A DNA stretch of 64,000 nt from Candidatus Desulfovibrio gallistercoris. Lineage in GTDB: Bacteria > Desulfobacterota > Desulfovibrionia > Desulfovibrionales > Desulfovibrionaceae. The stretch is taken from assembly GCA_019118745.1 (NCBI GenBank), contig DWYJ01000037.1, forward strand, positions 1 through 64,000. Reading direction: 5' to 3'. A program made the position numbers and the translations under genes. Shown here piece after piece: positions 1 to 64,000 of this stretch (the first letter of the stretch is position 1; each line of letters begins with the position of its first letter). Below the pieces are notes generated by a model, which worked only from the letters and a program-made list of their open reading frames with translations, made no database searches and was not told the origin of the DNA.

Positions 1-235
1 GGGCCCTTCCCCCCACCCCCCCCATCCCCCCAAAAACTTTACTCGTCCAAACTTCAGCCGTCGTGACCTGTAGGGCGACGCTTGCCCACAAGCCAGCCAA
101 AACCTGAACAACAAGACAGACCGGGCGACTATTGCCGTCCAGCCTCCTGTTTGTCATCCCGCCGGGGGACATGGCAGCCACGCGGCGTCTTGCCGGGCCG
201 TGACGGAGCGGAAGGAAGCCGATAAAAGTTTTGGG

Positions 236-290
236 AAGGGGGAGAGGGAGAACCGTTTTTCAAAACGGTTTCCCTCTCCCCCTCGCTCAA
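236..290. repeat. Long near-perfect inverted repeat (gaagggggagagggagaaccgtttt-tc-aaaacggtttccctctccccctc) just downstream of the tlyA stop
   Basis: Complementary arms read directly; lies 16-70 bp 3' of the tlyA stop; probable terminator/3'-end hairpin. Confidence 0.8.
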
Positions 291-305
291 AAAAAAACAA
301 AAAAA

Positions 306-1073
306 TCAGCGCTGGAACAGGGCCATGTATTCCTGATTGCCCTTGGGGCCGCGGATGGCGGCGGGGAGGACGCCGAGGCAGGCAAGGCCGAGGGTATCGC
401 GGCAGAAGGTGAGGATCTTGTCCACGGCGCGCCGGCGGGCGGCTTCGTCGCGCACGACGCCTTTGACGGTCTCGCCGGGGCCGAGTTCGAACTGGGGTTT
501 GATGAGTATGGCCATGCGTCCGCCGGGGCGCAGCCACTGCATGCAGGGGGGCAGGACGAGGGTCAGGGAGATGAAGGACACGTCGCCGACCACGAGATCG
601 ACGGGTTCAGGGATAAGTTCCGGCGGTGCGGAACGCAGATTGACGCCTTCGAGGTTGACGACGCGGGCATCGGCGCGCAGTTTTTCGTGCAGCTGGTTTT
701 TGCCCACGTCCACGGCGTAGACGCGGGCGGCGCCGTGCTGCAGGAGGCAGTCGGTGAAGCCGCCGGTGCTGGCCCCGGCGTCCAGACAGACGAGGCCGGA
801 GACGTCGAGCTGGAAGTTTTCCAGGATGGTCAGCAGCTTGTAGGCGCCGCGGCTGACGTAGCGTTCCTTTTCCAGCAGGACGAAGACCGTATCTTCGGGA
901 TAGGGATGCCCCGGCTTGTCCACCTTGAGCGGCGGCGCGCCGGGCGGCAGGCCTTCGGGGGAGAGGGCGACCTTGCCGGCCATGATGAGGCGGCGGGCCT
1001 GTTCACGGCTTTCGGCAAGCCCCTGTTGATGCACGAGGGCATCCGCGCGTTGACGGGCTATCTTGGCACACAT
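306..1073 (-). CDS. tlyA: TlyA family RNA methyltransferase (S4 domain + FtsJ-like)
   Basis: MCAKIARQRADALVHQQGLAESREQARRLIMAG (S4), VCLDAGASTGGFTDCLLQHGAARVYAVDVG (SAM motif); ORF track start trimmed to ATG at 1073. Confidence 0.88.
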   Translation of the reverse strand: MCAKIARQRADALVHQQGLAESREQARRLIMAGKVALSPEGLPPGAPPLKVDKPGHPYPEDTVFVLLEKERYVSRGAYKLLTILENFQLDVSGLVCLDAGASTGGFTDCLLQHGAARVYAVDVGKNQLHEKLRADARVVNLEGVNLRSAPPELIPEPVDLVVGDVSFISLTLVLPPCMQWLRPGGRMAILIKPQFELGPGETVKGVVRDEAARRRAVDKILTFCRDTLGLACLGVLPAAIRGPKGNQEYMALFQR

Positions 1074-1151
1074 GCGCGGCAGTGTAGCCGCTTGGACAGC
1101 CGGACGCAATGGCGCTTGCGCGGCTTTTTTTCGGGGACCGGCCCGCAAGGC

Positions 1152-1180
1152 TTGCCAAAGCCATAAAAGAAGGCTATAGA
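1152..1180 (+). promoter_or_regulatory. Candidate sigma70 promoter for rpmE (TTGCCA-N17-TATAGA)
   Basis: -35 1152-1157, -10 1175-1180, spacer 17. Confidence 0.55.
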
Positions 1181-1259
1181 TTTTGGCCCTGCCACGCACA
1201 AGCCGTGACGCGGTACGAATTTTCAACGGCTCGCGCCGTTGCCATACACGAGGTTGATC

Positions 1260-1472
1260 ATGAAGAAAGACATCCATCCCACGGTGTACAAGGCCACCAT
1301 CACCTGCGCCTGCGGCAATACCGAAGAAGTGCTCTCCACCAAGGGCGAGCAGGTGCATGTGGAAGTCTGCTCCGCTTGCCATCCCTTCTTCACCGGCAAG
1401 CAGCGCTTCCTCGACACGGCGGGCCGCATCGACCGCTTCCGCAAGAAGTACGCCAAGTTCGAACAGAAGTAG
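1260..1472 (+). CDS. rpmE: 50S ribosomal protein L31 (Cys-containing, zinc-ribbon type)
   Basis: [64 protein letters not shown]. Confidence 0.97.
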
Positions 1473-1694
1473 ACAGCGCCGCATCACGCGGCACGCCTGT
1501 CCCCGCCGTTCCGGCGCGAAAATCTCCTCTGGCAAGGCCGTTGACGGAAAGTTCTGTCATGGCCTTGCTGGAGCTGTATTTTTTTCTTTTCTCTTCCGCC
1601 ATGACTGTCACTCCGCGAGCGTCGTGTGCGGCCAGAGGAGGGAAACGGAATGGCGGCAGTCTTCTTGCCGTGTCCGCTGTCGCGGAAAGGCCCA

Positions 1695-2726
1695 ATGATG
1701 AGCAAGCCAGCCTCTCAGATCCTGCGTTCCCTGCGTCGATCACCGGCGTTGCTGTTGCGTTCCGCCTGCCCCATCGTCGGCGGTCAGGCCGTCATGGAAG
1801 GCATCATGATGCGTCACGGTGAGGGCTATGCCCTGGCGGCCCGGCATCCGTCGGGGGATATCGTGGTGGAGCGTTTCCCCTGGTTTTCCCTGACGCGTCA
1901 TCCGCTGCTCAAGAAGCCGTTCTTGCGCGGCTTTCCCGTGTTGCTGGAGACGCTGGTCAACGGCATCAAGGCGCTCAACCGTTCAGCCATCGTGCAGGGA
2001 GACGAGGACGAGACCCCGATCTCGGGGCCGCAGCTCATGCTGACCATGCTGCTTGCGCTGTTCATGGCGGTGCTGCTCTTTGTGGTGGCGCCGCACGGTC
2101 TGTCCCTGCTCATGCAGGCGCTGGGCGTGGGCGGCGGCGTGGAAGGGCTGACGTTCCACCTTTGGGACGGCTTTTACAAGTGCTGCATCTTCATGGGCTA
2201 TATCTGGCTCATCTCCTTTGTGCCGGACATACGCCGGGTGTTCCAGTATCATGGGGCCGAGCACAAGACCATCCATGCTTTTGAGAACGGCGGCATCGTG
2301 GACGTCATGGCCGCTGCCGGCATGAGCCGTCTGCACCCGCGTTGCGGCACCACGTTCCTGCTCTTTGTCATCTGCATTTCCATCATCCTGCACGCTGTGC
2401 TCGTCCCTGCTCTGCTGCACATTTATACGCCGCAGAATGTCCTGGCCAAGCATGCGCTGACCATTGCCTTCAAGTTGCTGCTGGTCATCCCCATCAGTGC
2501 GCTGGCCTATGAGCTCATCCGCTATGCGGCCCGGCTTTCCGGGGGCCCCTGGGCAAGCGTGCTGCGCACGCCGGGACTCATTTTGCAGCGCCTGACCACG
2601 GCCGAGCCGGACAAGGCGCAGATCGAGGTGGCGCTGGCCGCCCTGCGCGAGGCCCTCGGCGAGGAGACCGCCGGACGGGAGATCCGCACGGCGGACTATA
2701 TTGTACGATCCGTTGAGCGCCCCTAG
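1695..2726 (+). CDS. DUF1385 family membrane protein
   Basis: GGQAVMEGIMMRHGEGYALAARHPSGDIVVE and AEHKTIHAFENG motifs; hydrophobic segments; encoded upstream of prfA. Confidence 0.9.
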   Translation: MMSKPASQILRSLRRSPALLLRSACPIVGGQAVMEGIMMRHGEGYALAARHPSGDIVVERFPWFSLTRHPLLKKPFLRGFPVLLETLVNGIKALNRSAIVQGDEDETPISGPQLMLTMLLALFMAVLLFVVAPHGLSLLMQALGVGGGVEGLTFHLWDGFYKCCIFMGYIWLISFVPDIRRVFQYHGAEHKTIHAFENGGIVDVMAAAGMSRLHPRCGTTFLLFVICISIILHAVLVPALLHIYTPQNVLAKHALTIAFKLLLVIPISALAYELIRYAARLSGGPWASVLRTPGLILQRLTTAEPDKAQIEVALAALREALGEETAGREIRTADYIVRSVERP

Positions 2727-2753
2727 CGGCGTCCTGTCCTTATCGGAGGAAGC

Positions 2754-3824
2754 ATGTTCGGCAAACTGGAAGCCCTGGAAAACAAATATGTCGAGCTGGA
2801 AAAGCAGCTCGCCGATCCTGACGTCTACAACGATCAGGAGATATACCGCAAAACCGCCAAGGCCCATGCCGACCTGCGTGATGTGGTGGAGCTCTTCCGG
2901 CGGCACCGCCGCCTCGTGCAGGAGATAGCCGACAACAAGGCCCTCCTCCACGACAGCGATCCCGATATCAAGGCGATGGCCCAGGAGGAGATCGCCGCGG
3001 CCGAGGAGGAGCTGCCCAAGCTGGAGCAGCAGCTCAAGGTCCTGCTGCTGCCCAAGGATCCGCTGGATGAAAAGAATACCATCCTTGAGATCCGGGCCGG
3101 GACCGGCGGCGAAGAGGCTTCGCTCTTTGCGGCCGATCTTTTCCGCATGTATACGCGCTATGCGGAAGTCAAAGGCTGGAAAGTGGAAGTGATGAGCGAA
3201 TCCCCTTCCGATTCCGGCGGCTACAAGGAAATCATCTGCCTCATCTCCGGCGACCGCGTCTACAGCCATCTCAAGTTCGAAGCCGGTACGCACCGCGTGC
3301 AGCGCGTGCCCGCCACGGAGACCCAGGGCCGCATCCATACGTCCGCCGCTACGGTGGCCGTCATGCCCGAAGCTGAGGAAGTGGACGTGGAGATCCGTCC
3401 CGAAGACCTGCGCATCGACATCTACCGGGCCTCCGGCGCGGGCGGCCAGCACGTCAACAAGACCGAGTCCGCGGTGCGCATCACCCATATCCCCACGGGC
3501 ACGGTGGTCACCTGCCAGGACGAACGTTCCCAGCACAAGAACAAGGCCCGCGCCATGAAGGTGCTTGCCTCGCGCATCCTGGCCGCCGAACGGGAACGCC
3601 AGTCCAACGAGCAGTCGGCCGACCGCAAGGCGCAGGTGGGCTCCGGCGACCGTTCCGAGCGCATCCGTACCTACAACTTCCCGCAGGGACGTTGTACGGA
3701 TCACCGTATCAACCTGACCCTGTATTCCCTTGACCGCATCATGGAAGGCGAGCTGGACCCGCTGTTCGAAGCGCTCGCCACGGCCGCGCAGGCGGAAGCC
3801 CTCAAGGCCCATGCCGAAGCCTGA
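2754..3824 (+). CDS. prfA: Peptide chain release factor 1
   Basis: [22 protein letters not shown] motif, [27 protein letters not shown]. Confidence 0.97.
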
Positions 3825-3848
3825 TAGCGCCGCTCCTTCTCTGGAAGC

Positions 3849-3880
3849 AAAAAAGCCGTCCACACGTGGACGGCTTTTTT
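3849..3880. terminator. Bidirectional rho-independent terminator
   Basis: aaaaaagccgtccacacgtggacggctttttt between convergent prfA and AEC transporter. Confidence 0.9.
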
Positions 3881-3908
3881 ATGGCGGAGCTCTCCGCAAG
3901 GCCGGCCG

Positions 3909-4853
3909 CTAGAGCGAGACCAGCGTCATGGTCAGCGGGATGGTGAGGATGGACAGGACGGTCGTCATGGTCACCATCAACGCTCCGTACTGCGGGTCCG
4001 TATCGTAGTAGGCGCTCATGAGCGCGGTCTGCAGGATGCTGGGCAAACCGGCCTGGATGATAAACACCTTGCGCATGAGGTCCGGCACGTCAGGCAGGAA
4101 ATACAGCATGACGGCCAGCAGCAGCGGCGCCAGCACAAGCTTGCCCATCACGCCGAGGACAAGATCCTTGTCGATGTGCAGATGGCGCAGATCCATCTGG
4201 TAGAGCGTCGTGCCGATAAAGATCAACGCAAGGGGCGTGGTCATATTGCCGAGATACTGGGCAAAGGATTCCACGAAACTAGGCAGGCGGATGGAAAACA
4301 ACACGAGCGCCGCCCCGCACAGCATGCCGATCATGGGCGGGGAAAAGATATGACGCGCATTGGTGAGCAGACTGGCCTTGGCACGGAGCTCTTCCTTGTC
4401 ATGGCTGATGGAGTAGTTCCCCACCGTCCAGAAAAAGACCGTGTTGGCAAAAAAATACAGCAGCACGAACGGCAGCGCTTCATCCCCGAACAGGGCCAGA
4501 TTCACCGGCAGGCCGATGTACATGGTGTTGGAAGCCGACATGCCGGTACAGAACAGCCCCCGCCGGGCCTCCTTGACGCGGAACAGACGCGCCAGCAGGT
4601 ACGCCAGGGCAAAAGTCAGCAGCATGGACACGAACGGGATCAGCGAGCCATAGATCATGTGCAGCAGCTGATCCCGCTGAAAGGAATGGCTGACCGTATA
4701 AAACAGATAGGGAGGCAGGGCCACGCAGGTTATGAGGCGCGGCATGGTGATGATGGCATGTGCGTCAAACCAGCCCTTGGCCGCCAGCACATAGCCCACC
4801 AGACTGATGAGCAGCAAACCCAAAACGCCTTGAAGCGCCAGCCAGAAAACCAT
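3909..4853 (-). CDS. AEC (auxin efflux carrier) family transporter
   Basis: About 10 hydrophobic helices, GMSASNTMYIGLPVNLALFGDEA, FIIQAGLPSILQTALMSAYY. Confidence 0.85.
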   Translation of the reverse strand: MVFWLALQGVLGLLLISLVGYVLAAKGWFDAHAIITMPRLITCVALPPYLFYTVSHSFQRDQLLHMIYGSLIPFVSMLLTFALAYLLARLFRVKEARRGLFCTGMSASNTMYIGLPVNLALFGDEALPFVLLYFFANTVFFWTVGNYSISHDKEELRAKASLLTNARHIFSPPMIGMLCGAALVLFSIRLPSFVESFAQYLGNMTTPLALIFIGTTLYQMDLRHLHIDKDLVLGVMGKLVLAPLLLAVMLYFLPDVPDLMRKVFIIQAGLPSILQTALMSAYYDTDPQYGALMVTMTTVLSILTIPLTMTLVSL

Positions 4854-5319
4854 ATGTCCCCCTCCCGCCGCCGCACACAAAAAACACATGCGTCGGAATC
4901 GTCGAGCCCACATCAAACGGTCAACATAAAACGTCGGAAAACCTGTCTCCGTACTATGCGGGAACACCCATCCGCTGTCAAAGAAGAAAGCGGCTTCGGG
5001 ACAAATTCCCTTCAGGGTAAAAACCTGTCGAGGCATCACAGTTTTCTCAACAAGAAACAAAAAAATCACCGCCCTGAGCTGATCAGACTAAATCGCTCCG
5101 CCCAACCAGCCGTTGCAAGCCTGCCTTGGCAAATAAAAAACAAGCACAGGCACCGTGTGCGAAATCAAATAACTTCCCTCTCCCAGCGGTTAGAGGCCGC
5201 TGCCCCAACGTAAAGAAGAAAAAGGCCTAACGACACGTACAAACAAGCTCTCGCATACCGAGGTCCAATGCCGCGCGGAAAAAACAAGAAGGGACAAACA
5301 CCTTCCTTACCTGGCAGAC

Positions 5320-6300
5320 AACAATTGGGGCCGCCATTCGGTCGCCCGCCGGTAGGCGACCATGCCCTGATGCCGGGCAGCAGCCGCGTGCCAACAAAAA
5401 AAGGCATATCCCACCGAAAACGTCCGCACTCAGAAGCTAGGCAACCACCTCTATCGAAGGAAAAAGCAGCTCAAAAATGTGATGACCTTCCATTTTCATT
5501 TTTTTGCCACTGATAGCTGCAGCCAAACACGCCCCCTGCGACTCTCCGGCACAGTGCACGGAATCATCTAAGGAAAGCCGTTTTTACCCAGCTTCCAGAC
5601 ATAGCGACTCTCCTCATATGGCCCAAGCGCTTCATCCTGTTTTGCAGGCGTAAGCGCGGCATGGCGCGGAGGAGATCGCCGCCCCGAAGGGGCGGAAGCT
5701 CCGACGCCGCCCGGACGCTCGTCACGCGCAATGCGCGGGACAGCGGGAGGGCGATGCCCTATGCCGCGCGGCAGGGAGGAGGTAGAGGAACTACCTGAGC
5801 AGATTGACAGGCCGTCACGGATGGCTGCCCCAACGCGGGGTTGGGGGTCGTAGGGGGTAAGGGGCTGCGCAAGCCCCTTATCCCCTGCCGCCCGCCGCGC
5901 AGGCGACCACGCCCGGATGCCGGGCTGAAGCCGCCAGCCAGCGAAAAAAAGAGCAATACGAGAAAGCTGTCCTCGAAACATGCGGTATAAGCGACTCAAC
6001 CGCTTTACAGAGGTAAATACGGCAGAACGGACGCCCTCTGCCGCGCGGCAGAGAGGCGGAAAGGGGACTCCCTGAGCAGCTTGACCGACCATCACGGGTG
6101 GCTGCCCCGACGCGGGGTTGGGGGGTCGTAGGGGTAAGGGGCTGCGTAAGCCCCTTACCCCCTGCCGCATCTCTGCTGTCGATGCCCGTAAGGCTCCTTC
6201 GTCGCCTAACGGTCACGGCCCTTTCGGGCCGCCATTCGGTCGCCCGCCGCGCAGGCGACCATGCCCGGATGCCGGGCAGCAGCCGCGAGCCAAAGAAAAA
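5320..6300. repeat. Cluster of degenerate intergenic repeat modules (three copies of ggcgacca(t/c)gccc(g/t)gatgccgggc... and two of ...taaggggctgcg(c/t)aagcccctta...)
   Basis: Copies at about 5340-5400, 5763-5945 and 6051-6300; no credible protein in the interval. Confidence 0.75.
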
Positions 6301-6310
6301 TAATGAAAAA

Positions 6311-7291
6311 TCAGATATTCTTACCGCTCTTGCGGCGCAGCCAGTCCACATAGGCGGGGAAATGCCGCTTGAGCAACGTGAGCGCGTTGTTCTCAGCCAG
6401 CAGATAACGCCGCCGCGTCACCTTGCCCGTGCCGACCCAGTGCTTGAGGTAATCCGCCACCGGGAAATGACGGGCGTGGAAGCCGTGGGCATACATGGCG
6501 CGGAACCATTCCACGCCGATATCCAGACAGATGGGGCCGCATTGCCGATACGCGCCGGGCGGCAGGGCCGCACCGAAAGGAAGGGTCAGTGGGCGGGTGC
6601 GCTCAAGGTCGAGCAGACAGGCCCATTCGTTGATGCGGCATTCCGGCAACGGCCAGGGCTGACGGTCAAAAATGCCGGTAAAGCCTTCAGGATAGGGACG
6701 GACAAACACGCCCCGCTCCACGGCGCGGGCATAGAGGGCGCACAGTTGCGCGTAATCCGGGCGAAAATCCTCCTGCCTGCCCGGCCCGCACGGCGGCAGC
6801 CCGAACAGCTCCTGCATGAGCTCGGCGCGGGAGGCCGGACAATTCCAGCATTGGCCCAGATGCCCAATGGCAAAGGCGTCGCCACGCGCCGCCAGCATGG
6901 CCCCCAGGATATCCTTTTGCACAAAGACGTCATTGTGCATGAGGAAAAGCAGACGCGCCTTGCTGTGCTCAAAGGCATACTGATAGCGGATGCCGTAGCG
7001 ATAGGCGGGATCATGCAGACGCTGCATGTCGGCGGCGTTGAGATCGAGCCAGTACTCCGGCTGGAAGACGCAGCAGCGTTCCGCCCCCAGCTGCTCGGTC
7101 AGCCAGGCGGCAATGAGGTAGGGGCTGACCACGTCATGCTCCGAACCGTAGGGCTCGAACTGCAAATAGATGGAGCCCACATGCGGCCCGCTGGCCCGCA
7201 GCAGGGACAGCAGGGACAAGGCGGTCTGATAGGGCTTGGCAAAAATGTTGACGGCCACATCCACAGGGGCGGCGCTGTCGGCTGGCGGCAT
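6311..7291 (-). CDS. Uncharacterised glycosyltransferase-like protein
   Basis: Continuous ORF with RBS gagagg; ARLLFLMHNDVFVQKDILGAML resembles a GT-A-type 'ND(V)F' segment; family assignment tentative. Confidence 0.5.
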   Translation of the reverse strand: MPPADSAAPVDVAVNIFAKPYQTALSLLSLLRASGPHVGSIYLQFEPYGSEHDVVSPYLIAAWLTEQLGAERCCVFQPEYWLDLNAADMQRLHDPAYRYGIRYQYAFEHSKARLLFLMHNDVFVQKDILGAMLAARGDAFAIGHLGQCWNCPASRAELMQELFGLPPCGPGRQEDFRPDYAQLCALYARAVERGVFVRPYPEGFTGIFDRQPWPLPECRINEWACLLDLERTRPLTLPFGAALPPGAYRQCGPICLDIGVEWFRAMYAHGFHARHFPVADYLKHWVGTGKVTRRRYLLAENNALTLLKRHFPAYVDWLRRKSGKNI

Positions 7292-7479
7292 GGCATCCTC
7301 TCTTTTTTTCTGCTTGTAGCGGCTTGCGGCGGACGGCACAAGTCCGCAGGGCATCCGCCGCCTGCCCTGCCGCGCTTGTCGCCCCCTAACGCGCCTTGCC
7401 GCCCACTGACGCGCCTTGACGCGCCTTGCCGCCGGGCGCTATATTCTGCCGTCATTTTTGGGACGCATAAGGAGGGGCC

Positions 7480-7791
7480 ATGATCTCGCCGCAAACCATC
7501 TTCGTCAATTCCAATGGCCTGCATGAAGGCACCGTCGTGGTGGACAACGACTATTTTGATCTTTCGGGCATGATCCACGGGGACGTGTACCTGAAAAACG
7601 ATTCCACCTTCATCGTGCGCGGCATGGTGGTCGGCAACGTGCATGTGGACGCCACCTCCCGCATGTTCGTGGCCGGGACCGTCAAGGGGACCATCTACAA
7701 CAAGGGCGATGTGGAGATAGCCGGCGTACTCGACGGCGAGATGATGAACATCGTCTCCTCTGTCGCGCCGTCCCAGCCGAACGAGGGCTAG
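7480..7791 (+). CDS. Small bactofilin-like (polymer-forming beta-solenoid) protein
   Basis: Repeating G-x-V/hydrophobic pattern: GMIHGDVYLKNDSTFIVRGMVVGNVHVDATSRMFVAGTVKGTIYNKGDVEIAGVLDGEM. Confidence 0.5.
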   Translation: MISPQTIFVNSNGLHEGTVVVDNDYFDLSGMIHGDVYLKNDSTFIVRGMVVGNVHVDATSRMFVAGTVKGTIYNKGDVEIAGVLDGEMMNIVSSVAPSQPNEG

Positions 7792-7817
7792 TCCCTCGCC
7801 GACAACGACCGGTAGAA

Positions 7818-7851
7818 GCAAAAAGCGTCCGCTCACGCGGACGCTTTTTGC
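7818..7851. terminator. Rho-independent terminator, bidirectional
   Basis: gcaaaaagcgtccgctcacgcggacgctttttgc. Confidence 0.9.
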
Positions 7852-7871
7852 TTTTTCAAGGGGAAGGCGCG

Positions 7872-9545
7872 CTAACTCTTGATCTCGCCCACCAGCTTTT
7901 CCAGTGCGGTGGACTGGCTGGCCAGCTCGTTCACCGCGCGGGCCGCCTCCTGCATGGCCTGGGCCGTGCTGCCCGCGATATTGTTCACTTCCGCGATGGA
8001 GCGGTTGATCTCCTCGCTTGTGGACGACTGCTCTTCGGCGGCGGTGGCGATGGTGCGCACCTGATCGGCGGTGATGTCCGCCATGTGGACGATCTCCTGC
8101 AGGGCTTCGCCCGACTGGTTGACCAGCAGGGTGGCGTCCTCGATGGCCTTGGCGGCGATGTCCACCTGGGCGATGCTCTTTTCCGTGCTTTTCTGGATGT
8201 CCACGATGGCCTTGTCCACCTCCGCGGTGGAGGCCATGGTCTTTTCCGCCAGTTTGCGCACTTCGTCGGCCACCACGGCGAAGCCGCGCCCGGCCTCCCC
8301 GGCGCGGGCGGCCTCGATGGCCGCATTGAGCGCGAGCAGATTGGTCTGATCCGCGATATCGGAAATGACGCCCATGATCTGGGTGATGGCCTGGGCGCTC
8401 TTGTCCAGCTGACCCATATCCGTCTTGAGCGTGAGCGCCTGCTGCCGGACGATCTCTATACCGTCGATGGCTTTCTGCACCACCTTCTCGCCGTCTTCGG
8501 CCTTGTTGCGCGTCGAGGCGGAAGCATCCGAGGCCTGCCCGGCATTCTTGGCCACTTCGAGTACCGTGGAATTCATTTCTTCCATGGCCGTGGCGGTCTC
8601 CGTCGCGCGGGTCGCCTGCTGCATGGCCCCCTGCTCGGACTGCGCGATGTATTCCGAAAGATGCTGGGCCGCGCTGGACAGGGTCCTGGCCATGGTCTCC
8701 AGATGACCGGCCGTGGTGAAGATGCGGGCTTTCTGCTCTTCCATGCTCTGGATATCGACGAGCGAACCACAGGCGCGCACGGCCTTGCCGCTCTTGTTGC
8801 GCGTCACGCCGCCCGTGGCCCGGAACCAGCGGTAGGAGTCATCACGCATGCGCAGACGGTAGGTGACGTCGTAGCGGTCGGTCTTGCCCGCCAGCGCATC
8901 GCCGAACACGGCAAAGGTACGGCCCTTGTCGTCAGGGTGCAGGCGATCGGTCCAGGAAGTGACGGCATCGGGGAATTCCTCGATACTGGTGAAACCCAGC
9001 AGACGGCGGAACTCCGCCGACCATGTCCAGCGGCTTTGCGGGGACATGGGGTCGCCATCTTCCGCCAGCACCACGTCCCACAGGCCCACGCCTGCGGCGG
9101 AGCCCCAGAGCTGGAGGATCTCCTCCCGCTGGTGGTTCTCGTGGATATCGACGAGCGAGCCACAGGCGCGCACGGCCTTGCCGGTGCTGTCGCGCTGCAC
9201 GCCGCCCGTGGCCCTGAACCAGCGATAGGAACCGTCGCGCATGCGCAGACGGTAGACGACGTCATAACGGTCGGTCTTGCCCGCCAGCGCATCGCCAAAG
9301 ACGGCGAAGGTGGGCCCCTTGTCGTCAGGATGCAGGCGGTCGCTCCAAGAGCCGACCACATCGGGGAACTCGTCCTTGCTGGTGAAGCCCAGCAGACGAT
9401 GGAATTCCGCCGACCATGTCCAGTGGCTTTTGGGCGACAGCGGATCGCAGTTGAAAAGTTCCACATCCCACAACCCGACGCCTGCCGCGGAGCTCCACAG
9501 GTCTACCAGTCGGGCATTATGCCGTATTTTTTTGAAAAAGTTCAT
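7872..9545 (-). CDS. Methyl-accepting chemotaxis protein, soluble, with two tandem PAS domains
   Basis: Two WSAEF(H/R)RLLGFTS...[43 protein letters not shown] units; hairpin [26 protein letters not shown]; no obvious TM segment. Confidence 0.92.
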
Positions 9546-9672
9546 ATGAGCCGTCCTGTCTCTGAGTACGAAGCCTGCGCCCTGCCTTTCCGGGCCATCT
9601 GCGGCCGGGAGGCCCGTCTCCCGGAAAGAGCTCGCTGCCGGCCGGCAGCGGCGGAGGCAGACATTTCGTTAT

Positions 9673-9699
9673 TTATCGTACACAGTGCGAGAATGATTA
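9673..9699 (-). promoter_or_regulatory. Candidate sigma28 promoter upstream of the chemoreceptor (TAAT-N15-TACGATAA on minus strand)
   Basis: -10 = 9673-9680, -35 = 9696-9699, spacing 15; 6/8 and 3/4 matches to TAAA-N15-GCCGATAA. Confidence 0.4.
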
Positions 9700-9820
9700 G
9701 CGGCAGAATCAAGGAAGTGAGCTTATTTTTACATTTTTTTCGCACAATAACGTAGCATAAACAGAGGCGGTACCAGAGGACGCATCTGCCGGCCCTGCGG
9801 ATGCGAAGCCGCAGCATGAT

Positions 9821-9847
9821 AAAGGGGGGCTTTCGCCCCCCTTTTTT
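9821..9847. terminator. Rho-independent terminator downstream of hemL
   Basis: aaaggggggctttcgccccccttttttg. Confidence 0.85.
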
Positions 9848-9867
9848 GTACGCAGCGTGTGCGGCCG

Positions 9868-11142
9868 CTAGAACGCCACCTTGCGGGCGGCATCCAGGGC
9901 CTTGTTGAAATCGTCGTCCGTATGGGCAAAGGACACCATGCCGGTCTCGAAGCCGGAAGGCGCCAGATTGATCCCCTGCTCCCGCATCTGCTTATAGAAG
10001 GCGGTAAAGAGCTTCTGATCGCACTTCTGCGCGTCGGCAAAGTTCCGCACCGGCGTCTCGCTGAAATAGGGGCAGAACATGGAGGCGATGGTAGGCATCT
10101 GGATGGGCACGCCCTTGGCGGCCAGGATGGAGGCCAGCTCCCCGGCAAAGGCGGCGGTGCGGGCTTCCAGGGCGGCATAGTCCTGACGGCGCAGCTCGCG
10201 CAGGGTGGCCATGCCCGCGGCCATGGCCAGCGGATTGCCGGAAAGCGTGCCGGCCTGATAGACCTCGCCGCGCGGGGCCACATGCTCCATGTAGGTCCGG
10301 CGTCCGCCGAAGGCCCCCACCGGCAGGCCGCCGCCGATGATCTTGCCGAAGGTGGTGAGGTCCGCCTCGATGCCGAAACGGGCCTGCGCCCCGCCGAAAG
10401 CCACGCGGAAACCGGTGATGACTTCGTCGAAGATGAGCAGGCTGCCGTGGGCGCTGGTCAGTTCGCGCAGGCCTTCCAGAAAGCCCGCCGCAGGCAGCAC
10501 AAGGCCCATGTTGGCCGCCACCGGCTCAACGATGACCGCCGCAATGTCCTTGCCGTGCGCCGCGAAGAGCTCACGGACGGCGTCCAGATCGTTATAGGGA
10601 GCCAGCAGGGTGTCGCCCACCACGGCGGCGGGAACGCCGGGCGTGCCGGGGATGGCGAAGGTCGCCACGCCGGAGCCTGCCGCGGCCAGGAAGGGGTCGG
10701 CATGGCCGTGATAGCAGCCGATGAACTTGACCACCTTGTCCCGGCCGGTCACGCCGCGCGCCAGGCGCAGAGCGCTCATGGTGGCTTCGGTGCCGGAATT
10801 GACCATGCGCACCATGTCCAGGGTGGGCATGTCGGCCACCACTTCCTCGGCCAGGACGACCTCGTCCGGGCAGGGCGCGCCGTAGCTCGTGCCGCGGCCC
10901 GCGGCTTCGCGCACGGCGGCGGTCACGGCGGGATGGTCATGCCCGAGGATCATGGGCCCCCACGAGAGCACGAAGTCCACATAGTCGTTGCCGTCCACAT
11001 CGCGGATATGGCCGCCGTGGGCTTCGGCAATGAAGAGCGGCAGGCTGTCCACGTTGTGACAGGCCCGGACCGGGCTGTTGACCCCGCCGGGGATGACGGC
11101 GCAGGCTCTGTCGAAAAGCTGGCTGGAAGTGCTGTTGTCCAT
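9868..11142 (-). CDS. hemL: Glutamate-1-semialdehyde 2,1-aminomutase
   Basis: [72 protein letters not shown]. Confidence 0.97.
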
Positions 11143-11151
11143 TGCGGCTCC

Positions 11152-11628
11152 TTAAAAGTAGGTCATGGAGATTTTTTTCAGTTCCCGCAGGCTCCGCAGC
11201 ACGGCATACGGGCCGAGGGGAGCCGCGGCGGCCAGTTCCCGCACCACATCGAGGCATTCCTGCTCGCTGCGGCCGTGGATCATGGTATAAAAGGTGTAGG
11301 GCCAGTCTTCCGCCGGGCTGGGGCGGTAGTAGGAATGAGAGATATGCGGATTCTGCGCGGCCACCTTGCCGCAGGCATCCACCTTGTCCGCATCCACCTG
11401 CCAGGCCACCATGGCATTATGGTTCCAGCCGGTTTTCTGATGCTTGATGCTCGCCCCGAAGCGGCGGATGGCCCCCGACTCCCGCAGCTCCTGCAGAAGG
11501 GCAAGCACCTCCTCTTCCGTGCTGCCCGTCTGGGCCGCCATATCGGCATAGGGGGTGAGACTGTCGGGAAGATCGGCCTGCGCGATGCGCAAGATGGCGC
11601 GTTCGGTCTCGTTGAAGGTCCGGCTCAT
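11152..11628 (-). CDS. Siroheme decarboxylase subunit (AhbA/AhbB, AsnC-like)
   Basis: AsnC/Lrp-like HTH plus [24 protein letters not shown] and [17 protein letters not shown]; adjacent to hemL. Confidence 0.8.
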
Positions 11629-11695
11629 ACTGCCTCCCTGGCAAGGAGCATCCGGGGGGGCAGACCTGCGGGCCTGCCTCTCCAGACGCGAAACG

Positions 11696-11725
11696 CCGCG
11701 CCGGTCGTCATGCTCCGGCGCGGCA
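11696..11725 (-). terminator. Hairpin 3' of the 11753-12307 gene
   Basis: gccgcgccgg-tcgtcatgct-ccggcgcggc; no clear T-tract. Confidence 0.35.
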
Positions 11726-11752
11726 GTCGAGGATTCGTCGTCTCCTGCCGAC

Positions 11753-12307
11753 CTAGCGGCTGAAGGAACGGGTAAAGAGTTCCTGGATGGCCTGCCGCCC
11801 GTTGGCTTCGAGGAAGCGGGTGCCCGTAGCGGCAAAATGCGCATGCGTGATGAGCGGATCCTTCACTTCGGTCCAGACATCCTTTTCCCAGGCAAACCAC
11901 GCATCGCGCGGCTGGTCGAACACCAACAGAGGCTTGTTGCAGATCTTGGCGAATTCCGCCCCCCAGCCGGTGCCGCCCTTGACGGTGTCGTCAGGCTGGA
12001 TGGCGCCCACCACGATGACCTGGTTGCCGCTGCTCACCTGCCAGCAGATGGATTGCAGCACCTTGCGGAACAGGGGAGCGCGGGTATACTCACGGTTCAT
12101 CAGCTTGGAAACATAGCTCAGGCTCACGTCCTTGAGGGCCAGCTCTTCGCTGGTCAGCACACGCACGCCGCGCTTGCGCTCCATCTGATGGCCTTCAAAG
12201 CTGTAGTTGACCTCTTCGATGCCCCAGCTTTCGGCCAGGGCCCCGAAAAACTGCTCGGTTCCGGCAGCGCCGCCGCTGTAAAGCACACATTGTTTGGGAT
12301 CGAGCAT
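11753..12307 (-). CDS. Conserved hypothetical protein, SLOG/Rossmann-like
   Basis: [19 protein letters not shown]...[41 protein letters not shown] resembles nucleotide-binding SLOG-type motifs. Confidence 0.5.
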
Positions 12308-12410
12308 ATTGCCTCCTGCTGTGTTGAATCCCTTGCGGACAATGATGTGTTGCATCATGGCAGAAAAGCGCCCTGACGGCAAGGCGTCATGCCCGCCCGC
12401 CCCGCTGCCG

Positions 12411-12986
12411 TCAGCGGCTGTAAGTCACGGTCAGACTGGCGCTGCCGAGCACCTTCCCGTAGCGGGAGAAGCCGGCCATGGCGGGCAGGGTCTGCGGGGT
12501 CACGCCGATGTCGGCCGTATCCAGCGCGTAGACCGTCACCACATAGCGATGGGGCTTGTCGCCGGGCGGGGGGCAGGCGCCGCCGTAGCCGGGCGCGCCA
12601 AAGTCCGTCAGGGACTCCACGGCCCCGGCGGGCAGGCTCTTGCCGGCGCTGGCGTTGAGCTTGAGGCTGCGCACGTCGGCCGGGATGTTGGAGACGACCC
12701 AATGCCACCAGCCGCTGCCCGTGGGCGCGTCAGGGTCATAGACCGTGACGGCGAAGCTCTTGGTGCCCTTGGGCGGATCGCTCCAGACCAATTCGGGAGA
12801 GATGTTCTTGCCCGTGCAGCCGAAGGCGTTGAAGACCTGCTCCGTCCCCATGACGCCGCCGTCCTTGAGCTGCGGACTGGTCAGGGTAAAGGGCTTGTCC
12901 GCGGCAGAGGGGGCCGCGCAGAACAGGGAAAGGGAGAGGGTCGCGCCGGCGGCGCAGGCAAGGAGGGAACGCGCGCTGAATTTCAT
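12411..12986 (-). CDS. YbhB/YbcL family PEBP (Raf kinase inhibitor-like), secreted
   Basis: Signal peptide; CTGKNISPELVWSDPPKGTKSFAVTVYDPDAPTGSGWWHWVVSNIP. Confidence 0.93.
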   Translation of the reverse strand: MKFSARSLLACAAGATLSLSLFCAAPSAADKPFTLTSPQLKDGGVMGTEQVFNAFGCTGKNISPELVWSDPPKGTKSFAVTVYDPDAPTGSGWWHWVVSNIPADVRSLKLNASAGKSLPAGAVESLTDFGAPGYGGACPPPGDKPHRYVVTVYALDTADIGVTPQTLPAMAGFSRYGKVLGSASLTVTYSR

Positions 12987-13012
12987 AGTATATCACTCTG
13001 TTTAGGGTGTGG

Positions 13013-13040
13013 AAAAAACCCCGAAGGCAGGGCTTCGGGG
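13013..13040 (-). terminator. Rho-independent terminator of the RRM protein gene
   Basis: Minus strand ccccgaagccctgccttcggggtttttt. Confidence 0.85.
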
Positions 13041-13053
13041 CAGTCCTTACGCC

Positions 13054-13320
13054 TTAGTAGCGGGGCGGACGGGGGGCGCGGGGTTTGGCTTCGTTGACGC
13101 GAAGCGTACGCCCACCGAAGTTCTGGTTGTCCAGAGCTTCAATGGCGGCCTCGGCGGCAGCGTCATCCATTTCAACAAAACCGAAACCGCGGGCGCGGCC
13201 GGTTTCGCGGTCATTGACAAGCTTCACGGAATGCACGTTGCCGTACTCGGCGAAGAGGTCGCGAACCTGCTCTTCGGTAGACGACCAGGGAAGGTTCCCC
13301 ACATAGATGGACTTGGACAT
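13054..13320 (-). CDS. Glycine/arginine-containing RRM RNA-binding protein
   Basis: KSIYVGNLPWSSTEEQVRDLFAEYGNVHSVKLVNDRETGRARGFGFVEM (RNP2/RNP1). Confidence 0.95.
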   Translation of the reverse strand: MSKSIYVGNLPWSSTEEQVRDLFAEYGNVHSVKLVNDRETGRARGFGFVEMDDAAAEAAIEALDNQNFGGRTLRVNEAKPRAPRPPRY

Positions 13321-13726
13321 GAAAAAACACCCTCTCAAAAAAGCAGTCTTGCCGCGCGCTCTCTCCCATAAACCTCATATCAGCACGCGACTGTTGATAT
13401 GACAAAAGCATGCTTTCTGTGCCTTGTCAACGCGCAAGACAAAAAATGCAGCGCGCAAAGCGGCTTGCATGAACGTTTTGGCGGCGATTCTGGAGGGACC
13501 GGCAAAAGTAGTGCCAGTTTGTTACTTTGTGAAACGTTGATTTTCCAACGGGATGACGGCACAAAGTGATTGTGCGCACAAACGGCCTGCCGAAAGGGAA
13601 GAAAAAGCGCCGGGCGTGCGGAGCCGGCCCCCGGACAGCACGCCGGTGCCGCCCGACGGCCACAAGAAAAGCGCTCCGGCAGCCGCTCCCGCCCGCCGTC
13701 ATCGGCAGGCGAAGAGCACCGCGCGC

Positions 13727-13838
13727 GGCGGCGGCACAGCGCAGCCCGGCCCAAACCCAGCGGAGAACCCACGTTTTTCGCGAAACGACAGGTCGAAGGC
13801 TTGGGAACCGCGAAGCGCTTCCACGGGAAAATGCTCTA
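13727..13838 (-). repeat. Dispersed repeat family 2, copy 1 (TAGAGCATTTTCCCGTGGAAGCG...), starting at the dnaB stop codon
   Basis: Similarity by eye to 18935-19052 and 47660-47795. Confidence 0.65.
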
Positions 13839-15302
13839 AACGGCGTTCTCGGACGGAGAAGGGACCCAGTCTGGAGCAAGATCCTCGAAAGCCGTGTAGG
13901 GAGAAACGTACATGAGCTCGGCGACGCCCACCGGCCCGTTGCGCTGCTTGCCGATGATGATCTCCGCCACGCCCTTGGGCGGCCGTTCGGCCGGTTTGGT
14001 GTAGCGGTAGACGTCGTCCCGGTAGACGAACATGATGACGTCGGCGTCCTGCTCGATGGCTCCCGATTCGCGCAGGTCGGAGAGCATGGGCCGCTTGTCC
14101 CCGCGCTCTTCCACCTTGCGGTTGAGCTGGGAGAGCGCCACCACGGGCACGTCCATCTCCTTGGCCAGCCCCTTGAGCGACCGCGAGATCTCCGAGATCT
14201 CCAGTTCGCGCGAATCCACCCGCCGCCCGGCCCGCATGAGCTGGAGGTAGTCCACCACCACGAGGCCGAGCCCCTTCTCCGTCTTGAGACGGCGGGCGCG
14301 GGAGCGCAGTTCCAGCGTGGACAGGGCGGGCGTGTCGTCGATGTAGATGGGCGCTGCGGAGATGGTGTCCGCCGCCTGGGACAGATGGGCCCATTCGGCG
14401 TCCGTGAGCAGGGCCGGACGCCGCATTTTGGAGACGTCCACCTTGCCCTGCACGGCAAGCATGCGCTGGACGAGCTGTTCCTTGCTCATTTCCAGCGAAA
14501 AGACGGCCACGGGGACGTTCTGACGGATGGCGGCGTGCAGGGCCATGCACATGGCAAAGGCCGTCTTGCCCATACTGGGACGGGCCGCCACGATGATGAG
14601 GTCGGATTTCTGGAGGCCGGAAGTGAGCTTGTCCAGCCGGGCATAGCCGGTGGTGACGCCGGTGATGAGATCCTGCGTGCTGGCCATGCGGGACAGATTG
14701 TCGAAGACGCGGGCCACCAGCTCCCCGGCGTCGGAGAAATCCCGGCCCGTGGTGCGCTGCGAGATGGCGAAGACCGCCTGTTCCGATTCGTCCAGCAGGC
14801 TGCCCACATCGCGCGAGGCGTCGTAGCAGTTGCCGATGATGCCGGAGCAGGCAGTGATGAGGTTGCGCTGCAGGGCCTTGTCCCGCACGATGCCGGCGTA
14901 GTATTCCGCATTGGCCCCGGAGACCACGGCCTGCGAGAGCTCGCCAAGATACACGGCCCCGCCCGCCTCTTCCAGCGCGCCGCGCGAACGGAGCTGTTCG
15001 GCCAGGGTCACCAGATCGATGGGCGCGCTCTTGCGGTAGAGGTCGAGGATGGCGGCAAAGATGGCCGTATGCGCAGGGAGGTAAAAATCCTCCGCCGTGA
15101 GGATATCCACGACGACATGCAGCACGTCGGGCCGCATGAGCACGCCGCTGAGCACGGCCTGCTCCGCTTCCGCGCTGTGCGGCGGCACGCGGCGCAGCAG
15201 ATCCGCCTCGGCGTTGCGGCTGCCCGCTCCCCGGCCGGAAAAAGGAGCGCCGCCCCCGGCTCGGGAGCCGGAGGCGGCGTTGTTGTCGGATGGTGTGGCC
15301 AT
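13836..15302 (-). CDS. dnaB: Replicative DNA helicase DnaB
   Basis: ARPSMGKTAFAMCMALHAA (Walker A), VFSLEMSKEQLVQRML, VVDYLQLM, ALSQLNRKVE. Confidence 0.97.
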   Translation of the reverse strand: MATPSDNNAASGSRAGGGAPFSGRGAGSRNAEADLLRRVPPHSAEAEQAVLSGVLMRPDVLHVVVDILTAEDFYLPAHTAIFAAILDLYRKSAPIDLVTLAEQLRSRGALEEAGGAVYLGELSQAVVSGANAEYYAGIVRDKALQRNLITACSGIIGNCYDASRDVGSLLDESEQAVFAISQRTTGRDFSDAGELVARVFDNLSRMASTQDLITGVTTGYARLDKLTSGLQKSDLIIVAARPSMGKTAFAMCMALHAAIRQNVPVAVFSLEMSKEQLVQRMLAVQGKVDVSKMRRPALLTDAEWAHLSQAADTISAAPIYIDDTPALSTLELRSRARRLKTEKGLGLVVVDYLQLMRAGRRVDSRELEISEISRSLKGLAKEMDVPVVALSQLNRKVEERGDKRPMLSDLRESGAIEQDADVIMFVYRDDVYRYTKPAERPPKGVAEIIIGKQRNGPVGVAELMYVSPYTAFEDLAPDWVPSPSENAV

Positions 15303-15307
15303 ACGCC

Positions 15308-15817
15308 TTATTCGGCGGCGGTTTCCGCAGCGGCTTCAGCCGGGGCGGCTTCCGCTTCGGCAGGCTCTTCCGGCTTGTCGGAGATGACCTTCACCGGCAC
15401 CGTGGCGATGATGCTGGCGTGCAGGCGCACGCGCACCGGATGCTCGCCAAGGCTGCGGATGGGGGCATCCAGCAGGATGCGGCGGCGGTCCACTTCCACG
15501 CCAAGGGCGGCAAGAGCGTCGCCGATGATGGTGGAGGTGACGGAGCCGTACAGCTTGTCGTTCTCGCCCACATGCATGGGGATGACGACTTCCAGAGCTT
15601 CCAGGCGTTCGCAGACGGTCTGGGCTTCGGCGCGCAGGGCGTCCATGCGCTCCTGCAGCTTCTTGCGCTCCAGTTCGAACACCTTGAGGTTGGCTTCGGA
15701 GGCCACCATGGCAAGGCCCTGCGGCAGCAGGAAGTTGCGGCCGTAACCGGGGCGCACGTTCACCACGTCGCCAAGATTGCCGAGATTTTCCACATCGGCG
15801 CGAAGAATCAGTTTCAT
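15308..15817 (-). CDS. rplI: 50S ribosomal protein L9
   Basis: MKLILRADVENLGNLGDVVNVRPGYGRNFLLPQGLAM. Confidence 0.97.
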   Translation of the reverse strand: MKLILRADVENLGNLGDVVNVRPGYGRNFLLPQGLAMVASEANLKVFELERKKLQERMDALRAEAQTVCERLEALEVVIPMHVGENDKLYGSVTSTIIGDALAALGVEVDRRRILLDAPIRSLGEHPVRVRLHASIIATVPVKVISDKPEEPAEAEAAPAEAAAETAAE

Positions 15818-15827
15818 GTGCGCCTCC

Positions 15828-16091
15828 TTAGATCATGCTCTTTTTCTTGACGCCGGAATCATGGGTGGCCGTGTAGATGAGCAGGGCCATCTGGCGGGCG
15901 CGCTTGATTTCGGTGGTCAGCAGACGCTGGTGGTGCGCGCAGGTGCCGGTGATGCGGCGGGCAATGATCTTGCCGCGCTCGGTGATGAAATCACGCAGCA
16001 CGTCGGGACGCTTGTAGTTCAGGGGCAGGTCCTTGTCCGCGCAGAAACGGCAGAACTTGCGACGCGGGGCAAATTTTTTCTTGAAAGCCAT
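15828..16091 (-). CDS. rpsR: 30S ribosomal protein S18
   Basis: [62 protein letters not shown]. Confidence 0.97.
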
Positions 16092-16393
16092 TACGCGACC
16101 TCCACTTCGTCAGCCAGCTTGACGGTCACGAACTTGAAGATGCCGTCGGTGATGCGAATGTTGCGCTCAAGTTCGGCAACGAGCTGGGCCGGGGCATTGT
16201 ACACGAGGCGCACATAGTAGCCGCGCATCTGCTTGCGCACCGGATAGGCCAGATCGCGCATGCCCCAGTGATCCACTTCTTCCATGACGCCTTTTTCACG
16301 TTCCACCACACCGGTAAGGGCGGCAAGGATGCCCTCGCGGGTCTCGGCGGAAAGCTCCGGCGAAAGGAGGAGCAGGGTTTCGAATTTCCGCAT
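16091..16393 (-). CDS. rpsF: 30S ribosomal protein S6
   Basis: [65 protein letters not shown]. Confidence 0.97.
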
Positions 16394-16452
16394 GGTTATC
16401 TCCTTTTGGACTGATCAGCCCGCGACCTTCCGGCGCGAGCAAGGAACGGGAC

Positions 16453-16481
16453 TCATTACCCTGATTCCCTCCACCTGTCAA
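16453..16481 (-). promoter_or_regulatory. sigma70-like promoter for rpsF-rpsR-rplI(-dnaB)
   Basis: Minus strand TTGACA-N17-TAATGA. Confidence 0.65.
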
Positions 16482-16602
16482 GCGCTTTCGCCCGGCGGGG
16501 GGCGTCCCGGCGGCCTGCGCCGGAGCGTACGACGCCAGGACAGCCCGTACAGGGACGGAGCTCTCCCTCCCTCAAGCAGGCGACGGATAGCGCCGACAGG
16601 CC

Positions 16603-17682
16603 CTACAGCAGGCGCACGCCGTCCTCTTCCACCAGCACGGTGTACTCCCAGCGCACGCCGCCCCATTCCGGATAGTAGAGGCCCGGCTCCACGGTCACCA
16701 CCATACCGGGGCGGAGCACATCCTCCCGCTGTGAGGAAAGGGAGGGGGCCTCGTGGGTCTCCAGGCCCACGCCGTGCCCGAGCCCGTGGGTGAAGGCCTC
16801 CGCTGTGCCCGCCTTCTCGAAGACCGCGCGGGCCGTGGCGTAGACGTCGCACATGCGCACGCCGGGGCGCATCATGTCCAGCGCGGCCTGCTGCGCCGCC
16901 TGCACGAGCTCCAGCGTCCGCGAGAATCGGGCATGCGGCCTGTCGCCCACCCAGAAGGTGCGCGTCTGGTCGGAGCAGTAGTCATCCACACGGCAGCCCA
17001 CATCCACGAGCACGGGGCAGTTTTCCGTCACGCAGGCCTCGCCGGGGATGGCGTGCGGCAGGGCGGCATTGGGCCCCACGGCCACGATGCCCGCAAAGGC
17101 CTGCTCCGACGCGCCGTTCTCCCGGAAGAAACGTTCCACGAGCCAGGCCAGTTCCCGTTCGCTGCGGCCGGGGCGCAGTTCCTCCTCCAGCCAGCGCAAC
17201 AGCTCGTGGTTCAGGGCGAAGGAGCGTTCAAGGGCCGCGATCTCCGCGCTATCCTTGATGAGGCGCAGCTCTTCCACCAGACCGTCCGCGCCTTCCAGCG
17301 TGAAGGCCCTGCCTGCCCGTTTTTTCAGGGCGCGGGCAAAGTCGAGGCTCACCGCGCGGGCCTCCAGGCCGATGCGTCCGCCGCAGCGCCGCAGCAGCCC
17401 GGCCAGTTCACCGGCGGTATCGTGCCCGTAAACGAGGATGCGCTCCCCGTCCCAGAGGCGGGCGGCCGCGTCCTTGTAACGGGCGTCCGTGGCCAGCCAG
17501 TCCCGGCCGTCGGCGCAGATGACCAGACGCCCGGCGCTTTCGTTGCACTGGGGATCGTGCAGCTCGAAGCCGGAAAGATAATACCGGTTGGGGGCCCGGC
17601 TCACGAGCAGGGCGTCCAGCCCCCGCTGCCGCAAAAGATGCCGCAGGCGTTCCCGCCGGGCGGCGAACATGTCGTGTGTCAT
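16603..17682 (-). CDS. M24 family Xaa-Pro aminopeptidase
   Basis: VDVGCRVDDYCSDQTRTFWVGD, FTHGLGHGVGLETHEAPSLS, GMVVTVEPGLYYPEWGGVRWE. Confidence 0.95.
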   Translation of the reverse strand: MTHDMFAARRERLRHLLRQRGLDALLVSRAPNRYYLSGFELHDPQCNESAGRLVICADGRDWLATDARYKDAAARLWDGERILVYGHDTAGELAGLLRRCGGRIGLEARAVSLDFARALKKRAGRAFTLEGADGLVEELRLIKDSAEIAALERSFALNHELLRWLEEELRPGRSERELAWLVERFFRENGASEQAFAGIVAVGPNAALPHAIPGEACVTENCPVLVDVGCRVDDYCSDQTRTFWVGDRPHARFSRTLELVQAAQQAALDMMRPGVRMCDVYATARAVFEKAGTAEAFTHGLGHGVGLETHEAPSLSSQREDVLRPGMVVTVEPGLYYPEWGGVRWEYTVLVEEDGVRLL

Positions 17683-17992
17683 GACGGTATCCTCAAAACA
17701 AATGGCGTCGTGCAGGCCGGACCGCGGCAAGACTGCGGCGAAAAGCGCCACGCCCGCGGCGTCCGCGCCTGACGGGGAGCGATGCTACCCCATGCCCGCG
17801 GCAAAGGCCAGAGCGCGCCGCCGGCCTGCCCGCACGGCGTGCGACGCCTTCGCCACCGCCTCCGCCGCCCTGCCTGACGCTGGCCCTGCACCTGGCTCCG
17901 GCCCCCGTCCCGACGACCGCCCGACAGGCTCCATTTTGCCCCGACACAAGGAGCGCTACTGATAACCATTTGAAATAAAAGGAGAGTTCAGC

Positions 17993-18021
17993 TTGACATG
18001 GGGATTTGTCTGGGGCATACT
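17993..18021 (+). promoter_or_regulatory. sigma70 promoter of rlpA (TTGACA-N17-CATACT)
   Basis: -35 17993-17998, -10 18016-18021. Confidence 0.7.
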
Positions 18022-18162
18022 CTCCCCCACTTAGGAGGAGTATCACCCGTAAAGGCAAACCCCGTCTGGCGGTCCCCGACCGCAGACCGAGTGGGTCGCT
18101 TTCATGCGACCTGCGCCGACCGTGCTAGGGAGGCGCACCTGTACTTCAGCAAAGGAGACCCC
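18022..18162 (+). ncRNA. Structured 5' leader of rlpA (candidate cis-regulatory RNA)
   Basis: About 140 nt with hairpins gtctg-gcggtc-ccc-gaccgc-agac, ggtcgc-tttcat-gcgacc and gcgcc...ggcgc; contains the string AAAGGCAAACC. Confidence 0.45.
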
Positions 18163-18834
18163 ATGAAATTGATGCGCAGGCTTGCCATCTGTGCGGCTGC
18201 CGTGGCCTGTATCGGGCTCGCCGCACCGCTGGCCGTTCATGCGAAAGAGACGGCCCCCACCAAGAGCAAGGCCGAATCCCGCAAGGAAAAACGGAAAAAA
18301 TCTCCCACCGCCGAGAAGACCCAAAGCGCCGATGCCAACCGTGACGTCTGGCTGGAGCGCGCCCGCAAATCCGACTTCCTCCTCGGCAAGGCTTCCTACT
18401 ACAGCCCCGAATTTCACAACAAAAAGACGGCCAGCGGGGTCGGTTACGATATGTATACCTTCACGGCGGCACATCGTACCCTGCCCATCGGCACCGTAGT
18501 GCGCGTCACCGACGAACAGTCGGGCAAGAGCGTCATGGTGTGCGTAACCGACCGCGGCCCCTTCACGCGCGGACGCATCATCGACCTTTCTTATGCGGCG
18601 GCCGACAAGATCGACATGCGCCGCCGCGGCGTCGGCAATGTGCGGCTGGAGGTGGTGAGCGATGCCGACGGCACGCCGCTCTCCACGGATGAAGCGTATT
18701 ATGTGCGGTTCCGCAGCCTGGACAAGGCGGAGACCGTGGGCCCCTTCCGGGCTTTCGCCGATGCAGCCGCCATGCATGAAGCCATGCGGCAGGCGCATCC
18801 CGATGCGGAAGTGATCCTCGAAAAGGCCCAGTAA
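18163..18834 (+). CDS. rlpA: Septal ring lytic transglycosylase RlpA family protein
   Basis: Signal peptide; GKASYYSPEFHNKKTASG...TLPIGTVVRVTDEQSGKSVMVCVTDRGPFTRGRIIDLSYAAADKI. Confidence 0.9.
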   Translation: MKLMRRLAICAAAVACIGLAAPLAVHAKETAPTKSKAESRKEKRKKSPTAEKTQSADANRDVWLERARKSDFLLGKASYYSPEFHNKKTASGVGYDMYTFTAAHRTLPIGTVVRVTDEQSGKSVMVCVTDRGPFTRGRIIDLSYAAADKIDMRRRGVGNVRLEVVSDADGTPLSTDEAYYVRFRSLDKAETVGPFRAFADAAAMHEAMRQAHPDAEVILEKAQ

Positions 18835-18856
18835 GGCTTTTTTGCCGATTTCCGGG

Positions 18857-18888
18857 GCCGTCCTCCCACAGGAGGGCGGCCTTTTTTC
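18857..18888 (+). terminator. Rho-independent terminator of rlpA
   Basis: ggccgtcctcccacaggagggcggcctttttt. Confidence 0.9.
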
Positions 18889-18934
18889 GTCGCCGGCACC
18901 TCGTGAGCATGCTGCCGTTGAGAAAGGCAGCATG

Positions 18935-19052
18935 CGAGACGGCGGCACAGCGCCACCCGGCCGAAAACAGGCGGGAAAACCGCATTTTTGCCGTGAAGCG
19001 CCAGGCCGTATGCTTTGAAACGCAACGCGCTTCAAACGGGAAATGCTCTTGG
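18935..19052 (-). repeat. Dispersed repeat family 2, copy 2
   Basis: Minus strand agagcatttcccgtttgaagcgcgttgcgtttcaaagcatacggcctggcgcttcacggcaaaaatgcggttttcccgcc...ggcgctgtgccgcc. Confidence 0.65.
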
Positions 19053-19154
19053 CCGCCTCTGGTCTTTTGGCAGGCCTTCGGCTAGACTTTCGCCCGCTTG
19101 CCCTGTCCAGACGTCCGCCGGACGCCCCTTGCCTCTTTTTGCCGAGGATGACCG

Positions 19155-20639
19155 ATGAACGAACTCGTGCGCGTGGAAAACGTCAGCCTGCCCCTGCCCG
19201 GTGAAGCGGACGCGTGGGCCCTGCGGAACATCACCTGGCATATCGACCGGGGGGCGCATCACGCCCTCATGGGCGGCAACGGCGCGGGCAAGTCCACCTT
19301 GCTCCGCCTGCTGCACGGCCAGTGCTGGCCCACGGAAGGCCGCGTGCTCTGGAACGGCCCAGACGGCCTCGAAGATGCCCCTCTGGCCGGACGGGCCATC
19401 AGCGCGCTGGTCTCTCCGGCCCAGCAGGAGAATTATCAGCGGCAGGGCTGGTACATCAGCGGCCGCGAGCTGCTGCTCACCGGCTTTGACGACACGCCCC
19501 TCCTCTACAGCACCACCGCCGCGGAGCGGCAGCGGGAAGCGGAGGATATGGCCCGCCGTCTGGACGCCCTCCCCCTGCTGGAGGTCTGCGTGCCGGAGAT
19601 GTCGCAGGGGCAGCTGCGCCTGCTGCTGCTGGCCCGCGCGCTGCTGCGGCGTCCGGCCCTCCTGCTGCTGGACGAATGCGCCGACGGCCTCGACGACCGC
19701 CACCGCGGCCTGTTCTTTGCCGAGCTGGACAAGGCGCGGGAACACAGCACCGTCATCATGAGCACCCACCGCCCCGAACAGCTCCCTGTCTGGTGCCGTC
19801 ACGTACGCTGGGTCGTGGAGGGACGGCTTTTGCCGGACGGCCGGACGCCGGAAGAGACGCCGGAAGCGATGCTCAACGCGACGGGGGAAAGCGCCCCGCC
19901 GTCCGCTCCAATCCGGCCGCAGGCCGCCCCGACGGCGGACGACGCTCCCCTGCTGGAAGTGCGCAACGCCACGGTCTTCATCGACCGCAAGGAAGTGCTG
20001 CACGCCATCGACTGGCAGCTGCGGCGCGGGGAGCACTGGCGCATCGTGGGGGCCAACGGCTCGGGCAAGTCCACCTTCCTCCGCATGCTGGCCGGGGACG
20101 AATTCGTGGCCGACGGCGGCAGCCTGCTGCGCGATCTGCCCGGACAGGGCGGCAGGACGAGCATCCTGCAGGAGATCCGCAAGGGCGTGCGCCTGGTCAG
20201 CGACCTTGCGCAGGCCCAGTACGGCTACAGCCTGAACGCGCTGGAACTGGTCTGCTCCGGCTGGGACAATACCGTGGGCAACTACCGCGACTACAGCGAG
20301 GAGGAAGTGGCGCAGGCCCGCGCCGTCATGGCCCGGCTGGACTGCATCACCCTGGCGGAGAAATCCATACGCAGCCTCTCCACCGGGCAGCTCCGCCGTC
20401 TCTTCCTTGCCCGTTCCCTGCTGGGCAGCCCCGACATCCTGCTCTTGGACGAGCCCTGCTCCGGTCTGGACGAGAGCAGCCGCCGCCAGTACCTCGCCCT
20501 GCTGGACAAGCTGGCGGCCGGGGGCCTGCATCTCGTCTTCGTCTCGCACCTGCCCACGGACGGCCCCTCCTGCCTCAACCGTACCGCGCTCATGGAAGAC
20601 GGACGCCTGCGCGTGATCGACGATACGGACGGCCGGTGA
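19155..20639 (+). CDS. ABC transporter ATP-binding protein with two fused NBDs (ModF-like)
   Basis: Two Walker A motifs (GGNGAGKSTLL, GANGSGKSTFL) and paired signature/Walker B motifs ([50 protein letters not shown]). Confidence 0.9.
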   Translation: MNELVRVENVSLPLPGEADAWALRNITWHIDRGAHHALMGGNGAGKSTLLRLLHGQCWPTEGRVLWNGPDGLEDAPLAGRAISALVSPAQQENYQRQGWYISGRELLLTGFDDTPLLYSTTAAERQREAEDMARRLDALPLLEVCVPEMSQGQLRLLLLARALLRRPALLLLDECADGLDDRHRGLFFAELDKAREHSTVIMSTHRPEQLPVWCRHVRWVVEGRLLPDGRTPEETPEAMLNATGESAPPSAPIRPQAAPTADDAPLLEVRNATVFIDRKEVLHAIDWQLRRGEHWRIVGANGSGKSTFLRMLAGDEFVADGGSLLRDLPGQGGRTSILQEIRKGVRLVSDLAQAQYGYSLNALELVCSGWDNTVGNYRDYSEEEVAQARAVMARLDCITLAEKSIRSLSTGQLRRLFLARSLLGSPDILLLDEPCSGLDESSRRQYLALLDKLAAGGLHLVFVSHLPTDGPSCLNRTALMEDGRLRVIDDTDGR

Positions 20640-20661
20640 GCCCCGCCCGCGCGGGCCGCGT

Positions 20662-21354
20662 CTACTTGTCCTCCGGCGTCGTCTCGTAGGGATTGGTCAG
20701 CTCCTGCGGCGCGGCATGCCGCCTGCCGAAACGCGAGCGCAGCAGCTCGATGATCACCGGCAGCACGGAAACGATGATGATGGCGTAGACGATGAGGCTG
20801 AAGTTCTCCCGCACCCAGGGCAGATTGCCCAGAAAGTAGCCCGCCGAGACGAGACTGCCCACCCAGAGGCAGCAGCCCAGCACATTGTAGAAAAAGAACT
20901 GGCGCGGACACATGAGGGCAACGCCGGCCACAAAGGGCGCGAACGTGCGCACGATGGGCACGAAGCGCGCAAGCACGATGGCCTTTCCGCCGTGCCGCTC
21001 GTAAAAGGCATGGGCCTTGAGCAGATGCTCCTTCTTGATGAGGCGGGAATCGCGCGAGAAGATGGCCGGGCCCACATGCCGCCCGATGCTGTAGTTCACC
21101 GCGTCGCCGGTGATGCCCGCGGCCAGCAGCACGCCCAGCACTTCCAGATAGCCCATGTGCCCGGTGCCGGCCACCACGCCGGAGGCGAAGAGCAGGGAAT
21201 CGCCCGGCAGGAAGGGCGTCACGACAAGGCCGGTCTCGCAGAAGACGATGACGAAGAGGATGGCATAGATCCACAGGCCGTAATTGGCCACCAGTTCGAA
21301 CAGGTGATCGTCGATATGCAGGACGAAGTCCACCAGGTAGGAGAGCAATTCCAT
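20662..21354 (-). CDS. DedA family protein (SNARE-associated/VTT domain)
   Basis: FCETGLVVTPFLPGDSLLFASGVVAG, ALVLARFVPIVRTFAPFVAGVALM-type motif. Confidence 0.93.
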   Translation of the reverse strand: MELLSYLVDFVLHIDDHLFELVANYGLWIYAILFVIVFCETGLVVTPFLPGDSLLFASGVVAGTGHMGYLEVLGVLLAAGITGDAVNYSIGRHVGPAIFSRDSRLIKKEHLLKAHAFYERHGGKAIVLARFVPIVRTFAPFVAGVALMCPRQFFFYNVLGCCLWVGSLVSAGYFLGNLPWVRENFSLIVYAIIIVSVLPVIIELLRSRFGRRHAAPQELTNPYETTPEDK

Positions 21355-21463
21355 GATAACCTCGCGGTATGACGTCGCGGGCGCGGGGGCCCGTCATGCT
21401 CTTGTACCCCAAGGCCGCTTATGGCACAACAGGGGGCATTCCGCCCGTCGAGGTCCATCGCTC

Positions 21464-22642
21464 ATGCCGCATCATCCGCCGTCCTTCCGCCGCCGTCCTT
21501 CCGGCACTCGCCTCCTGCGCGGCCTTCTGGCCGCCCTGCCGCTGTGCTGGGCGCTGTTCGCCGTCCTGCCGCCCGCCACGGCCCAGGCCGAGGAGACCTA
21601 CCGCGTGGGCCTGCGCACCCTGGGCTTCTGGCTGCCCGACGACGGCGTGCGCCTGGACGTGAACGTCTGGTACCCCACCAACTGGACGCCGCGGGAGCTG
21701 CGCTTCCCGCCCTGGCGGGTGGAAGCGGCACGCAACAGCGACGCCGTGGCCGGACGCTTCCCGCTCATCGTGCTTTCCCACCCTTCGGCCGGCACCCGTT
21801 TCTCCTATCACGATACGGCGGCCTGGCTGGCCGAACATGGTTTCGTGGTGGCGGCCCCCACGCATGCCCACGACTGCATGCGCAACATGGATCAGCTGCA
21901 TACCTGGCAGCAGTTCGCCGGCCGCCTGAAAGAGGTGAGCACCCTCATCGACCAGCTGCTGCGCCATGAAAAGCTCGGCAAGAGCATCGACCCGCAGCGC
22001 ATCGGCTTCCTTGGCTTCGGCGCGGGCGGCGCCACGGGCCTGCTGCTGGGCGGCGCGCTGCCCGACTGCGAACGCCTGGACGTCCACTGCGCCGCCGCAG
22101 GCCCGCAGGATCCCTATTGCAACAACTGGGCACGCCGTCAGCTGGCCAAGTTCTGCAACAAGCTGCCGCTCACCGTCAGCCCGGCGGATACGCGCATCAA
22201 GGTGGTGGCCGCCGTCAATCCCACCCACCTCATGCTGTTCGACAAGGGCCTGCGCTGGTTCTACCCCCGCCTGCTGCTGGTCAGTGCCGCGCAGGACGGC
22301 GACAGCGACAGCCGCCTGACCGAAGATCTGGCCCGCCGCCTTGGGCAGCGGACGCGCTTCTTGCGCCTGCCGGAGGCGGACGGGGGCGCGCTGCTCGCGC
22401 CTTGCCCCCCCTCCCTTGCGGAGGAGCTGCCCGAACTCTGCCTGAGCGTCACGCCGCAGGAACGCGTGCGCCAGCAGGAGCTGCTGCGGCGGGAGCTGCT
22501 GGCCTTCTTCCTGCAGTGGCTCGGCAGCAGCGAGAACATCCCCCTCATCCCGGCCCCGCCGGATCTGACGCCCAGGCCGGAACCCGCCCCGGCCGTCCCG
22601 GCGGAAAACCCCTCCGGCAAGGAGCGGCGCAAGCGCCGCTGA
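21464..22642 (+). CDS. Secreted alpha/beta hydrolase, dienelactone-hydrolase-like
   Basis: FPLIVLSHPSAGTRFSYHDTAAWLAEHGFVVAAPTHAHDC; GFLGFGAGGATGLLL nucleophile elbow region. Confidence 0.75.
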   Translation: MPHHPPSFRRRPSGTRLLRGLLAALPLCWALFAVLPPATAQAEETYRVGLRTLGFWLPDDGVRLDVNVWYPTNWTPRELRFPPWRVEAARNSDAVAGRFPLIVLSHPSAGTRFSYHDTAAWLAEHGFVVAAPTHAHDCMRNMDQLHTWQQFAGRLKEVSTLIDQLLRHEKLGKSIDPQRIGFLGFGAGGATGLLLGGALPDCERLDVHCAAAGPQDPYCNNWARRQLAKFCNKLPLTVSPADTRIKVVAAVNPTHLMLFDKGLRWFYPRLLLVSAAQDGDSDSRLTEDLARRLGQRTRFLRLPEADGGALLAPCPPSLAEELPELCLSVTPQERVRQQELLRRELLAFFLQWLGSSENIPLIPAPPDLTPRPEPAPAVPAENPSGKERRKRR

Positions 22643-22769
22643 GGCCGCTCCGGCCCGGCGTCCGGCTTGACAAGGCAGGCCCGAACGGCTACAGCCCCTC
22701 AATAGGGCAGTCTTTTGCCCGCCTCCTTCCGGCATCCCGCGGATGACCGGCGTTTTCCGCCAAGGACAC

Positions 22770-23303
22770 ATGATGCTGCGTTTCCTGTTCCTTCTCTGGA
22801 CGGCACTGCTCCTGCTGCCGGTCCCGCCGGCCGCCGCGGCTGCCGCCGACGGCTGGCAGGTCATGCCCGAGGGGGCCCGCCCCACCTATATCGGCATACA
22901 CGGCGGCACCGTCCCCGTGAGCCTGCTGGTCAGTCAGGACGGCAGTTCTCTGGTGAGCTTCGTGGGCCGCACCGGCAACGACTTCCTGGAGATCCTCCAC
23001 CGCAGCGACGTCCGCATGCCCTCCCTGCTCAACAATGCCACGGGCAAGGTCTCCAGCGGGCACCCCGCCGCCACCGTGCTGCTGGCCGGACATGCCGACC
23101 GCCGCATCATGGTCATCTACATCGTCGGCGACGGCGCGACCCGCACCGCCGTGCCCATGAGCGAGCTGGAGCCCTTCGGGCTTTCCCGCAAGCCGCTCTC
23201 CGTGGAAGGGAGCGTCAGCCTGCCCGCCCAGCGCAACGCCAGTCACCCTCACCGCCTGAATCTGGATACCGACTACCTGCAACCGCGCCGCGCCGGCAGT
23301 TAG
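22770..23303 (+). CDS. Hypothetical secreted protein
   Basis: Signal peptide MMLRFLFLLWTALLLLPVPPAAAAA; ORF with no recognised domain. Confidence 0.6.
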   Translation: MMLRFLFLLWTALLLLPVPPAAAAAADGWQVMPEGARPTYIGIHGGTVPVSLLVSQDGSSLVSFVGRTGNDFLEILHRSDVRMPSLLNNATGKVSSGHPAATVLLAGHADRRIMVIYIVGDGATRTAVPMSELEPFGLSRKPLSVEGSVSLPAQRNASHPHRLNLDTDYLQPRRAGS

Positions 23304-23509
23304 GGCCTGTCACCGCTATTTGCTGACTGTTTGGGGGAAGGGCCCCCCTCGCGCTGCTGTCGATGCCTGCAAGGCTCCTTCCTCGCCTAGCGGGCACGGC
23401 CTACGACCGCCCGTCGGGTCGCTGCCGGCGCTGGAGGGGGCCCCTTCCCCCAAGCCCCCATCCCTTTCCCAGCGCGCTTTTACCGGGGAAGCATCGGGGA
23501 CGCAAGGCG
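23301..23509 (+). repeat. Dispersed repeat family 1 (stop-codon-anchored), copy 1
   Basis: TAGGGCCTGtcaccGCTATTTGCTGactGTTTGGGGGAAGGG...CCCCTTCCCCCAAGCCCCCATCCCTTTCCCAGCGCGCTTTTACCGGGGAAG. Confidence 0.8.
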
Positions 23510-23702
23510 ACCCCGCCTCCAAGCGCAAGCGGATTGCAAGTAACCTGTCTATCTTATTTATTGAAATTATTTGCAAAATTTGTGTTAGCAGGCCCTGGAA
23601 AGCGCCAGCCGGAAGGGCTGAGAGGACGGGATCTTCAGCCGCCAAGCGATCCGGGGCGGCCGTCCCGCTTGGGAAAGTCCGCTTCGCGACCGGCGTCTGG
23701 CA

Positions 23703-23754
23703 TGAAAAAAAAGACGGCCCACGCCGTTCCAACGCGAAAGATGCGGCGTGGGCC
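23703..23754 (-). terminator. Terminator of sdaA
   Basis: Minus strand ggcccacgcc...ggcgtgggccgtctttttttt. Confidence 0.8.
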
Positions 23755-23780
23755 AGACTCGCACGATGCCCTATGCCGCC

Positions 23781-25184
23781 TCAGCATTCGACGATGCTGA
23801 CGGCAAGTCCGCCTTCGCTTGTTTCCTTGAATTTGTTGCTCATCTCCCTGCCGGTCTCCCCCATGGCGCTGATGACGGCATCCAGCGTGACCTTGTGCTG
23901 GAAGCTTTCTTCGCATGTGGCGATCAGCATGGCGCTATAGGCCTTGATCGCCCCCACGGAGTTGCGCTCTATGCAGGGTATCTGCACATATCCCCCCACG
24001 GGGTCGCACGTCAGCCCCAGGTGATGCTCCAGCGCGATCTCCGCGGCATTTTCCACATCAGCAATGGCGCAGCCACGCGCATGGGCCAGCATGGCCGCAC
24101 TCATGCTGGCCGCCACACCCACTTCACCCTGACAACCCACTTCCGCGCCAGCGATGCCCGCATTGTGCTTGGCGAGGAAACCCACGGCTGCCGAAGCCAG
24201 CACACCCTCGCGCAGAGCGCGTTCACCTATGTTCATATCGTTGCGCATGGAATACAGCAGAGCCGGCATGACACCCGCCGCGCCGCAGGTCGGCGCGGTG
24301 ACGATGACACCGCCGCTGGCGTTCTCCTCGGCGACCGCAAAGGCATAAGCGCTGAGCTTGGACAGAAAGCGGTCAACGGCAATGGGCAATTGCTTCGCAT
24401 GGTCGAGCAGGCTTGCGGCCTTCCGCCAGACGCCGAGCGTCCCCGGAAGCTTGCCCGTGGCCGCAAGCCCGCGGCGCACGCTGTCGTACATGGCTTCCAT
24501 GATCTCATCAAGCCGTTCATAGATCGCGGGACGGCTCATCCCGGTAATGGCGGTCTCGTTTTCAAGCATGAGCTCGTGCAGGGTGAGTCCTGTTTTCGCG
24601 AGATGGCCGCGCAATTCCTGCATGGTGCCGTAGGGGTAACGCGGCTTCCCTCTTTCCGGGGGAGTCCAGCCCTGCCACTGGATGAACCCGCCGCCGACGG
24701 AATAGTATTCCCTCTCGAAAAGCGATCTCCCTCCGGCGTCAAGCAGGAAAGCCCGCAGCGTATTGCTGAAGGGAGCGTCGTGGGCCACTGGTCCAAATAC
24801 CACATCGGCGAGTCCCACGCTCAGCGTTTTGCCGCCAATGCTGACATCATGGCGGGCATCGGGATCGCGGCCAAGCGAGGTCAGAACATCGCCCGGGCAG
24901 GTTTCCGGCTGGGAGCCCAGCAGGCCGGCAAGAACAGCCACATTCGTTCCGTGCCCTATCCCGGTGGCGCTGAGGGAGCCGAGCAACTCCACTCGCAGGG
25001 CCTCCGCCCGCGCCAGAGTATCCGACGGCAGGGCGCGGCAGAGTTCAAGAAAATCACAGGCCGCTTTCATGGGGCCGATGGTGTGGGAGCTGGAAGGGCC
25101 GGGCCCTACCTTGAAGAAGTCGAAGAGCGTGGTAGTGATGGGGGGGCGGGCAGTCGTGACCGGGCGTAAAGAGGGGTGTGACAT
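23781..25184 (-). CDS. sdaA: L-serine ammonia-lyase (iron-sulfur-dependent, single chain)
   Basis: FFKVGPGPSSSHTIGPMKAA, TAPTCGAAGVMPALLYSM, CDPVGGYVQIPCIERN. Confidence 0.95.
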   Translation of the reverse strand: MSHPSLRPVTTARPPITTTLFDFFKVGPGPSSSHTIGPMKAACDFLELCRALPSDTLARAEALRVELLGSLSATGIGHGTNVAVLAGLLGSQPETCPGDVLTSLGRDPDARHDVSIGGKTLSVGLADVVFGPVAHDAPFSNTLRAFLLDAGGRSLFEREYYSVGGGFIQWQGWTPPERGKPRYPYGTMQELRGHLAKTGLTLHELMLENETAITGMSRPAIYERLDEIMEAMYDSVRRGLAATGKLPGTLGVWRKAASLLDHAKQLPIAVDRFLSKLSAYAFAVAEENASGGVIVTAPTCGAAGVMPALLYSMRNDMNIGERALREGVLASAAVGFLAKHNAGIAGAEVGCQGEVGVAASMSAAMLAHARGCAIADVENAAEIALEHHLGLTCDPVGGYVQIPCIERNSVGAIKAYSAMLIATCEESFQHKVTLDAVISAMGETGREMSNKFKETSEGGLAVSIVEC

Positions 25185-25263
25185 GGGAAAACTCCGTTTC
25201 CGCCGCGTTGGGCAAGCGTATGAAAAATGCGCCGCGCGGGTGGCCGCACGGCGCGATCGAACA

Positions 25264-26532
25264 TCAGAACAGTATCGCCCCAAGCAGAGAGGCAATGGTG
25301 ATGAGGCCCATCACCGTCACGAAGACGTTGGAGAACTGCCCCTGGAACTTGTGCATGGCCGGTACGCGGCGGATGGCATACATGGGCATGATGAAGAGGA
25401 TCATGGCGATGATCGGACCGCCAAGGGTCTCGATCATGCCGAGGATGCTTGGGTTGATGGTGGCGACAATCCAGCCGGAGATGAAGAAAAAGAGGGTCAA
25501 TCCCCGGTTGAGCCTGGCGGCGTCGTAACTTTTGCCGCTGTCGCGCAGATATTTGTGCAAAATGCCGTGCAATCCTTCACGAGCGCCGAGGTAATGTCCA
25601 AAGTAGGATGTGGCGATGGCAAGGAAAGCGATCAGCGGTCCGAAATAGGAAATGACGGGATTGTCAAAGCGGTTTGCCAGGTAGGAGAGGATGGGGATGT
25701 TCTCGCGCTGCGCTTCGGCAAGGTCCTGTGGGGTCAGGCTGAACACGCAGCTGAACACGAAAAACATGACAAAAACCACCAGGATGCCCGTCGTATTCCG
25801 CAGGGTGACGCGCGCCTTCTCTTCGGCCGCGGTCCCGTATTCGTTCTGCTCTGCAACGGCAAAGGACGAGATCGCGGGCGAGTGGTTGAAGGCAAAGACC
25901 AGCACGGGCAGGGTCAGCCAGATGGTCGTGGCGAAGTCGCCAACGCCGGGCATCTCGGAGAACATGCTCATGTTCCAGTGCGGGATCAGATAGATCGACA
26001 GGCCAAGAAGGGTGGCGCAGAGCGGATAGACAAGTTTTTCATTGAACTTGAGCACGAAGCTTTCGCCCACCACGATGACGAGGATCATGGCGCCCACCAG
26101 CACGCCGGAAAGTATGAAGCGGCTCAGCGTGTAGGGCTCGAGCACGGTGGCCAGCGAGGCCATGCCAAGCTGATTGACGAGAAAGGAGCCCACGGTATTG
26201 GTGATGCCTACGCCATAGATCAGCAAAATTGGGTAGATGGCGAAAAAATACAGGACAGTGATCAGCTTTCCGGCCGAGGAGCCGAAATGCTCTTCCACGA
26301 CCTCCGTGATGTCGCTGCCGGGTTTTGCGGACGAGAGCACGAACCGCGCCAGAGCGCGGTGGGAAAGATAGACCATGGGGCCGGTAAGCAGCGTGATCGC
26401 TATCAGCGGCCAGACGCCGGATGCGCCCGCCTTGATGGGGAGGAAAAGAATCCCCGCGCCCACGGCGGTGCCGAACAGATTGAGCATCCACATGGTGTCA
26501 AAAGAATTCCAGCGTGAAGTCGTGTTTTGCAA
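25264..26532 (-). CDS. sdaC: Serine/amino acid permease (HAAAP family, SdaC-like)
   Basis: [26 protein letters not shown]; about 11 TM segments; directly upstream of sdaA. Confidence 0.88.
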
Positions 26533-27082
26533 TGCAGTACCCTCCTGTTACAAGATTGACAAAGTGCATCCCAACAAATTTGAGCGCTGTATATTGATGA
26601 CGCTACTTCCTTATATGAGAATATACGATATGGCAAGACAAATCCTCGCGGGCAGCAATCTCGTCATATAACTGACAAACGGATGCCGTAGCATCATTTT
26701 TTATAACATATAACGAAAATTCATGCAAGTATATTCCGCTTTCAAGAGTGATATATTTTTAAAATTCAACCCATATAAAATAGTAATAATAATTCATCGA
26801 TTAAACCTATTAATCTGTCATGCGAGCGCAAAAAAGATGAGAGCTTGCGGGAACGGCTCATTGCTGACCATGCCCACAGTCTGACGCATCCCGACCGATG
26901 ATGGAGTGTCGAGCCGCAGCGCGCACCTCGAAGGCGGACTTGCCTCGAGTCCCTGACTCATTCCTCGCAAGAGGGCGCTGGGGGAAAATGGAGGACTTGG
27001 AAGGAAAGGAACTGCGCGACGGGGTGACGCCCCGCCGGGACGGACGCTTGCCGTTGGGGGGAATCGTGCAGGCTGACCAGGG

Positions 27083-27120
27083 AAAAAGCGGCGGGGGGCG
27101 GTCCTTGCGAACCGCCCCCT
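27083..27120 (-). terminator. Terminator downstream of the lactate permease gene
   Basis: Minus strand gggggcggttcgcaaggaccgccccccgccgcttttt. Confidence 0.7.
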
Positions 27121-27229
27121 CAGAAAAGGAGTCCGAACATCTCTCGCCGTGTCATCCGCGTGAAGAGGGGCTCCGCTCACGCCGCAATCGGTTTGACAGA
27201 TGTCCCGACAAACCCTCTTCGCGCGAAGC

Positions 27230-28870
27230 TTACGGCAGCATCCAGCTCAGAACGGTGGCCTGCAGCCAGGTCAGCACGCAGATGCACGCCGTCATGGCGA
27301 TACTGTGCGGCAGGGCGAAGCGGAAGAGGTCGCCTTCCTGTCCCACCATGCTGGTGGCGGCGGTGGCCACGCTGATGGACTGGGGCGAGATCATCTTGCC
27401 GGTCACGCCGCCGGAAGAGTTGGCGGCCACGGCCAGTTCGGGCGGCATGCCCACCACTTCGGCGGTAGAGCGCTGCATACCGCAGAACAGCGCGTTGGAC
27501 GAGGTGTCCGAACCGGTCAGGAACACGCCCAGCCAGCCCAGCAGGGGCGCGAAGATGGGGAAGAAGCTGCCGGTCAGGGTAAAGGCGATGCCCAGAGTGG
27601 AGCTCATGCCGGAGTAGTTCATGAGGTAGGCCAGGCCCAGGATCATGGCGATGGTCAGGATGGGGAAGCGCAGCTGCACCACGGTGCGGAAAAAGCAGCT
27701 TACCGCATTGCCGAAGCTGTAGCCGGGCATGAGCGGCACCGAGAGGAAGCCGGCGATGAGGATGGCCGTGCCGCCCGCGGAGAGCCAGTTGAGGGTGAAG
27801 ACCGCCGGATACACCGGATCCTTGCCTTCGGGCAGGATGGGAGCGGCCTTCAGCACGAGACCGTCAAGACCGGGCCAGCTGAACTTGATGACCGAACCGG
27901 GGATGGCGTTGAGCACATCCTTGAACTGCGGCAGCCCCCAGAAAAAGACCATCACGGCCAGGATGATGTAGGGGCCCCAGGCGCGCAGCACCACGCCGAA
28001 ACGGGGAGCCTCGCCCTCGAGGACGGCTTCGGCTTCGCCTTCAAAGCGGAAGATGCGCGCCGGCTTCCAGACGCGCAGCAGCAGCACGAGGCCGATGATG
28101 GCGATGATGGCGGACATGATGTCCGGCAGGGTCGGGCCGTGGAAGTTGGAGAACACGAACTGCGAGCCGGCAAAACAGACGCCGGACACGATGATGGCGG
28201 GCAGCACTTCCATCGAACGCTTGAAGCCGCACATGACCACGCAGAGCCAGAGCGGCACGATGACCGACAGGAACGGCAGCTGACGTCCCACGATGGCGCT
28301 GATGTGCAGATCGGAGAAACCCGACACCTGGCCGGCCACGATGACCGGCACGCCGATGGCCCCGAAGGCCACGGGCGCGGTATTGGCGATGAGACAGATG
28401 CCGGCGGCGTAAAGCGGCTTGAAGCCAAGCCCCACCAGCATGGCGGCGGTGATGGCCACGGGCGTGCCGAAGCCCGCCGTGCCCTCGATGAAGGAACCAA
28501 AGGCAAAGGCGATGAAGATGGCCTGGAGGCGGCGGTCATCGGTCAGGCGAGCCAGGGACTGCTTGATGTATTCGAACTCTCCGGACTCGACGGTCATGTT
28601 GTAGACCCAGACCGCCGTGACCACGATCCACACGATGGGGAACAGGCCGAAGGCCGCCCCATACAAAAAGGAGCTGAATGCCGTGGTGGCCGGCATCCCC
28701 CAGACCAGCACGGCCAGCGCAAAGGAAAGCACCACGGCCGCACCGGCGGCATGGTGTCCTTTGGCGCGGCGCACGGCCAGCATGTAAAAAAGCGCAATGA
28801 GCGGAACGGCCGCGCACAGCGCGGACAGCAACGCCCCCCCGGCGGGATCGTACACCTGAGTCCAAGCCAT
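27230..28870 (-). CDS. lctP: L-lactate permease (LctP family)
   Basis: AFGSFIEGTAGFGTPVAITAAMLVGLGFKPLYAAGICLIANTAPVAFGAIGVPV. Confidence 0.96.
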   Translation of the reverse strand: MAWTQVYDPAGGALLSALCAAVPLIALFYMLAVRRAKGHHAAGAAVVLSFALAVLVWGMPATTAFSSFLYGAAFGLFPIVWIVVTAVWVYNMTVESGEFEYIKQSLARLTDDRRLQAIFIAFAFGSFIEGTAGFGTPVAITAAMLVGLGFKPLYAAGICLIANTAPVAFGAIGVPVIVAGQVSGFSDLHISAIVGRQLPFLSVIVPLWLCVVMCGFKRSMEVLPAIIVSGVCFAGSQFVFSNFHGPTLPDIMSAIIAIIGLVLLLRVWKPARIFRFEGEAEAVLEGEAPRFGVVLRAWGPYIILAVMVFFWGLPQFKDVLNAIPGSVIKFSWPGLDGLVLKAAPILPEGKDPVYPAVFTLNWLSAGGTAILIAGFLSVPLMPGYSFGNAVSCFFRTVVQLRFPILTIAMILGLAYLMNYSGMSSTLGIAFTLTGSFFPIFAPLLGWLGVFLTGSDTSSNALFCGMQRSTAEVVGMPPELAVAANSSGGVTGKMISPQSISVATAATSMVGQEGDLFRFALPHSIAMTACICVLTWLQATVLSWMLP

Positions 28871-29155
28871 ATGACTCTCCAAACAGACGGTTAGAAGTTC
28901 ATCCCTGCCGCCCTCTTCCGTCATCATCCAGCCTTGTCGAGGGAAGAAGGCGACGGCTGCCCCCTTTTAGGGGGCATTTCTAAAATTATATCCCATTTCC
29001 TCGGCATCCGTCAAGAAAATAAGAAAAAAACGGTCGCGTGCCTCCTCGTCCGAAACCCCGTCTTGACAGGACGGGCGCCTTGCCCACATGGTTGTGTATT
29101 CATCCACCGGGGCCGGCGGCCAGACGCCGGCCGGCACGCGCACAGGAGGAACGGC

Positions 29156-29638
29156 ATGATGCGCTACTGGCTGTTCAAATCCGAACCGGAGTGCTATTCT
29201 TGGCAGGATCTGTCCGCTGCGCCGCGGCAGACCACGTCCTGGGACGGCGTACGCAATTATCAGGCACGCAACTTCATGAAGGCCATGCAGACGGGCGATC
29301 TGGGATTCTTCTACCACAGCGGCGCAGACCCGGCCATCATCGGCGTGGTGCGCGTCGTGCGGGAGGCCTACCCCGACCATACGGCGCAGGACCCGGAAAA
29401 CAACCATTTCGACCCTCGAGCCACGCCCGAGAAACCCATCTGGGAAATGGTGGACGTGCGGCTGGAACGGGCCTTCCCCCATCCTCTGCGGCGCAGGGAT
29501 CTGGCCGCCTTCCCGGAGCTGGCGGGCATGGAGCTCTTGCGGCGGGGCAGCCGCCTGTCCGTGCAGCCGGTCAGCCCGGAGGCCTTTGCCTTCATCTGCG
29601 CGCTGGCCGAAAACGGCGTGCCGGACGGACGGGCGTAG
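29156..29638 (+). CDS. EVE domain-containing protein
   Basis: YWLFKSEPECYSWQDL...TSWDGVRNYQARNFMKAMQTGDLGFFYHSGADPAIIGVVRVVREAYPD. Confidence 0.95.
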   Translation: MMRYWLFKSEPECYSWQDLSAAPRQTTSWDGVRNYQARNFMKAMQTGDLGFFYHSGADPAIIGVVRVVREAYPDHTAQDPENNHFDPRATPEKPIWEMVDVRLERAFPHPLRRRDLAAFPELAGMELLRRGSRLSVQPVSPEAFAFICALAENGVPDGRA

Positions 29639-29786
29639 CCGCGCGCAGGCCGACGCCACGCCGGGATCCTCGCTTGCGGACTTTACAGCCCCGTCCCTTC
29701 TAACGTAAGACAGTCATCATTTTTCACCGTCCCGCCGGCATGATGTGACAAAATGTATCATTCCAGCGGGTCTTGAGGGTTTTTTC

Positions 29787-31175
29787 ATGGCGAATAATGC
29801 TCTTATCAAGGATTTCGAGGCCCTGCTCGGCCCCGAGAACGTCTTCAGCTCCGAAGCCGACCGGCAGAGCTATTCCTACGACTCCGCCGTGCTCGCGCCC
29901 GTGGTGCCCACGCTGGTGGTGCGCCCCACCACCTGCGAGCAGCTCGGCCAGTGCGTCAAGAAGCTGTATGACAACGGCATCCCCATGACCGTCCGCGGTG
30001 CGGGCACCAATCTGTCCGGCGGCGTGATCCCCGATGCGCCGGATACGGTGGTCATCCTGACCAACGGGCTCAACCGCATTCTTGAAATCAACGAGAACGA
30101 CCTCTACGCCGTGGTGGAACCGGGCGTCATCACGGCGCAGTTTGCCGCGGCCGTGGAAAAGAAGGGACTGTTCTACCCGCCGGACCCGGGCTCGCAGTCC
30201 GTCTCCACCATCGGCGGCAACATCGCGGAAAATGCGGGCGGCCTGCGCGGACTCAAATACGGCGTCACCAAGGACTACGTCATGGGCGTGGAATTTTTCG
30301 ACGCCACCGGCGAAGTGGTCAAGAGCGGTTCGCGTACCGTCAAATGCGTGACCGGCTACAATCTGGCGGGCATGCTTACCCAGAGCGAGGGCACGCTCGG
30401 CGTCATCTCGCAGGCCATTCTCAAGCTGGTGCCTCCGCCGCAGGCCTCCAAAGCGCTTATGGCCGTCTTTGACGACATGCAGAAGGCGGCCGAAGCCGTG
30501 GCCGGCATCATTGCCGCCCATGTGGTGCCCTGTACGCTCGAATTTCTGGACAATAACACCATCGTGCGCGTGGACGACTTCACCCATGCCGGTCTGCCTC
30601 GCGATGCGGCGGCCATCCTGCTCATCGAGGTGGACGGACACCCGGCCCAGGTGGCCGATGACGCCGAGGCCGTGGAGCGCGTCCTCAGGAGCACCGGCGC
30701 CACGGCCGTGCACGTGGCCCGCGACGCCGCCGAAAAGAACACCCTCTGGGAGGCGCGCCGCATGGCCCTGCCCGTGCTGGCCCGCGCCCGCCCCACCACC
30801 ATCCTGGAAGACGCCACCGTGCCCCGCTCGCAGATCCCGGCCATGATGAAGGCCGTCACCGACATCGCCGCCAAATACCGCGTGGAGGTGGGCACCTTCG
30901 GCCATGCCGGGGACGGCAACCTGCACCCGACCTTCCTCTGCGACAAGCGCGATGCCGACGAGTTCTCCCGCGTGGAAGCGGCCATCGACGAGATGTTCGA
31001 GACGGCCATCAGCCTGCATGGCACCCTTTCCGGCGAACACGGCATCGGCACGGCCAAGGCCAAGTGGATGGAGAAGGAAACCTCCCGCGGCACCATCCTC
31101 TTCTCGCAGCGGCTGCGGCGCGCCCTTGATCCCAAGGGGCTGCTCAATCCCACCAAGCTGGTGAGCATCCGTTAG
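29787..31175 (+). CDS. FAD-binding oxidase (GlcD/D-lactate dehydrogenase family)
   Basis: PMTVRGAGTNLSGGVIP, CVTGYNLAGMLTQSEGTLGVISQAILKLVP, FGHAGDGNLHPTFL, LSGEHGIGTAK. Confidence 0.95.
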   Translation: MANNALIKDFEALLGPENVFSSEADRQSYSYDSAVLAPVVPTLVVRPTTCEQLGQCVKKLYDNGIPMTVRGAGTNLSGGVIPDAPDTVVILTNGLNRILEINENDLYAVVEPGVITAQFAAAVEKKGLFYPPDPGSQSVSTIGGNIAENAGGLRGLKYGVTKDYVMGVEFFDATGEVVKSGSRTVKCVTGYNLAGMLTQSEGTLGVISQAILKLVPPPQASKALMAVFDDMQKAAEAVAGIIAAHVVPCTLEFLDNNTIVRVDDFTHAGLPRDAAAILLIEVDGHPAQVADDAEAVERVLRSTGATAVHVARDAAEKNTLWEARRMALPVLARARPTTILEDATVPRSQIPAMMKAVTDIAAKYRVEVGTFGHAGDGNLHPTFLCDKRDADEFSRVEAAIDEMFETAISLHGTLSGEHGIGTAKAKWMEKETSRGTILFSQRLRRALDPKGLLNPTKLVSIR

Positions 31176-31186
31176 GGGGCCGTGCC

Positions 31187-32497
31187 GTGAGCGATCTGCA
31201 TACTCTTGCCCGGCGTCTCATGGCGCTGGATGACCGGCTGGCGGCCTGCATGCGCTGCGGCCTCTGTCAGGGCGTCTGTCCCATGTTCGGGGCCACCATG
31301 AAGGAGGCCGACGTGGCCCGCGGCAAGCTGGCGCTGGTGAACAATCTGGCCCACGAACTCATCTGCGATCCGCAGGCCGTGGCGGGCAAGCTTGACCGCT
31401 GCCTGCTCTGCGGCTCCTGCGAGGCGGCCTGTCCTTCCGGCGTGAAGATTACGGAGATCTTTTTCGAGGCGCGCGAGGTGGTCAATGCCTACCTCGGCCT
31501 GCATCCGCTGAAAAAGATGATTTTCCGCTTTCTGCTGCCCCGGCCGGAGCTGTTCAATCTGAGCGTGCGCGTGGGCGCTCCCCTGCAGCGCCTCGTGCTG
31601 CGCCGCAATCATGACGTGCAGGAGACGGCCTGCGCGCCCATGCTCTCCTTCATGCTGGGCAAACGGCACGTGCGGCCGCTGGCCGCCCGTTCCCTGTCGT
31701 CCCTCGTCGGGCCGCTGGACGAACCGCGCCCGGAAGGGGGCCTCAAGGTGGCCTTCTATCCCGGCTGCATGGGGGACAAGCTCTATGTGGACATGGCGCG
31801 GGCCTGCCTTGCGGTGCTGCGCCATCACAAGGTGGCCGTCTTCCTGCCGGAAGGGCTGGCCTGCTGCGGCATGCCCGCGCTGGCCTCCGGCGACGCCGAG
31901 GGCATGCTGCGCCAGATTTCCGCCAATCTGCCCATACTGCGCGGGGATTTCGACTACCTCGTCACGCCCTGCCCCACCTGTACCAAGACCATTGCCGCCC
32001 TCTGGCCGCGCTATGCCCAGCGCCTCGGCACGCTGGAACGCGAGGCCACCGCCCGCCTGGCCGAAAAGACGCGGGACATCACCGCCTTTCTGGTGGATGT
32101 GCTCAAGGTGGAGGCTCTGCCCGGCGGCGAGGGCACGCTTGCCGTCACCTACCATGACTCCTGTCACCTTTCCAAGGGACTGGGAATCCGCAGCCAGCCC
32201 CGCACGCTCATCAGGGCGTCCGCGCCCTGCCGCCTCGTGGAGATGAACGAGGCGGATCGCTGCTGCGGCTGCGGCGGCTCCTTCAACCTGACCCACTATG
32301 ACCTCTCCCGGCGCATCGGTCAGCGCAAACGGGACAATATCGTGGAGAGCGGCGCCGCCGTGGTGGCCGCCGCCTGTCCGGCCTGCATGATGCAGCTGGA
32401 AGACATGCTTTCGCAAAATCACGACGCCGTGACCGTCCGTCACCCCGTCCAGCTGTACGCACAGCACCTGGGACTGGGCGGCGGGCCCGCGGCATAG
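31187..32497 (+). CDS. (Fe-S)-binding CCG-domain protein (GlcF-like)
   Basis: CMRCGLCQGVCPMF, CLLCGSCEAACPSG, AFYPGCMGDKLY..., CCGMP, CCGCGGSFNL; GTG start. Confidence 0.92.
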   Translation: MSDLHTLARRLMALDDRLAACMRCGLCQGVCPMFGATMKEADVARGKLALVNNLAHELICDPQAVAGKLDRCLLCGSCEAACPSGVKITEIFFEAREVVNAYLGLHPLKKMIFRFLLPRPELFNLSVRVGAPLQRLVLRRNHDVQETACAPMLSFMLGKRHVRPLAARSLSSLVGPLDEPRPEGGLKVAFYPGCMGDKLYVDMARACLAVLRHHKVAVFLPEGLACCGMPALASGDAEGMLRQISANLPILRGDFDYLVTPCPTCTKTIAALWPRYAQRLGTLEREATARLAEKTRDITAFLVDVLKVEALPGGEGTLAVTYHDSCHLSKGLGIRSQPRTLIRASAPCRLVEMNEADRCCGCGGSFNLTHYDLSRRIGQRKRDNIVESGAAVVAAACPACMMQLEDMLSQNHDAVTVRHPVQLYAQHLGLGGGPAA

Positions 32498-32514
32498 TTT
32501 CAAAGGAGTGACTC

Positions 32515-33153
32515 ATGGCCCCTGTCAATCAGGAACTTGTCGATCTCTTCATAGCCCGCGCGGAGGCCGTTGCCGCTCAGGTGCAGCGTCTGCCCAACAT
32601 GGCCGCCGCCCTGCAGTACGCCGTGGACGTCTGCGCCCGCAAGGCCCCCTGCGAACTGCTGGCTGATGAAGATGTGGAAAAGGGCCCGGACGGCCCCAAT
32701 AAAGTGCCCACTCGCGTGCAGAAGATCCTTGCCGCGCCGGATCTGCCGGATGCGGACTTTGCCGCCCTGGCCGAAGCCTGCGCCGCGCAGGGCTTTGCCT
32801 GCCGCCGGGACGGCCTGCGCAACCATCTGGCCGGTATCGACGTGGGCCTGACCACGGCCCGGCTGGGTGTGGCCGCCAGCGGCACCTGCCTGACCGTGGG
32901 CGATAACGAGGATACTCGTCTGGCGGGCATGATCAGCGAGACGCACATCCTCATCCTGCGCGCCTCGGAGATCTACCCCGATCTGCCGTCCATCGCCGGC
33001 CGGCTCCGCGAGCGCATGGCCGAGCGTCCCGGCAGCTATACCGTCTTCATCACCGGCCCCAGCCGCACCGCCGACATCGAGCGCATCGGCGCCGTGGGCG
33101 TGCACGGCCCGCTGGAACTGCATATCGTTCTTCTGGAGGATGCCCATGTCTAA
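32515..33153 (+). CDS. lutC: LUD domain protein, LutC-like
   Basis: GVTTAR/GLTTARLGVAASGTCLTVGDNEDTRLAGMISETHI, FITGPSRTADIERIGAVGVHGP. Confidence 0.9.
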   Translation: MAPVNQELVDLFIARAEAVAAQVQRLPNMAAALQYAVDVCARKAPCELLADEDVEKGPDGPNKVPTRVQKILAAPDLPDADFAALAEACAAQGFACRRDGLRNHLAGIDVGLTTARLGVAASGTCLTVGDNEDTRLAGMISETHILILRASEIYPDLPSIAGRLRERMAERPGSYTVFITGPSRTADIERIGAVGVHGPLELHIVLLEDAHV

Positions 33154-35320
33154 CAGCGAAAAACTCGGCAGCGTATCCGCATACCACAAGGATATCGACA
33201 GCGCGCTGGAAGACGGCTTCCTGCGCCGGACGCTGGACACCTTTGCCGTGTCCTACCGCGCCAACCGCGAAGCCATCTTCAAGGAAGTGGACGAACGCGG
33301 CCTCATCCGGCAGATCGCCGACGCCAAGGACGACGCCTGCCGTCACATGGAAGAGCTCTATACCCAGTTCCGGGCCGAGGCGGAAAAACGCGGCGTCATC
33401 GTGCACCGGGCGGCCACGGCCGCCGACGCCAACGAGATCATCGCCCGCATCGCCAAAGAGAACAACGTCAAGTACGTCATCAAGTCCAAGTCCATGACCG
33501 CCGAGGAGATCCACCTCAACACGCGGCTGGAGGCCGACGGCCTCGTGGTGGACGAGACCGACCTTGGCGAATGGATCATCCAGCTGCGGCATGAAGGCCC
33601 CTCGCACATGGTCATGCCGGCCATCCACCTTTCCCGGCAGCAGGTGGCCGACGACTTCGCCAAGGCCACCGGCGTCCCGCAGGACACGGACGTACAGCGG
33701 CTGGTCAAGGTGGCCCGCGTGCAGCTGCGCCGCAAGTTCCTGCGCGCGGACATGGGCGTGAGCGGCTGCAACTTCGCCGTGGCCGAAAACGGCAGCGTGA
33801 GCACCGTCACCAATGAAGGCAATGCCGAGATGGTGACCACCCTGCCGCGCGTGCACGTGGTGCTGGCCGGTCTGGACAAGCTCGTGCCCACGCTGGATGT
33901 GGCCCTGACGGCCCTGCAGGTGCTGCCGCGCAACGCCACGGCCCAGCGCCTGACCTCTTACGTCACCTTCATGGACGGCGCGGGCGACTGCGCGGCCTCT
34001 CCCTCCGGCAAGAAGATCATGCATGTGGTCTTCCTGGACAACGGCCGCACCGAGATCGCCAAGGACCCCATCTTCTCCCAGATCTTCCGCTGCGTGCGCT
34101 GCGGGGCCTGCGCCAACGTCTGCCCGGTCTTCCGTCTGGTGGGCGGCCACCGCATGGGCTATGTCTACATCGGGGCCATCGGGCTCATCCTCACCTACTT
34201 CTACCACGGACAGGACAAGGCCAAGATCCTCAGCCAGAACTGCATCGGCTGCGAAGCCTGCAAGAACGTCTGTGCGGGCGGCATCGACCTGCCGCGCCTC
34301 ATCCGGGAGATCCGTGCCCGCCTGGTGGAAAAGGACGGCGCGGGCCTGCCCATGACCCTGCTGTCCTCGGTGATGAAGAACCGCAAGATGTTCCACAACC
34401 TCATCAAGTTCGCGAGCTTCGCCCAGCGTCCCTTCACCGGGACCGGCAAAGACAACGTGAGCTACCTGCGCCATCTGCCCGCCATCTTCCTGGGCAAGCA
34501 TCAGTACAAGGCCCTGCCCGCCATCGCGGCCGAATCCTTCCGCGACCGCTGGGCCCGCATCAAGCCTGTGCTGCGGGAACCGCGCATGCGCATCGCGCTG
34601 TTCAGCGGCTGCGCGCAGGACTTCATCTTCCCCGATCAGCTGGAAGCCTTCGTCAAGCTCATGACGGCGCTCAATGTGGAAGTGGACTTCCCCCTGGAGC
34701 AGACCTGCTGCGGCCTGCCGCTGGACGTCATGGGCCAGCGGGCCACGGCCATCGAGGTGGCGCAGCAGAACGTGGACGCCTTTGCCCACAAGAAGTATGA
34801 CGCCATCGTGACCCTCTGCGCGAGCTGCGCCTCGCACATCCGGAACGTCTATCCCGAGATCCTGGAGAACAGCCCCTACCGGCACCAGGCCGAGACGCTG
34901 GCGCAGTCCGTCCAGCCGTTCAGCGCCTTCCTGCATGACACCCTGGGCGTGAAGGCCGAGGACTTCAACCAGAGCGGCGAAAAGGTCACCCTGCACCTGC
35001 CCTGCCACCTTTGCCGCGGCTGCGGCGTCACGGACGCGCCGCGCGAACTCATCGGCCAGGTCGCGGAATACGTGCCCTGCGCGGAAGAGGACGTCTGCTG
35101 CGGCTTTGGCGGCAGCTACTCCATGAAGTTCCCCGAAGTGGCCGCCCAGCTGCTGGAGAACAAGCTCAACAACGTGCAGGCTTCCGGCGCGCAGCGCCTG
35201 GTGAGTGACTGCCCCGGCTGCGTGCTGCAGATCCGCGGCGGCGCGGAAAAGAAGGGCCTTCCCGTCAAGGTGAGCCACATCGTCGAACTCATGGTCGAGA
35301 ACGTGCGTTCGCGCGGCTAG
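33146..35320 (+). CDS. LutB-like LUD/ferredoxin protein fused to a LutA-like CCG domain
   Basis: IKSKSMTAEEIHLNTRLEADG (LUD), CVRCGACANVCPVF and CIGCEACKNVC (2x 4Fe-4S), CCGLPLDVMG and CCGFGGSYSMKFPEVA (CCG). Confidence 0.92.
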   Translation: MSNSEKLGSVSAYHKDIDSALEDGFLRRTLDTFAVSYRANREAIFKEVDERGLIRQIADAKDDACRHMEELYTQFRAEAEKRGVIVHRAATAADANEIIARIAKENNVKYVIKSKSMTAEEIHLNTRLEADGLVVDETDLGEWIIQLRHEGPSHMVMPAIHLSRQQVADDFAKATGVPQDTDVQRLVKVARVQLRRKFLRADMGVSGCNFAVAENGSVSTVTNEGNAEMVTTLPRVHVVLAGLDKLVPTLDVALTALQVLPRNATAQRLTSYVTFMDGAGDCAASPSGKKIMHVVFLDNGRTEIAKDPIFSQIFRCVRCGACANVCPVFRLVGGHRMGYVYIGAIGLILTYFYHGQDKAKILSQNCIGCEACKNVCAGGIDLPRLIREIRARLVEKDGAGLPMTLLSSVMKNRKMFHNLIKFASFAQRPFTGTGKDNVSYLRHLPAIFLGKHQYKALPAIAAESFRDRWARIKPVLREPRMRIALFSGCAQDFIFPDQLEAFVKLMTALNVEVDFPLEQTCCGLPLDVMGQRATAIEVAQQNVDAFAHKKYDAIVTLCASCASHIRNVYPEILENSPYRHQAETLAQSVQPFSAFLHDTLGVKAEDFNQSGEKVTLHLPCHLCRGCGVTDAPRELIGQVAEYVPCAEEDVCCGFGGSYSMKFPEVAAQLLENKLNNVQASGAQRLVSDCPGCVLQIRGGAEKKGLPVKVSHIVELMVENVRSRG

Positions 35321-35460
35321 GGCCTGAGATATACTTCGCTGCTTATGTTGGGGGAAGGGAAACCCCTCCGCCGGCGCGGAAGGGTTTTCCCTTCCCCCCA
35401 AGCCCCCCTTCCCTTCCCCAGCGCGCTTTTACCGGGGAAGAGACAGGGGCGCGAGGCGGT
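35318..35460 (+). repeat. Dispersed repeat family 1, copy 2
   Basis: TAGGGCCTGagat...TTGGGGGAAGGGAAACCCCTCC...GGAAGGGTTTTCCCTTCCCCCCAAGCCCCCCTTCCCTTCCCCAGCGCGCTTTTACCGGGGAAG. Confidence 0.8.
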
Positions 35461-35548
35461 AGCGAAACAGCTGGTCGTATGGTTTGAAACGCAATGTGTT
35501 TCAAACGAAAAAGGCTCGTGTAGCCCGCCGGTCTCCCCTGACCGCCAT

Positions 35549-35589
35549 AAAAAAACCGTCTCCCGCCGACAGCGGGAGACGGTTTTTTC
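35549..35589. terminator. Rho-independent terminator, bidirectional
   Basis: aaaaaaccgtctcccgccgacagcgggagacggtttttt. Confidence 0.9.
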
Positions 35590-35854
35590 GTCAGGGCCGC
35601 AGCGCGCCCGATCCCCCAACTATACGCCGATGTTTGCTGCTTGTTTGAGGGGGAGAGTCTGCGGCACGAGGCGACACAGCGCCGTCCGGACACCATCAGG
35701 CAGAAACACCGTGACGAGCCCCGACCGTACAGACAGCGTCATGGCGCAAGGCCCCTGCGCCCTGTTGTCCAGAGGGCCTCTCGTCCGCAACAGAAAAGCG
35801 GCGAACAGGCATCTGACCTGTCCGCCGCCTTTCCTTGGGCTGTGATATGTTCGC

Positions 35855-36328
35855 CTAGGCCTTTTCGGCTTTCTGGCTCATGCGTTCAAACACTTCGCGG
35901 AAGCTGACCTTCTGCGGCCCGTCGCCGGACTGCGGCACCTGCAGGCCCACGCGCGTCTTGAAATTGATGACGATGGGGCCGCTCAGGTTGAGGCAGGCTT
36001 CTTCCGGCTTGCCCATGGGGATGGAAACGGTCACCAGGATGGCCGCATCTTCGGGCTTTTCCAGCCCCAGCAGCATCTGCTCCGCATCGCCGATGATGAC
36101 GGGATAGGAGTCAAGGAAGCTGTAGGGGTCCGTGACCATCAGGCCCAGGGTAGGCGTTTCGGTACTTTGCAGGATGAGCAGTGCGCCTCCCTGCTGGATC
36201 TGCAGCAGGGTGAAGGAATGCTCGTTTTCCAGTCCGGCCAGGCCGCGGGGGAAGTTGATGATCTTGTCGGCTTCGATGCTCCGACGGCCAAGGCGGGTGT
36301 CGATCTCTAGGGCTTTTTTCTCTTCCAT
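35855..36328 (-). CDS. fliW: Flagellar assembly factor FliW
   Basis: [19 protein letters not shown]...[24 protein letters not shown]. Confidence 0.96.
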
Positions 36329-36543
36329 AGCTGCAATGCCACCATAAGGTCTTCGTTGTTTGTGGGAATGGCGCCTTTGTTTTCTTCTTCAGCGCGCTTG
36401 TAAAGCTCTTCTCTGTATACTGTCGTGTCGGCGGGGATATCCAGACCCAATTTAACCTGTTTTCCCTGCATGCTCAACACAGTTATACGTATATTTTCTC
36501 CAAGGCAGATGCTTTCCCCAGGACGGCGGGCAAGTATGAGCAT
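36307..36543 (-). CDS. csrA: Carbon storage regulator CsrA
   Basis: [48 protein letters not shown]. Confidence 0.98.
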
Positions 36544-36553
36544 ATGCCGTCCA

Positions 36554-38143
36554 TTAGAGATAATTGGAAAGATTGAGCTGCATGATCATGGAAGATGACT
36601 GCAACACCATGCTGTAGGTCATCTGCTGGCGCGTAAGGTTGGTCAGCAGTTCTGTCAGGTCGATGTCTTCCACGTTGCTCAACAGTTCCTGCTGGTCCAG
36701 CTTGCGGAAATCCAGGATGTCGTACACGGTCTCCACGCGGTTTTCCTTGGCGCCGATCTTGGCGGCCTGGGACTCCACGTAGGGCATGCAGTCATTGGTC
36801 AGCTTGGCCAGTACCTGAGCGCAGCCGTCGCGGTTGTCGCATTCCAGATAAGCGATGAACTCGCCCGCCAGCTCAAAGACGTTCTGTTCGGTGGGCAGCG
36901 CGGGCTTGCCCTGATAGTAACCGCCAAAGATCTCCATGCCCACGTTGTTCACGGAGACATAGGTGTCTTCCATGATCTCGTAATTGAGATCAGCGCGGTC
37001 GGGATGCACCATGACCTGCGCACCGGCGGGGATGGTGGAGCCGCCCGCGACGCCGGCGGTATTGAAGTCCATATAGCCGCCGGGGATGGTCAGGCGCAGG
37101 GTGTCGCCGCCGGTGGTCGTACCCTTGGCCGTCACCCAGTTGTTGCCGCCGTCGGTGCTGTAGGAGTAGGTGAACTCATTGCCGGCAGTGGCCAGATCCG
37201 CATCGGTATCGAAGCGCACCAGCACGTCCTTGCCGAAGTTGCCCGTGGCGGAAACATGCAGTGCCTCGCCCGTGGCGGCATCCTTCTCCCCAAGGCCGTC
37301 CTGACCGCCCATGACCACGATGTCCGGCGGAGGATTGTTGTCGTCGCCCTGATAGACGGCGGTAGGCCGGATATAGAGCAGGGTCCCGTTATTGGCGCCG
37401 GGGCCGGCGTCCACATCGGCGGCGCTGGTCTGCAGGCCGCGCGGCACGGTGAGCCGCACGCCGTTGGCGTCGATGGTGAAGGAGGCGTTGGGGTCGGCAT
37501 TGGCCGGCAGCGTGCCTTCCGTCCAGGTCGTGCCGCCGTCGGCGGACCAGCGGTAGGTCAGATCGTCGTCGCCCACGGTGCCGTCGCTGGTGAACTGCAC
37601 CATGATGGTGCTCTTGGAGGAGCCCTCGATGGAGAAGGCGCCCTCATTGGCGGCCTCGGCCCAGTTCTCGTCCCAGGAGGTCACGGCAAGGCTTTCCTCG
37701 AAGGCGTTGATGTCGTACTTGTGCCCGCCGAAGATGCTCTTGCCGTCGAACTCCGTATTGCCCAGATTGAGCAGGGAGCCGAAGAGCGCCCGCGCTTCGT
37801 CGGCCATGATCTTGCGCTGTTCGGCGGTATAGGTGTCCGTGGAGGCCTGTTCGGCCAGCTCCTTGAGCTGGGTCAGGACGTTGCTGGTCTGGGTGGCCAC
37901 CACGTTGTCGGCCAGCTGCAGCCAGCCCTTGGCGGTCTCCACATTGGTCTTGTACTGATCCGTGTTCTGGATCTGATTACGGGCGGTCAGCACCCGGAAG
38001 GCGCCGGCGGGATCGTCCGACGGACGGTTGAGGCGCTTTTGCGTCGACCCCTGCAGGGTGCTTTCCATATAGGCAGCAAGGCTGTTCTGCATGTTGTTGA
38101 TCATGCTGCCGTACATATTACGCTGCGTAACGCGGATTGCCAT
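36554..38143 (-). CDS. flgL: Flagellar hook-associated protein 3 (FlgL) with large internal insertion
   Basis: [20 protein letters not shown]...[17 protein letters not shown]-term [27 protein letters not shown]; middle [16 protein letters not shown] modules. Confidence 0.93.
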
Positions 38144-38162
38144 GATGTCCCCTCCTTGTCCC

Positions 38163-40295
38163 CTACTGCTTGAGCCCCAGCAGGGTCTCCAGCATCTGGT
38201 CGGCCGTGGTGATGAGCTTGGCGGCCGCCGTGTAGGAACTCTGGTACTTGATGAGATTGGCCAGTTCCTCGTCCAGGTTGACGCCGGACACGGAGGCCAC
38301 GCGGTCGCTCAGGTCCTGGGTGAGCGTGGTGTTGTACTCGGCATTGGTCTTGGCCTGGAGACGGTCCGAGCCCACGGTGGTGACGAGGTTGGAGTAATAC
38401 GAGGTGATGCTCTGGTTATCCACGGTCTTCCAGACGGTGGAGATCACCACGTTCTTGGTGGCCAGCAGGCCCATGTCGTTGGCCAGCGAGTTGTCGCCCA
38501 CGTTCATCTGGTACTGACCGTTGACGCGGCCCGCAGCCACCAGGTCCGCATCCTGATACAGAGCGTCATTGATGGCCATGCTGGAGGCGTCGGTGCCGGA
38601 GAAGAAGCCGTTGATGCCCAGCGCCGCCATGAGACCGCTGCTGTCCGCGCCCATGGCGAAGTTGACGTTGCTGTCGGGGTTGGCTTCGATGAGCAGCCTG
38701 CCGTCCTGGATGGTGGCGTTGAGCATGTTGTTGCCCGCCGCATCCGGGAAGGAACGGTTGATGGCGTCGCGCACGTCCTCGAGCGTGTGCACCGAGGGAT
38801 CGAAGTTCTGGACGCCGGGCGTGGCCGCGTCGAAATCCAGCATGCCGGAGGAAACGTGATCCCCGGTGGTCTTGTCGTAGAAGTGGAAGTTGACGTTGCC
38901 CGCCTGGAGCCGGTCGCTGTAGGCGTGCATGGACTGCGGCGAACCCAGCGCCTGATTGATAGCCCCGATGGTCTGCGTGCCCTGCGCGTAATCCAGCGGC
39001 TTCAGACCGACGCCCTGGCTGTGCAGGCGGTTCACTTCCCAGATGAGGGCTTCGGCCGTGGCGTTGACTTCGTCCAGATAGCGGTTGCAGTTGTCGTCAC
39101 GGATGTTGAAGTAGGACGCCAGCTTGCCGCCGGTCACGCGGTCGGTGTTCTCGGTGCCGTTGAGGTAGCGCTGCGGCGTGACGTTTTCCGGACCGCGGGT
39201 GGGCTCGATCCAGTACAGGGCGCGCTTGGGCACGATGTCGAAGTTGTCGCCCGTATGGAAATTCTGCGTATCGGTGAAGGAGATGGTCAGGTTCTTCACC
39301 TTGACCGGGTCCACCTTGCCGTCGCCGTCATTGTCCGTGATCTCGTAGCGCAGTTCCTGGCCGTTGTCGTCGCGCAGCCAAGTCTTGCCGCCGTCCAGGG
39401 ACACGCGGAACGACGGCGGCGGATTGTCGCCCACATTGCCGCCGTTGACGATCTCAACGGTGTACTCGAAACCGTCGGAGCCTTCGAACTCGATCTCGCC
39501 CTGATAGGTGGATTCCGGACGCAGGCGGTTTTCGGCCTGCGGATCCAGCATCTCCAGTTCCCAGGACTCCTGCTTGTCCACCAGCGGCTGACCGGTGGTC
39601 AGCTGCACGCGGAAGTCGCCCTTGCCGTTGTCGATGGTCTCCACGTCCACGAGGGTCGCCAGTTCGCGCACCAGACGGTCACGCTCGTCATACAGGTTGT
39701 TGGGATTGCTGACCCCATCCACCGTATTGGCCGTGATCTGCTTGTTGACGTCGGCGATGGCCTTGGAGATCTCGTTGACGCGAGCGACGGTCTCGTCGAT
39801 GGACTTGTCCATGTCGCTCTGCAGCTGCTTGATGCTGTCCACCGTGGAGGAGAACATGTCCCCCATGGATTCGGCATAGGAAAGCAGAGCTTCGCGGTGG
39901 GCCGTGCTGTCGGGATACAGGGCCAGATCCTTCCAGGCATCGAAGAAAAGGCCGAGGGAGGAGTTCACGCCGGAACGGTTGGACTCGTTGAAGAGCCCTT
40001 CCAGCGAGGTCATGATGGTGTCCTGTTCGTTCCAGCGGGAGGACACGGTGGACTGCCGCACATAGGAGCGCTCGAGGAAAGCGTCATAGTAGCGCAGCAC
40101 CTGCTGGGCGTTGACCCCCAGCCCCTGGGCGCCCGGCTTGGCCTGGATGGCGTAGGAATCGCGCTGGTCCACATACTGGCGCGAGTAACCTTCGGTATCC
40201 GCATTGGCGATATTGTTGCCGGTAACGGATATCCACGCCTGCGAGGCGTTAAGGGCGGACTTCCCTATGTTCATCAAACCACTCAGCATAATCAC
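38163..40295 (-). CDS. flgK: Flagellar hook-associated protein 1 (FlgK)
   Basis: GLMNIGKSALNASQAWISVTGNNIANADTEGYSRQYV; VNLDEELANLIKYQSSYTAAAKLITTADQMLETLLGL. Confidence 0.96.
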   Translation of the reverse strand: MIMLSGLMNIGKSALNASQAWISVTGNNIANADTEGYSRQYVDQRDSYAIQAKPGAQGLGVNAQQVLRYYDAFLERSYVRQSTVSSRWNEQDTIMTSLEGLFNESNRSGVNSSLGLFFDAWKDLALYPDSTAHREALLSYAESMGDMFSSTVDSIKQLQSDMDKSIDETVARVNEISKAIADVNKQITANTVDGVSNPNNLYDERDRLVRELATLVDVETIDNGKGDFRVQLTTGQPLVDKQESWELEMLDPQAENRLRPESTYQGEIEFEGSDGFEYTVEIVNGGNVGDNPPPSFRVSLDGGKTWLRDDNGQELRYEITDNDGDGKVDPVKVKNLTISFTDTQNFHTGDNFDIVPKRALYWIEPTRGPENVTPQRYLNGTENTDRVTGGKLASYFNIRDDNCNRYLDEVNATAEALIWEVNRLHSQGVGLKPLDYAQGTQTIGAINQALGSPQSMHAYSDRLQAGNVNFHFYDKTTGDHVSSGMLDFDAATPGVQNFDPSVHTLEDVRDAINRSFPDAAGNNMLNATIQDGRLLIEANPDSNVNFAMGADSSGLMAALGINGFFSGTDASSMAINDALYQDADLVAAGRVNGQYQMNVGDNSLANDMGLLATKNVVISTVWKTVDNQSITSYYSNLVTTVGSDRLQAKTNAEYNTTLTQDLSDRVASVSGVNLDEELANLIKYQSSYTAAAKLITTADQMLETLLGLKQ

Positions 40296-40765
40296 AGCCT
40301 CCCGGAAATAATGGCCGCATCAGGATGCGCCTTGTAGCACATGGTTCCCTGCGATCCGTAGATTTCGGCATCGGGGGGGGTGACCTGCTTGGTCAGATGA
40401 CGGAGATTGCGCGTGCTCTGGTCGAGCAGCGCAAGCGAAAGCTGCGCATTGCGGGACGCCTGGCGCGCCGCACGCTGTTCCCCCCTGTCCACTTCGGCAA
40501 AAATATTCCTCAGCTCGTCAGCCTGTTCTTCCGGCAGGCTTTCGGCATACGCAAGCACGCGCTGCCCGGCAAGCGACCGGATCACGCAGCTTTTTTCCAC
40601 TGCGATCTGACGAATAAGCTCCTGGAGAGAGAATTCCAGAGCGACCACGGTCTCCGTCTTGCGCTCCATAATGGAAAAATATTCCTCTTCCAGCAGCTCG
40701 AACAACAGTGACAACGCCTTTGCCTGACGTTGCAGAGATTGGCTAACGATCTGAAACATAAGCAT
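40292..40765 (-). CDS. flgN: FlgN-like flagellar chaperone
   Basis: Helical, LLFELLEEEYFSIMERKTETVVALEFSLQELIRQI; ends at flgK start. Confidence 0.75.
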   Translation of the reverse strand: MLMFQIVSQSLQRQAKALSLLFELLEEEYFSIMERKTETVVALEFSLQELIRQIAVEKSCVIRSLAGQRVLAYAESLPEEQADELRNIFAEVDRGEQRAARQASRNAQLSLALLDQSTRNLRHLTKQVTPPDAEIYGSQGTMCYKAHPDAAIISGRL

Positions 40766-40876
40766 ATCCTTACATTTTTTGCAGGCTTCCGCCGCTAATG
40801 CGACCGGCGGCATTTTCTGCCGCCGGTGGAGCGTGCACTCTCAATAGTGCAAGAGATATGCCGTTGTGGACAGGAG

Positions 40877-42403
40877 CTACATGGGAACGCCCGCTATGAG
40901 CGCTTCTTCGGCGCTCAGGCGGGACTTGCCGGCCTTCTGCGCCGGCTGGAGGACAGGCGTCTGCCCCATGCTCGCGTGGGGCGCGGTCAGCGGCGGGATG
41001 CCGGAAGCCGGCATCTGCTGCCCCTGCTGCGGCTGCGCCTGTGCCGTCGCCTGCGCGCCGCTCAGGGGCGCCACGGAAGCCTGACCGGCCTGGGGCTGAC
41101 CCTGCATGGCATTCATGCTCTGCTGCTGCATCTGGGCCTGCAGGCGTGAGGCTTCCAGCTGGGCGGCCTGCGGCGTCTGGATCGTCTGCTGGGCTGCGAC
41201 GCTGTTGCCCTGGGCGTGATAGGCCCGGATGCCCTGACCGGCCTTCTGGCCTCCGGCGTCCAGATTGATGGTACGGATGAGGTCCTGGTTGAGGCCCTGC
41301 CGCAGTTGCTGCGCCTGCTGGGGGATATTGGTCTGATAGCGGACGCGCACCACATCCGAGGCATTGGCCTGCTGGGCCGCGGGCTGGGCCTGCTGCGCCT
41401 GCTGCGCCGACGCGTTCATGGCCGCCGGCATGCCGGACGGCGTGAAGGGCGCGACCGGCTGCGCTATCTGGGCGGGCGTCAGCGGAGGCTGCATGGCCGC
41501 CTGCATGGCGGCGGGACTGCCCACCTGAGCAGCGGACTGCCCATAGGCGGCGGCAGCCGGCGAAGCCACGGCCCCCGCCTGCGCCACGCCGGCGGGCTGA
41601 GTGGCCTGCCAGGCGTTCTCCTCCTGCTGACGGCGGCGACGCGTGGCGGGACGCACGCCGTTGCCCAGCTTGTCGCCGGCCTGCCGCTGGGCCTGCTGGG
41701 CCATCTGCAGGCCCGAAAGCTGGTCGGACGTGCGCTGATGACGGCGCACCTCGATCTGCCGCTTTTCAGGCTGGGGCGCGGCGGGCGGCTGCAGAGCCGC
41801 CAGCTGCGGCGCGGCCTGCGGCTGGGCGGCGGCCGGGGCCGCGGACTGATCCACCACGCCGCTCACCGGCGCATAGCCTTCATAGATGGGGGACGCCTGC
41901 GGCGCTGCGGCGGAGGCCTCCGCCACGGCCACAGGCTGCTTGCCGGCCTCGGCCGGCGTGGCGGCAGCGGGCGTCACCAGCGGTGCGGCTTCGGCCACGA
42001 AGGCCGCGGAGCGTCCGCCCGCGCCGGCCGTGCCGCGGCTGGCCGACACGAGATTGCGCGAAAGCTGCTCATACATCATGTCCGCCAGACCGATGCCGCC
42101 CACGCTGGCCATGGACTTGGCCAGTTCCTGATCGTACATGTCCTGCCACATCTTTTCGTCCCGGCTGTGCAGCAGGCCGTTCTGCGGCAGGGTGGCGCGC
42201 ATCTGCTGCCACATCTTCTGGATGAAGATGGATTCGAAGCCCTCGCAGGCTTCGCGCAGCCGCTTTTCCTTCTGTTCAGGGGTGAGACGGCTGGAGGAAG
42301 ACTCGTTGAGACCGCGAACCCTGTTCTGCAATTCGAGCTGACGTCCCTGGCTCTGGCCGAGGGAAGCCTGCATCATGCTGGAATCCAGTGAAGAAGCGCC
42401 CAT
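40877..42403 (-). CDS. flgJ: Rod-binding FlgJ N-terminal domain with about 360-aa Ala/Gln/Pro-rich C-terminal extension
   Basis: CEGFESIFIQKMWQQMRATLP...WQDMYDQELAKSMASVGGIGLADMMYEQL; downstream of flgI; no glucosaminidase motif recognised. Confidence 0.85.
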   Translation of the reverse strand: MGASSLDSSMMQASLGQSQGRQLELQNRVRGLNESSSSRLTPEQKEKRLREACEGFESIFIQKMWQQMRATLPQNGLLHSRDEKMWQDMYDQELAKSMASVGGIGLADMMYEQLSRNLVSASRGTAGAGGRSAAFVAEAAPLVTPAAATPAEAGKQPVAVAEASAAAPQASPIYEGYAPVSGVVDQSAAPAAAQPQAAPQLAALQPPAAPQPEKRQIEVRRHQRTSDQLSGLQMAQQAQRQAGDKLGNGVRPATRRRRQQEENAWQATQPAGVAQAGAVASPAAAAYGQSAAQVGSPAAMQAAMQPPLTPAQIAQPVAPFTPSGMPAAMNASAQQAQQAQPAAQQANASDVVRVRYQTNIPQQAQQLRQGLNQDLIRTINLDAGGQKAGQGIRAYHAQGNSVAAQQTIQTPQAAQLEASRLQAQMQQQSMNAMQGQPQAGQASVAPLSGAQATAQAQPQQGQQMPASGIPPLTAPHASMGQTPVLQPAQKAGKSRLSAEEALIAGVPM

Positions 42404-42404
42404 G

Positions 42405-43511
42405 TTAGATCACCTCCAGGCTGGCATGCAGGGACCCCGAGGCCTGCAGCGTTCTCAGGATGGAAATAAGGTCGCGCGGCGTGGCCCCGATGGCGTTGAG
42501 CCCGTCCACCAGTTCCTGCAGGGTCGCGCCTTCCACCATCATCAGCCGCCGGTTCTCCACGCGCACGTTGATGTCCGTACCGGGCGTGACCACCGTCTGG
42601 CCGGCGGAGAAGGGCCCTGGCTGTGAGACCTGCTCGCTCTCCTGCACCACGATCTGCAGGTTACCGTGCGCCACGGCCGCCTGGGAGATGCGCACATCCC
42701 GCCCAAGCACCACGGTGCCCGTCTTTTCGTCCACAACGACCTTGGCCGGCACATCGGGCGACACTTCGAGGTTTTCCACCGAGGCCATGAGCGGCACCAG
42801 ATTGCTGCGGTACTGCGGCGGCACGTTGACCACCACGGAGCTGGCATCCTGCGCATTGGCGTAGGGACCGCCCATAGCTTCATTGAGGCGCTCGGCTATC
42901 TGCTGGGCCGTGGAAAAGTCGGCCATACGCATGTTGAGCGTCAGCTGATCCTGCTGATTGAATTCAAAGGGGATGGCCCGTTCCACGATGGCCCCGCCGG
43001 GGATGGTGCCCACGGTGGGGATGTTCTGGGCCGCGCGGGCCGCCGCGCCGGTGATGGAGAAACCGCCCACGGTCAGCGGCCCCTGCGCCAGAGAATAGAT
43101 CTTGCCGTCCACGCCCTTGAGTGCCGTCTGCAGCAGCACGCCGCCCAGCAAAGACGTGGCGTCCCCCACCGAGGACACGGTCACGTCCAGGCGCGTGCCC
43201 GGCTTGGCCGACACCGGCATGCGGGCCGTCACCATGACCGAGGCCACGTTCTTGACCTTGAGCGCATCGGCATCCACCCCCACGCCCATGCGGTCCATCA
43301 TGTTTTTCATGGAGCTCAGGGTGAAGACGGAGTTCTTTTTGTCGCCCGTCCCGGCCAGACCCACGACCAGGCCGTAGCCTATGAGCTGGTTGTCCCGGAC
43401 GCCGGAAAAGGTGGCAATGTCCTTGATGCGCACGGCCTCCGCCCGCCCCGGCAGGGACAGGACGGCGAGGACCAGCAGGAACGACACAATGCGGACCGGA
43501 TTCAGATTCAT
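42405..43511 (-). CDS. flgI: Flagellar basal body P-ring protein FlgI
   Basis: [51 protein letters not shown]. Confidence 0.97.
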
Positions 43512-43551
43512 TCGTGATTCTCCTCTGCCGACAACGCGGCAAAGGAGGATT

Positions 43552-43567
43552 TGCAAAAATCACGCCA
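43552..43567 (-). promoter_or_regulatory. Candidate sigma54 promoter of flgI operon
   Basis: Minus strand TGGCGTG-ATTT-TTGCA; GG and GC spacing matches -24/-12; 41 bp upstream of flgI ATG. Confidence 0.65.
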
Positions 43568-43660
43568 TAAATTAATATTAACTAATCATTCAAGCATATT
43601 ATGAAGAGAGGAGAATCCGCCCCACCAGGCCCGCGCCAGACATTTGGCGCTGTGCGGACA

Positions 43661-43697
43661 CAAAAAAGGGGAGCACGCCGCACGCGGCGTCCTCCCC
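43661..43697 (-). terminator. Terminator after flgM
   Basis: Minus strand ggggaggacgccgcgtgcggcgtgctcccctttttt. Confidence 0.9.
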
Positions 43698-43722
43698 GGA
43701 CAGAGCACAGGAAACGAAAGGA

Positions 43723-44031
43723 TCACAGAGTGAAGAGCGCGGGCTCCTCACGCAGCAGATTGGCGGCGATGAGGCGGCTGTCCGCCTTGTAGGTGCCGTT
43801 GGCCACCTGCATACGCAGGGCCTCCACCTTGTCCGCACGAACATCGGGCGCGTTCTGGGCCACCCGGTGCGCCTCGCTGAGCAGCATGGCGTCCTTCGAC
43901 ACGCTTATGGAATCCCCTTGTGCGGCATGCGTCGTGCCGACATGCTGACGCTCGCCGGTGTTCTCCAGACGGCCCTGTGCGTACACTTCCCGCACGGAAC
44001 CAAGCAAACCGGACGCATATTGAATTTCCAT
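43723..44031 (-). CDS. flgM: Anti-sigma-28 factor FlgM
   Basis: DSISVSKDAMLLSEAHRVAQNAPDVRADKVEALRMQVANGTYKADSRLIAANLLRE. Confidence 0.92.
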   Translation of the reverse strand: MEIQYASGLLGSVREVYAQGRLENTGERQHVGTTHAAQGDSISVSKDAMLLSEAHRVAQNAPDVRADKVEALRMQVANGTYKADSRLIAANLLREEPALFTL

Positions 44032-44052
44032 CTTGTCCTCCTGCCTGAAGAA

Positions 44053-44493
44053 TCAGGACCGAACAGGAGCGGGCTTGTCCAGCATGCTCCTGTCAATTTT
44101 TTCTCGTGTTATGCGCCACAACAGGCGACGTACGCGGGCCTGCAGCTCAGCCGAGAGCTTGCGTGCCCCCCTGTCGTCCTGCCGGACGAAACAGAGCCCC
44201 TCCCCCGGAGGATAGGTGAACCGTATGGTGAAGCCCACACGCTCGCTGAGCGCCCGGCGAATATCCTCCACCACGGGATTGTCGCTGCCGGTGAAGAGCA
44301 GGCTTTCATACACTTCCTGCGCGACCTTCTCCACATAGACGCCGCGCCGGGGGGTCGGATCGGGGTCCTGAGGAGCCTCGCCCGCCGCCAGCCGCATGCG
44401 TGTCCGCAGACGAGTCAGACGGCGCGCGGCAAGCAATTGCAGCTCGTAGCCCTGGACTCTCTGGCGCAAGCGAACGGCAGCGATATCAGACAT
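44053..44493 (-). CDS. Hypothetical protein co-transcribed with flgM
   Basis: ORF MSDIAAVRLRQRVQGYELQLLAARRL... with RBS ggggag; 21 bp upstream of flgM. Confidence 0.65.
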   Translation of the reverse strand: MSDIAAVRLRQRVQGYELQLLAARRLTRLRTRMRLAAGEAPQDPDPTPRRGVYVEKVAQEVYESLLFTGSDNPVVEDIRRALSERVGFTIRFTYPPGEGLCFVRQDDRGARKLSAELQARVRRLLWRITREKIDRSMLDKPAPVRS

Positions 44494-44520
44494 AAGACTC
44501 CCCATTCCCTTCTGGCTTTC

Positions 44521-44547
44521 TTTTCGACCGCGCGCGTGATTACTTTA
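44521..44547 (-). promoter_or_regulatory. Candidate sigma28 (FliA) promoter for the hypothetical-flgM unit
   Basis: Minus strand TAAA-N15-GTCGAAAA (consensus TAAA-N15-GCCGATAA). Confidence 0.6.
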
Positions 44548-44562
44548 GAGGCTTCCGAAATA

Positions 44563-46017
44563 TTAAGCAATCTCTCCTGAGCCCCCGCCATCCCGGCGGC
44601 TGCCGTTGCGGGCCAGAGTGCAGGTCACGGCAAGCAGGTTGAGCACGCCGAAAAGGATCATATCCGTCCGCATGGCCTGCAGGAACTGCGGCATATTGTC
44701 CGGCCCGACCGCTTCATGCCCCAGAAAGAAGCTGAGCGTCAGGGTGATGATGACCATGTTGCAGAGCATGCCCGCCGTACGCACCATGCCCACCAGCCCC
44801 GAAGCGCGGCCCACGTTCTGCTCGCCCGCGCTCTCCATGATGATGGCCGTATTGGACAGGGCAAAGAAGCTCACCCCCACGCCCAGCAGGGCCTGCGTGC
44901 CGAAAATGAGCAGGAGCGTGGAATCCAGCTCAAGAAAAGCCGCCAACAGCAGACCGCAACCGCAGAGCACTGTGCCCAGGGTGCAGACATGCCCGGCCTG
45001 CCAGCGGCTGCAGAGCCGTGCCGCCAGCGGGCTGGAAAGCGCCTGGACCAGGGCCTGCATGGCCAAGATGAGCCCGGTCTGCTGCACGCTCATGCCGCGC
45101 CCCATCTGCAGGAAGAGGCTGAAAAAGAAAAGCATGCCAAAAAAGGAACAGTAGTTGATGAAGGCCGCCACCAGCGAAAGCGTCGTCACCCGGTTGTGGG
45201 CCAGCATGCGCACGTCCAGCAGGGGGAAGGCGGTGCGCAACTCCCGCAGACACAACAGGATGGCCAGCGCAGCCCATACCGCCAGCATGGCCCCGCCCAG
45301 ACCGGGATAATCGGCCAGCTCCGACGCGCCGATGGTCAGGGCGGCCATGCAACAGGCGTAGATGAGACAGCCCGCGGTGTCGAAATGCTCGCCCTTGGCG
45401 GGCCGCCATTCCATCCGCACGTGGAAGACCGTCAGCAGCATGGCCCCCAGGGCCGCCAGGCCCGTCAGCCAGAACAGCCACTGCCAGCCCAGCCAGCCGG
45501 CCACGCAGCCGGCCAGGGGCGGCCCGCAGGCGATGCCCGCGTATACGGCCGCGCTGCTGATGCCGAGGTAGCTTGCGCGCAGATCGGACGGCGCGGCCGA
45601 GACGAGCAGGGCCAGACTGCACGAACTGATCAGGGCGCAGCCGGTCCCCTGCACGAGGCGCAGCACGATGAACAGCGTCATGTCGCTGACGAAGCCGAGC
45701 ACGATGCTCGTCAGGCTGAAGATCCCCATGCCGGCAAGGAAGACCCGGCGGCGGCCGAAGATGTCCCCCAGCGTGCCGCCGGCCAGCTGGAAGATGACCA
45801 GCCCCAGCGAGTAGACGGCCCCCACCAGGCTGAGCTCGCGCGCGCTGGCGCCGAGGCTCTCGCCAAGGGGCGGCAACACCGCATTGACGCCGGCCATCAT
45901 GAACGGCATGAAAAACTGGGCGGCGCACATGGCCACCAGAAGTGAGCGATGTTCCTTGAGAACCGGCACGTCCTCCCTCCCCCGCCGCCGTCGATCCGGC
46001 AGCGCCAGCCGCCGCAT
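44563..46017 (-). CDS. MFS transporter (DHA2-like drug exporter)
   Basis: AGGTLGDIFGRRRVFLAGMGIF, RLVQGTGCALISSCSLALL; about 14 TM segments. Confidence 0.9.
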   Translation of the reverse strand: MRRLALPDRRRRGREDVPVLKEHRSLLVAMCAAQFFMPFMMAGVNAVLPPLGESLGASARELSLVGAVYSLGLVIFQLAGGTLGDIFGRRRVFLAGMGIFSLTSIVLGFVSDMTLFIVLRLVQGTGCALISSCSLALLVSAAPSDLRASYLGISSAAVYAGIACGPPLAGCVAGWLGWQWLFWLTGLAALGAMLLTVFHVRMEWRPAKGEHFDTAGCLIYACCMAALTIGASELADYPGLGGAMLAVWAALAILLCLRELRTAFPLLDVRMLAHNRVTTLSLVAAFINYCSFFGMLFFFSLFLQMGRGMSVQQTGLILAMQALVQALSSPLAARLCSRWQAGHVCTLGTVLCGCGLLLAAFLELDSTLLLIFGTQALLGVGVSFFALSNTAIIMESAGEQNVGRASGLVGMVRTAGMLCNMVIITLTLSFFLGHEAVGPDNMPQFLQAMRTDMILFGVLNLLAVTCTLARNGSRRDGGGSGEIA

Positions 46018-46034
46018 GGCCCAGCGTCAGCGCA

Positions 46035-46598
46035 TCATCGGTCCCCGCATGTCCCCGGCGCGATGCGTCCCTGTTCCTGCAGCCGGTCGCGTATCCATTC
46101 CGCACACTGCTGCGGCGTCCGTCCGGCGGCAGGACAATGCAGGCCGGCATAGCGCCTGTACAGGGCCTCGCGCTCTTCGAAAAGTCCCCGCAGGGTCTGC
46201 CCCGGCGCGATGGCCAGGCCCCGTTCGGGATTGCGGGCGATGCGCTCCTCGATGACCTCAAAGGGGACTTCCAGATGCACCACGGGCCCCTGCGCCGCCA
46301 GATGGCGCATGGCCGCCTCCCGGTAGATCACGCTGCCGCCGGTGGCGAGCACCGTCCGCGGCGCGCGCACGCTGCCCACCACGCAGGCCTCCAGATCGAG
46401 GAAAGCTTCCTTGGAGAGCTCGTCCGTCACGCCCTGCAGGCGGCTGGCATAGAGCGACTCCATAAGATAGTCGCTGTCCATGAACGCCCAGTCGAGCGAT
46501 TGCGCAAGCGCCTGCCCGACCGTGGACTTTCCCGCTCCGGCCATGCCGATGATGCTGATACAGGGTTCGGGCGCTCCGCCGCAGGGTGCGCAGTGCAT
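46035..46598 (-). CDS. Shikimate kinase-like P-loop protein
   Basis: IIGMAGAGKSTVGQALAQSLDWAFMDSDYLME; VLATGGSVIYREAAMRHL. Confidence 0.75.
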   Translation of the reverse strand: MHCAPCGGAPEPCISIIGMAGAGKSTVGQALAQSLDWAFMDSDYLMESLYASRLQGVTDELSKEAFLDLEACVVGSVRAPRTVLATGGSVIYREAAMRHLAAQGPVVHLEVPFEVIEERIARNPERGLAIAPGQTLRGLFEEREALYRRYAGLHCPAAGRTPQQCAEWIRDRLQEQGRIAPGTCGDR

Positions 46599-46803
46599 AG
46601 CTTCTCCTTACTGCCGGGACCTCGCCGCGCAGGGCGGCATGACTGCCAGATTGGCCCAAGGCAAACGCCTCTGTCAAGGCGGATGCGCGGTCGTCCGTTT
46701 TTTCTCTTTTTTCCCATCTGCTGAAAATTCTTGCTTCTCTGCCGCTCCGGCACTAATGTTTTCCCCACGCCTTCCGATTGAAGAACTAGAGGAGTGACAT
46801 TCC

Positions 46804-47649
46804 ATGCGCCATATATTTCTTCCGCTCGGCCTCACCTGCCTGCTCGGCATGGCGGCCCCGCTGACGGCAGGCGCCGCCAGCCTGTCACAGGATTCCGGCT
46901 CCATCGACATCAACCAGCGTGTGCAGGACTGGAAAGATTACGGAGGGGCCCGCCTGTACTGGCTCTCCGTAGCGAGCCCGCGGCAGATCCGCATGGGCGG
47001 CCTGCCCTTCGTGGACCCGGCTTCCCATCCCCTGCTCACTCCTGAGACGAAGGCTCCGGCACGCCGCAGCAGCGCACGGCGCAAGACGACCCGGCGACAG
47101 AACACATCCGCCGTGCGTACCCAGAAAGCGCCCAAGGATGCCGGTTCCACCTCCCTGCGCAAACCTGCCGCCGCCAAGTCCGGCGGCACGGTCAGCTCGG
47201 GCACCGTGCCCATCGAGCAGACCTCCCGTCGCAGGGGCGGGGGCATCGCCGTCACCACGGAAGTGCCGCGGCCCGTGGCGCCCGTTTCGGGCGGCCCCTG
47301 GGCTCCGGTGCCGGGCACGCCGCCGGTCTCTGGCCTCGGCATGTATGACGCCCAGCCCGTGCCCGCCATCATCCCCGCGGGTTCCCTGCCGCCCGGCGCG
47401 GCCACCAGTCCGGCCATGACGCCGCCCGTGCCTGCGGCTCCGGCCGCGGCGCAGCCTGCCGCTCCCGCCGTGGCCCCGGTCCCGGCCGGCCCCACGGACG
47501 TCTATAGTCCGCAGACGGTGCCGGGCACGCCCCTGCCGCCCCTGCCCGGTTCGGCGGCCGCGCAACCCATGCCCACCCTTCCGGGGGCACAGGGCACGGC
47601 GGCCATGATGGGTGCGCAAAACGGCATGACCGCCCGCCGCGGCGGCTAG
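46804..47649 (+). CDS. Hypothetical secreted Pro/Ala-rich protein
   Basis: Signal peptide MRHIFLPLGLTCLLGMAAPLTAGAA; low-complexity PVPAAPAAAQPAAPAVAPVPAG. Confidence 0.6.
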   Translation: MRHIFLPLGLTCLLGMAAPLTAGAASLSQDSGSIDINQRVQDWKDYGGARLYWLSVASPRQIRMGGLPFVDPASHPLLTPETKAPARRSSARRKTTRRQNTSAVRTQKAPKDAGSTSLRKPAAAKSGGTVSSGTVPIEQTSRRRGGGIAVTTEVPRPVAPVSGGPWAPVPGTPPVSGLGMYDAQPVPAIIPAGSLPPGAATSPAMTPPVPAAPAAAQPAAPAVAPVPAGPTDVYSPQTVPGTPLPPLPGSAAAQPMPTLPGAQGTAAMMGAQNGMTARRGG

Positions 47650-47659
47650 CGCTTTTTGC

Positions 47660-47795
47660 ATCAAGAAAGGCCGGGCGACGCCACAGCGCCGCCCGGTTTG
47701 GCGTGTGCGGGGAACCGCGTTTTTTCCGCGATGCGACTGGCCGCCCGACTTGGAACGCCCCATGTTTCCAACGAAAGATGCGCTCACCTGCGCGA
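47660..47795 (-). repeat. Dispersed repeat family 2, copy 3 (diverged)
   Basis: Minus strand gagcgcatctttcgttggaaacatggggcgttccaagtcgggcggccagtcgcatcgcggaaaaaacgcggttccccgc...gggcggcgctgtggcgtcg. Confidence 0.6.
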
Positions 47796-48000
47796 GAGGA
47801 CAAAGCGGCGCGTGACGCGCTGCCGCAGGGCTTGACGAATCCGGCCTTGCCATGTATGAACGATTTTTCGAATGTACTGCCTGCGGCCCGTTCCGGCAGG
47901 CACAATCTGCCGTGCGGACACTTTTCTGCCTGAATGCGCCTTTCTCGCGCCGGGTCGTCAGCCCCTTGTCCGCAGCCGCTTTACGAAAGGAGATCCGACC

Positions 48001-48135
48001 ATGAAAAGAACGTACCAGCCCAGCAAAATCCGTCGTGCCCGTACGCATGGTTTCCGTGCCCGCATGGCTACCGCCAGCGGCCGTGCCGTCCTGCGCCGTC
48101 GCCGCGCCAAGGGCCGCAAGCAGCTGAGCGCCTAG
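48001..48135 (+). CDS. rpmH: 50S ribosomal protein L34
   Basis: [44 protein letters not shown]. Confidence 0.98.
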
Positions 48136-48173
48136 ACCTGCGGCGGGGCAGGCCCTTGCCGTGCACGAATGCC

Positions 48174-48569
48174 ATGATGGCGTCGCAGCGACTGCCGAAA
48201 GAGGGGCGGGTCCGCAAACATGCGGATTACGCCCTCTGTTATGAGCAGGGGCGGCGTCATCACACCGGGAATTTCATCCTTTTCATATTCCCACGCCCCG
48301 GCAGCGGAAAGATCCGTGTCGGGATGGCTGTTTCACGCAAGGTCGGCAATGCTGTGACACGCAATCGGCTCAAGCGCCTGCTGCGGGAGTTTTATCGCCT
48401 GCATCAGGCTCTTTTGCCGTATGATAGCGACATCGTGACCGTGGCCAAGAAGCACGCGGGGCAGTCCTGTCTCGATCTTGCCCTGGTGAGCGCCGAGCTG
48501 GAGCCCGTGCTCCGGCGGCAGCAGCGCCGCCAGCGGGAACAGCAGGAGACGCAGTCATGCCTTCCCTGA
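48174..48569 (+). CDS. rnpA: Ribonuclease P protein component
   Basis: [30 protein letters not shown]. Confidence 0.95.
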
Positions 48570-48850
48570 GAAAGGCCGTGCGCCTTCTGGCCATTCTGCC
48601 CATACGTCTCTATCAGTTGGGCATTTCGCCTTTGCTGCCCCCCTCCTGTCGATTCGTCCCCACCTGTTCCGCCTACGCCATCGAGGCGATCACCCGCCAC
48701 GGCCTTTTGCGCGGCGGGTGGCTGACGCTGCGCCGTCTGGCGCGCTGTCACCCCTGGGGCGGTTCAGGGTATGACCCCGTCCCTCCCGTGCACCCGCAGC
48801 CTGCGGAACCTGTCCCTCACAGGAGTACCATCCCCGATGCAAGAAACTAG
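48557..48850 (+). CDS. yidD: Membrane protein insertion efficiency factor YidD
   Basis: [61 protein letters not shown]. Confidence 0.97.
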
Positions 48851-50492
48851 CAGCAGCACCAAAAACCTCGCTCTGGCCATCGTCCTCTGCCTTGCCGTGC
48901 TCTTCGGCTGGAGCTTCTTTGCGGAATACATGGGCTGGGTCGCCAAGCCCGACCCCCAAGTGGCGGCGCAGCAGCAGGCCGAAGCCGAACGGGCCAGGCA
49001 GGAGAAGGCCGAGGCCGAGAAGGCCCGCACGTCCGTGCCGCTGACGGTCTTCGCGCCGGTGCCGGGCCGGGACATCACCATCTCCACGCCGCTTTATGAA
49101 GCGGTCATCCACAGCGGCGGGGGCGTGGTGCGCTCCTTCCGCCTCAAGCACTACTCCGCCACCATCCAGCCTGATTCGCCGCTGGTCGATCTGGTGGACG
49201 CCACCACGGCGGAATCCGCTCCGCTGGGCCTCGTCATCGACGGGGCAGCCTCCTGGAGCCTCGGCCAGTGGGCCGTGGAGAGCGAACCGCAGGGCCCCCT
49301 CTCCGCCGGACAAAGCGCGGTGCTGCGCCTCGTGGGCGAAGTGAACGGCCTGCGCGTGGTGCGCGAGCTCCAGTTCTCCGCCGACAGCTATCTCATCAAG
49401 GAAAAGACCAGCCTGACCCCGCTGGGCGACCAGACCCGCAGCGCCCGCGTGGCTTATACCGTGGCTTCCGACGCCAGCAATGCCGGCGGCGGACAGTATG
49501 ACGCCATGCGCATCGCCTGGTATCTGGACAACTCCCTCGGTCAGGAGAGCGACGCCGAAGATCTGACCAAGGGCGTCACGGCCTCCGGCAACGTGAGCTG
49601 GGCCGGCCCCATGAGCACGTATTTCCTCTCGGCCATCCTGCCCGGCGACACCAGCAACGTCACGGTGAAGGGCCTGCTGCGCGGCGGCGTCTACCGCGTG
49701 GCGGTGGAAGAGCAGGACATCCAGCTCACCCCCGGCAACACCGCCGAATTGGAAGCCTCCTACTGGTTCGGGCCCAAGAAGCGCAAGCTGCTCATGGAGG
49801 TCTCCGACTCCCTGGCCGGCAGCGTCGAGCTCGGCATGTTCAGCATCATCGCCAAGGGCCTGCTCTGGCTGCTGGAATTCTTCCATCAGTACGTCAACAA
49901 CTGGGGCCTGGCCATCATCCTCCTCACCGTGCTCATCAAGGCGGTCTTCTGGCCGCTCACGGCCAAGAGCTACGCTTCCATGGAGAAGATGAAGAAGCTC
50001 CAGCCCATGATGATGAACATCCGGGAAAAGTACAAGGACAACAAGGAGATGATGAACAAGGAGGTCATGGCCCTCTACAAGACCTATGGCGTCAACCCCG
50101 CCAGCGGCTGCATCCCCATCCTTGTCCAGCTCCCTGTGTTCTTCGGCCTGTATCAGGCGCTGCTCACGGCCATCGAGCTGCGCCACGCCACTTTCGTCGA
50201 GTTCCTGCCGTTCACGGACAAGATCTGGCTGGCTGACCTCTCGGCCAAGGACCCCTTCTACATCACGCCCATCATCATGGGCCTGACCATGTTCCTGCAG
50301 CAGCGCATGAGCCCTCCGCCGACCGATCCCACGCAGCAGAAGGTCATGATGTTCCTGCCGCTCATCTTTACCGTGCTGTTCCTCGGCTTCCCGTCGGGTC
50401 TGGTGCTGTACTGGCTGGTCAACAACATCCTGTCCATCGCCCAGCAGGGCCTCATGCACCGCAAGAACAGACGGCTCGACGCCGACAGTTAG
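48837..50492 (+). CDS. yidC: Membrane protein insertase YidC
   Basis: [19 protein letters not shown]...[62 protein letters not shown]. Confidence 0.97.
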
Positions 50493-50555
50493 CCTGACGG
50501 CACAATGCGTTCCTACCGGGCGGGCGGCTTGGCCGCCCGCTCTATTGGGGTTGTT

Positions 50556-51947
50556 ATGGAAGGTTTCAAGGAATTTCTCGGCAAAACGCTGGATGCGGCC
50601 ATCGAAGAGGCCTGCACCTACTACAACGCCTCGCGCGAAAAGCTCGAAATCGAGATCATCCAGGACGCCAAGACGGGCATCTTCGGCATCGTCGGGGCCC
50701 GCAAGGCCAAGGTGCGCGCCCGGCGCGCCGCCCTGCGCGAAGTGGTGGAAAACGCCCTGGGACGGAGCAGCCGCCCCGTGTCTGCCGAGGCGGACGCCAC
50801 CGGCGGCAAACAGAGCGGCGAGCCCTCCGCCACGCCTGCGGAAGAGCCCGCCCGCGAAACGCGCCCGGAAAAGCCCGCCGCACGTGAAGGCGGTCCGCGG
50901 CGCGGCAAGGGCCGGACGGAAGAGCGCAGCCCCCGCGAGGGTGACGCGCGCGAAGGCCGCCGGAGCGAAGAGCGCGGCCCCAAAGCCGGCCGCAAGGGCC
51001 AGAACATGCCGGCCCCCGTCACGCCCTCTCAGCAGACGGAAGACGTCGCCACGGGAGCGGCCGCGGAAAGCGAAGATCAGCCTGACAATACGGAAAAAAC
51101 GCCCCGCGCCGAGCGCCCCCGCCACGGGGAACGCTCCGGCCGCGCCGCCCAGCGGGAGAGCCGCCGCGCCCCGGCGGACGACGATATGGACGAAGCCGAC
51201 GAGTCCCTGCCGCGCCGCGCGCTGGAAGAGCTGGATCAGGCCCGCCTGCAGGAGCTGGCCAAGGACTGCGTGAGCCGCCTCATCCGTCCCATGCTGAGCC
51301 AGCCGGTGGAAGAGCCGGAAGTGGATATCGTGGACGGACGGGTACGGGTCGCCGTGGACTGCGGCGAGGACTCCGGCCTGCTCATCGGCCGTGAAGGCCA
51401 GACGCTGGCCGCCCTCCAGTACCTGGCCTCGCGCATCGTCTCGCGCGGCATGGACGCCGCCGTGCGCGTCCAGCTGGATGCCGGGCGCTACCGGCAGCGG
51501 CAGGAGGAAAAGCTGCGCGACATGGCGCTGGCCCTGGCGGCCAAGGTGCGCCAGACGGGCCGCTCCTACTCCACCCGTCCGCTCAGCTCCTACCACCGGC
51601 GCATCATCCACCTCTGCCTGCAGGAGATGGACGACATCCTGACCCGCAGCACCGGGGACGGCCCGCTGAAGCGGGTGGTGATTTTGCGCCGCCGGCCGGA
51701 AAAAGGCGAGCGCCAGCCGCAGGGCGAGCGGGACAATCGCCGCCGCGCTCCCCGTCCCGAGGGGGAGACTGAAGGCCGCAACGCCTCTCTCGCCGCCTCC
51801 GCCGTGCCGGATATGACGGCGGGAATGCCGGTGGAGACGACCGCGTGTGGCGGGCCCATGCCGGCGATGCAGGAAGCGGCGGAACAGACGGCGGAAGCCC
51901 CCGCCGCAGCCGCGACGGACGGCGAGCGCTCACGGGACGAGGCATGA
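50556..51947 (+). CDS. jag: Jag/KhpB RNA-binding protein (Jag-N, KH, R3H) with long charged linker
   Basis: MEGFKEFLGKTLDAAIEEACTYYNASREKLEIEII...GLLIGREGQTLAALQYLASRIV...RPLSSYHRRIIHLCLQEM. Confidence 0.93.
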   Translation: MEGFKEFLGKTLDAAIEEACTYYNASREKLEIEIIQDAKTGIFGIVGARKAKVRARRAALREVVENALGRSSRPVSAEADATGGKQSGEPSATPAEEPARETRPEKPAAREGGPRRGKGRTEERSPREGDAREGRRSEERGPKAGRKGQNMPAPVTPSQQTEDVATGAAAESEDQPDNTEKTPRAERPRHGERSGRAAQRESRRAPADDDMDEADESLPRRALEELDQARLQELAKDCVSRLIRPMLSQPVEEPEVDIVDGRVRVAVDCGEDSGLLIGREGQTLAALQYLASRIVSRGMDAAVRVQLDAGRYRQRQEEKLRDMALALAAKVRQTGRSYSTRPLSSYHRRIIHLCLQEMDDILTRSTGDGPLKRVVILRRRPEKGERQPQGERDNRRRAPRPEGETEGRNASLAASAVPDMTAGMPVETTACGGPMPAMQEAAEQTAEAPAAAATDGERSRDEA

Positions 51948-53341
51948 CCACCATTGCGGCCATCGCCACGGCGCCTGGGGCAGGCGGTATCGGCATTGTG
52001 CGCCTTTCCGGGCCGCGTGCCAAGGAGATCCTGGCGCGGCTCTTCCTGCCGCTTTCGGCGGGCTTCGTCAATTTCCGCCCCTGGCAGCTGCATCATGGCC
52101 GCGTGCTGGACAGTCACGGCGAGGCCCTCGATGACGTGCTGGCCGTCTTCATGCCCGGCCCCCGCACCTTCACCGGGGAGGACGTGGCCGAGATCCACTG
52201 TCACGGCGGCGTGTTCATCGTGCAGGCCGTGCTGGAGAGCGCTCTGCGCCTCGGCGCGCGGCAGGCGCAACGCGGGGAGTTCAGCCGCCGGGCTTTCTGC
52301 AATGGCCGTATGGACCTGAGCCAGGCCGAAGCCGTGGCCGAACTGGTGGCCGCGCCCTCGCGCGAGGCCGTGCGCTTCGGCCTTTCGCGTCTTGAGGGGC
52401 TGCTCGGCCGCCGGGTGCGCGCCCTGCGTACGGAGCTGGACGGACTGCGCGCCCAGATGTGCCTTGCCGTGGATTTCCCTGAAGAGGAAGTGGAGAGCCT
52501 GCCCCCGTCCGCCTTTGCCGGGCGCGTCCTGGACGTGATGCAGGCCCTTGAGGGGCTGTTGCGGGCCCAGCGCCGGGCGCGGGTCATGCAGCAGGGGGCG
52601 CAGGTCGTGCTGGCCGGAGCGGTCAACGCCGGCAAGTCCAGCCTGATGAACGCCCTGCTGGGCCGCCAACGGGCGCTGGTCACCGACATCCCCGGCACGA
52701 CGCGTGATTTTATCGAAGAAGGCTGCGATCTGGACGGGCTCTCCATCCGGCTGGTGGACACCGCCGGCCTGCGGGAAGCGACGGAGAGCGTGGAACATCT
52801 GGGCATTGCCCTGAGCCGTGAGAAGCTGGCCCAGGCGGACGCTATCCTGCTCGTGGTGGACGGCGGCGCGCTGGGCGAGGACGGCGCGGCCGCGGTGGTC
52901 TGTCCGGAACCGGCCGCCGCCGAAGTGCTGGAGACCGCCGGGGACATCCCGGTCCTGCTGGTCTGGAACAAGGCGGATCTTTGCGATCCGGCCGTCTTCC
53001 CGCCCCGCTGGGCCGGCCGGCGCCCCGCCCTGCGGCTCTGCGCGCGCAGCGGCGCGGGGCTCGACGAGCTCGCTGCGCGGCTGCGGGAGTGCATCCTTGC
53101 CGGAACGGCGGAAACGCCCCCGGAGGATGGACTGGCCCCCAATGCCCGGCAGGCGCTGGCGCTGGAACAGGCTCGCCGCGAACTGGAAGGGCTCCATGCG
53201 GACATCCTGTCCGGCATGCCGTATGACTGTTGCGCCGTGCGCCTGGCCGCGGCGACGGCCTATCTGGACGAGGTCACCGGCAGCAACAGCACGGAAGAGG
53301 TGCTGAACAGCATCTTTGAACATTTCTGTATCGGGAAATAA
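51944..53341 (+). CDS. mnmE: tRNA modification GTPase MnmE
   Basis: MTTIAAIATAPGAGGIGIVRLSGPRA; GAVNAGKSSLMNALLGRQRALVTDIPGTTRDFIEE; C-terminal FEHFCIGK. Confidence 0.98.
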   Translation: MTTIAAIATAPGAGGIGIVRLSGPRAKEILARLFLPLSAGFVNFRPWQLHHGRVLDSHGEALDDVLAVFMPGPRTFTGEDVAEIHCHGGVFIVQAVLESALRLGARQAQRGEFSRRAFCNGRMDLSQAEAVAELVAAPSREAVRFGLSRLEGLLGRRVRALRTELDGLRAQMCLAVDFPEEEVESLPPSAFAGRVLDVMQALEGLLRAQRRARVMQQGAQVVLAGAVNAGKSSLMNALLGRQRALVTDIPGTTRDFIEEGCDLDGLSIRLVDTAGLREATESVEHLGIALSREKLAQADAILLVVDGGALGEDGAAAVVCPEPAAAEVLETAGDIPVLLVWNKADLCDPAVFPPRWAGRRPALRLCARSGAGLDELAARLRECILAGTAETPPEDGLAPNARQALALEQARRELEGLHADILSGMPYDCCAVRLAAATAYLDEVTGSNSTEEVLNSIFEHFCIGK

Positions 53342-53385
53342 ACGGCAGGGAGCACCTGAAAAGCCCCTGCCGGGGAAAGCGTCGC

Positions 53386-53991
53386 ATGAATCTGGAAGAG
53401 TTGCGCCGTCGCCTGAGCAGCGACGAGATCAATGCCCTGCCCCTGCGGCATTACGAAGGGCCCATCTACCTTGTCCGCACCGAGGCGGACTGGCGCAATG
53501 CCCTGCCCCAGCTTCTCGATGAACGCGTCATCGGTTTCGACACGGAGACCCGCCCCACCTTCCGCAAGGGCCGCATCAACCAGCCTTCGCTGGTGCAGCT
53601 CGCCACGGCGGATGCCGTATACCTCGTGCAACTCGGCTGGCTGCCCTTCGGCGATTATCTGGCCGATCTGCTGGCCGACGGCCGCTATCTCAAGGTCGGC
53701 GTCGGCATCGGCGACGACATGCGGGAACTGGGCAAGATCCACCCCTTCACGCCCGCCGGGCATGTGGATCTCGGCCAGATGGCGCGCCAAAACCGCATGT
53801 GCAGTCAGGGCCTGCGCTCCCTGACCGCGCACCTTTTCGGCTGGCGCATCTCCAAGGGGCCGCAGTGCTCCAACTGGGGCCTGCCCGAACTGACCCAGCG
53901 CCAGATCCTCTATGCCGCCACCGACGCCTGGGTCGGCCGGGCCATCTTCCTCAAAATGTGCGAGCTGGGGCTCGTGAGGCAGTTGCCATGA
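53386..53991 (+). CDS. 3'-5' exonuclease (DEDD, RNase D-like)
   Basis: VIGFDTETRPTFRKGRINQPSLVQLATADAVYLVQL; QILYAATDAWVGRAIF. Confidence 0.88.
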   Translation: MNLEELRRRLSSDEINALPLRHYEGPIYLVRTEADWRNALPQLLDERVIGFDTETRPTFRKGRINQPSLVQLATADAVYLVQLGWLPFGDYLADLLADGRYLKVGVGIGDDMRELGKIHPFTPAGHVDLGQMARQNRMCSQGLRSLTAHLFGWRISKGPQCSNWGLPELTQRQILYAATDAWVGRAIFLKMCELGLVRQLP

Positions 53992-55136
53992 TGGCGGCCA
54001 CGCCTCCGGCGCTTGGCCCGCGCCTGGTGTTCTTTACCGGCGGCACGGCCCTGCGGGAGGTCAGCCGCAGCCTTACCCGCCTGACGCACAATTCCGTCCA
54101 TCTGGTCACCCCCTTCGATTCCGGCGGCAGCACGGCCAGCCTGCGCCGGGCTTTCGCCATGCCCGCCGTGGGGGATATCCGCAACCGGCTGGCGGCCCTG
54201 TCCGACAGGGACATCATCCCCGACGCCGTGCTGGAACTCTGGGAGCAACGCCTGCCGGAAGACGGCGACCCGGAAGAACTGCGCCGGCAACTGCTGCAAC
54301 TGGGCGAGAGCGTCCATCCCTGCTGGCGGGAGCTGCCGGATGTCTTCGCCGCCTCCATGCGGCTGTATCTCTCCTTCTTCCTGCGCCGCATGCCGCCCCA
54401 TTTCGATGCGCGCTACGCCAGCCTCGGCAATCTCATGCTGGCCGGGGGCTATCTGGAACACCGGCGGGACTTCGGGCCGGTGCTGGCCTTCTTTTCCCGT
54501 CTGCTGCAGGCGCGCGGCGTGGTCACGCCCATCGTGGAGGAGAGCCTGCATCTGGCGGCCGTGCTGGATGACGGCAGCCGGGTGGTGGGGCAGCACCATT
54601 TCGGTCAGCTCGGACAAAACATCCGCCGCCTCTTCCTGACCGTCCACGAGCCGGACCGGCCCTTCCACGACATGACCCCCTGCCGCCCGGCCATCACCCG
54701 CACGGCGGCGACCTATCTGCAAAGCGCGGGGCTCATCTGCTACCCGATGGGGAGCTTCTACACCAGCGTGCTGGCCAACCTGCTGCCTGCCGGCGTGGGG
54801 CGGGCCGTGCGGTCCGCCGCCTGTCCCAAGGTCTTCCTGCCCAATTCGGGACAGGACAGGGAGGTCTGCGGCCTTTCCATCCTGGGCCAGACCCGCATGA
54901 TCCTGGATGCCCTGCGCGCGGACTGCCCCGACGCGCAGCCGCAGGAGCTGCTGCAATGGGTCGTGGTGGACCGGCAGCACGGCGTATACGAGGGCGGCTG
55001 CGACACCACCGCGCTGGCGGATCTCGGCCTGCGCGTGCTGGACGTGGATATGGTCCGGCCCGACATGCCGGAACGCCATGACCCGGACAAGGTGGCCCGT
55101 CTGCTCTGCCGCCTCAGCCGCGGGGAAGAGGCGTGA
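53988..55136 (+). CDS. CofD/YvcK-like 2-phospho-L-lactate transferase family protein (GAK-system CofD-like type suspected)
   Basis: RLVFFTGGTALREVSRSLTRLTHNSVHLVTPFDSGGSTASLRRAFAMPAVGDIRNRLAALSD. Confidence 0.8.
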   Translation: MMAATPPALGPRLVFFTGGTALREVSRSLTRLTHNSVHLVTPFDSGGSTASLRRAFAMPAVGDIRNRLAALSDRDIIPDAVLELWEQRLPEDGDPEELRRQLLQLGESVHPCWRELPDVFAASMRLYLSFFLRRMPPHFDARYASLGNLMLAGGYLEHRRDFGPVLAFFSRLLQARGVVTPIVEESLHLAAVLDDGSRVVGQHHFGQLGQNIRRLFLTVHEPDRPFHDMTPCRPAITRTAATYLQSAGLICYPMGSFYTSVLANLLPAGVGRAVRSAACPKVFLPNSGQDREVCGLSILGQTRMILDALRADCPDAQPQELLQWVVVDRQHGVYEGGCDTTALADLGLRVLDVDMVRPDMPERHDPDKVARLLCRLSRGEEA

Positions 55137-56173
55137 ACGGGCAGGAACCCGCCCGCCGTGTGCCGGTGGAGACCGCGCTGCACGGCCTGCGCCTGGACCG
55201 GGCCGTCATGACGCTGTGCGGTCTGAGCCTGCGGGCCGCCCGCCGCCGCATCGAGGACGGCGGCATCCTGCTGGACGGCAGGCCCGCCGCGGCGGCACTG
55301 CGCCTGCGTGCGGGGCAGACCCTTGAACTGCTCCCCGACGATCACATATGCCGTGGCCATGCCGGCGACGAAGCGGCGCTGGCCGTCCGTCTGCTGGGCA
55401 GGCAGGGCGACTATGCGGCCTTCGTCAAGCCCGCCGGGCTGCACAGCAGCCCGCTTGCCGGACGCTGCGCGCCGAACCTGGAAGACGCCGCCCGGACGCT
55501 CTGGGGGGATGAGGCCCGCCCCCTGCATTTCCTCCAGCGGCTGGATCAGGCCACCTCCGGCATCGTCTGCGCGGCCCTTTCCCCTGACGCCGCGCAGCGC
55601 TTCCGCACGGACGAGGGCTGCGGTCGCTACGCCAAGGCCTATCTGGCCCTGCTGCACGGCGAGTTGAGCGCGCCGGTCACGGCGGACAGGGCCCTTGACG
55701 TGGACAGCCGCAGCGTCAGCCGCGTTCTGGACAAAGCCGCCCCGCTCCTGCGCCATACCCTCTTTTTCCCCCTGCAAGTCCTGCGCGGCGGCGAGGCGGA
55801 GGAGGTGCTTGCCGCCAACGGCCTGCCCGCCGTCCCTGCCGCGACGATCACGCTTGCCGCCTGCCTCATCCGTTGCGGGGCCCGCCATCAGATACGGGCC
55901 CATGCGGCCAGTCTCGGCCTGCCCCTCTGCGGCGACGGCCGCTATGCGCCGTCCGGCGGCACCCCCGCAGCCGGGGGACCGGAACGCTTCCTGCTGCATC
56001 ATGCCCGCCTGAGCGGGCCCTGCGGACAGTGGCTGTGCCTGCCGGACTGGAACGGCCTGCCCTTTCTGGAAAATCATTTCCGAAAATGGCTTGAATCCCT
56101 CAGCCGTTACGATAGTATATTCCTCACGGAAAAGGCCGCTGCGGCCCGCGCCCCTGCGCGGGAACGCGGTTGA
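55133..56173 (+). CDS. RluA family pseudouridine synthase
   Basis: S4-like N-term; FVKPAGLHSSPL...HFLQRLDQATSGIVCAAL. Confidence 0.9.
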   Translation: MNGQEPARRVPVETALHGLRLDRAVMTLCGLSLRAARRRIEDGGILLDGRPAAAALRLRAGQTLELLPDDHICRGHAGDEAALAVRLLGRQGDYAAFVKPAGLHSSPLAGRCAPNLEDAARTLWGDEARPLHFLQRLDQATSGIVCAALSPDAAQRFRTDEGCGRYAKAYLALLHGELSAPVTADRALDVDSRSVSRVLDKAAPLLRHTLFFPLQVLRGGEAEEVLAANGLPAVPAATITLAACLIRCGARHQIRAHAASLGLPLCGDGRYAPSGGTPAAGGPERFLLHHARLSGPCGQWLCLPDWNGLPFLENHFRKWLESLSRYDSIFLTEKAAAARAPARERG

Positions 56174-56215
56174 GCCGCCCAGCTTTTTTTCCGCCACCTT
56201 TTTTCAGGAGACGGC

Positions 56216-56845
56216 ATGTTCGCATCCCTGCTGCCCAAGTCGGCCCCCTTCTTTGAAATGCTCATGGAGCAGAACACCCTGCTCCGCCACATGGTCCACC
56301 ACCTCGTGGGCATGATGGAAAACCTTGACGCCGTGGATGACGCCCACAAGCAGATCTCCCTGCTGGAAGAACAGGGCGACGTGCTGCACGTCAAGATCAT
56401 CCGCGACCTCTCGCAGACCTTCATCACCCCCATCGACCGGGAAGACATCCTCCGCATCAACCAGATGCAGGAGGAAACGATGGACTGCATCCACACGCTC
56501 ACCACCCGCCTGCACATCTTCGAATTCTCCAAGATGCGCTTCCCCATGGTGCAGATGGCCCGCACCATCAGCGCCATGCTGGACCTCACCCAGCTCATGC
56601 TGGACGGGCTCACCCACCGCAAGGACTGCCACAAGACCCATGCCTTCCGCACCCTGCGCGACGAGTGCGACATGCTGCTGGCCGTGGGGCTGGCGGAACT
56701 CATGGACCCGCAGGGCGAGGTCACCCCGGCCGCCATCATGGACATGCTCAAGTGGAGCCAGGCCTACGACCGCATCAGCATGCTGCTGGAAAACGTCAAC
56801 AGCCTTGCCGAAACCCTGGAAGAAGCGGTATTGAAAAATGTTTGA
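56216..56845 (+). CDS. DUF47/PhoU-like phosphate transport regulator (TIGR00153 type)
   Basis: SAPFFEMLMEQNTLLRHMVHHLVGMMENLD...VKIIRDLSQTFITPIDREDILRI; overlaps pit. Confidence 0.93.
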   Translation: MFASLLPKSAPFFEMLMEQNTLLRHMVHHLVGMMENLDAVDDAHKQISLLEEQGDVLHVKIIRDLSQTFITPIDREDILRINQMQEETMDCIHTLTTRLHIFEFSKMRFPMVQMARTISAMLDLTQLMLDGLTHRKDCHKTHAFRTLRDECDMLLAVGLAELMDPQGEVTPAAIMDMLKWSQAYDRISMLLENVNSLAETLEEAVLKNV

Positions 56846-57845
56846 GATCCCCCTTCTTCTCATCCTCATCGTGCTGGTCGCCCTGGTCTTCGACTTCACC
56901 AACGGCGCGCACGACTGCGCCAACGCCATCGCCACGGTCGTCTCCACCAAGGTGGTGACGCCGCGGCTTGCCGTGGGCTGCGCGGCGGCGCTCAACCTCA
57001 TCGGCGCTCTGCTGGGAACGGAGGTCGCCAAAACGCTTGGCAGCGGCATCGTGCTGCCTGAAGTTGTGGAGGGCAGCCACGTCCTCGTGCTGGCCGCGCT
57101 GGTCGGGGCCATCGGCTGGAACTGCATCACCTGGTATTTCGGCATCCCCTCCTCGTCGTCGCATGCCCTCATCGGCGGGCTCATCGGCGCGGCCATCGCC
57201 CACAGCGGCATGGCCGGGCTCAATCTCTACGGCATCTTCAGCAAGGTGCTGCTGCCGCTGATCATCTCGCCCCTGTCGGGCTATGCGGTCGGCTTCCTGC
57301 TCATGTGGATCATCTACTGGATCTGCGCGCCCATACAACGCAGCAAGGTCAACCGAGCCTTCCGCAAACTCCAACTGCTGTCCGCCGGTTTCATGGCCAC
57401 CAGCCACGGCCTCAATGACGCGCAGAAGACCATGGGCATCATCACCCTGGCCCTGATGATCTTCGGCTTTGCCGATACGACGGAACATGTGCCGCTCTGG
57501 GTCAAGCTGAGCTGCGCGGGCGCCATGGCCCTCGGTACGGCCATCGGCGGCTGGAAGATCGTCAAGACCATGGGGCACCGCATCTTCAAGCTGGAGCCGG
57601 TCCACGGCTTTGCCGCCGAGACCTCGGCCTCCATCGTCATTGCCGGAGCCTCCCTGGTCGGCGCGCCGGTCAGCACCACGCACACCATCTCGGCCTGCAT
57701 CTTCGGCGTGGGCTCCACCAAGCGCCTCAGCGCCGTGCGCTGGAACGTGGCCGGGCAGCTCGTCATCGCCTGGGTGCTCACCCTGCCCGCGGCCTCGGTC
57801 ATCGGCTGCCTGTCCTATCTGATCCTGCACCTCATCTGGGCCTGA
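56838..57845 (+). CDS. PiT family inorganic phosphate transporter
   Basis: DFTNGAHDCANAIATVVSTKVVTPRLAV; SHGLNDAQKTMGIITLAL; GAPVSTTHTISACIFGVG. Confidence 0.96.
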   Translation: MFEIPLLLILIVLVALVFDFTNGAHDCANAIATVVSTKVVTPRLAVGCAAALNLIGALLGTEVAKTLGSGIVLPEVVEGSHVLVLAALVGAIGWNCITWYFGIPSSSSHALIGGLIGAAIAHSGMAGLNLYGIFSKVLLPLIISPLSGYAVGFLLMWIIYWICAPIQRSKVNRAFRKLQLLSAGFMATSHGLNDAQKTMGIITLALMIFGFADTTEHVPLWVKLSCAGAMALGTAIGGWKIVKTMGHRIFKLEPVHGFAAETSASIVIAGASLVGAPVSTTHTISACIFGVGSTKRLSAVRWNVAGQLVIAWVLTLPAASVIGCLSYLILHLIWA

Positions 57846-57858
57846 TGCAGCTGCCCCC

Positions 57859-58100
57859 CAGAGCCTGCTGATGCTCTTCGCTGCGTGTTTAGGGGAAGGG
57901 GAACCTCTCGCGTTGCTGTCGATGTCCGTAAGGCTCCTGTGTCGGCTGACGGGCACGGCCCTTAGGGCCGCCTTTCGGTCGCCGCCGGCGCGAGAGGGCC
58001 CAACCTTTTCGTAGCGGAGCGAGAAAAGGCGTTCTCGTCATCCTTTCCCCCATCCCTTCCCCAGCGCGCGTTTATCAGGGGAAAAAGCAGGGACGAGGGA
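57859..58100 (+). repeat. Dispersed repeat family 1, copy 3 (longest core)
   Basis: GAGCCTGctgatgctcttcgctgcgTGTTTAGGGGAAGGGGAACC...GCTGTCGATGTCCGTAAGGCTCCTGTGTCGGCTGACGGGCACGGCCC...CCATCCCTTCCCCAGCGCGCGTTTATCAGGGGAA. Confidence 0.8.
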
Positions 58101-58186
58101 AGAACACCGTCCCTCAGGGCAGGCGGGGCATGTACAGCCTATTTTCCGGATCTAACGAGAAATGCTCTAACGACAGGATATCCCGC

Positions 58187-59494
58187 ATGGACGCTCAGGC
58201 CATACGCGCCGCCCTGCCGCGCTGGCGGCAGGAGCTGCATGCCCACGCCGAGGAAGGCTGGACGGAATTCTGGACCACGGCATACGTTGCCGCCACCTTG
58301 CAGGAGCTGGGACTTTCGCCCCGCGTCGGGGCCGAAGCGCTCGACCGGACGGCCCGCATGGGCCTGCCCAGCCCGCAGCGCCTCGCGGCCGCCCGACGGC
58401 GGGCCCGCAGCGAGGGCGCGGACGAGACGCTGCTGCATCGCATGGGCGACTGCACCGGCGCGGTGGTGGACATCGGCCCGCGGGAAGCGCCGGTCGTCCT
58501 TGCCCTGCGCTTCGATATGGACGCCCTGCCCCTGCCGGAAAGCCACGCCCCTGAACATGCCCCGGCTGCGGGCGGCTATGCCTCGCGCCATGCGGGCCGC
58601 TGCCATGCCTGCGGGCACGATGCGCACACGGCGCTCGGTCTGGGGCTCGCGGCCTTGCTCCTGTCAGGCGCGCCGCTGCGCCGCCGCATCCGTCTGCTGT
58701 TCCAGCCCGCTGAAGAGGAAGTGCGCGGCGCTGCCGCCATGCTGGAACTGGTGCGCGGCATCCCGCGCTTCCTGGCCGTCCACATCGGTCTGGGCCTGCC
58801 CACGGGCACGCTGGCCACCGGCGCGTCGGGACTCATGGCCAGCACCAAGTTCGATGCCGTCTTCAGCGGTCGGGCCGCCCACGCCGCCAAAGCCCCGCAG
58901 CAAGGCCGCGACGCCCTCAAGGGGGCCGCTGCCGCCCTGCTCGGCCTGCACGATCTGCCCCGCTACGGCGACGGCGAGAACCGTATCCATGTCGGGGATC
59001 TGCACGGCGGGGGGGCGCGCAACGTGGTGGCGGACAAGGCCGTGCTGCGCGGCGAGACCCGCGCCGTCACCTGCGAGATGGCCGATGACCTCTTTGCCCG
59101 CGCCCGTGATGTGCTGGAAGGCGCTGCCGCCATGTACGGTCTTGGCTGCCGCATCACCGTGGTGGGGCAGGCCCCGGCAGCCGCCAGCGATGCCGATCTG
59201 GCCGCCCGGCTGGCCACGCTGGCCCGCTCCCTGCGGACGGAGCAGGACCGGCCGCTCTTCGCGCAGGTGCAGGAGACCGCCAACATGGGAGCCAGCGACG
59301 ACGCCGCCGTCTTCATGCGCGCGGTGCAGGCCGGCGGGGGCAAGGCCGCCTACGCCATCCTGGGCAGCGACCTCAAGGCGGGGCACCATGCGCCGAACTT
59401 CGATCTGGACGAAAGTTGCCTCTGGCCGGGATTGCTCTGGCTGGAGGCGGTCTGCCGCGACTGCGCCGCACAGGACGACTGTCTGGACGCCTGA
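58187..59494 (+). CDS. M20 family amidohydrolase (AbgA-like)
   Basis: RQELHAHAEEGWTEFWTTAYVAATLQELG; AGRCHACGHDAHTALGLGLAALLL; FQPAEEEVRGAAAM. Confidence 0.9.
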   Translation: MDAQAIRAALPRWRQELHAHAEEGWTEFWTTAYVAATLQELGLSPRVGAEALDRTARMGLPSPQRLAAARRRARSEGADETLLHRMGDCTGAVVDIGPREAPVVLALRFDMDALPLPESHAPEHAPAAGGYASRHAGRCHACGHDAHTALGLGLAALLLSGAPLRRRIRLLFQPAEEEVRGAAAMLELVRGIPRFLAVHIGLGLPTGTLATGASGLMASTKFDAVFSGRAAHAAKAPQQGRDALKGAAAALLGLHDLPRYGDGENRIHVGDLHGGGARNVVADKAVLRGETRAVTCEMADDLFARARDVLEGAAAMYGLGCRITVVGQAPAAASDADLAARLATLARSLRTEQDRPLFAQVQETANMGASDDAAVFMRAVQAGGGKAAYAILGSDLKAGHHAPNFDLDESCLWPGLLWLEAVCRDCAAQDDCLDA

Positions 59495-59523
59495 ACGCCG
59501 TTCGTGCGTCGAGATTCTTCGAT

Positions 59524-59675
59524 TTGTGTTTGGGGGAAGGGGAACCCCTCTCGCGCTGGCGGCCCGCAGGGCCGTGCCCGTTAGGCGACACAGGAGCCTT
59601 ACAAGCATCGAGAGCAACGCGAGGGGTTCCCCTTCCCCTCCCAAAATAAACAGCAAATAGCGTCAACAGGCTCTA
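59524..59675 (-). repeat. Dispersed repeat family 1, copy 4, oriented with panB
   Basis: Minus strand TAGAGCCTGttgacGCTATTTGCTGtTTATTTTGGGAGGGGAAGGGGAACCCCTCGCG...CGCGAGAGGGGTTCCCCTTCCCCCAAAC. Confidence 0.85.
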
Positions 59676-60497
59676 ATACAGCTTGGCGAGCGATTCCTCA
59701 TCCATGCTGAAGCAATGCTCTTCCGCCGGGAAGCTGCCTTCCTGCACGGCCTGCACGTAGGCGGCAAAGGCCGCGCGCATGTCCGTGCCGCATTCGGCGA
59801 AATGGCGGACGAAGCGGGGCGACATGCCGTCCACCATGCCCAGCATGTCCTGCCAGACCAGCACCTGGCCGTCACAATCCGGGCCGGCCCCGATGCCGAT
59901 GGTGGGGATGGTCACGGCTGCGCTGATACGGCGAGCCAGCGGCGCGGGCACGCACTCCAGCACGAGGGCAAAGGCACCCGCCACTTCCAGCGCGCGGGCG
60001 TCGTCCAGCAGTTTTTGGGCCGCTTCGGGCGCTTTGCCCTGCACCTTGAAGCCGCCGAGCGCGTGCACGGACTGCGGCGTCAGACCGATATGGCCCATGA
60101 CCGGGATGGAGGCCCGCACGATGGCCCGGACGTGCTCCGCGAACTCCGCTCCTCCTTCCAGCTTGACGGCCTGCGCCCGGCCTTCCTTGACCAGACGGCC
60201 GGCATTGGCGCAGGCCTGCTCCGGCGAGAGCTGATAGCTCATGAACGGCATGTCGCAGACCAGCAGGGGGCGTTCGCTGCCGCGGGCCACGGCGGCACAA
60301 TGGCGGATCATGTCCTCCATCGTCACGCTGAGCGTATCCTTGTGGCCGAGCATCACCATGCCCAGCGAGTCCCCCACCAGCAGGGCATCCACCCCGCTCT
60401 GCTCCATGAGCCGGGCGGTGGTGTAGTCATAGGCCGTCAGCATGGACAATTTGCGCTGCCCCTTGGCGGCGCGAAAGGTCACGGCGGTCTCCTTCAT
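59673..60497 (-). CDS. panB: 3-methyl-2-oxobutanoate hydroxymethyltransferase
   Basis: LTAYDYTTARLMEQSGVDALLVGDSLGMVMLGHKDTLSVTMEDMIRH; VMGHIGLTPQSVHALGGFKVQGK. Confidence 0.97.
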   Translation of the reverse strand: MKETAVTFRAAKGQRKLSMLTAYDYTTARLMEQSGVDALLVGDSLGMVMLGHKDTLSVTMEDMIRHCAAVARGSERPLLVCDMPFMSYQLSPEQACANAGRLVKEGRAQAVKLEGGAEFAEHVRAIVRASIPVMGHIGLTPQSVHALGGFKVQGKAPEAAQKLLDDARALEVAGAFALVLECVPAPLARRISAAVTIPTIGIGAGPDCDGQVLVWQDMLGMVDGMSPRFVRHFAECGTDMRAAFAAYVQAVQEGSFPAEEHCFSMDEESLAKLY

Positions 60498-60498
60498 G

Positions 60499-61149
60499 CT
60501 ATCCTCCTTTTTGCGCGGCGGCAAAGCGCCCCTTGTCCCAGAAGGCATACAGCCCCCGGACATTGGAAGAACAGAGCAGCGGCATGGCGTCCCGGATGCG
60601 TTCCAGCGGCCAGTCCCACCACTGCATCTCCTCAAGCAGGGCGCAGCTCTCGTCATCGAAACGCCTGCGCACGGTGCGGGCAGGCATGCCCGCCACCACC
60701 GTATAGGCGGGGACGGAGCGGGTGACCACTGCGCGGGCCGCGATGACCGCACCATTCCCCACCCGAACGCCGGGCATGATCATGGCTTCGGCCCCGATCC
60801 AGACGTCATTGCCGATGACGGTGTCCCCGGCCCGGCAAAAGCCGTCCGTCGCCGCGGCGAAAGCCTGCTCATCCTGCATATAGAAAAAGGGGTAGGTCGC
60901 TATCCAGTCGGTGCGGTGCCCCTGATTGCCGGCCATGATGAAGCTTGCGCCGCTGCCGATGGAACAGAAGCTGCCGATGACGAGCTTGTCCACATCGTCA
61001 CGGTCAGGGGCAAGGTAGCGTGCGCAATCATCGAAATCATGCCCGTGGTAATAGCCGGAATAATAACTGTAGCGCCCCACCCGGATATTGGGGTTGCGCA
61101 CCTGCCCGGCCAGCATCCGGCCTGCAAAGGGCGAATCGAACAGGGGCAC
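60499..61149 (-). CDS. catB: Type B chloramphenicol/xenobiotic acetyltransferase-like (left-handed beta-helix)
   Basis: [73 protein letters not shown] start. Confidence 0.88.
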
Positions 61150-61151
61150 GC

Positions 61152-62015
61152 CTATCTCCCGGCTCGCTGGGCAAAGCCCATGAGGGCATGCACGAGCTTG
61201 GCGGCGGTGAAGTCCGCATGGTGCAGGCCGGGGATGGGGGCCAGCTCCACCACGTCGAGGCCCACCATCACGCGGCCGCGCAGGCAGGCCTCCAGGATCT
61301 GCATAGCCTGATGCCAGAACAGGCCGCCGGGGGACGGCGTGCCCGTGGCGGGCATGAGGGAGGCGTCGAAGCCGTCCACGTCAAAGGAGACATAGATCCG
61401 TCGCGGGAAGTCGGGCGGCAGCGGACTGTCCGGCAGTCCCTGACGGGCAAGGGCCTCCGCATCATGGCAGACGACCCCGTATTGCTGCCGCACGGCGACC
61501 TCCTCACGGCTCATGTCCCGCACGGCAAACTGCGCCAGCGGCAGCCCCAGGTCCGCTACGGCCCGGTGCATGACGCAGGCATGCGAATAGATGGACCCCT
61601 CGTAGCTGGGGCGCAAGTCGGCGTGCGCGTCGAACTGCACCACCCCGAAGGGTTCCCCGTCGGCAGCCAGCGCCCGCAGGGCCCCAAGGGTCACCGTATG
61701 TTCGCCGCCCAGCAGCACCGGACAGGCCCGGCAGGCAAGCGCCTCCCGCACGGCGGCCTCTATGCGTTCCAGCACCGTTTCCACAGGGCCGTCGCAGGCG
61801 ATGGCCGGAGCGGTGTACAGGCCCGTCTCGCCGGGCGCGCTGTGGCCGTCCCAGGCTTCGAGCTGCTGGGAGGCCTCCAGTATGGCCTGCGGGCCGCGGG
61901 CCGTGCCGCCGCCATAGGAGACGCTCTGCTCCAGCGGCGCGGGGATGATGTGGAAAGCGGCCTCCTGCGGCGCGGACGGCGCGTATTCAGAGGCAAGGAA
62001 AGCGGGCTGGGACAT
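61152..62015 (-). CDS. speB: Agmatinase/ureohydrolase
   Basis: [77 protein letters not shown]. Confidence 0.93.
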
Positions 62016-62147
62016 GGGGGCATCCTCCAAAAAAGATCAGACAGCGGGCGGCACCCGCCGCCCATACCGCACAGGCAGTACCACAGGCAGTCCGAAAAGG
62101 CAAAAAAACCATCAGGAAGGTTTGCCGGGCCGGTGCGGAGACCGGGC

Positions 62148-62699
62148 TCAGCCCTGCCGCGCCGCGTCGTCATGCGCCGTGCCGCCGGCCGCCGCCGCGG
62201 CCTTGTGCCGCCAGCGCGCCAGGGGCGATTCCCCATGCAGGGCGAACAGCGGCACGATGGCCCCGATGACCAGAGCCCCCATGACGCAGCAGGTGGTCAG
62301 CGCATTGTAGGCGATCTCCACGAGCAGGGCCTCGCGGGCAGCCGCTTCCGTGGCGGAGAGGAAGTGCATGGTGGCCAGGATGGTCCTGTAGGCATACATG
62401 CCGGGGATCATGGGCAGCAGCGCCGGGAAGGCATAGAACTCCGCCGGGGTGTGCCAGCGGCGCGCGCAGGCCATGCTACAGAAGGACACCAGCGTGGCCG
62501 CGCAGAGCGAGGCCGAGGTGATCCCCATGCCCAAGTCCAGCAGGACGAAGCGGCCGGCGTGCCCCAGGCCCGCCAGCAGGCCCGCCAGCAGGCAGACCGG
62601 GCGGGAGGCGTTGGAGATGAGGGCGAAACCGATGCAGGCCACCACGGCGAACAGTCCGTCCGCCACCACTTCGCCTGCCAGCAGCACAAGGTCGTTCAT
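62148..62699 (-). CDS. Threonine/serine exporter, small subunit (DUF3815/YjjB-like)
   Basis: CIGFALISNASRPVCLLAGLLAGLGHAGRF; PALLPMIPGMYAYRTIL; overlaps 62696-63481 gene. Confidence 0.9.
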   Translation of the reverse strand: MNDLVLLAGEVVADGLFAVVACIGFALISNASRPVCLLAGLLAGLGHAGRFVLLDLGMGITSASLCAATLVSFCSMACARRWHTPAEFYAFPALLPMIPGMYAYRTILATMHFLSATEAAAREALLVEIAYNALTTCCVMGALVIGAIVPLFALHGESPLARWRHKAAAAAGGTAHDDAARQG

Positions 62700-63481
62700 A
62701 CGCCCGCTCCTTCCACCAGCAACATGGTCAGCGACAGGCCGAGCGCGATGGCGGCGATGAGCATGCCCGCCTGCACCGCCCGCACGATGCCCATGAGCAC
62801 ATGCCCGTCGAGGATATCCTGTACCGCATTGATCAGGGGGATGCCGGGGATGAGGAAGAGCACGCTGACCCCCAGAGCGGTCTGCGGGGTCGTCCCCAGC
62901 TCCCAGATGACCCCGCAGGAGGCCGTCAGCGAGGCGCAGAAGGCGGCGCACAGATAGACGATCTTGGGATTCATGCCCACGCGGCCCAGCAGCTGGCGCA
63001 CGCTGAAACCGATGAGCGTCGCCACGAAGACCAGCAGCATGGCCACGGCGTCCCCTTCGAACAGGCGGCAAAAAGCGGCGTTGGCGCAGGCCACCAGCAG
63101 ACAGAGGCGCACCGGCGGCACGGAGGGCAGGGCCAGGATGTGTTCCATCTCCTGCCAGGCTTCCTCCAGCGGAAGGTGCTCGTTGACCATGCGCCAGCCC
63201 AGCGCATTGAGCGCCTGCACGCGGGTGAAGTTCGGGCCGCCGGCAGGCAGGGAACGGACGGCGGTGCAGCTTTCGCCGCCGGCGCCGTCGCTGACCGTCA
63301 GCATGATGTGGCGCGAGAACATGGCCAGCTCCACCGCCATGCCGTAGGCCATGCCGATGCGGCGGGCATTGCGCTCCACGCGCAGGGTCTGTGCGCCGCC
63401 CGCCAGCATGACGACGCAAAAGGTCTGCAAGAATTCACTCACCCGCCGCACGTCCGGCGGCGTCTGCTGTTCCGTTGTCAC
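62696..63481 (-). CDS. Threonine/serine exporter, large subunit (DUF1212/YjjP-like)
   Basis: GGAQTLRVERNARRIGMAYGMAVELAMFSRHIMLTV; FLIPGIPLINAVQDILDGHVLMG. Confidence 0.93.
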   Translation of the reverse strand: MTTEQQTPPDVRRVSEFLQTFCVVMLAGGAQTLRVERNARRIGMAYGMAVELAMFSRHIMLTVSDGAGGESCTAVRSLPAGGPNFTRVQALNALGWRMVNEHLPLEEAWQEMEHILALPSVPPVRLCLLVACANAAFCRLFEGDAVAMLLVFVATLIGFSVRQLLGRVGMNPKIVYLCAAFCASLTASCGVIWELGTTPQTALGVSVLFLIPGIPLINAVQDILDGHVLMGIVRAVQAGMLIAAIALGLSLTMLLVEGAGV

Positions 63482-63733
63482 GCTGCCTCCGCTTCCCCGC
63501 AGATCTGCCCCGTCGCAAAAGGAAAACGGCCTGCTGGGGCGGCAGGCCGGTTGGAGAACTGTCAGTTGAAGAAAGGAAGGTACTTAGCATCTAGCAAGCA
63601 GCGTGCCAAAGCGATCCCCCCGCAATTCTTTCTGCAACATTATAATTTTATTAAATTTTTAAATTTTGACCGCCCGATATTGGGTATAATTTTTTTAACC
63701 AGAAACTGTTTGCGCCCGACTTCATGCAAATCT

Positions 63734-64000
63734 CTAGAAAAATTTTTGAACCTGCCGGCCGTCCCGTCCCAGCATGCCGGCCGGCGGCAGGTCCGTCCCC
63801 TGCTTTTCCCGCCGGGAAACCGGCAGGCGCTCCATGAGCACGAGGCTTTCCGCCCGCCCTCCTGCCGCCTCCCGGTTGGCATCCCGGCAATGCACGACCC
63901 GCCAGCGGCGCGGCGGCAGGGCCGCGGCCCGACGCAGCACGGCGGCTTCTTCTTCCGGGCCGCCCTGATTGCCCGTATAGCAGTGTACGCTGAGGCAGCC
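63734..64000 (-). CDS. 3' end of a class I SAM-dependent methyltransferase, MnmM/YtqB-like (partial, continues beyond the window)
   Basis: Minus-strand read from window edge: GCLSVHCYTGNQGGPEEEAAVLRRAAALPPRRWRVVHCRDANREAAGGRAESLVLMERLP...*; resembles the MnmM C-terminal segment. Confidence 0.5.
   Translation of the reverse strand, partial: GCLSVHCYTGNQGGPEEEAAVLRRAAALPPRRWRVVHCRDANREAAGGRAESLVLMERLPVSRREKQGTDLPPAGMLGRDGRQVQKFF

Follow-up and report, generated by a model that had tools for sequence, protein, structure and literature searches.

The ydaO/yuaA c-di-AMP riboswitch (RF00379) precedes cell-wall hydrolases in other phyla, and the ribosomal-protein autoregulatory leaders are structured leaders that are specific to their genes. 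Both invite comparison with the leader of rlpA in the window, by which we mean the whole 64,000-nucleotide stretch of Candidatus Desulfovibrio gallistercoris contig DWYJ01000037.1 that was analysed. The rlpA leader has the same type of target gene as ydaO, but the comparison with RF00379 proposed in the original prediction gave no match, either at the gathering cut-off or at E-values up to 10. With the ribosomal-protein leaders it has in common one gene per RNA, a narrow range, a structure kept despite sequence drift and, as proposed below, control exerted after transcription. Unlike them it precedes the gene for an exported cell-wall enzyme, so that direct autogenous binding by RlpA is unlikely. 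The c-di-GMP-I (GEMM) riboswitches (RF01051) resemble it in being a leader RNA before an envelope-related gene and in the string AAAGGCAAACC, which is shared in the window clade; they differ in that their model finds no match here, the junction is another one, the string is not kept and the family is undetected in the 25 genomes of the genus that were searched.

No Rfam family matched the window leader or the scanned loci of its relatives, and a literature search, with subscription journals mostly outside its coverage, found no description of this leader. Judged from the sequence comparisons, the rlpA leader is best regarded as a new family of leader RNA, tied to a single gene and narrow in its distribution, and it is a good candidate for a new control element specific to that gene. 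The original prediction had also allowed for an unrelated or new regulator of a cell-wall hydrolase; the relatives bear this out as far as a conserved, covarying and rlpA-specific leader is concerned, while the regulation itself keeps the standing of a candidate. The leader adds a covariation-supported RNA family, absent from Rfam, in a common sulfate reducer of the human and animal gut, and it makes a septal lytic transglycosylase, a class of enzyme whose activity must be restrained, a candidate for control at the post-transcriptional level. Since it is present in D. piger and D. desulfuricans relatives, it is testable in cultured bacteria.

Promoter, transcript and fold of the leader

The near-consensus promoter that had been predicted is present (TTGACA at 17993–17998, a 17-nt spacer and CATACT at 18016–18021; 10 of 12 consensus positions) and recurs in nearly all relatives (Table 1). 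The 1.56-kb region holds two promoter-like sites this good, where shuffled sequences would lead one to expect 0.3. With a predicted transcript start at about 18028 and the rlpA start at 18163, the leader would be approximately 135 nt long; the original prediction had given a 5'UTR of about 140 nt. The terminator-like hairpin 3' of rlpA implies a single-gene transcript.

Table 1. Features of the rlpA locus, in positions of the window
Feature	Position	Strand	Basis
Sigma-70-type promoter TTGACA-N17-CATACT	17993..18021	+	Pattern match; kept in 41/43 relatives
Conserved leader RNA up to the Shine-Dalgarno sequence	18029..18157	+	Model R2, 155.8 bits, sole significant match in the genome
AGGAGGAGUAU region	18033..18042	+	AGGAGGAG invariant in the window clade; clade-specific, weak
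P0 5' strand GUAAAGG	18049..18055	+	AGG invariant across clades
P1 arm ACCCCGUCUG...CAGACCGAGU	18059..18092	+	3 pairs changed on both sides (window clade)
P1 inner hairpin GUCCCCGAC	18072..18080	+	Invariant in the window clade
P2 arm GGGUCGC-UUUCAU-GCGACCU	18093..18112	+	Covariation; cross-clade pairing in 147/147 cells
P3 arm GCGCC...GGCGC, abutting P2 directly	18113..18136	+	Cross-clade pairing in 95/105 cells
P0 3' strand CCUGUAC	18138..18144	+	Pairs with GUAAAGG
Shine-Dalgarno sequence of rlpA, CAAAGGAG	18150..18157	+	Sequence; conserved in relatives
rlpA, septal ring lytic transglycosylase RlpA family protein, 223 aa	18163..18834	+	Pfam DPBB_1, 6e-25; TIGR00413 rlpA, 5e-40
Intrinsic-terminator-like hairpin 3' of rlpA	18854..18883	+	13 pairs, T tail

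The stems named in the original prediction, GTCT/AGAC around CGGTC/GACCG, GGTCGC/GCGACC and GCGCC/GGCGC, were all found. The leader is predicted, with good support, to form a four-way junction that is closed by P0 (AGG/CCU) and carries the arms P1, P2 and P3, an architecture shared by related rlpA genes across Desulfovibrio. The order along the RNA is the AGG of P0, 3–4 nt, P1, 0–3 nt, P2 and, with no linker, P3, after which follow 1–2 nt, the CCU of P0 and about 15 nt up to the Shine-Dalgarno sequence. P0 of the window (GUAAAGG/CCUGUAC) contains one mismatch. It competes with an alternative outer stem, GGAGUAU/GUACUUC, which is possible from the AGGAGGAGUAU region, is clade-specific, encloses the same arms and in the window is of nearly equal stability.

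The folding energy of the leader is moderately unusual (z = -2.2 to -2.4), about 6% of random window tiles fold as low, and the z-scores are modest in many of the relatives' leaders. Since folding energy alone is insufficient, the case for a conserved RNA rests on comparative evidence.

Conservation and distribution among relatives

RlpA was located in 77 of the 79 genomes of the genus Desulfovibrio, which include D. piger and D. desulfuricans, and the leaders were taken in gene orientation. Kinship among the sequences inflates all paired-cell and covariation counts; read with this in mind, the alignment of 19 main-clade leaders, its structure written by hand, has 91.3% of its cells paired, compared with 38–45% when the partners are slid, and changes on both sides in 19 of its 37 pairs. 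None of 500 shuffles reached the observed values, except in the number of further pair types (14/500). P2 has all cells paired and covariation in five of seven pairs, and P3 is nearly as good. The leader under study belongs to a separate clade of seven leaders, in which 98.5% of the cells are paired and five pairs are changed on both sides, values that were again reached by none of 500 shuffles. Across clades, in a table set up by hand with one representative per cluster, the paired cells of P2 and P3 (Table 1) outnumbered those of every shuffle of whole strands, the maximum being 137 for P2 among 2000 shuffles and 85 for P3. P0 is invariant within both alignments, so that covariation speaks neither for nor against it. 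The unpaired residues drift between the clades: one keeps the GGGC loop of P2 invariant, the other the P1 hairpin with CCCC.

A lack of conservation or covariation in orthologous rlpA leaders had been named as the result that would tell against a structured leader; on comparison, both properties were found. The secondary structure is supported by covariation, as expected of a cis-regulatory leader RNA and, on this comparative evidence, the rlpA leader is a real conserved RNA. A strict pattern descriptor of the fold proved too rigid; a relaxed version, with 39 of 70 leaders recovered, also passes about 7% of background CCT sites and is of descriptive use only.

A model built on the main clade (R1) found a match in 30 of the 79 genus genomes, and searches of 199 genomes of the family and 297 of the order gave no significant match beyond the genus. 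Its weak matches in other genera (L088–L094, E-values of 0.01 to 0.08) have no adjoining rlpA. Taken over genus, family and order, each significant R1 match but one is the leader of an rlpA gene, and each gene copy has a single match. The exception, in G169:C20, was rejected as a copy of the leader because it falls within a large protein-coding frame. The corresponding model of the window clade (R2) matches, within the family, the rlpA leaders of that clade and, independently, those of D. piger; in other genera it has two weak matches, one of them in G009 (E-value 0.005). The other, in G187, lies within a coding gene on the opposite strand and was likewise rejected. Save for isolated, chance-like matches in coding sequence, the RNA lies throughout in the same place, the 5' leader of rlpA.

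Among the named loci, leaders of both the window clade and clade B turn up with the weakest R1 matches, in exact register, and this suggests a single homologous RNA whose sequence drifted. On the RlpA tree, the three leader types need just two changes of label. The rumen and termite-gut lineages gave no recognisable copy of the leader, which implies either its loss or its divergence beyond recognition. Desulfovibrio sp. RUI265 (G230) carries two different rlpA copies (L132 and L148), both with the leader RNA; a duplication or a mixture of strains might explain the pair.

Proposed control of rlpA and competing explanations

No intrinsic terminator was found within the leader, making attenuation by such a terminator unlikely; a leader that is non-coding and terminator-free would probably exert any control on translation or on the decay of the message. 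To the eye, the AGG of the Shine-Dalgarno sequence is an attractive alternative partner for the CCU strand of P0. In ensemble folding, no more than 7 or 8 leaders out of 30 had this pairing above 0.2, and blocking P0 brought no consistent change in Shine-Dalgarno access, in a rough test for which the extracted sequences included upstream DNA and P0 was picked automatically. A simple switch in which CCU sequesters the Shine-Dalgarno sequence is, in view of the low pairing and the inconsistent response, not supported. In clade B (L013, L017, L018 and L022), UUGGUU in the 5' part of the leader perfectly complements AACCAA just before the Shine-Dalgarno sequence, and a clade-specific sequestering stem is possible there.

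With no terminator and no support for a Shine-Dalgarno switch, a factor acting post-transcriptionally is favoured. A strong promoter of constitutive type would produce an rlpA message with a cis-acting four-way-junction leader, which would act after transcription initiation, on ribosome loading or mRNA decay, and on rlpA alone. The amount of the RlpA lytic enzyme would be set by a factor that recognises the fold; a protein or small RNA is the likeliest kind of factor, a metabolite a less likely one. We give such post-transcriptional control about an even chance of being correct. The promoter pattern, the covarying fold, its conservation, the exclusive link to rlpA, the lack of a terminator and the non-coding nature of the leader are directly supported; from these we infer regulation, its level of action and the existence of a factor. 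Three observations count against control through such a factor, namely the drift of the loops between clades, not a usual trait of ligand aptamers, the low predicted CCU/Shine-Dalgarno pairing in most leaders together with the inconsistent effect of blocking P0, and a P0 that lacks covariation support.

The main rival is a constitutive structural element that protects the 5' end from RNases or keeps the ribosome-binding region open (standby or insulation) and neither senses nor switches. Such a stabilising or insulating role is tentatively entertained here as a real though lesser possibility: the structure is kept while the loops drift, the Shine-Dalgarno sequence sits just beyond the junction, and most leaders have no stable alternative state that would hide it. 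Four precise arms around a fixed junction, with no linker between P2 and P3 and just 1–2 nt from P3 to P0, nevertheless exceed what protection needs, and the clade-invariant loops (GGGC; GUCCCCGAC) suggest contact with something.

A metabolite riboswitch of a new class, turning translation of rlpA on or off in response to, for example, a cell-wall fragment or a nucleotide second messenger, is improbable. A multi-arm junction that abuts the ribosome-binding site, strong covariation, and junction and loop residues that are invariant within the main clade are what one might look for in such an RNA. The leader is, however, confined to one gene and one genus, has no unpaired core common to the clades, offers no convincing alternative state and has no relative in Rfam. 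That Desulfovibrio should possess a riboswitch-like sensor of a cell-wall or division-related signal controlling RlpA synthesis is doubtful.

Very unlikely is the reading of the leader as an N-terminal extension of RlpA, for which the frame, open in the window for 165 nt upstream (from 17998), might be taken as an argument. In relatives that share the fold, stop codons interrupt this frame at -21 to -84, the distance to the ATG varies by non-multiples of three, and the conserved Shine-Dalgarno sequence serves the ATG at 18163. With the frame interrupted or shifted in length in this manner, the leader is not coding and this candidate was rejected.

The divergent c-di-GMP-I (GEMM) riboswitch of the original prediction has next to no chance of being correct and was rejected, since the genus yielded no such riboswitch above the cut-off (0/25 genomes) where the same search, as a positive control, readily found them in related families (11 of 16 genomes), and since neither the window leader nor its relatives matched RF01051 at E-values up to 10. 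The hallmark string AAAGGCAAACC, which speaks for it, does occur at 18051–18061, but its AAACC part is not conserved, the relatives carrying AAAAGGCAUUCCCC in its place, and the four-way junction is unlike the GEMM fold. The second strand of GEMM was rightly said to be absent, for in place of the conserved GGGACGCAAAGCC with its tetraloop receptor the leader has GAGUGGGUCGC, which is part of the covarying P2 arm.

Two other genera have rlpA leaders of their own. In genus g39 (L155 and L156), a long leader behind a TTGACA promoter contains the strong hairpins GUGCCAC/GUGGCAC and GUGUCC/GGACAC, with folding z-scores of only -1.7 and -1.0. The leader of genus g42 of the family (L151–L154 and L165) is a different one of about 230 nt; an Rfam scan of the L151 leader gave no match. 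It contains long invariant blocks (GGCUUGCCUUCGCGCAUCGGAGCCGCGC; GGGCGAUUUCCGCUCCACG...GGAUCGCAGAC...GAUCGG...CGUGACUUCAUCUCAACCCGGAG), its consensus fold has an energy of -63 kcal/mol, and it is possibly a second rlpA leader RNA.
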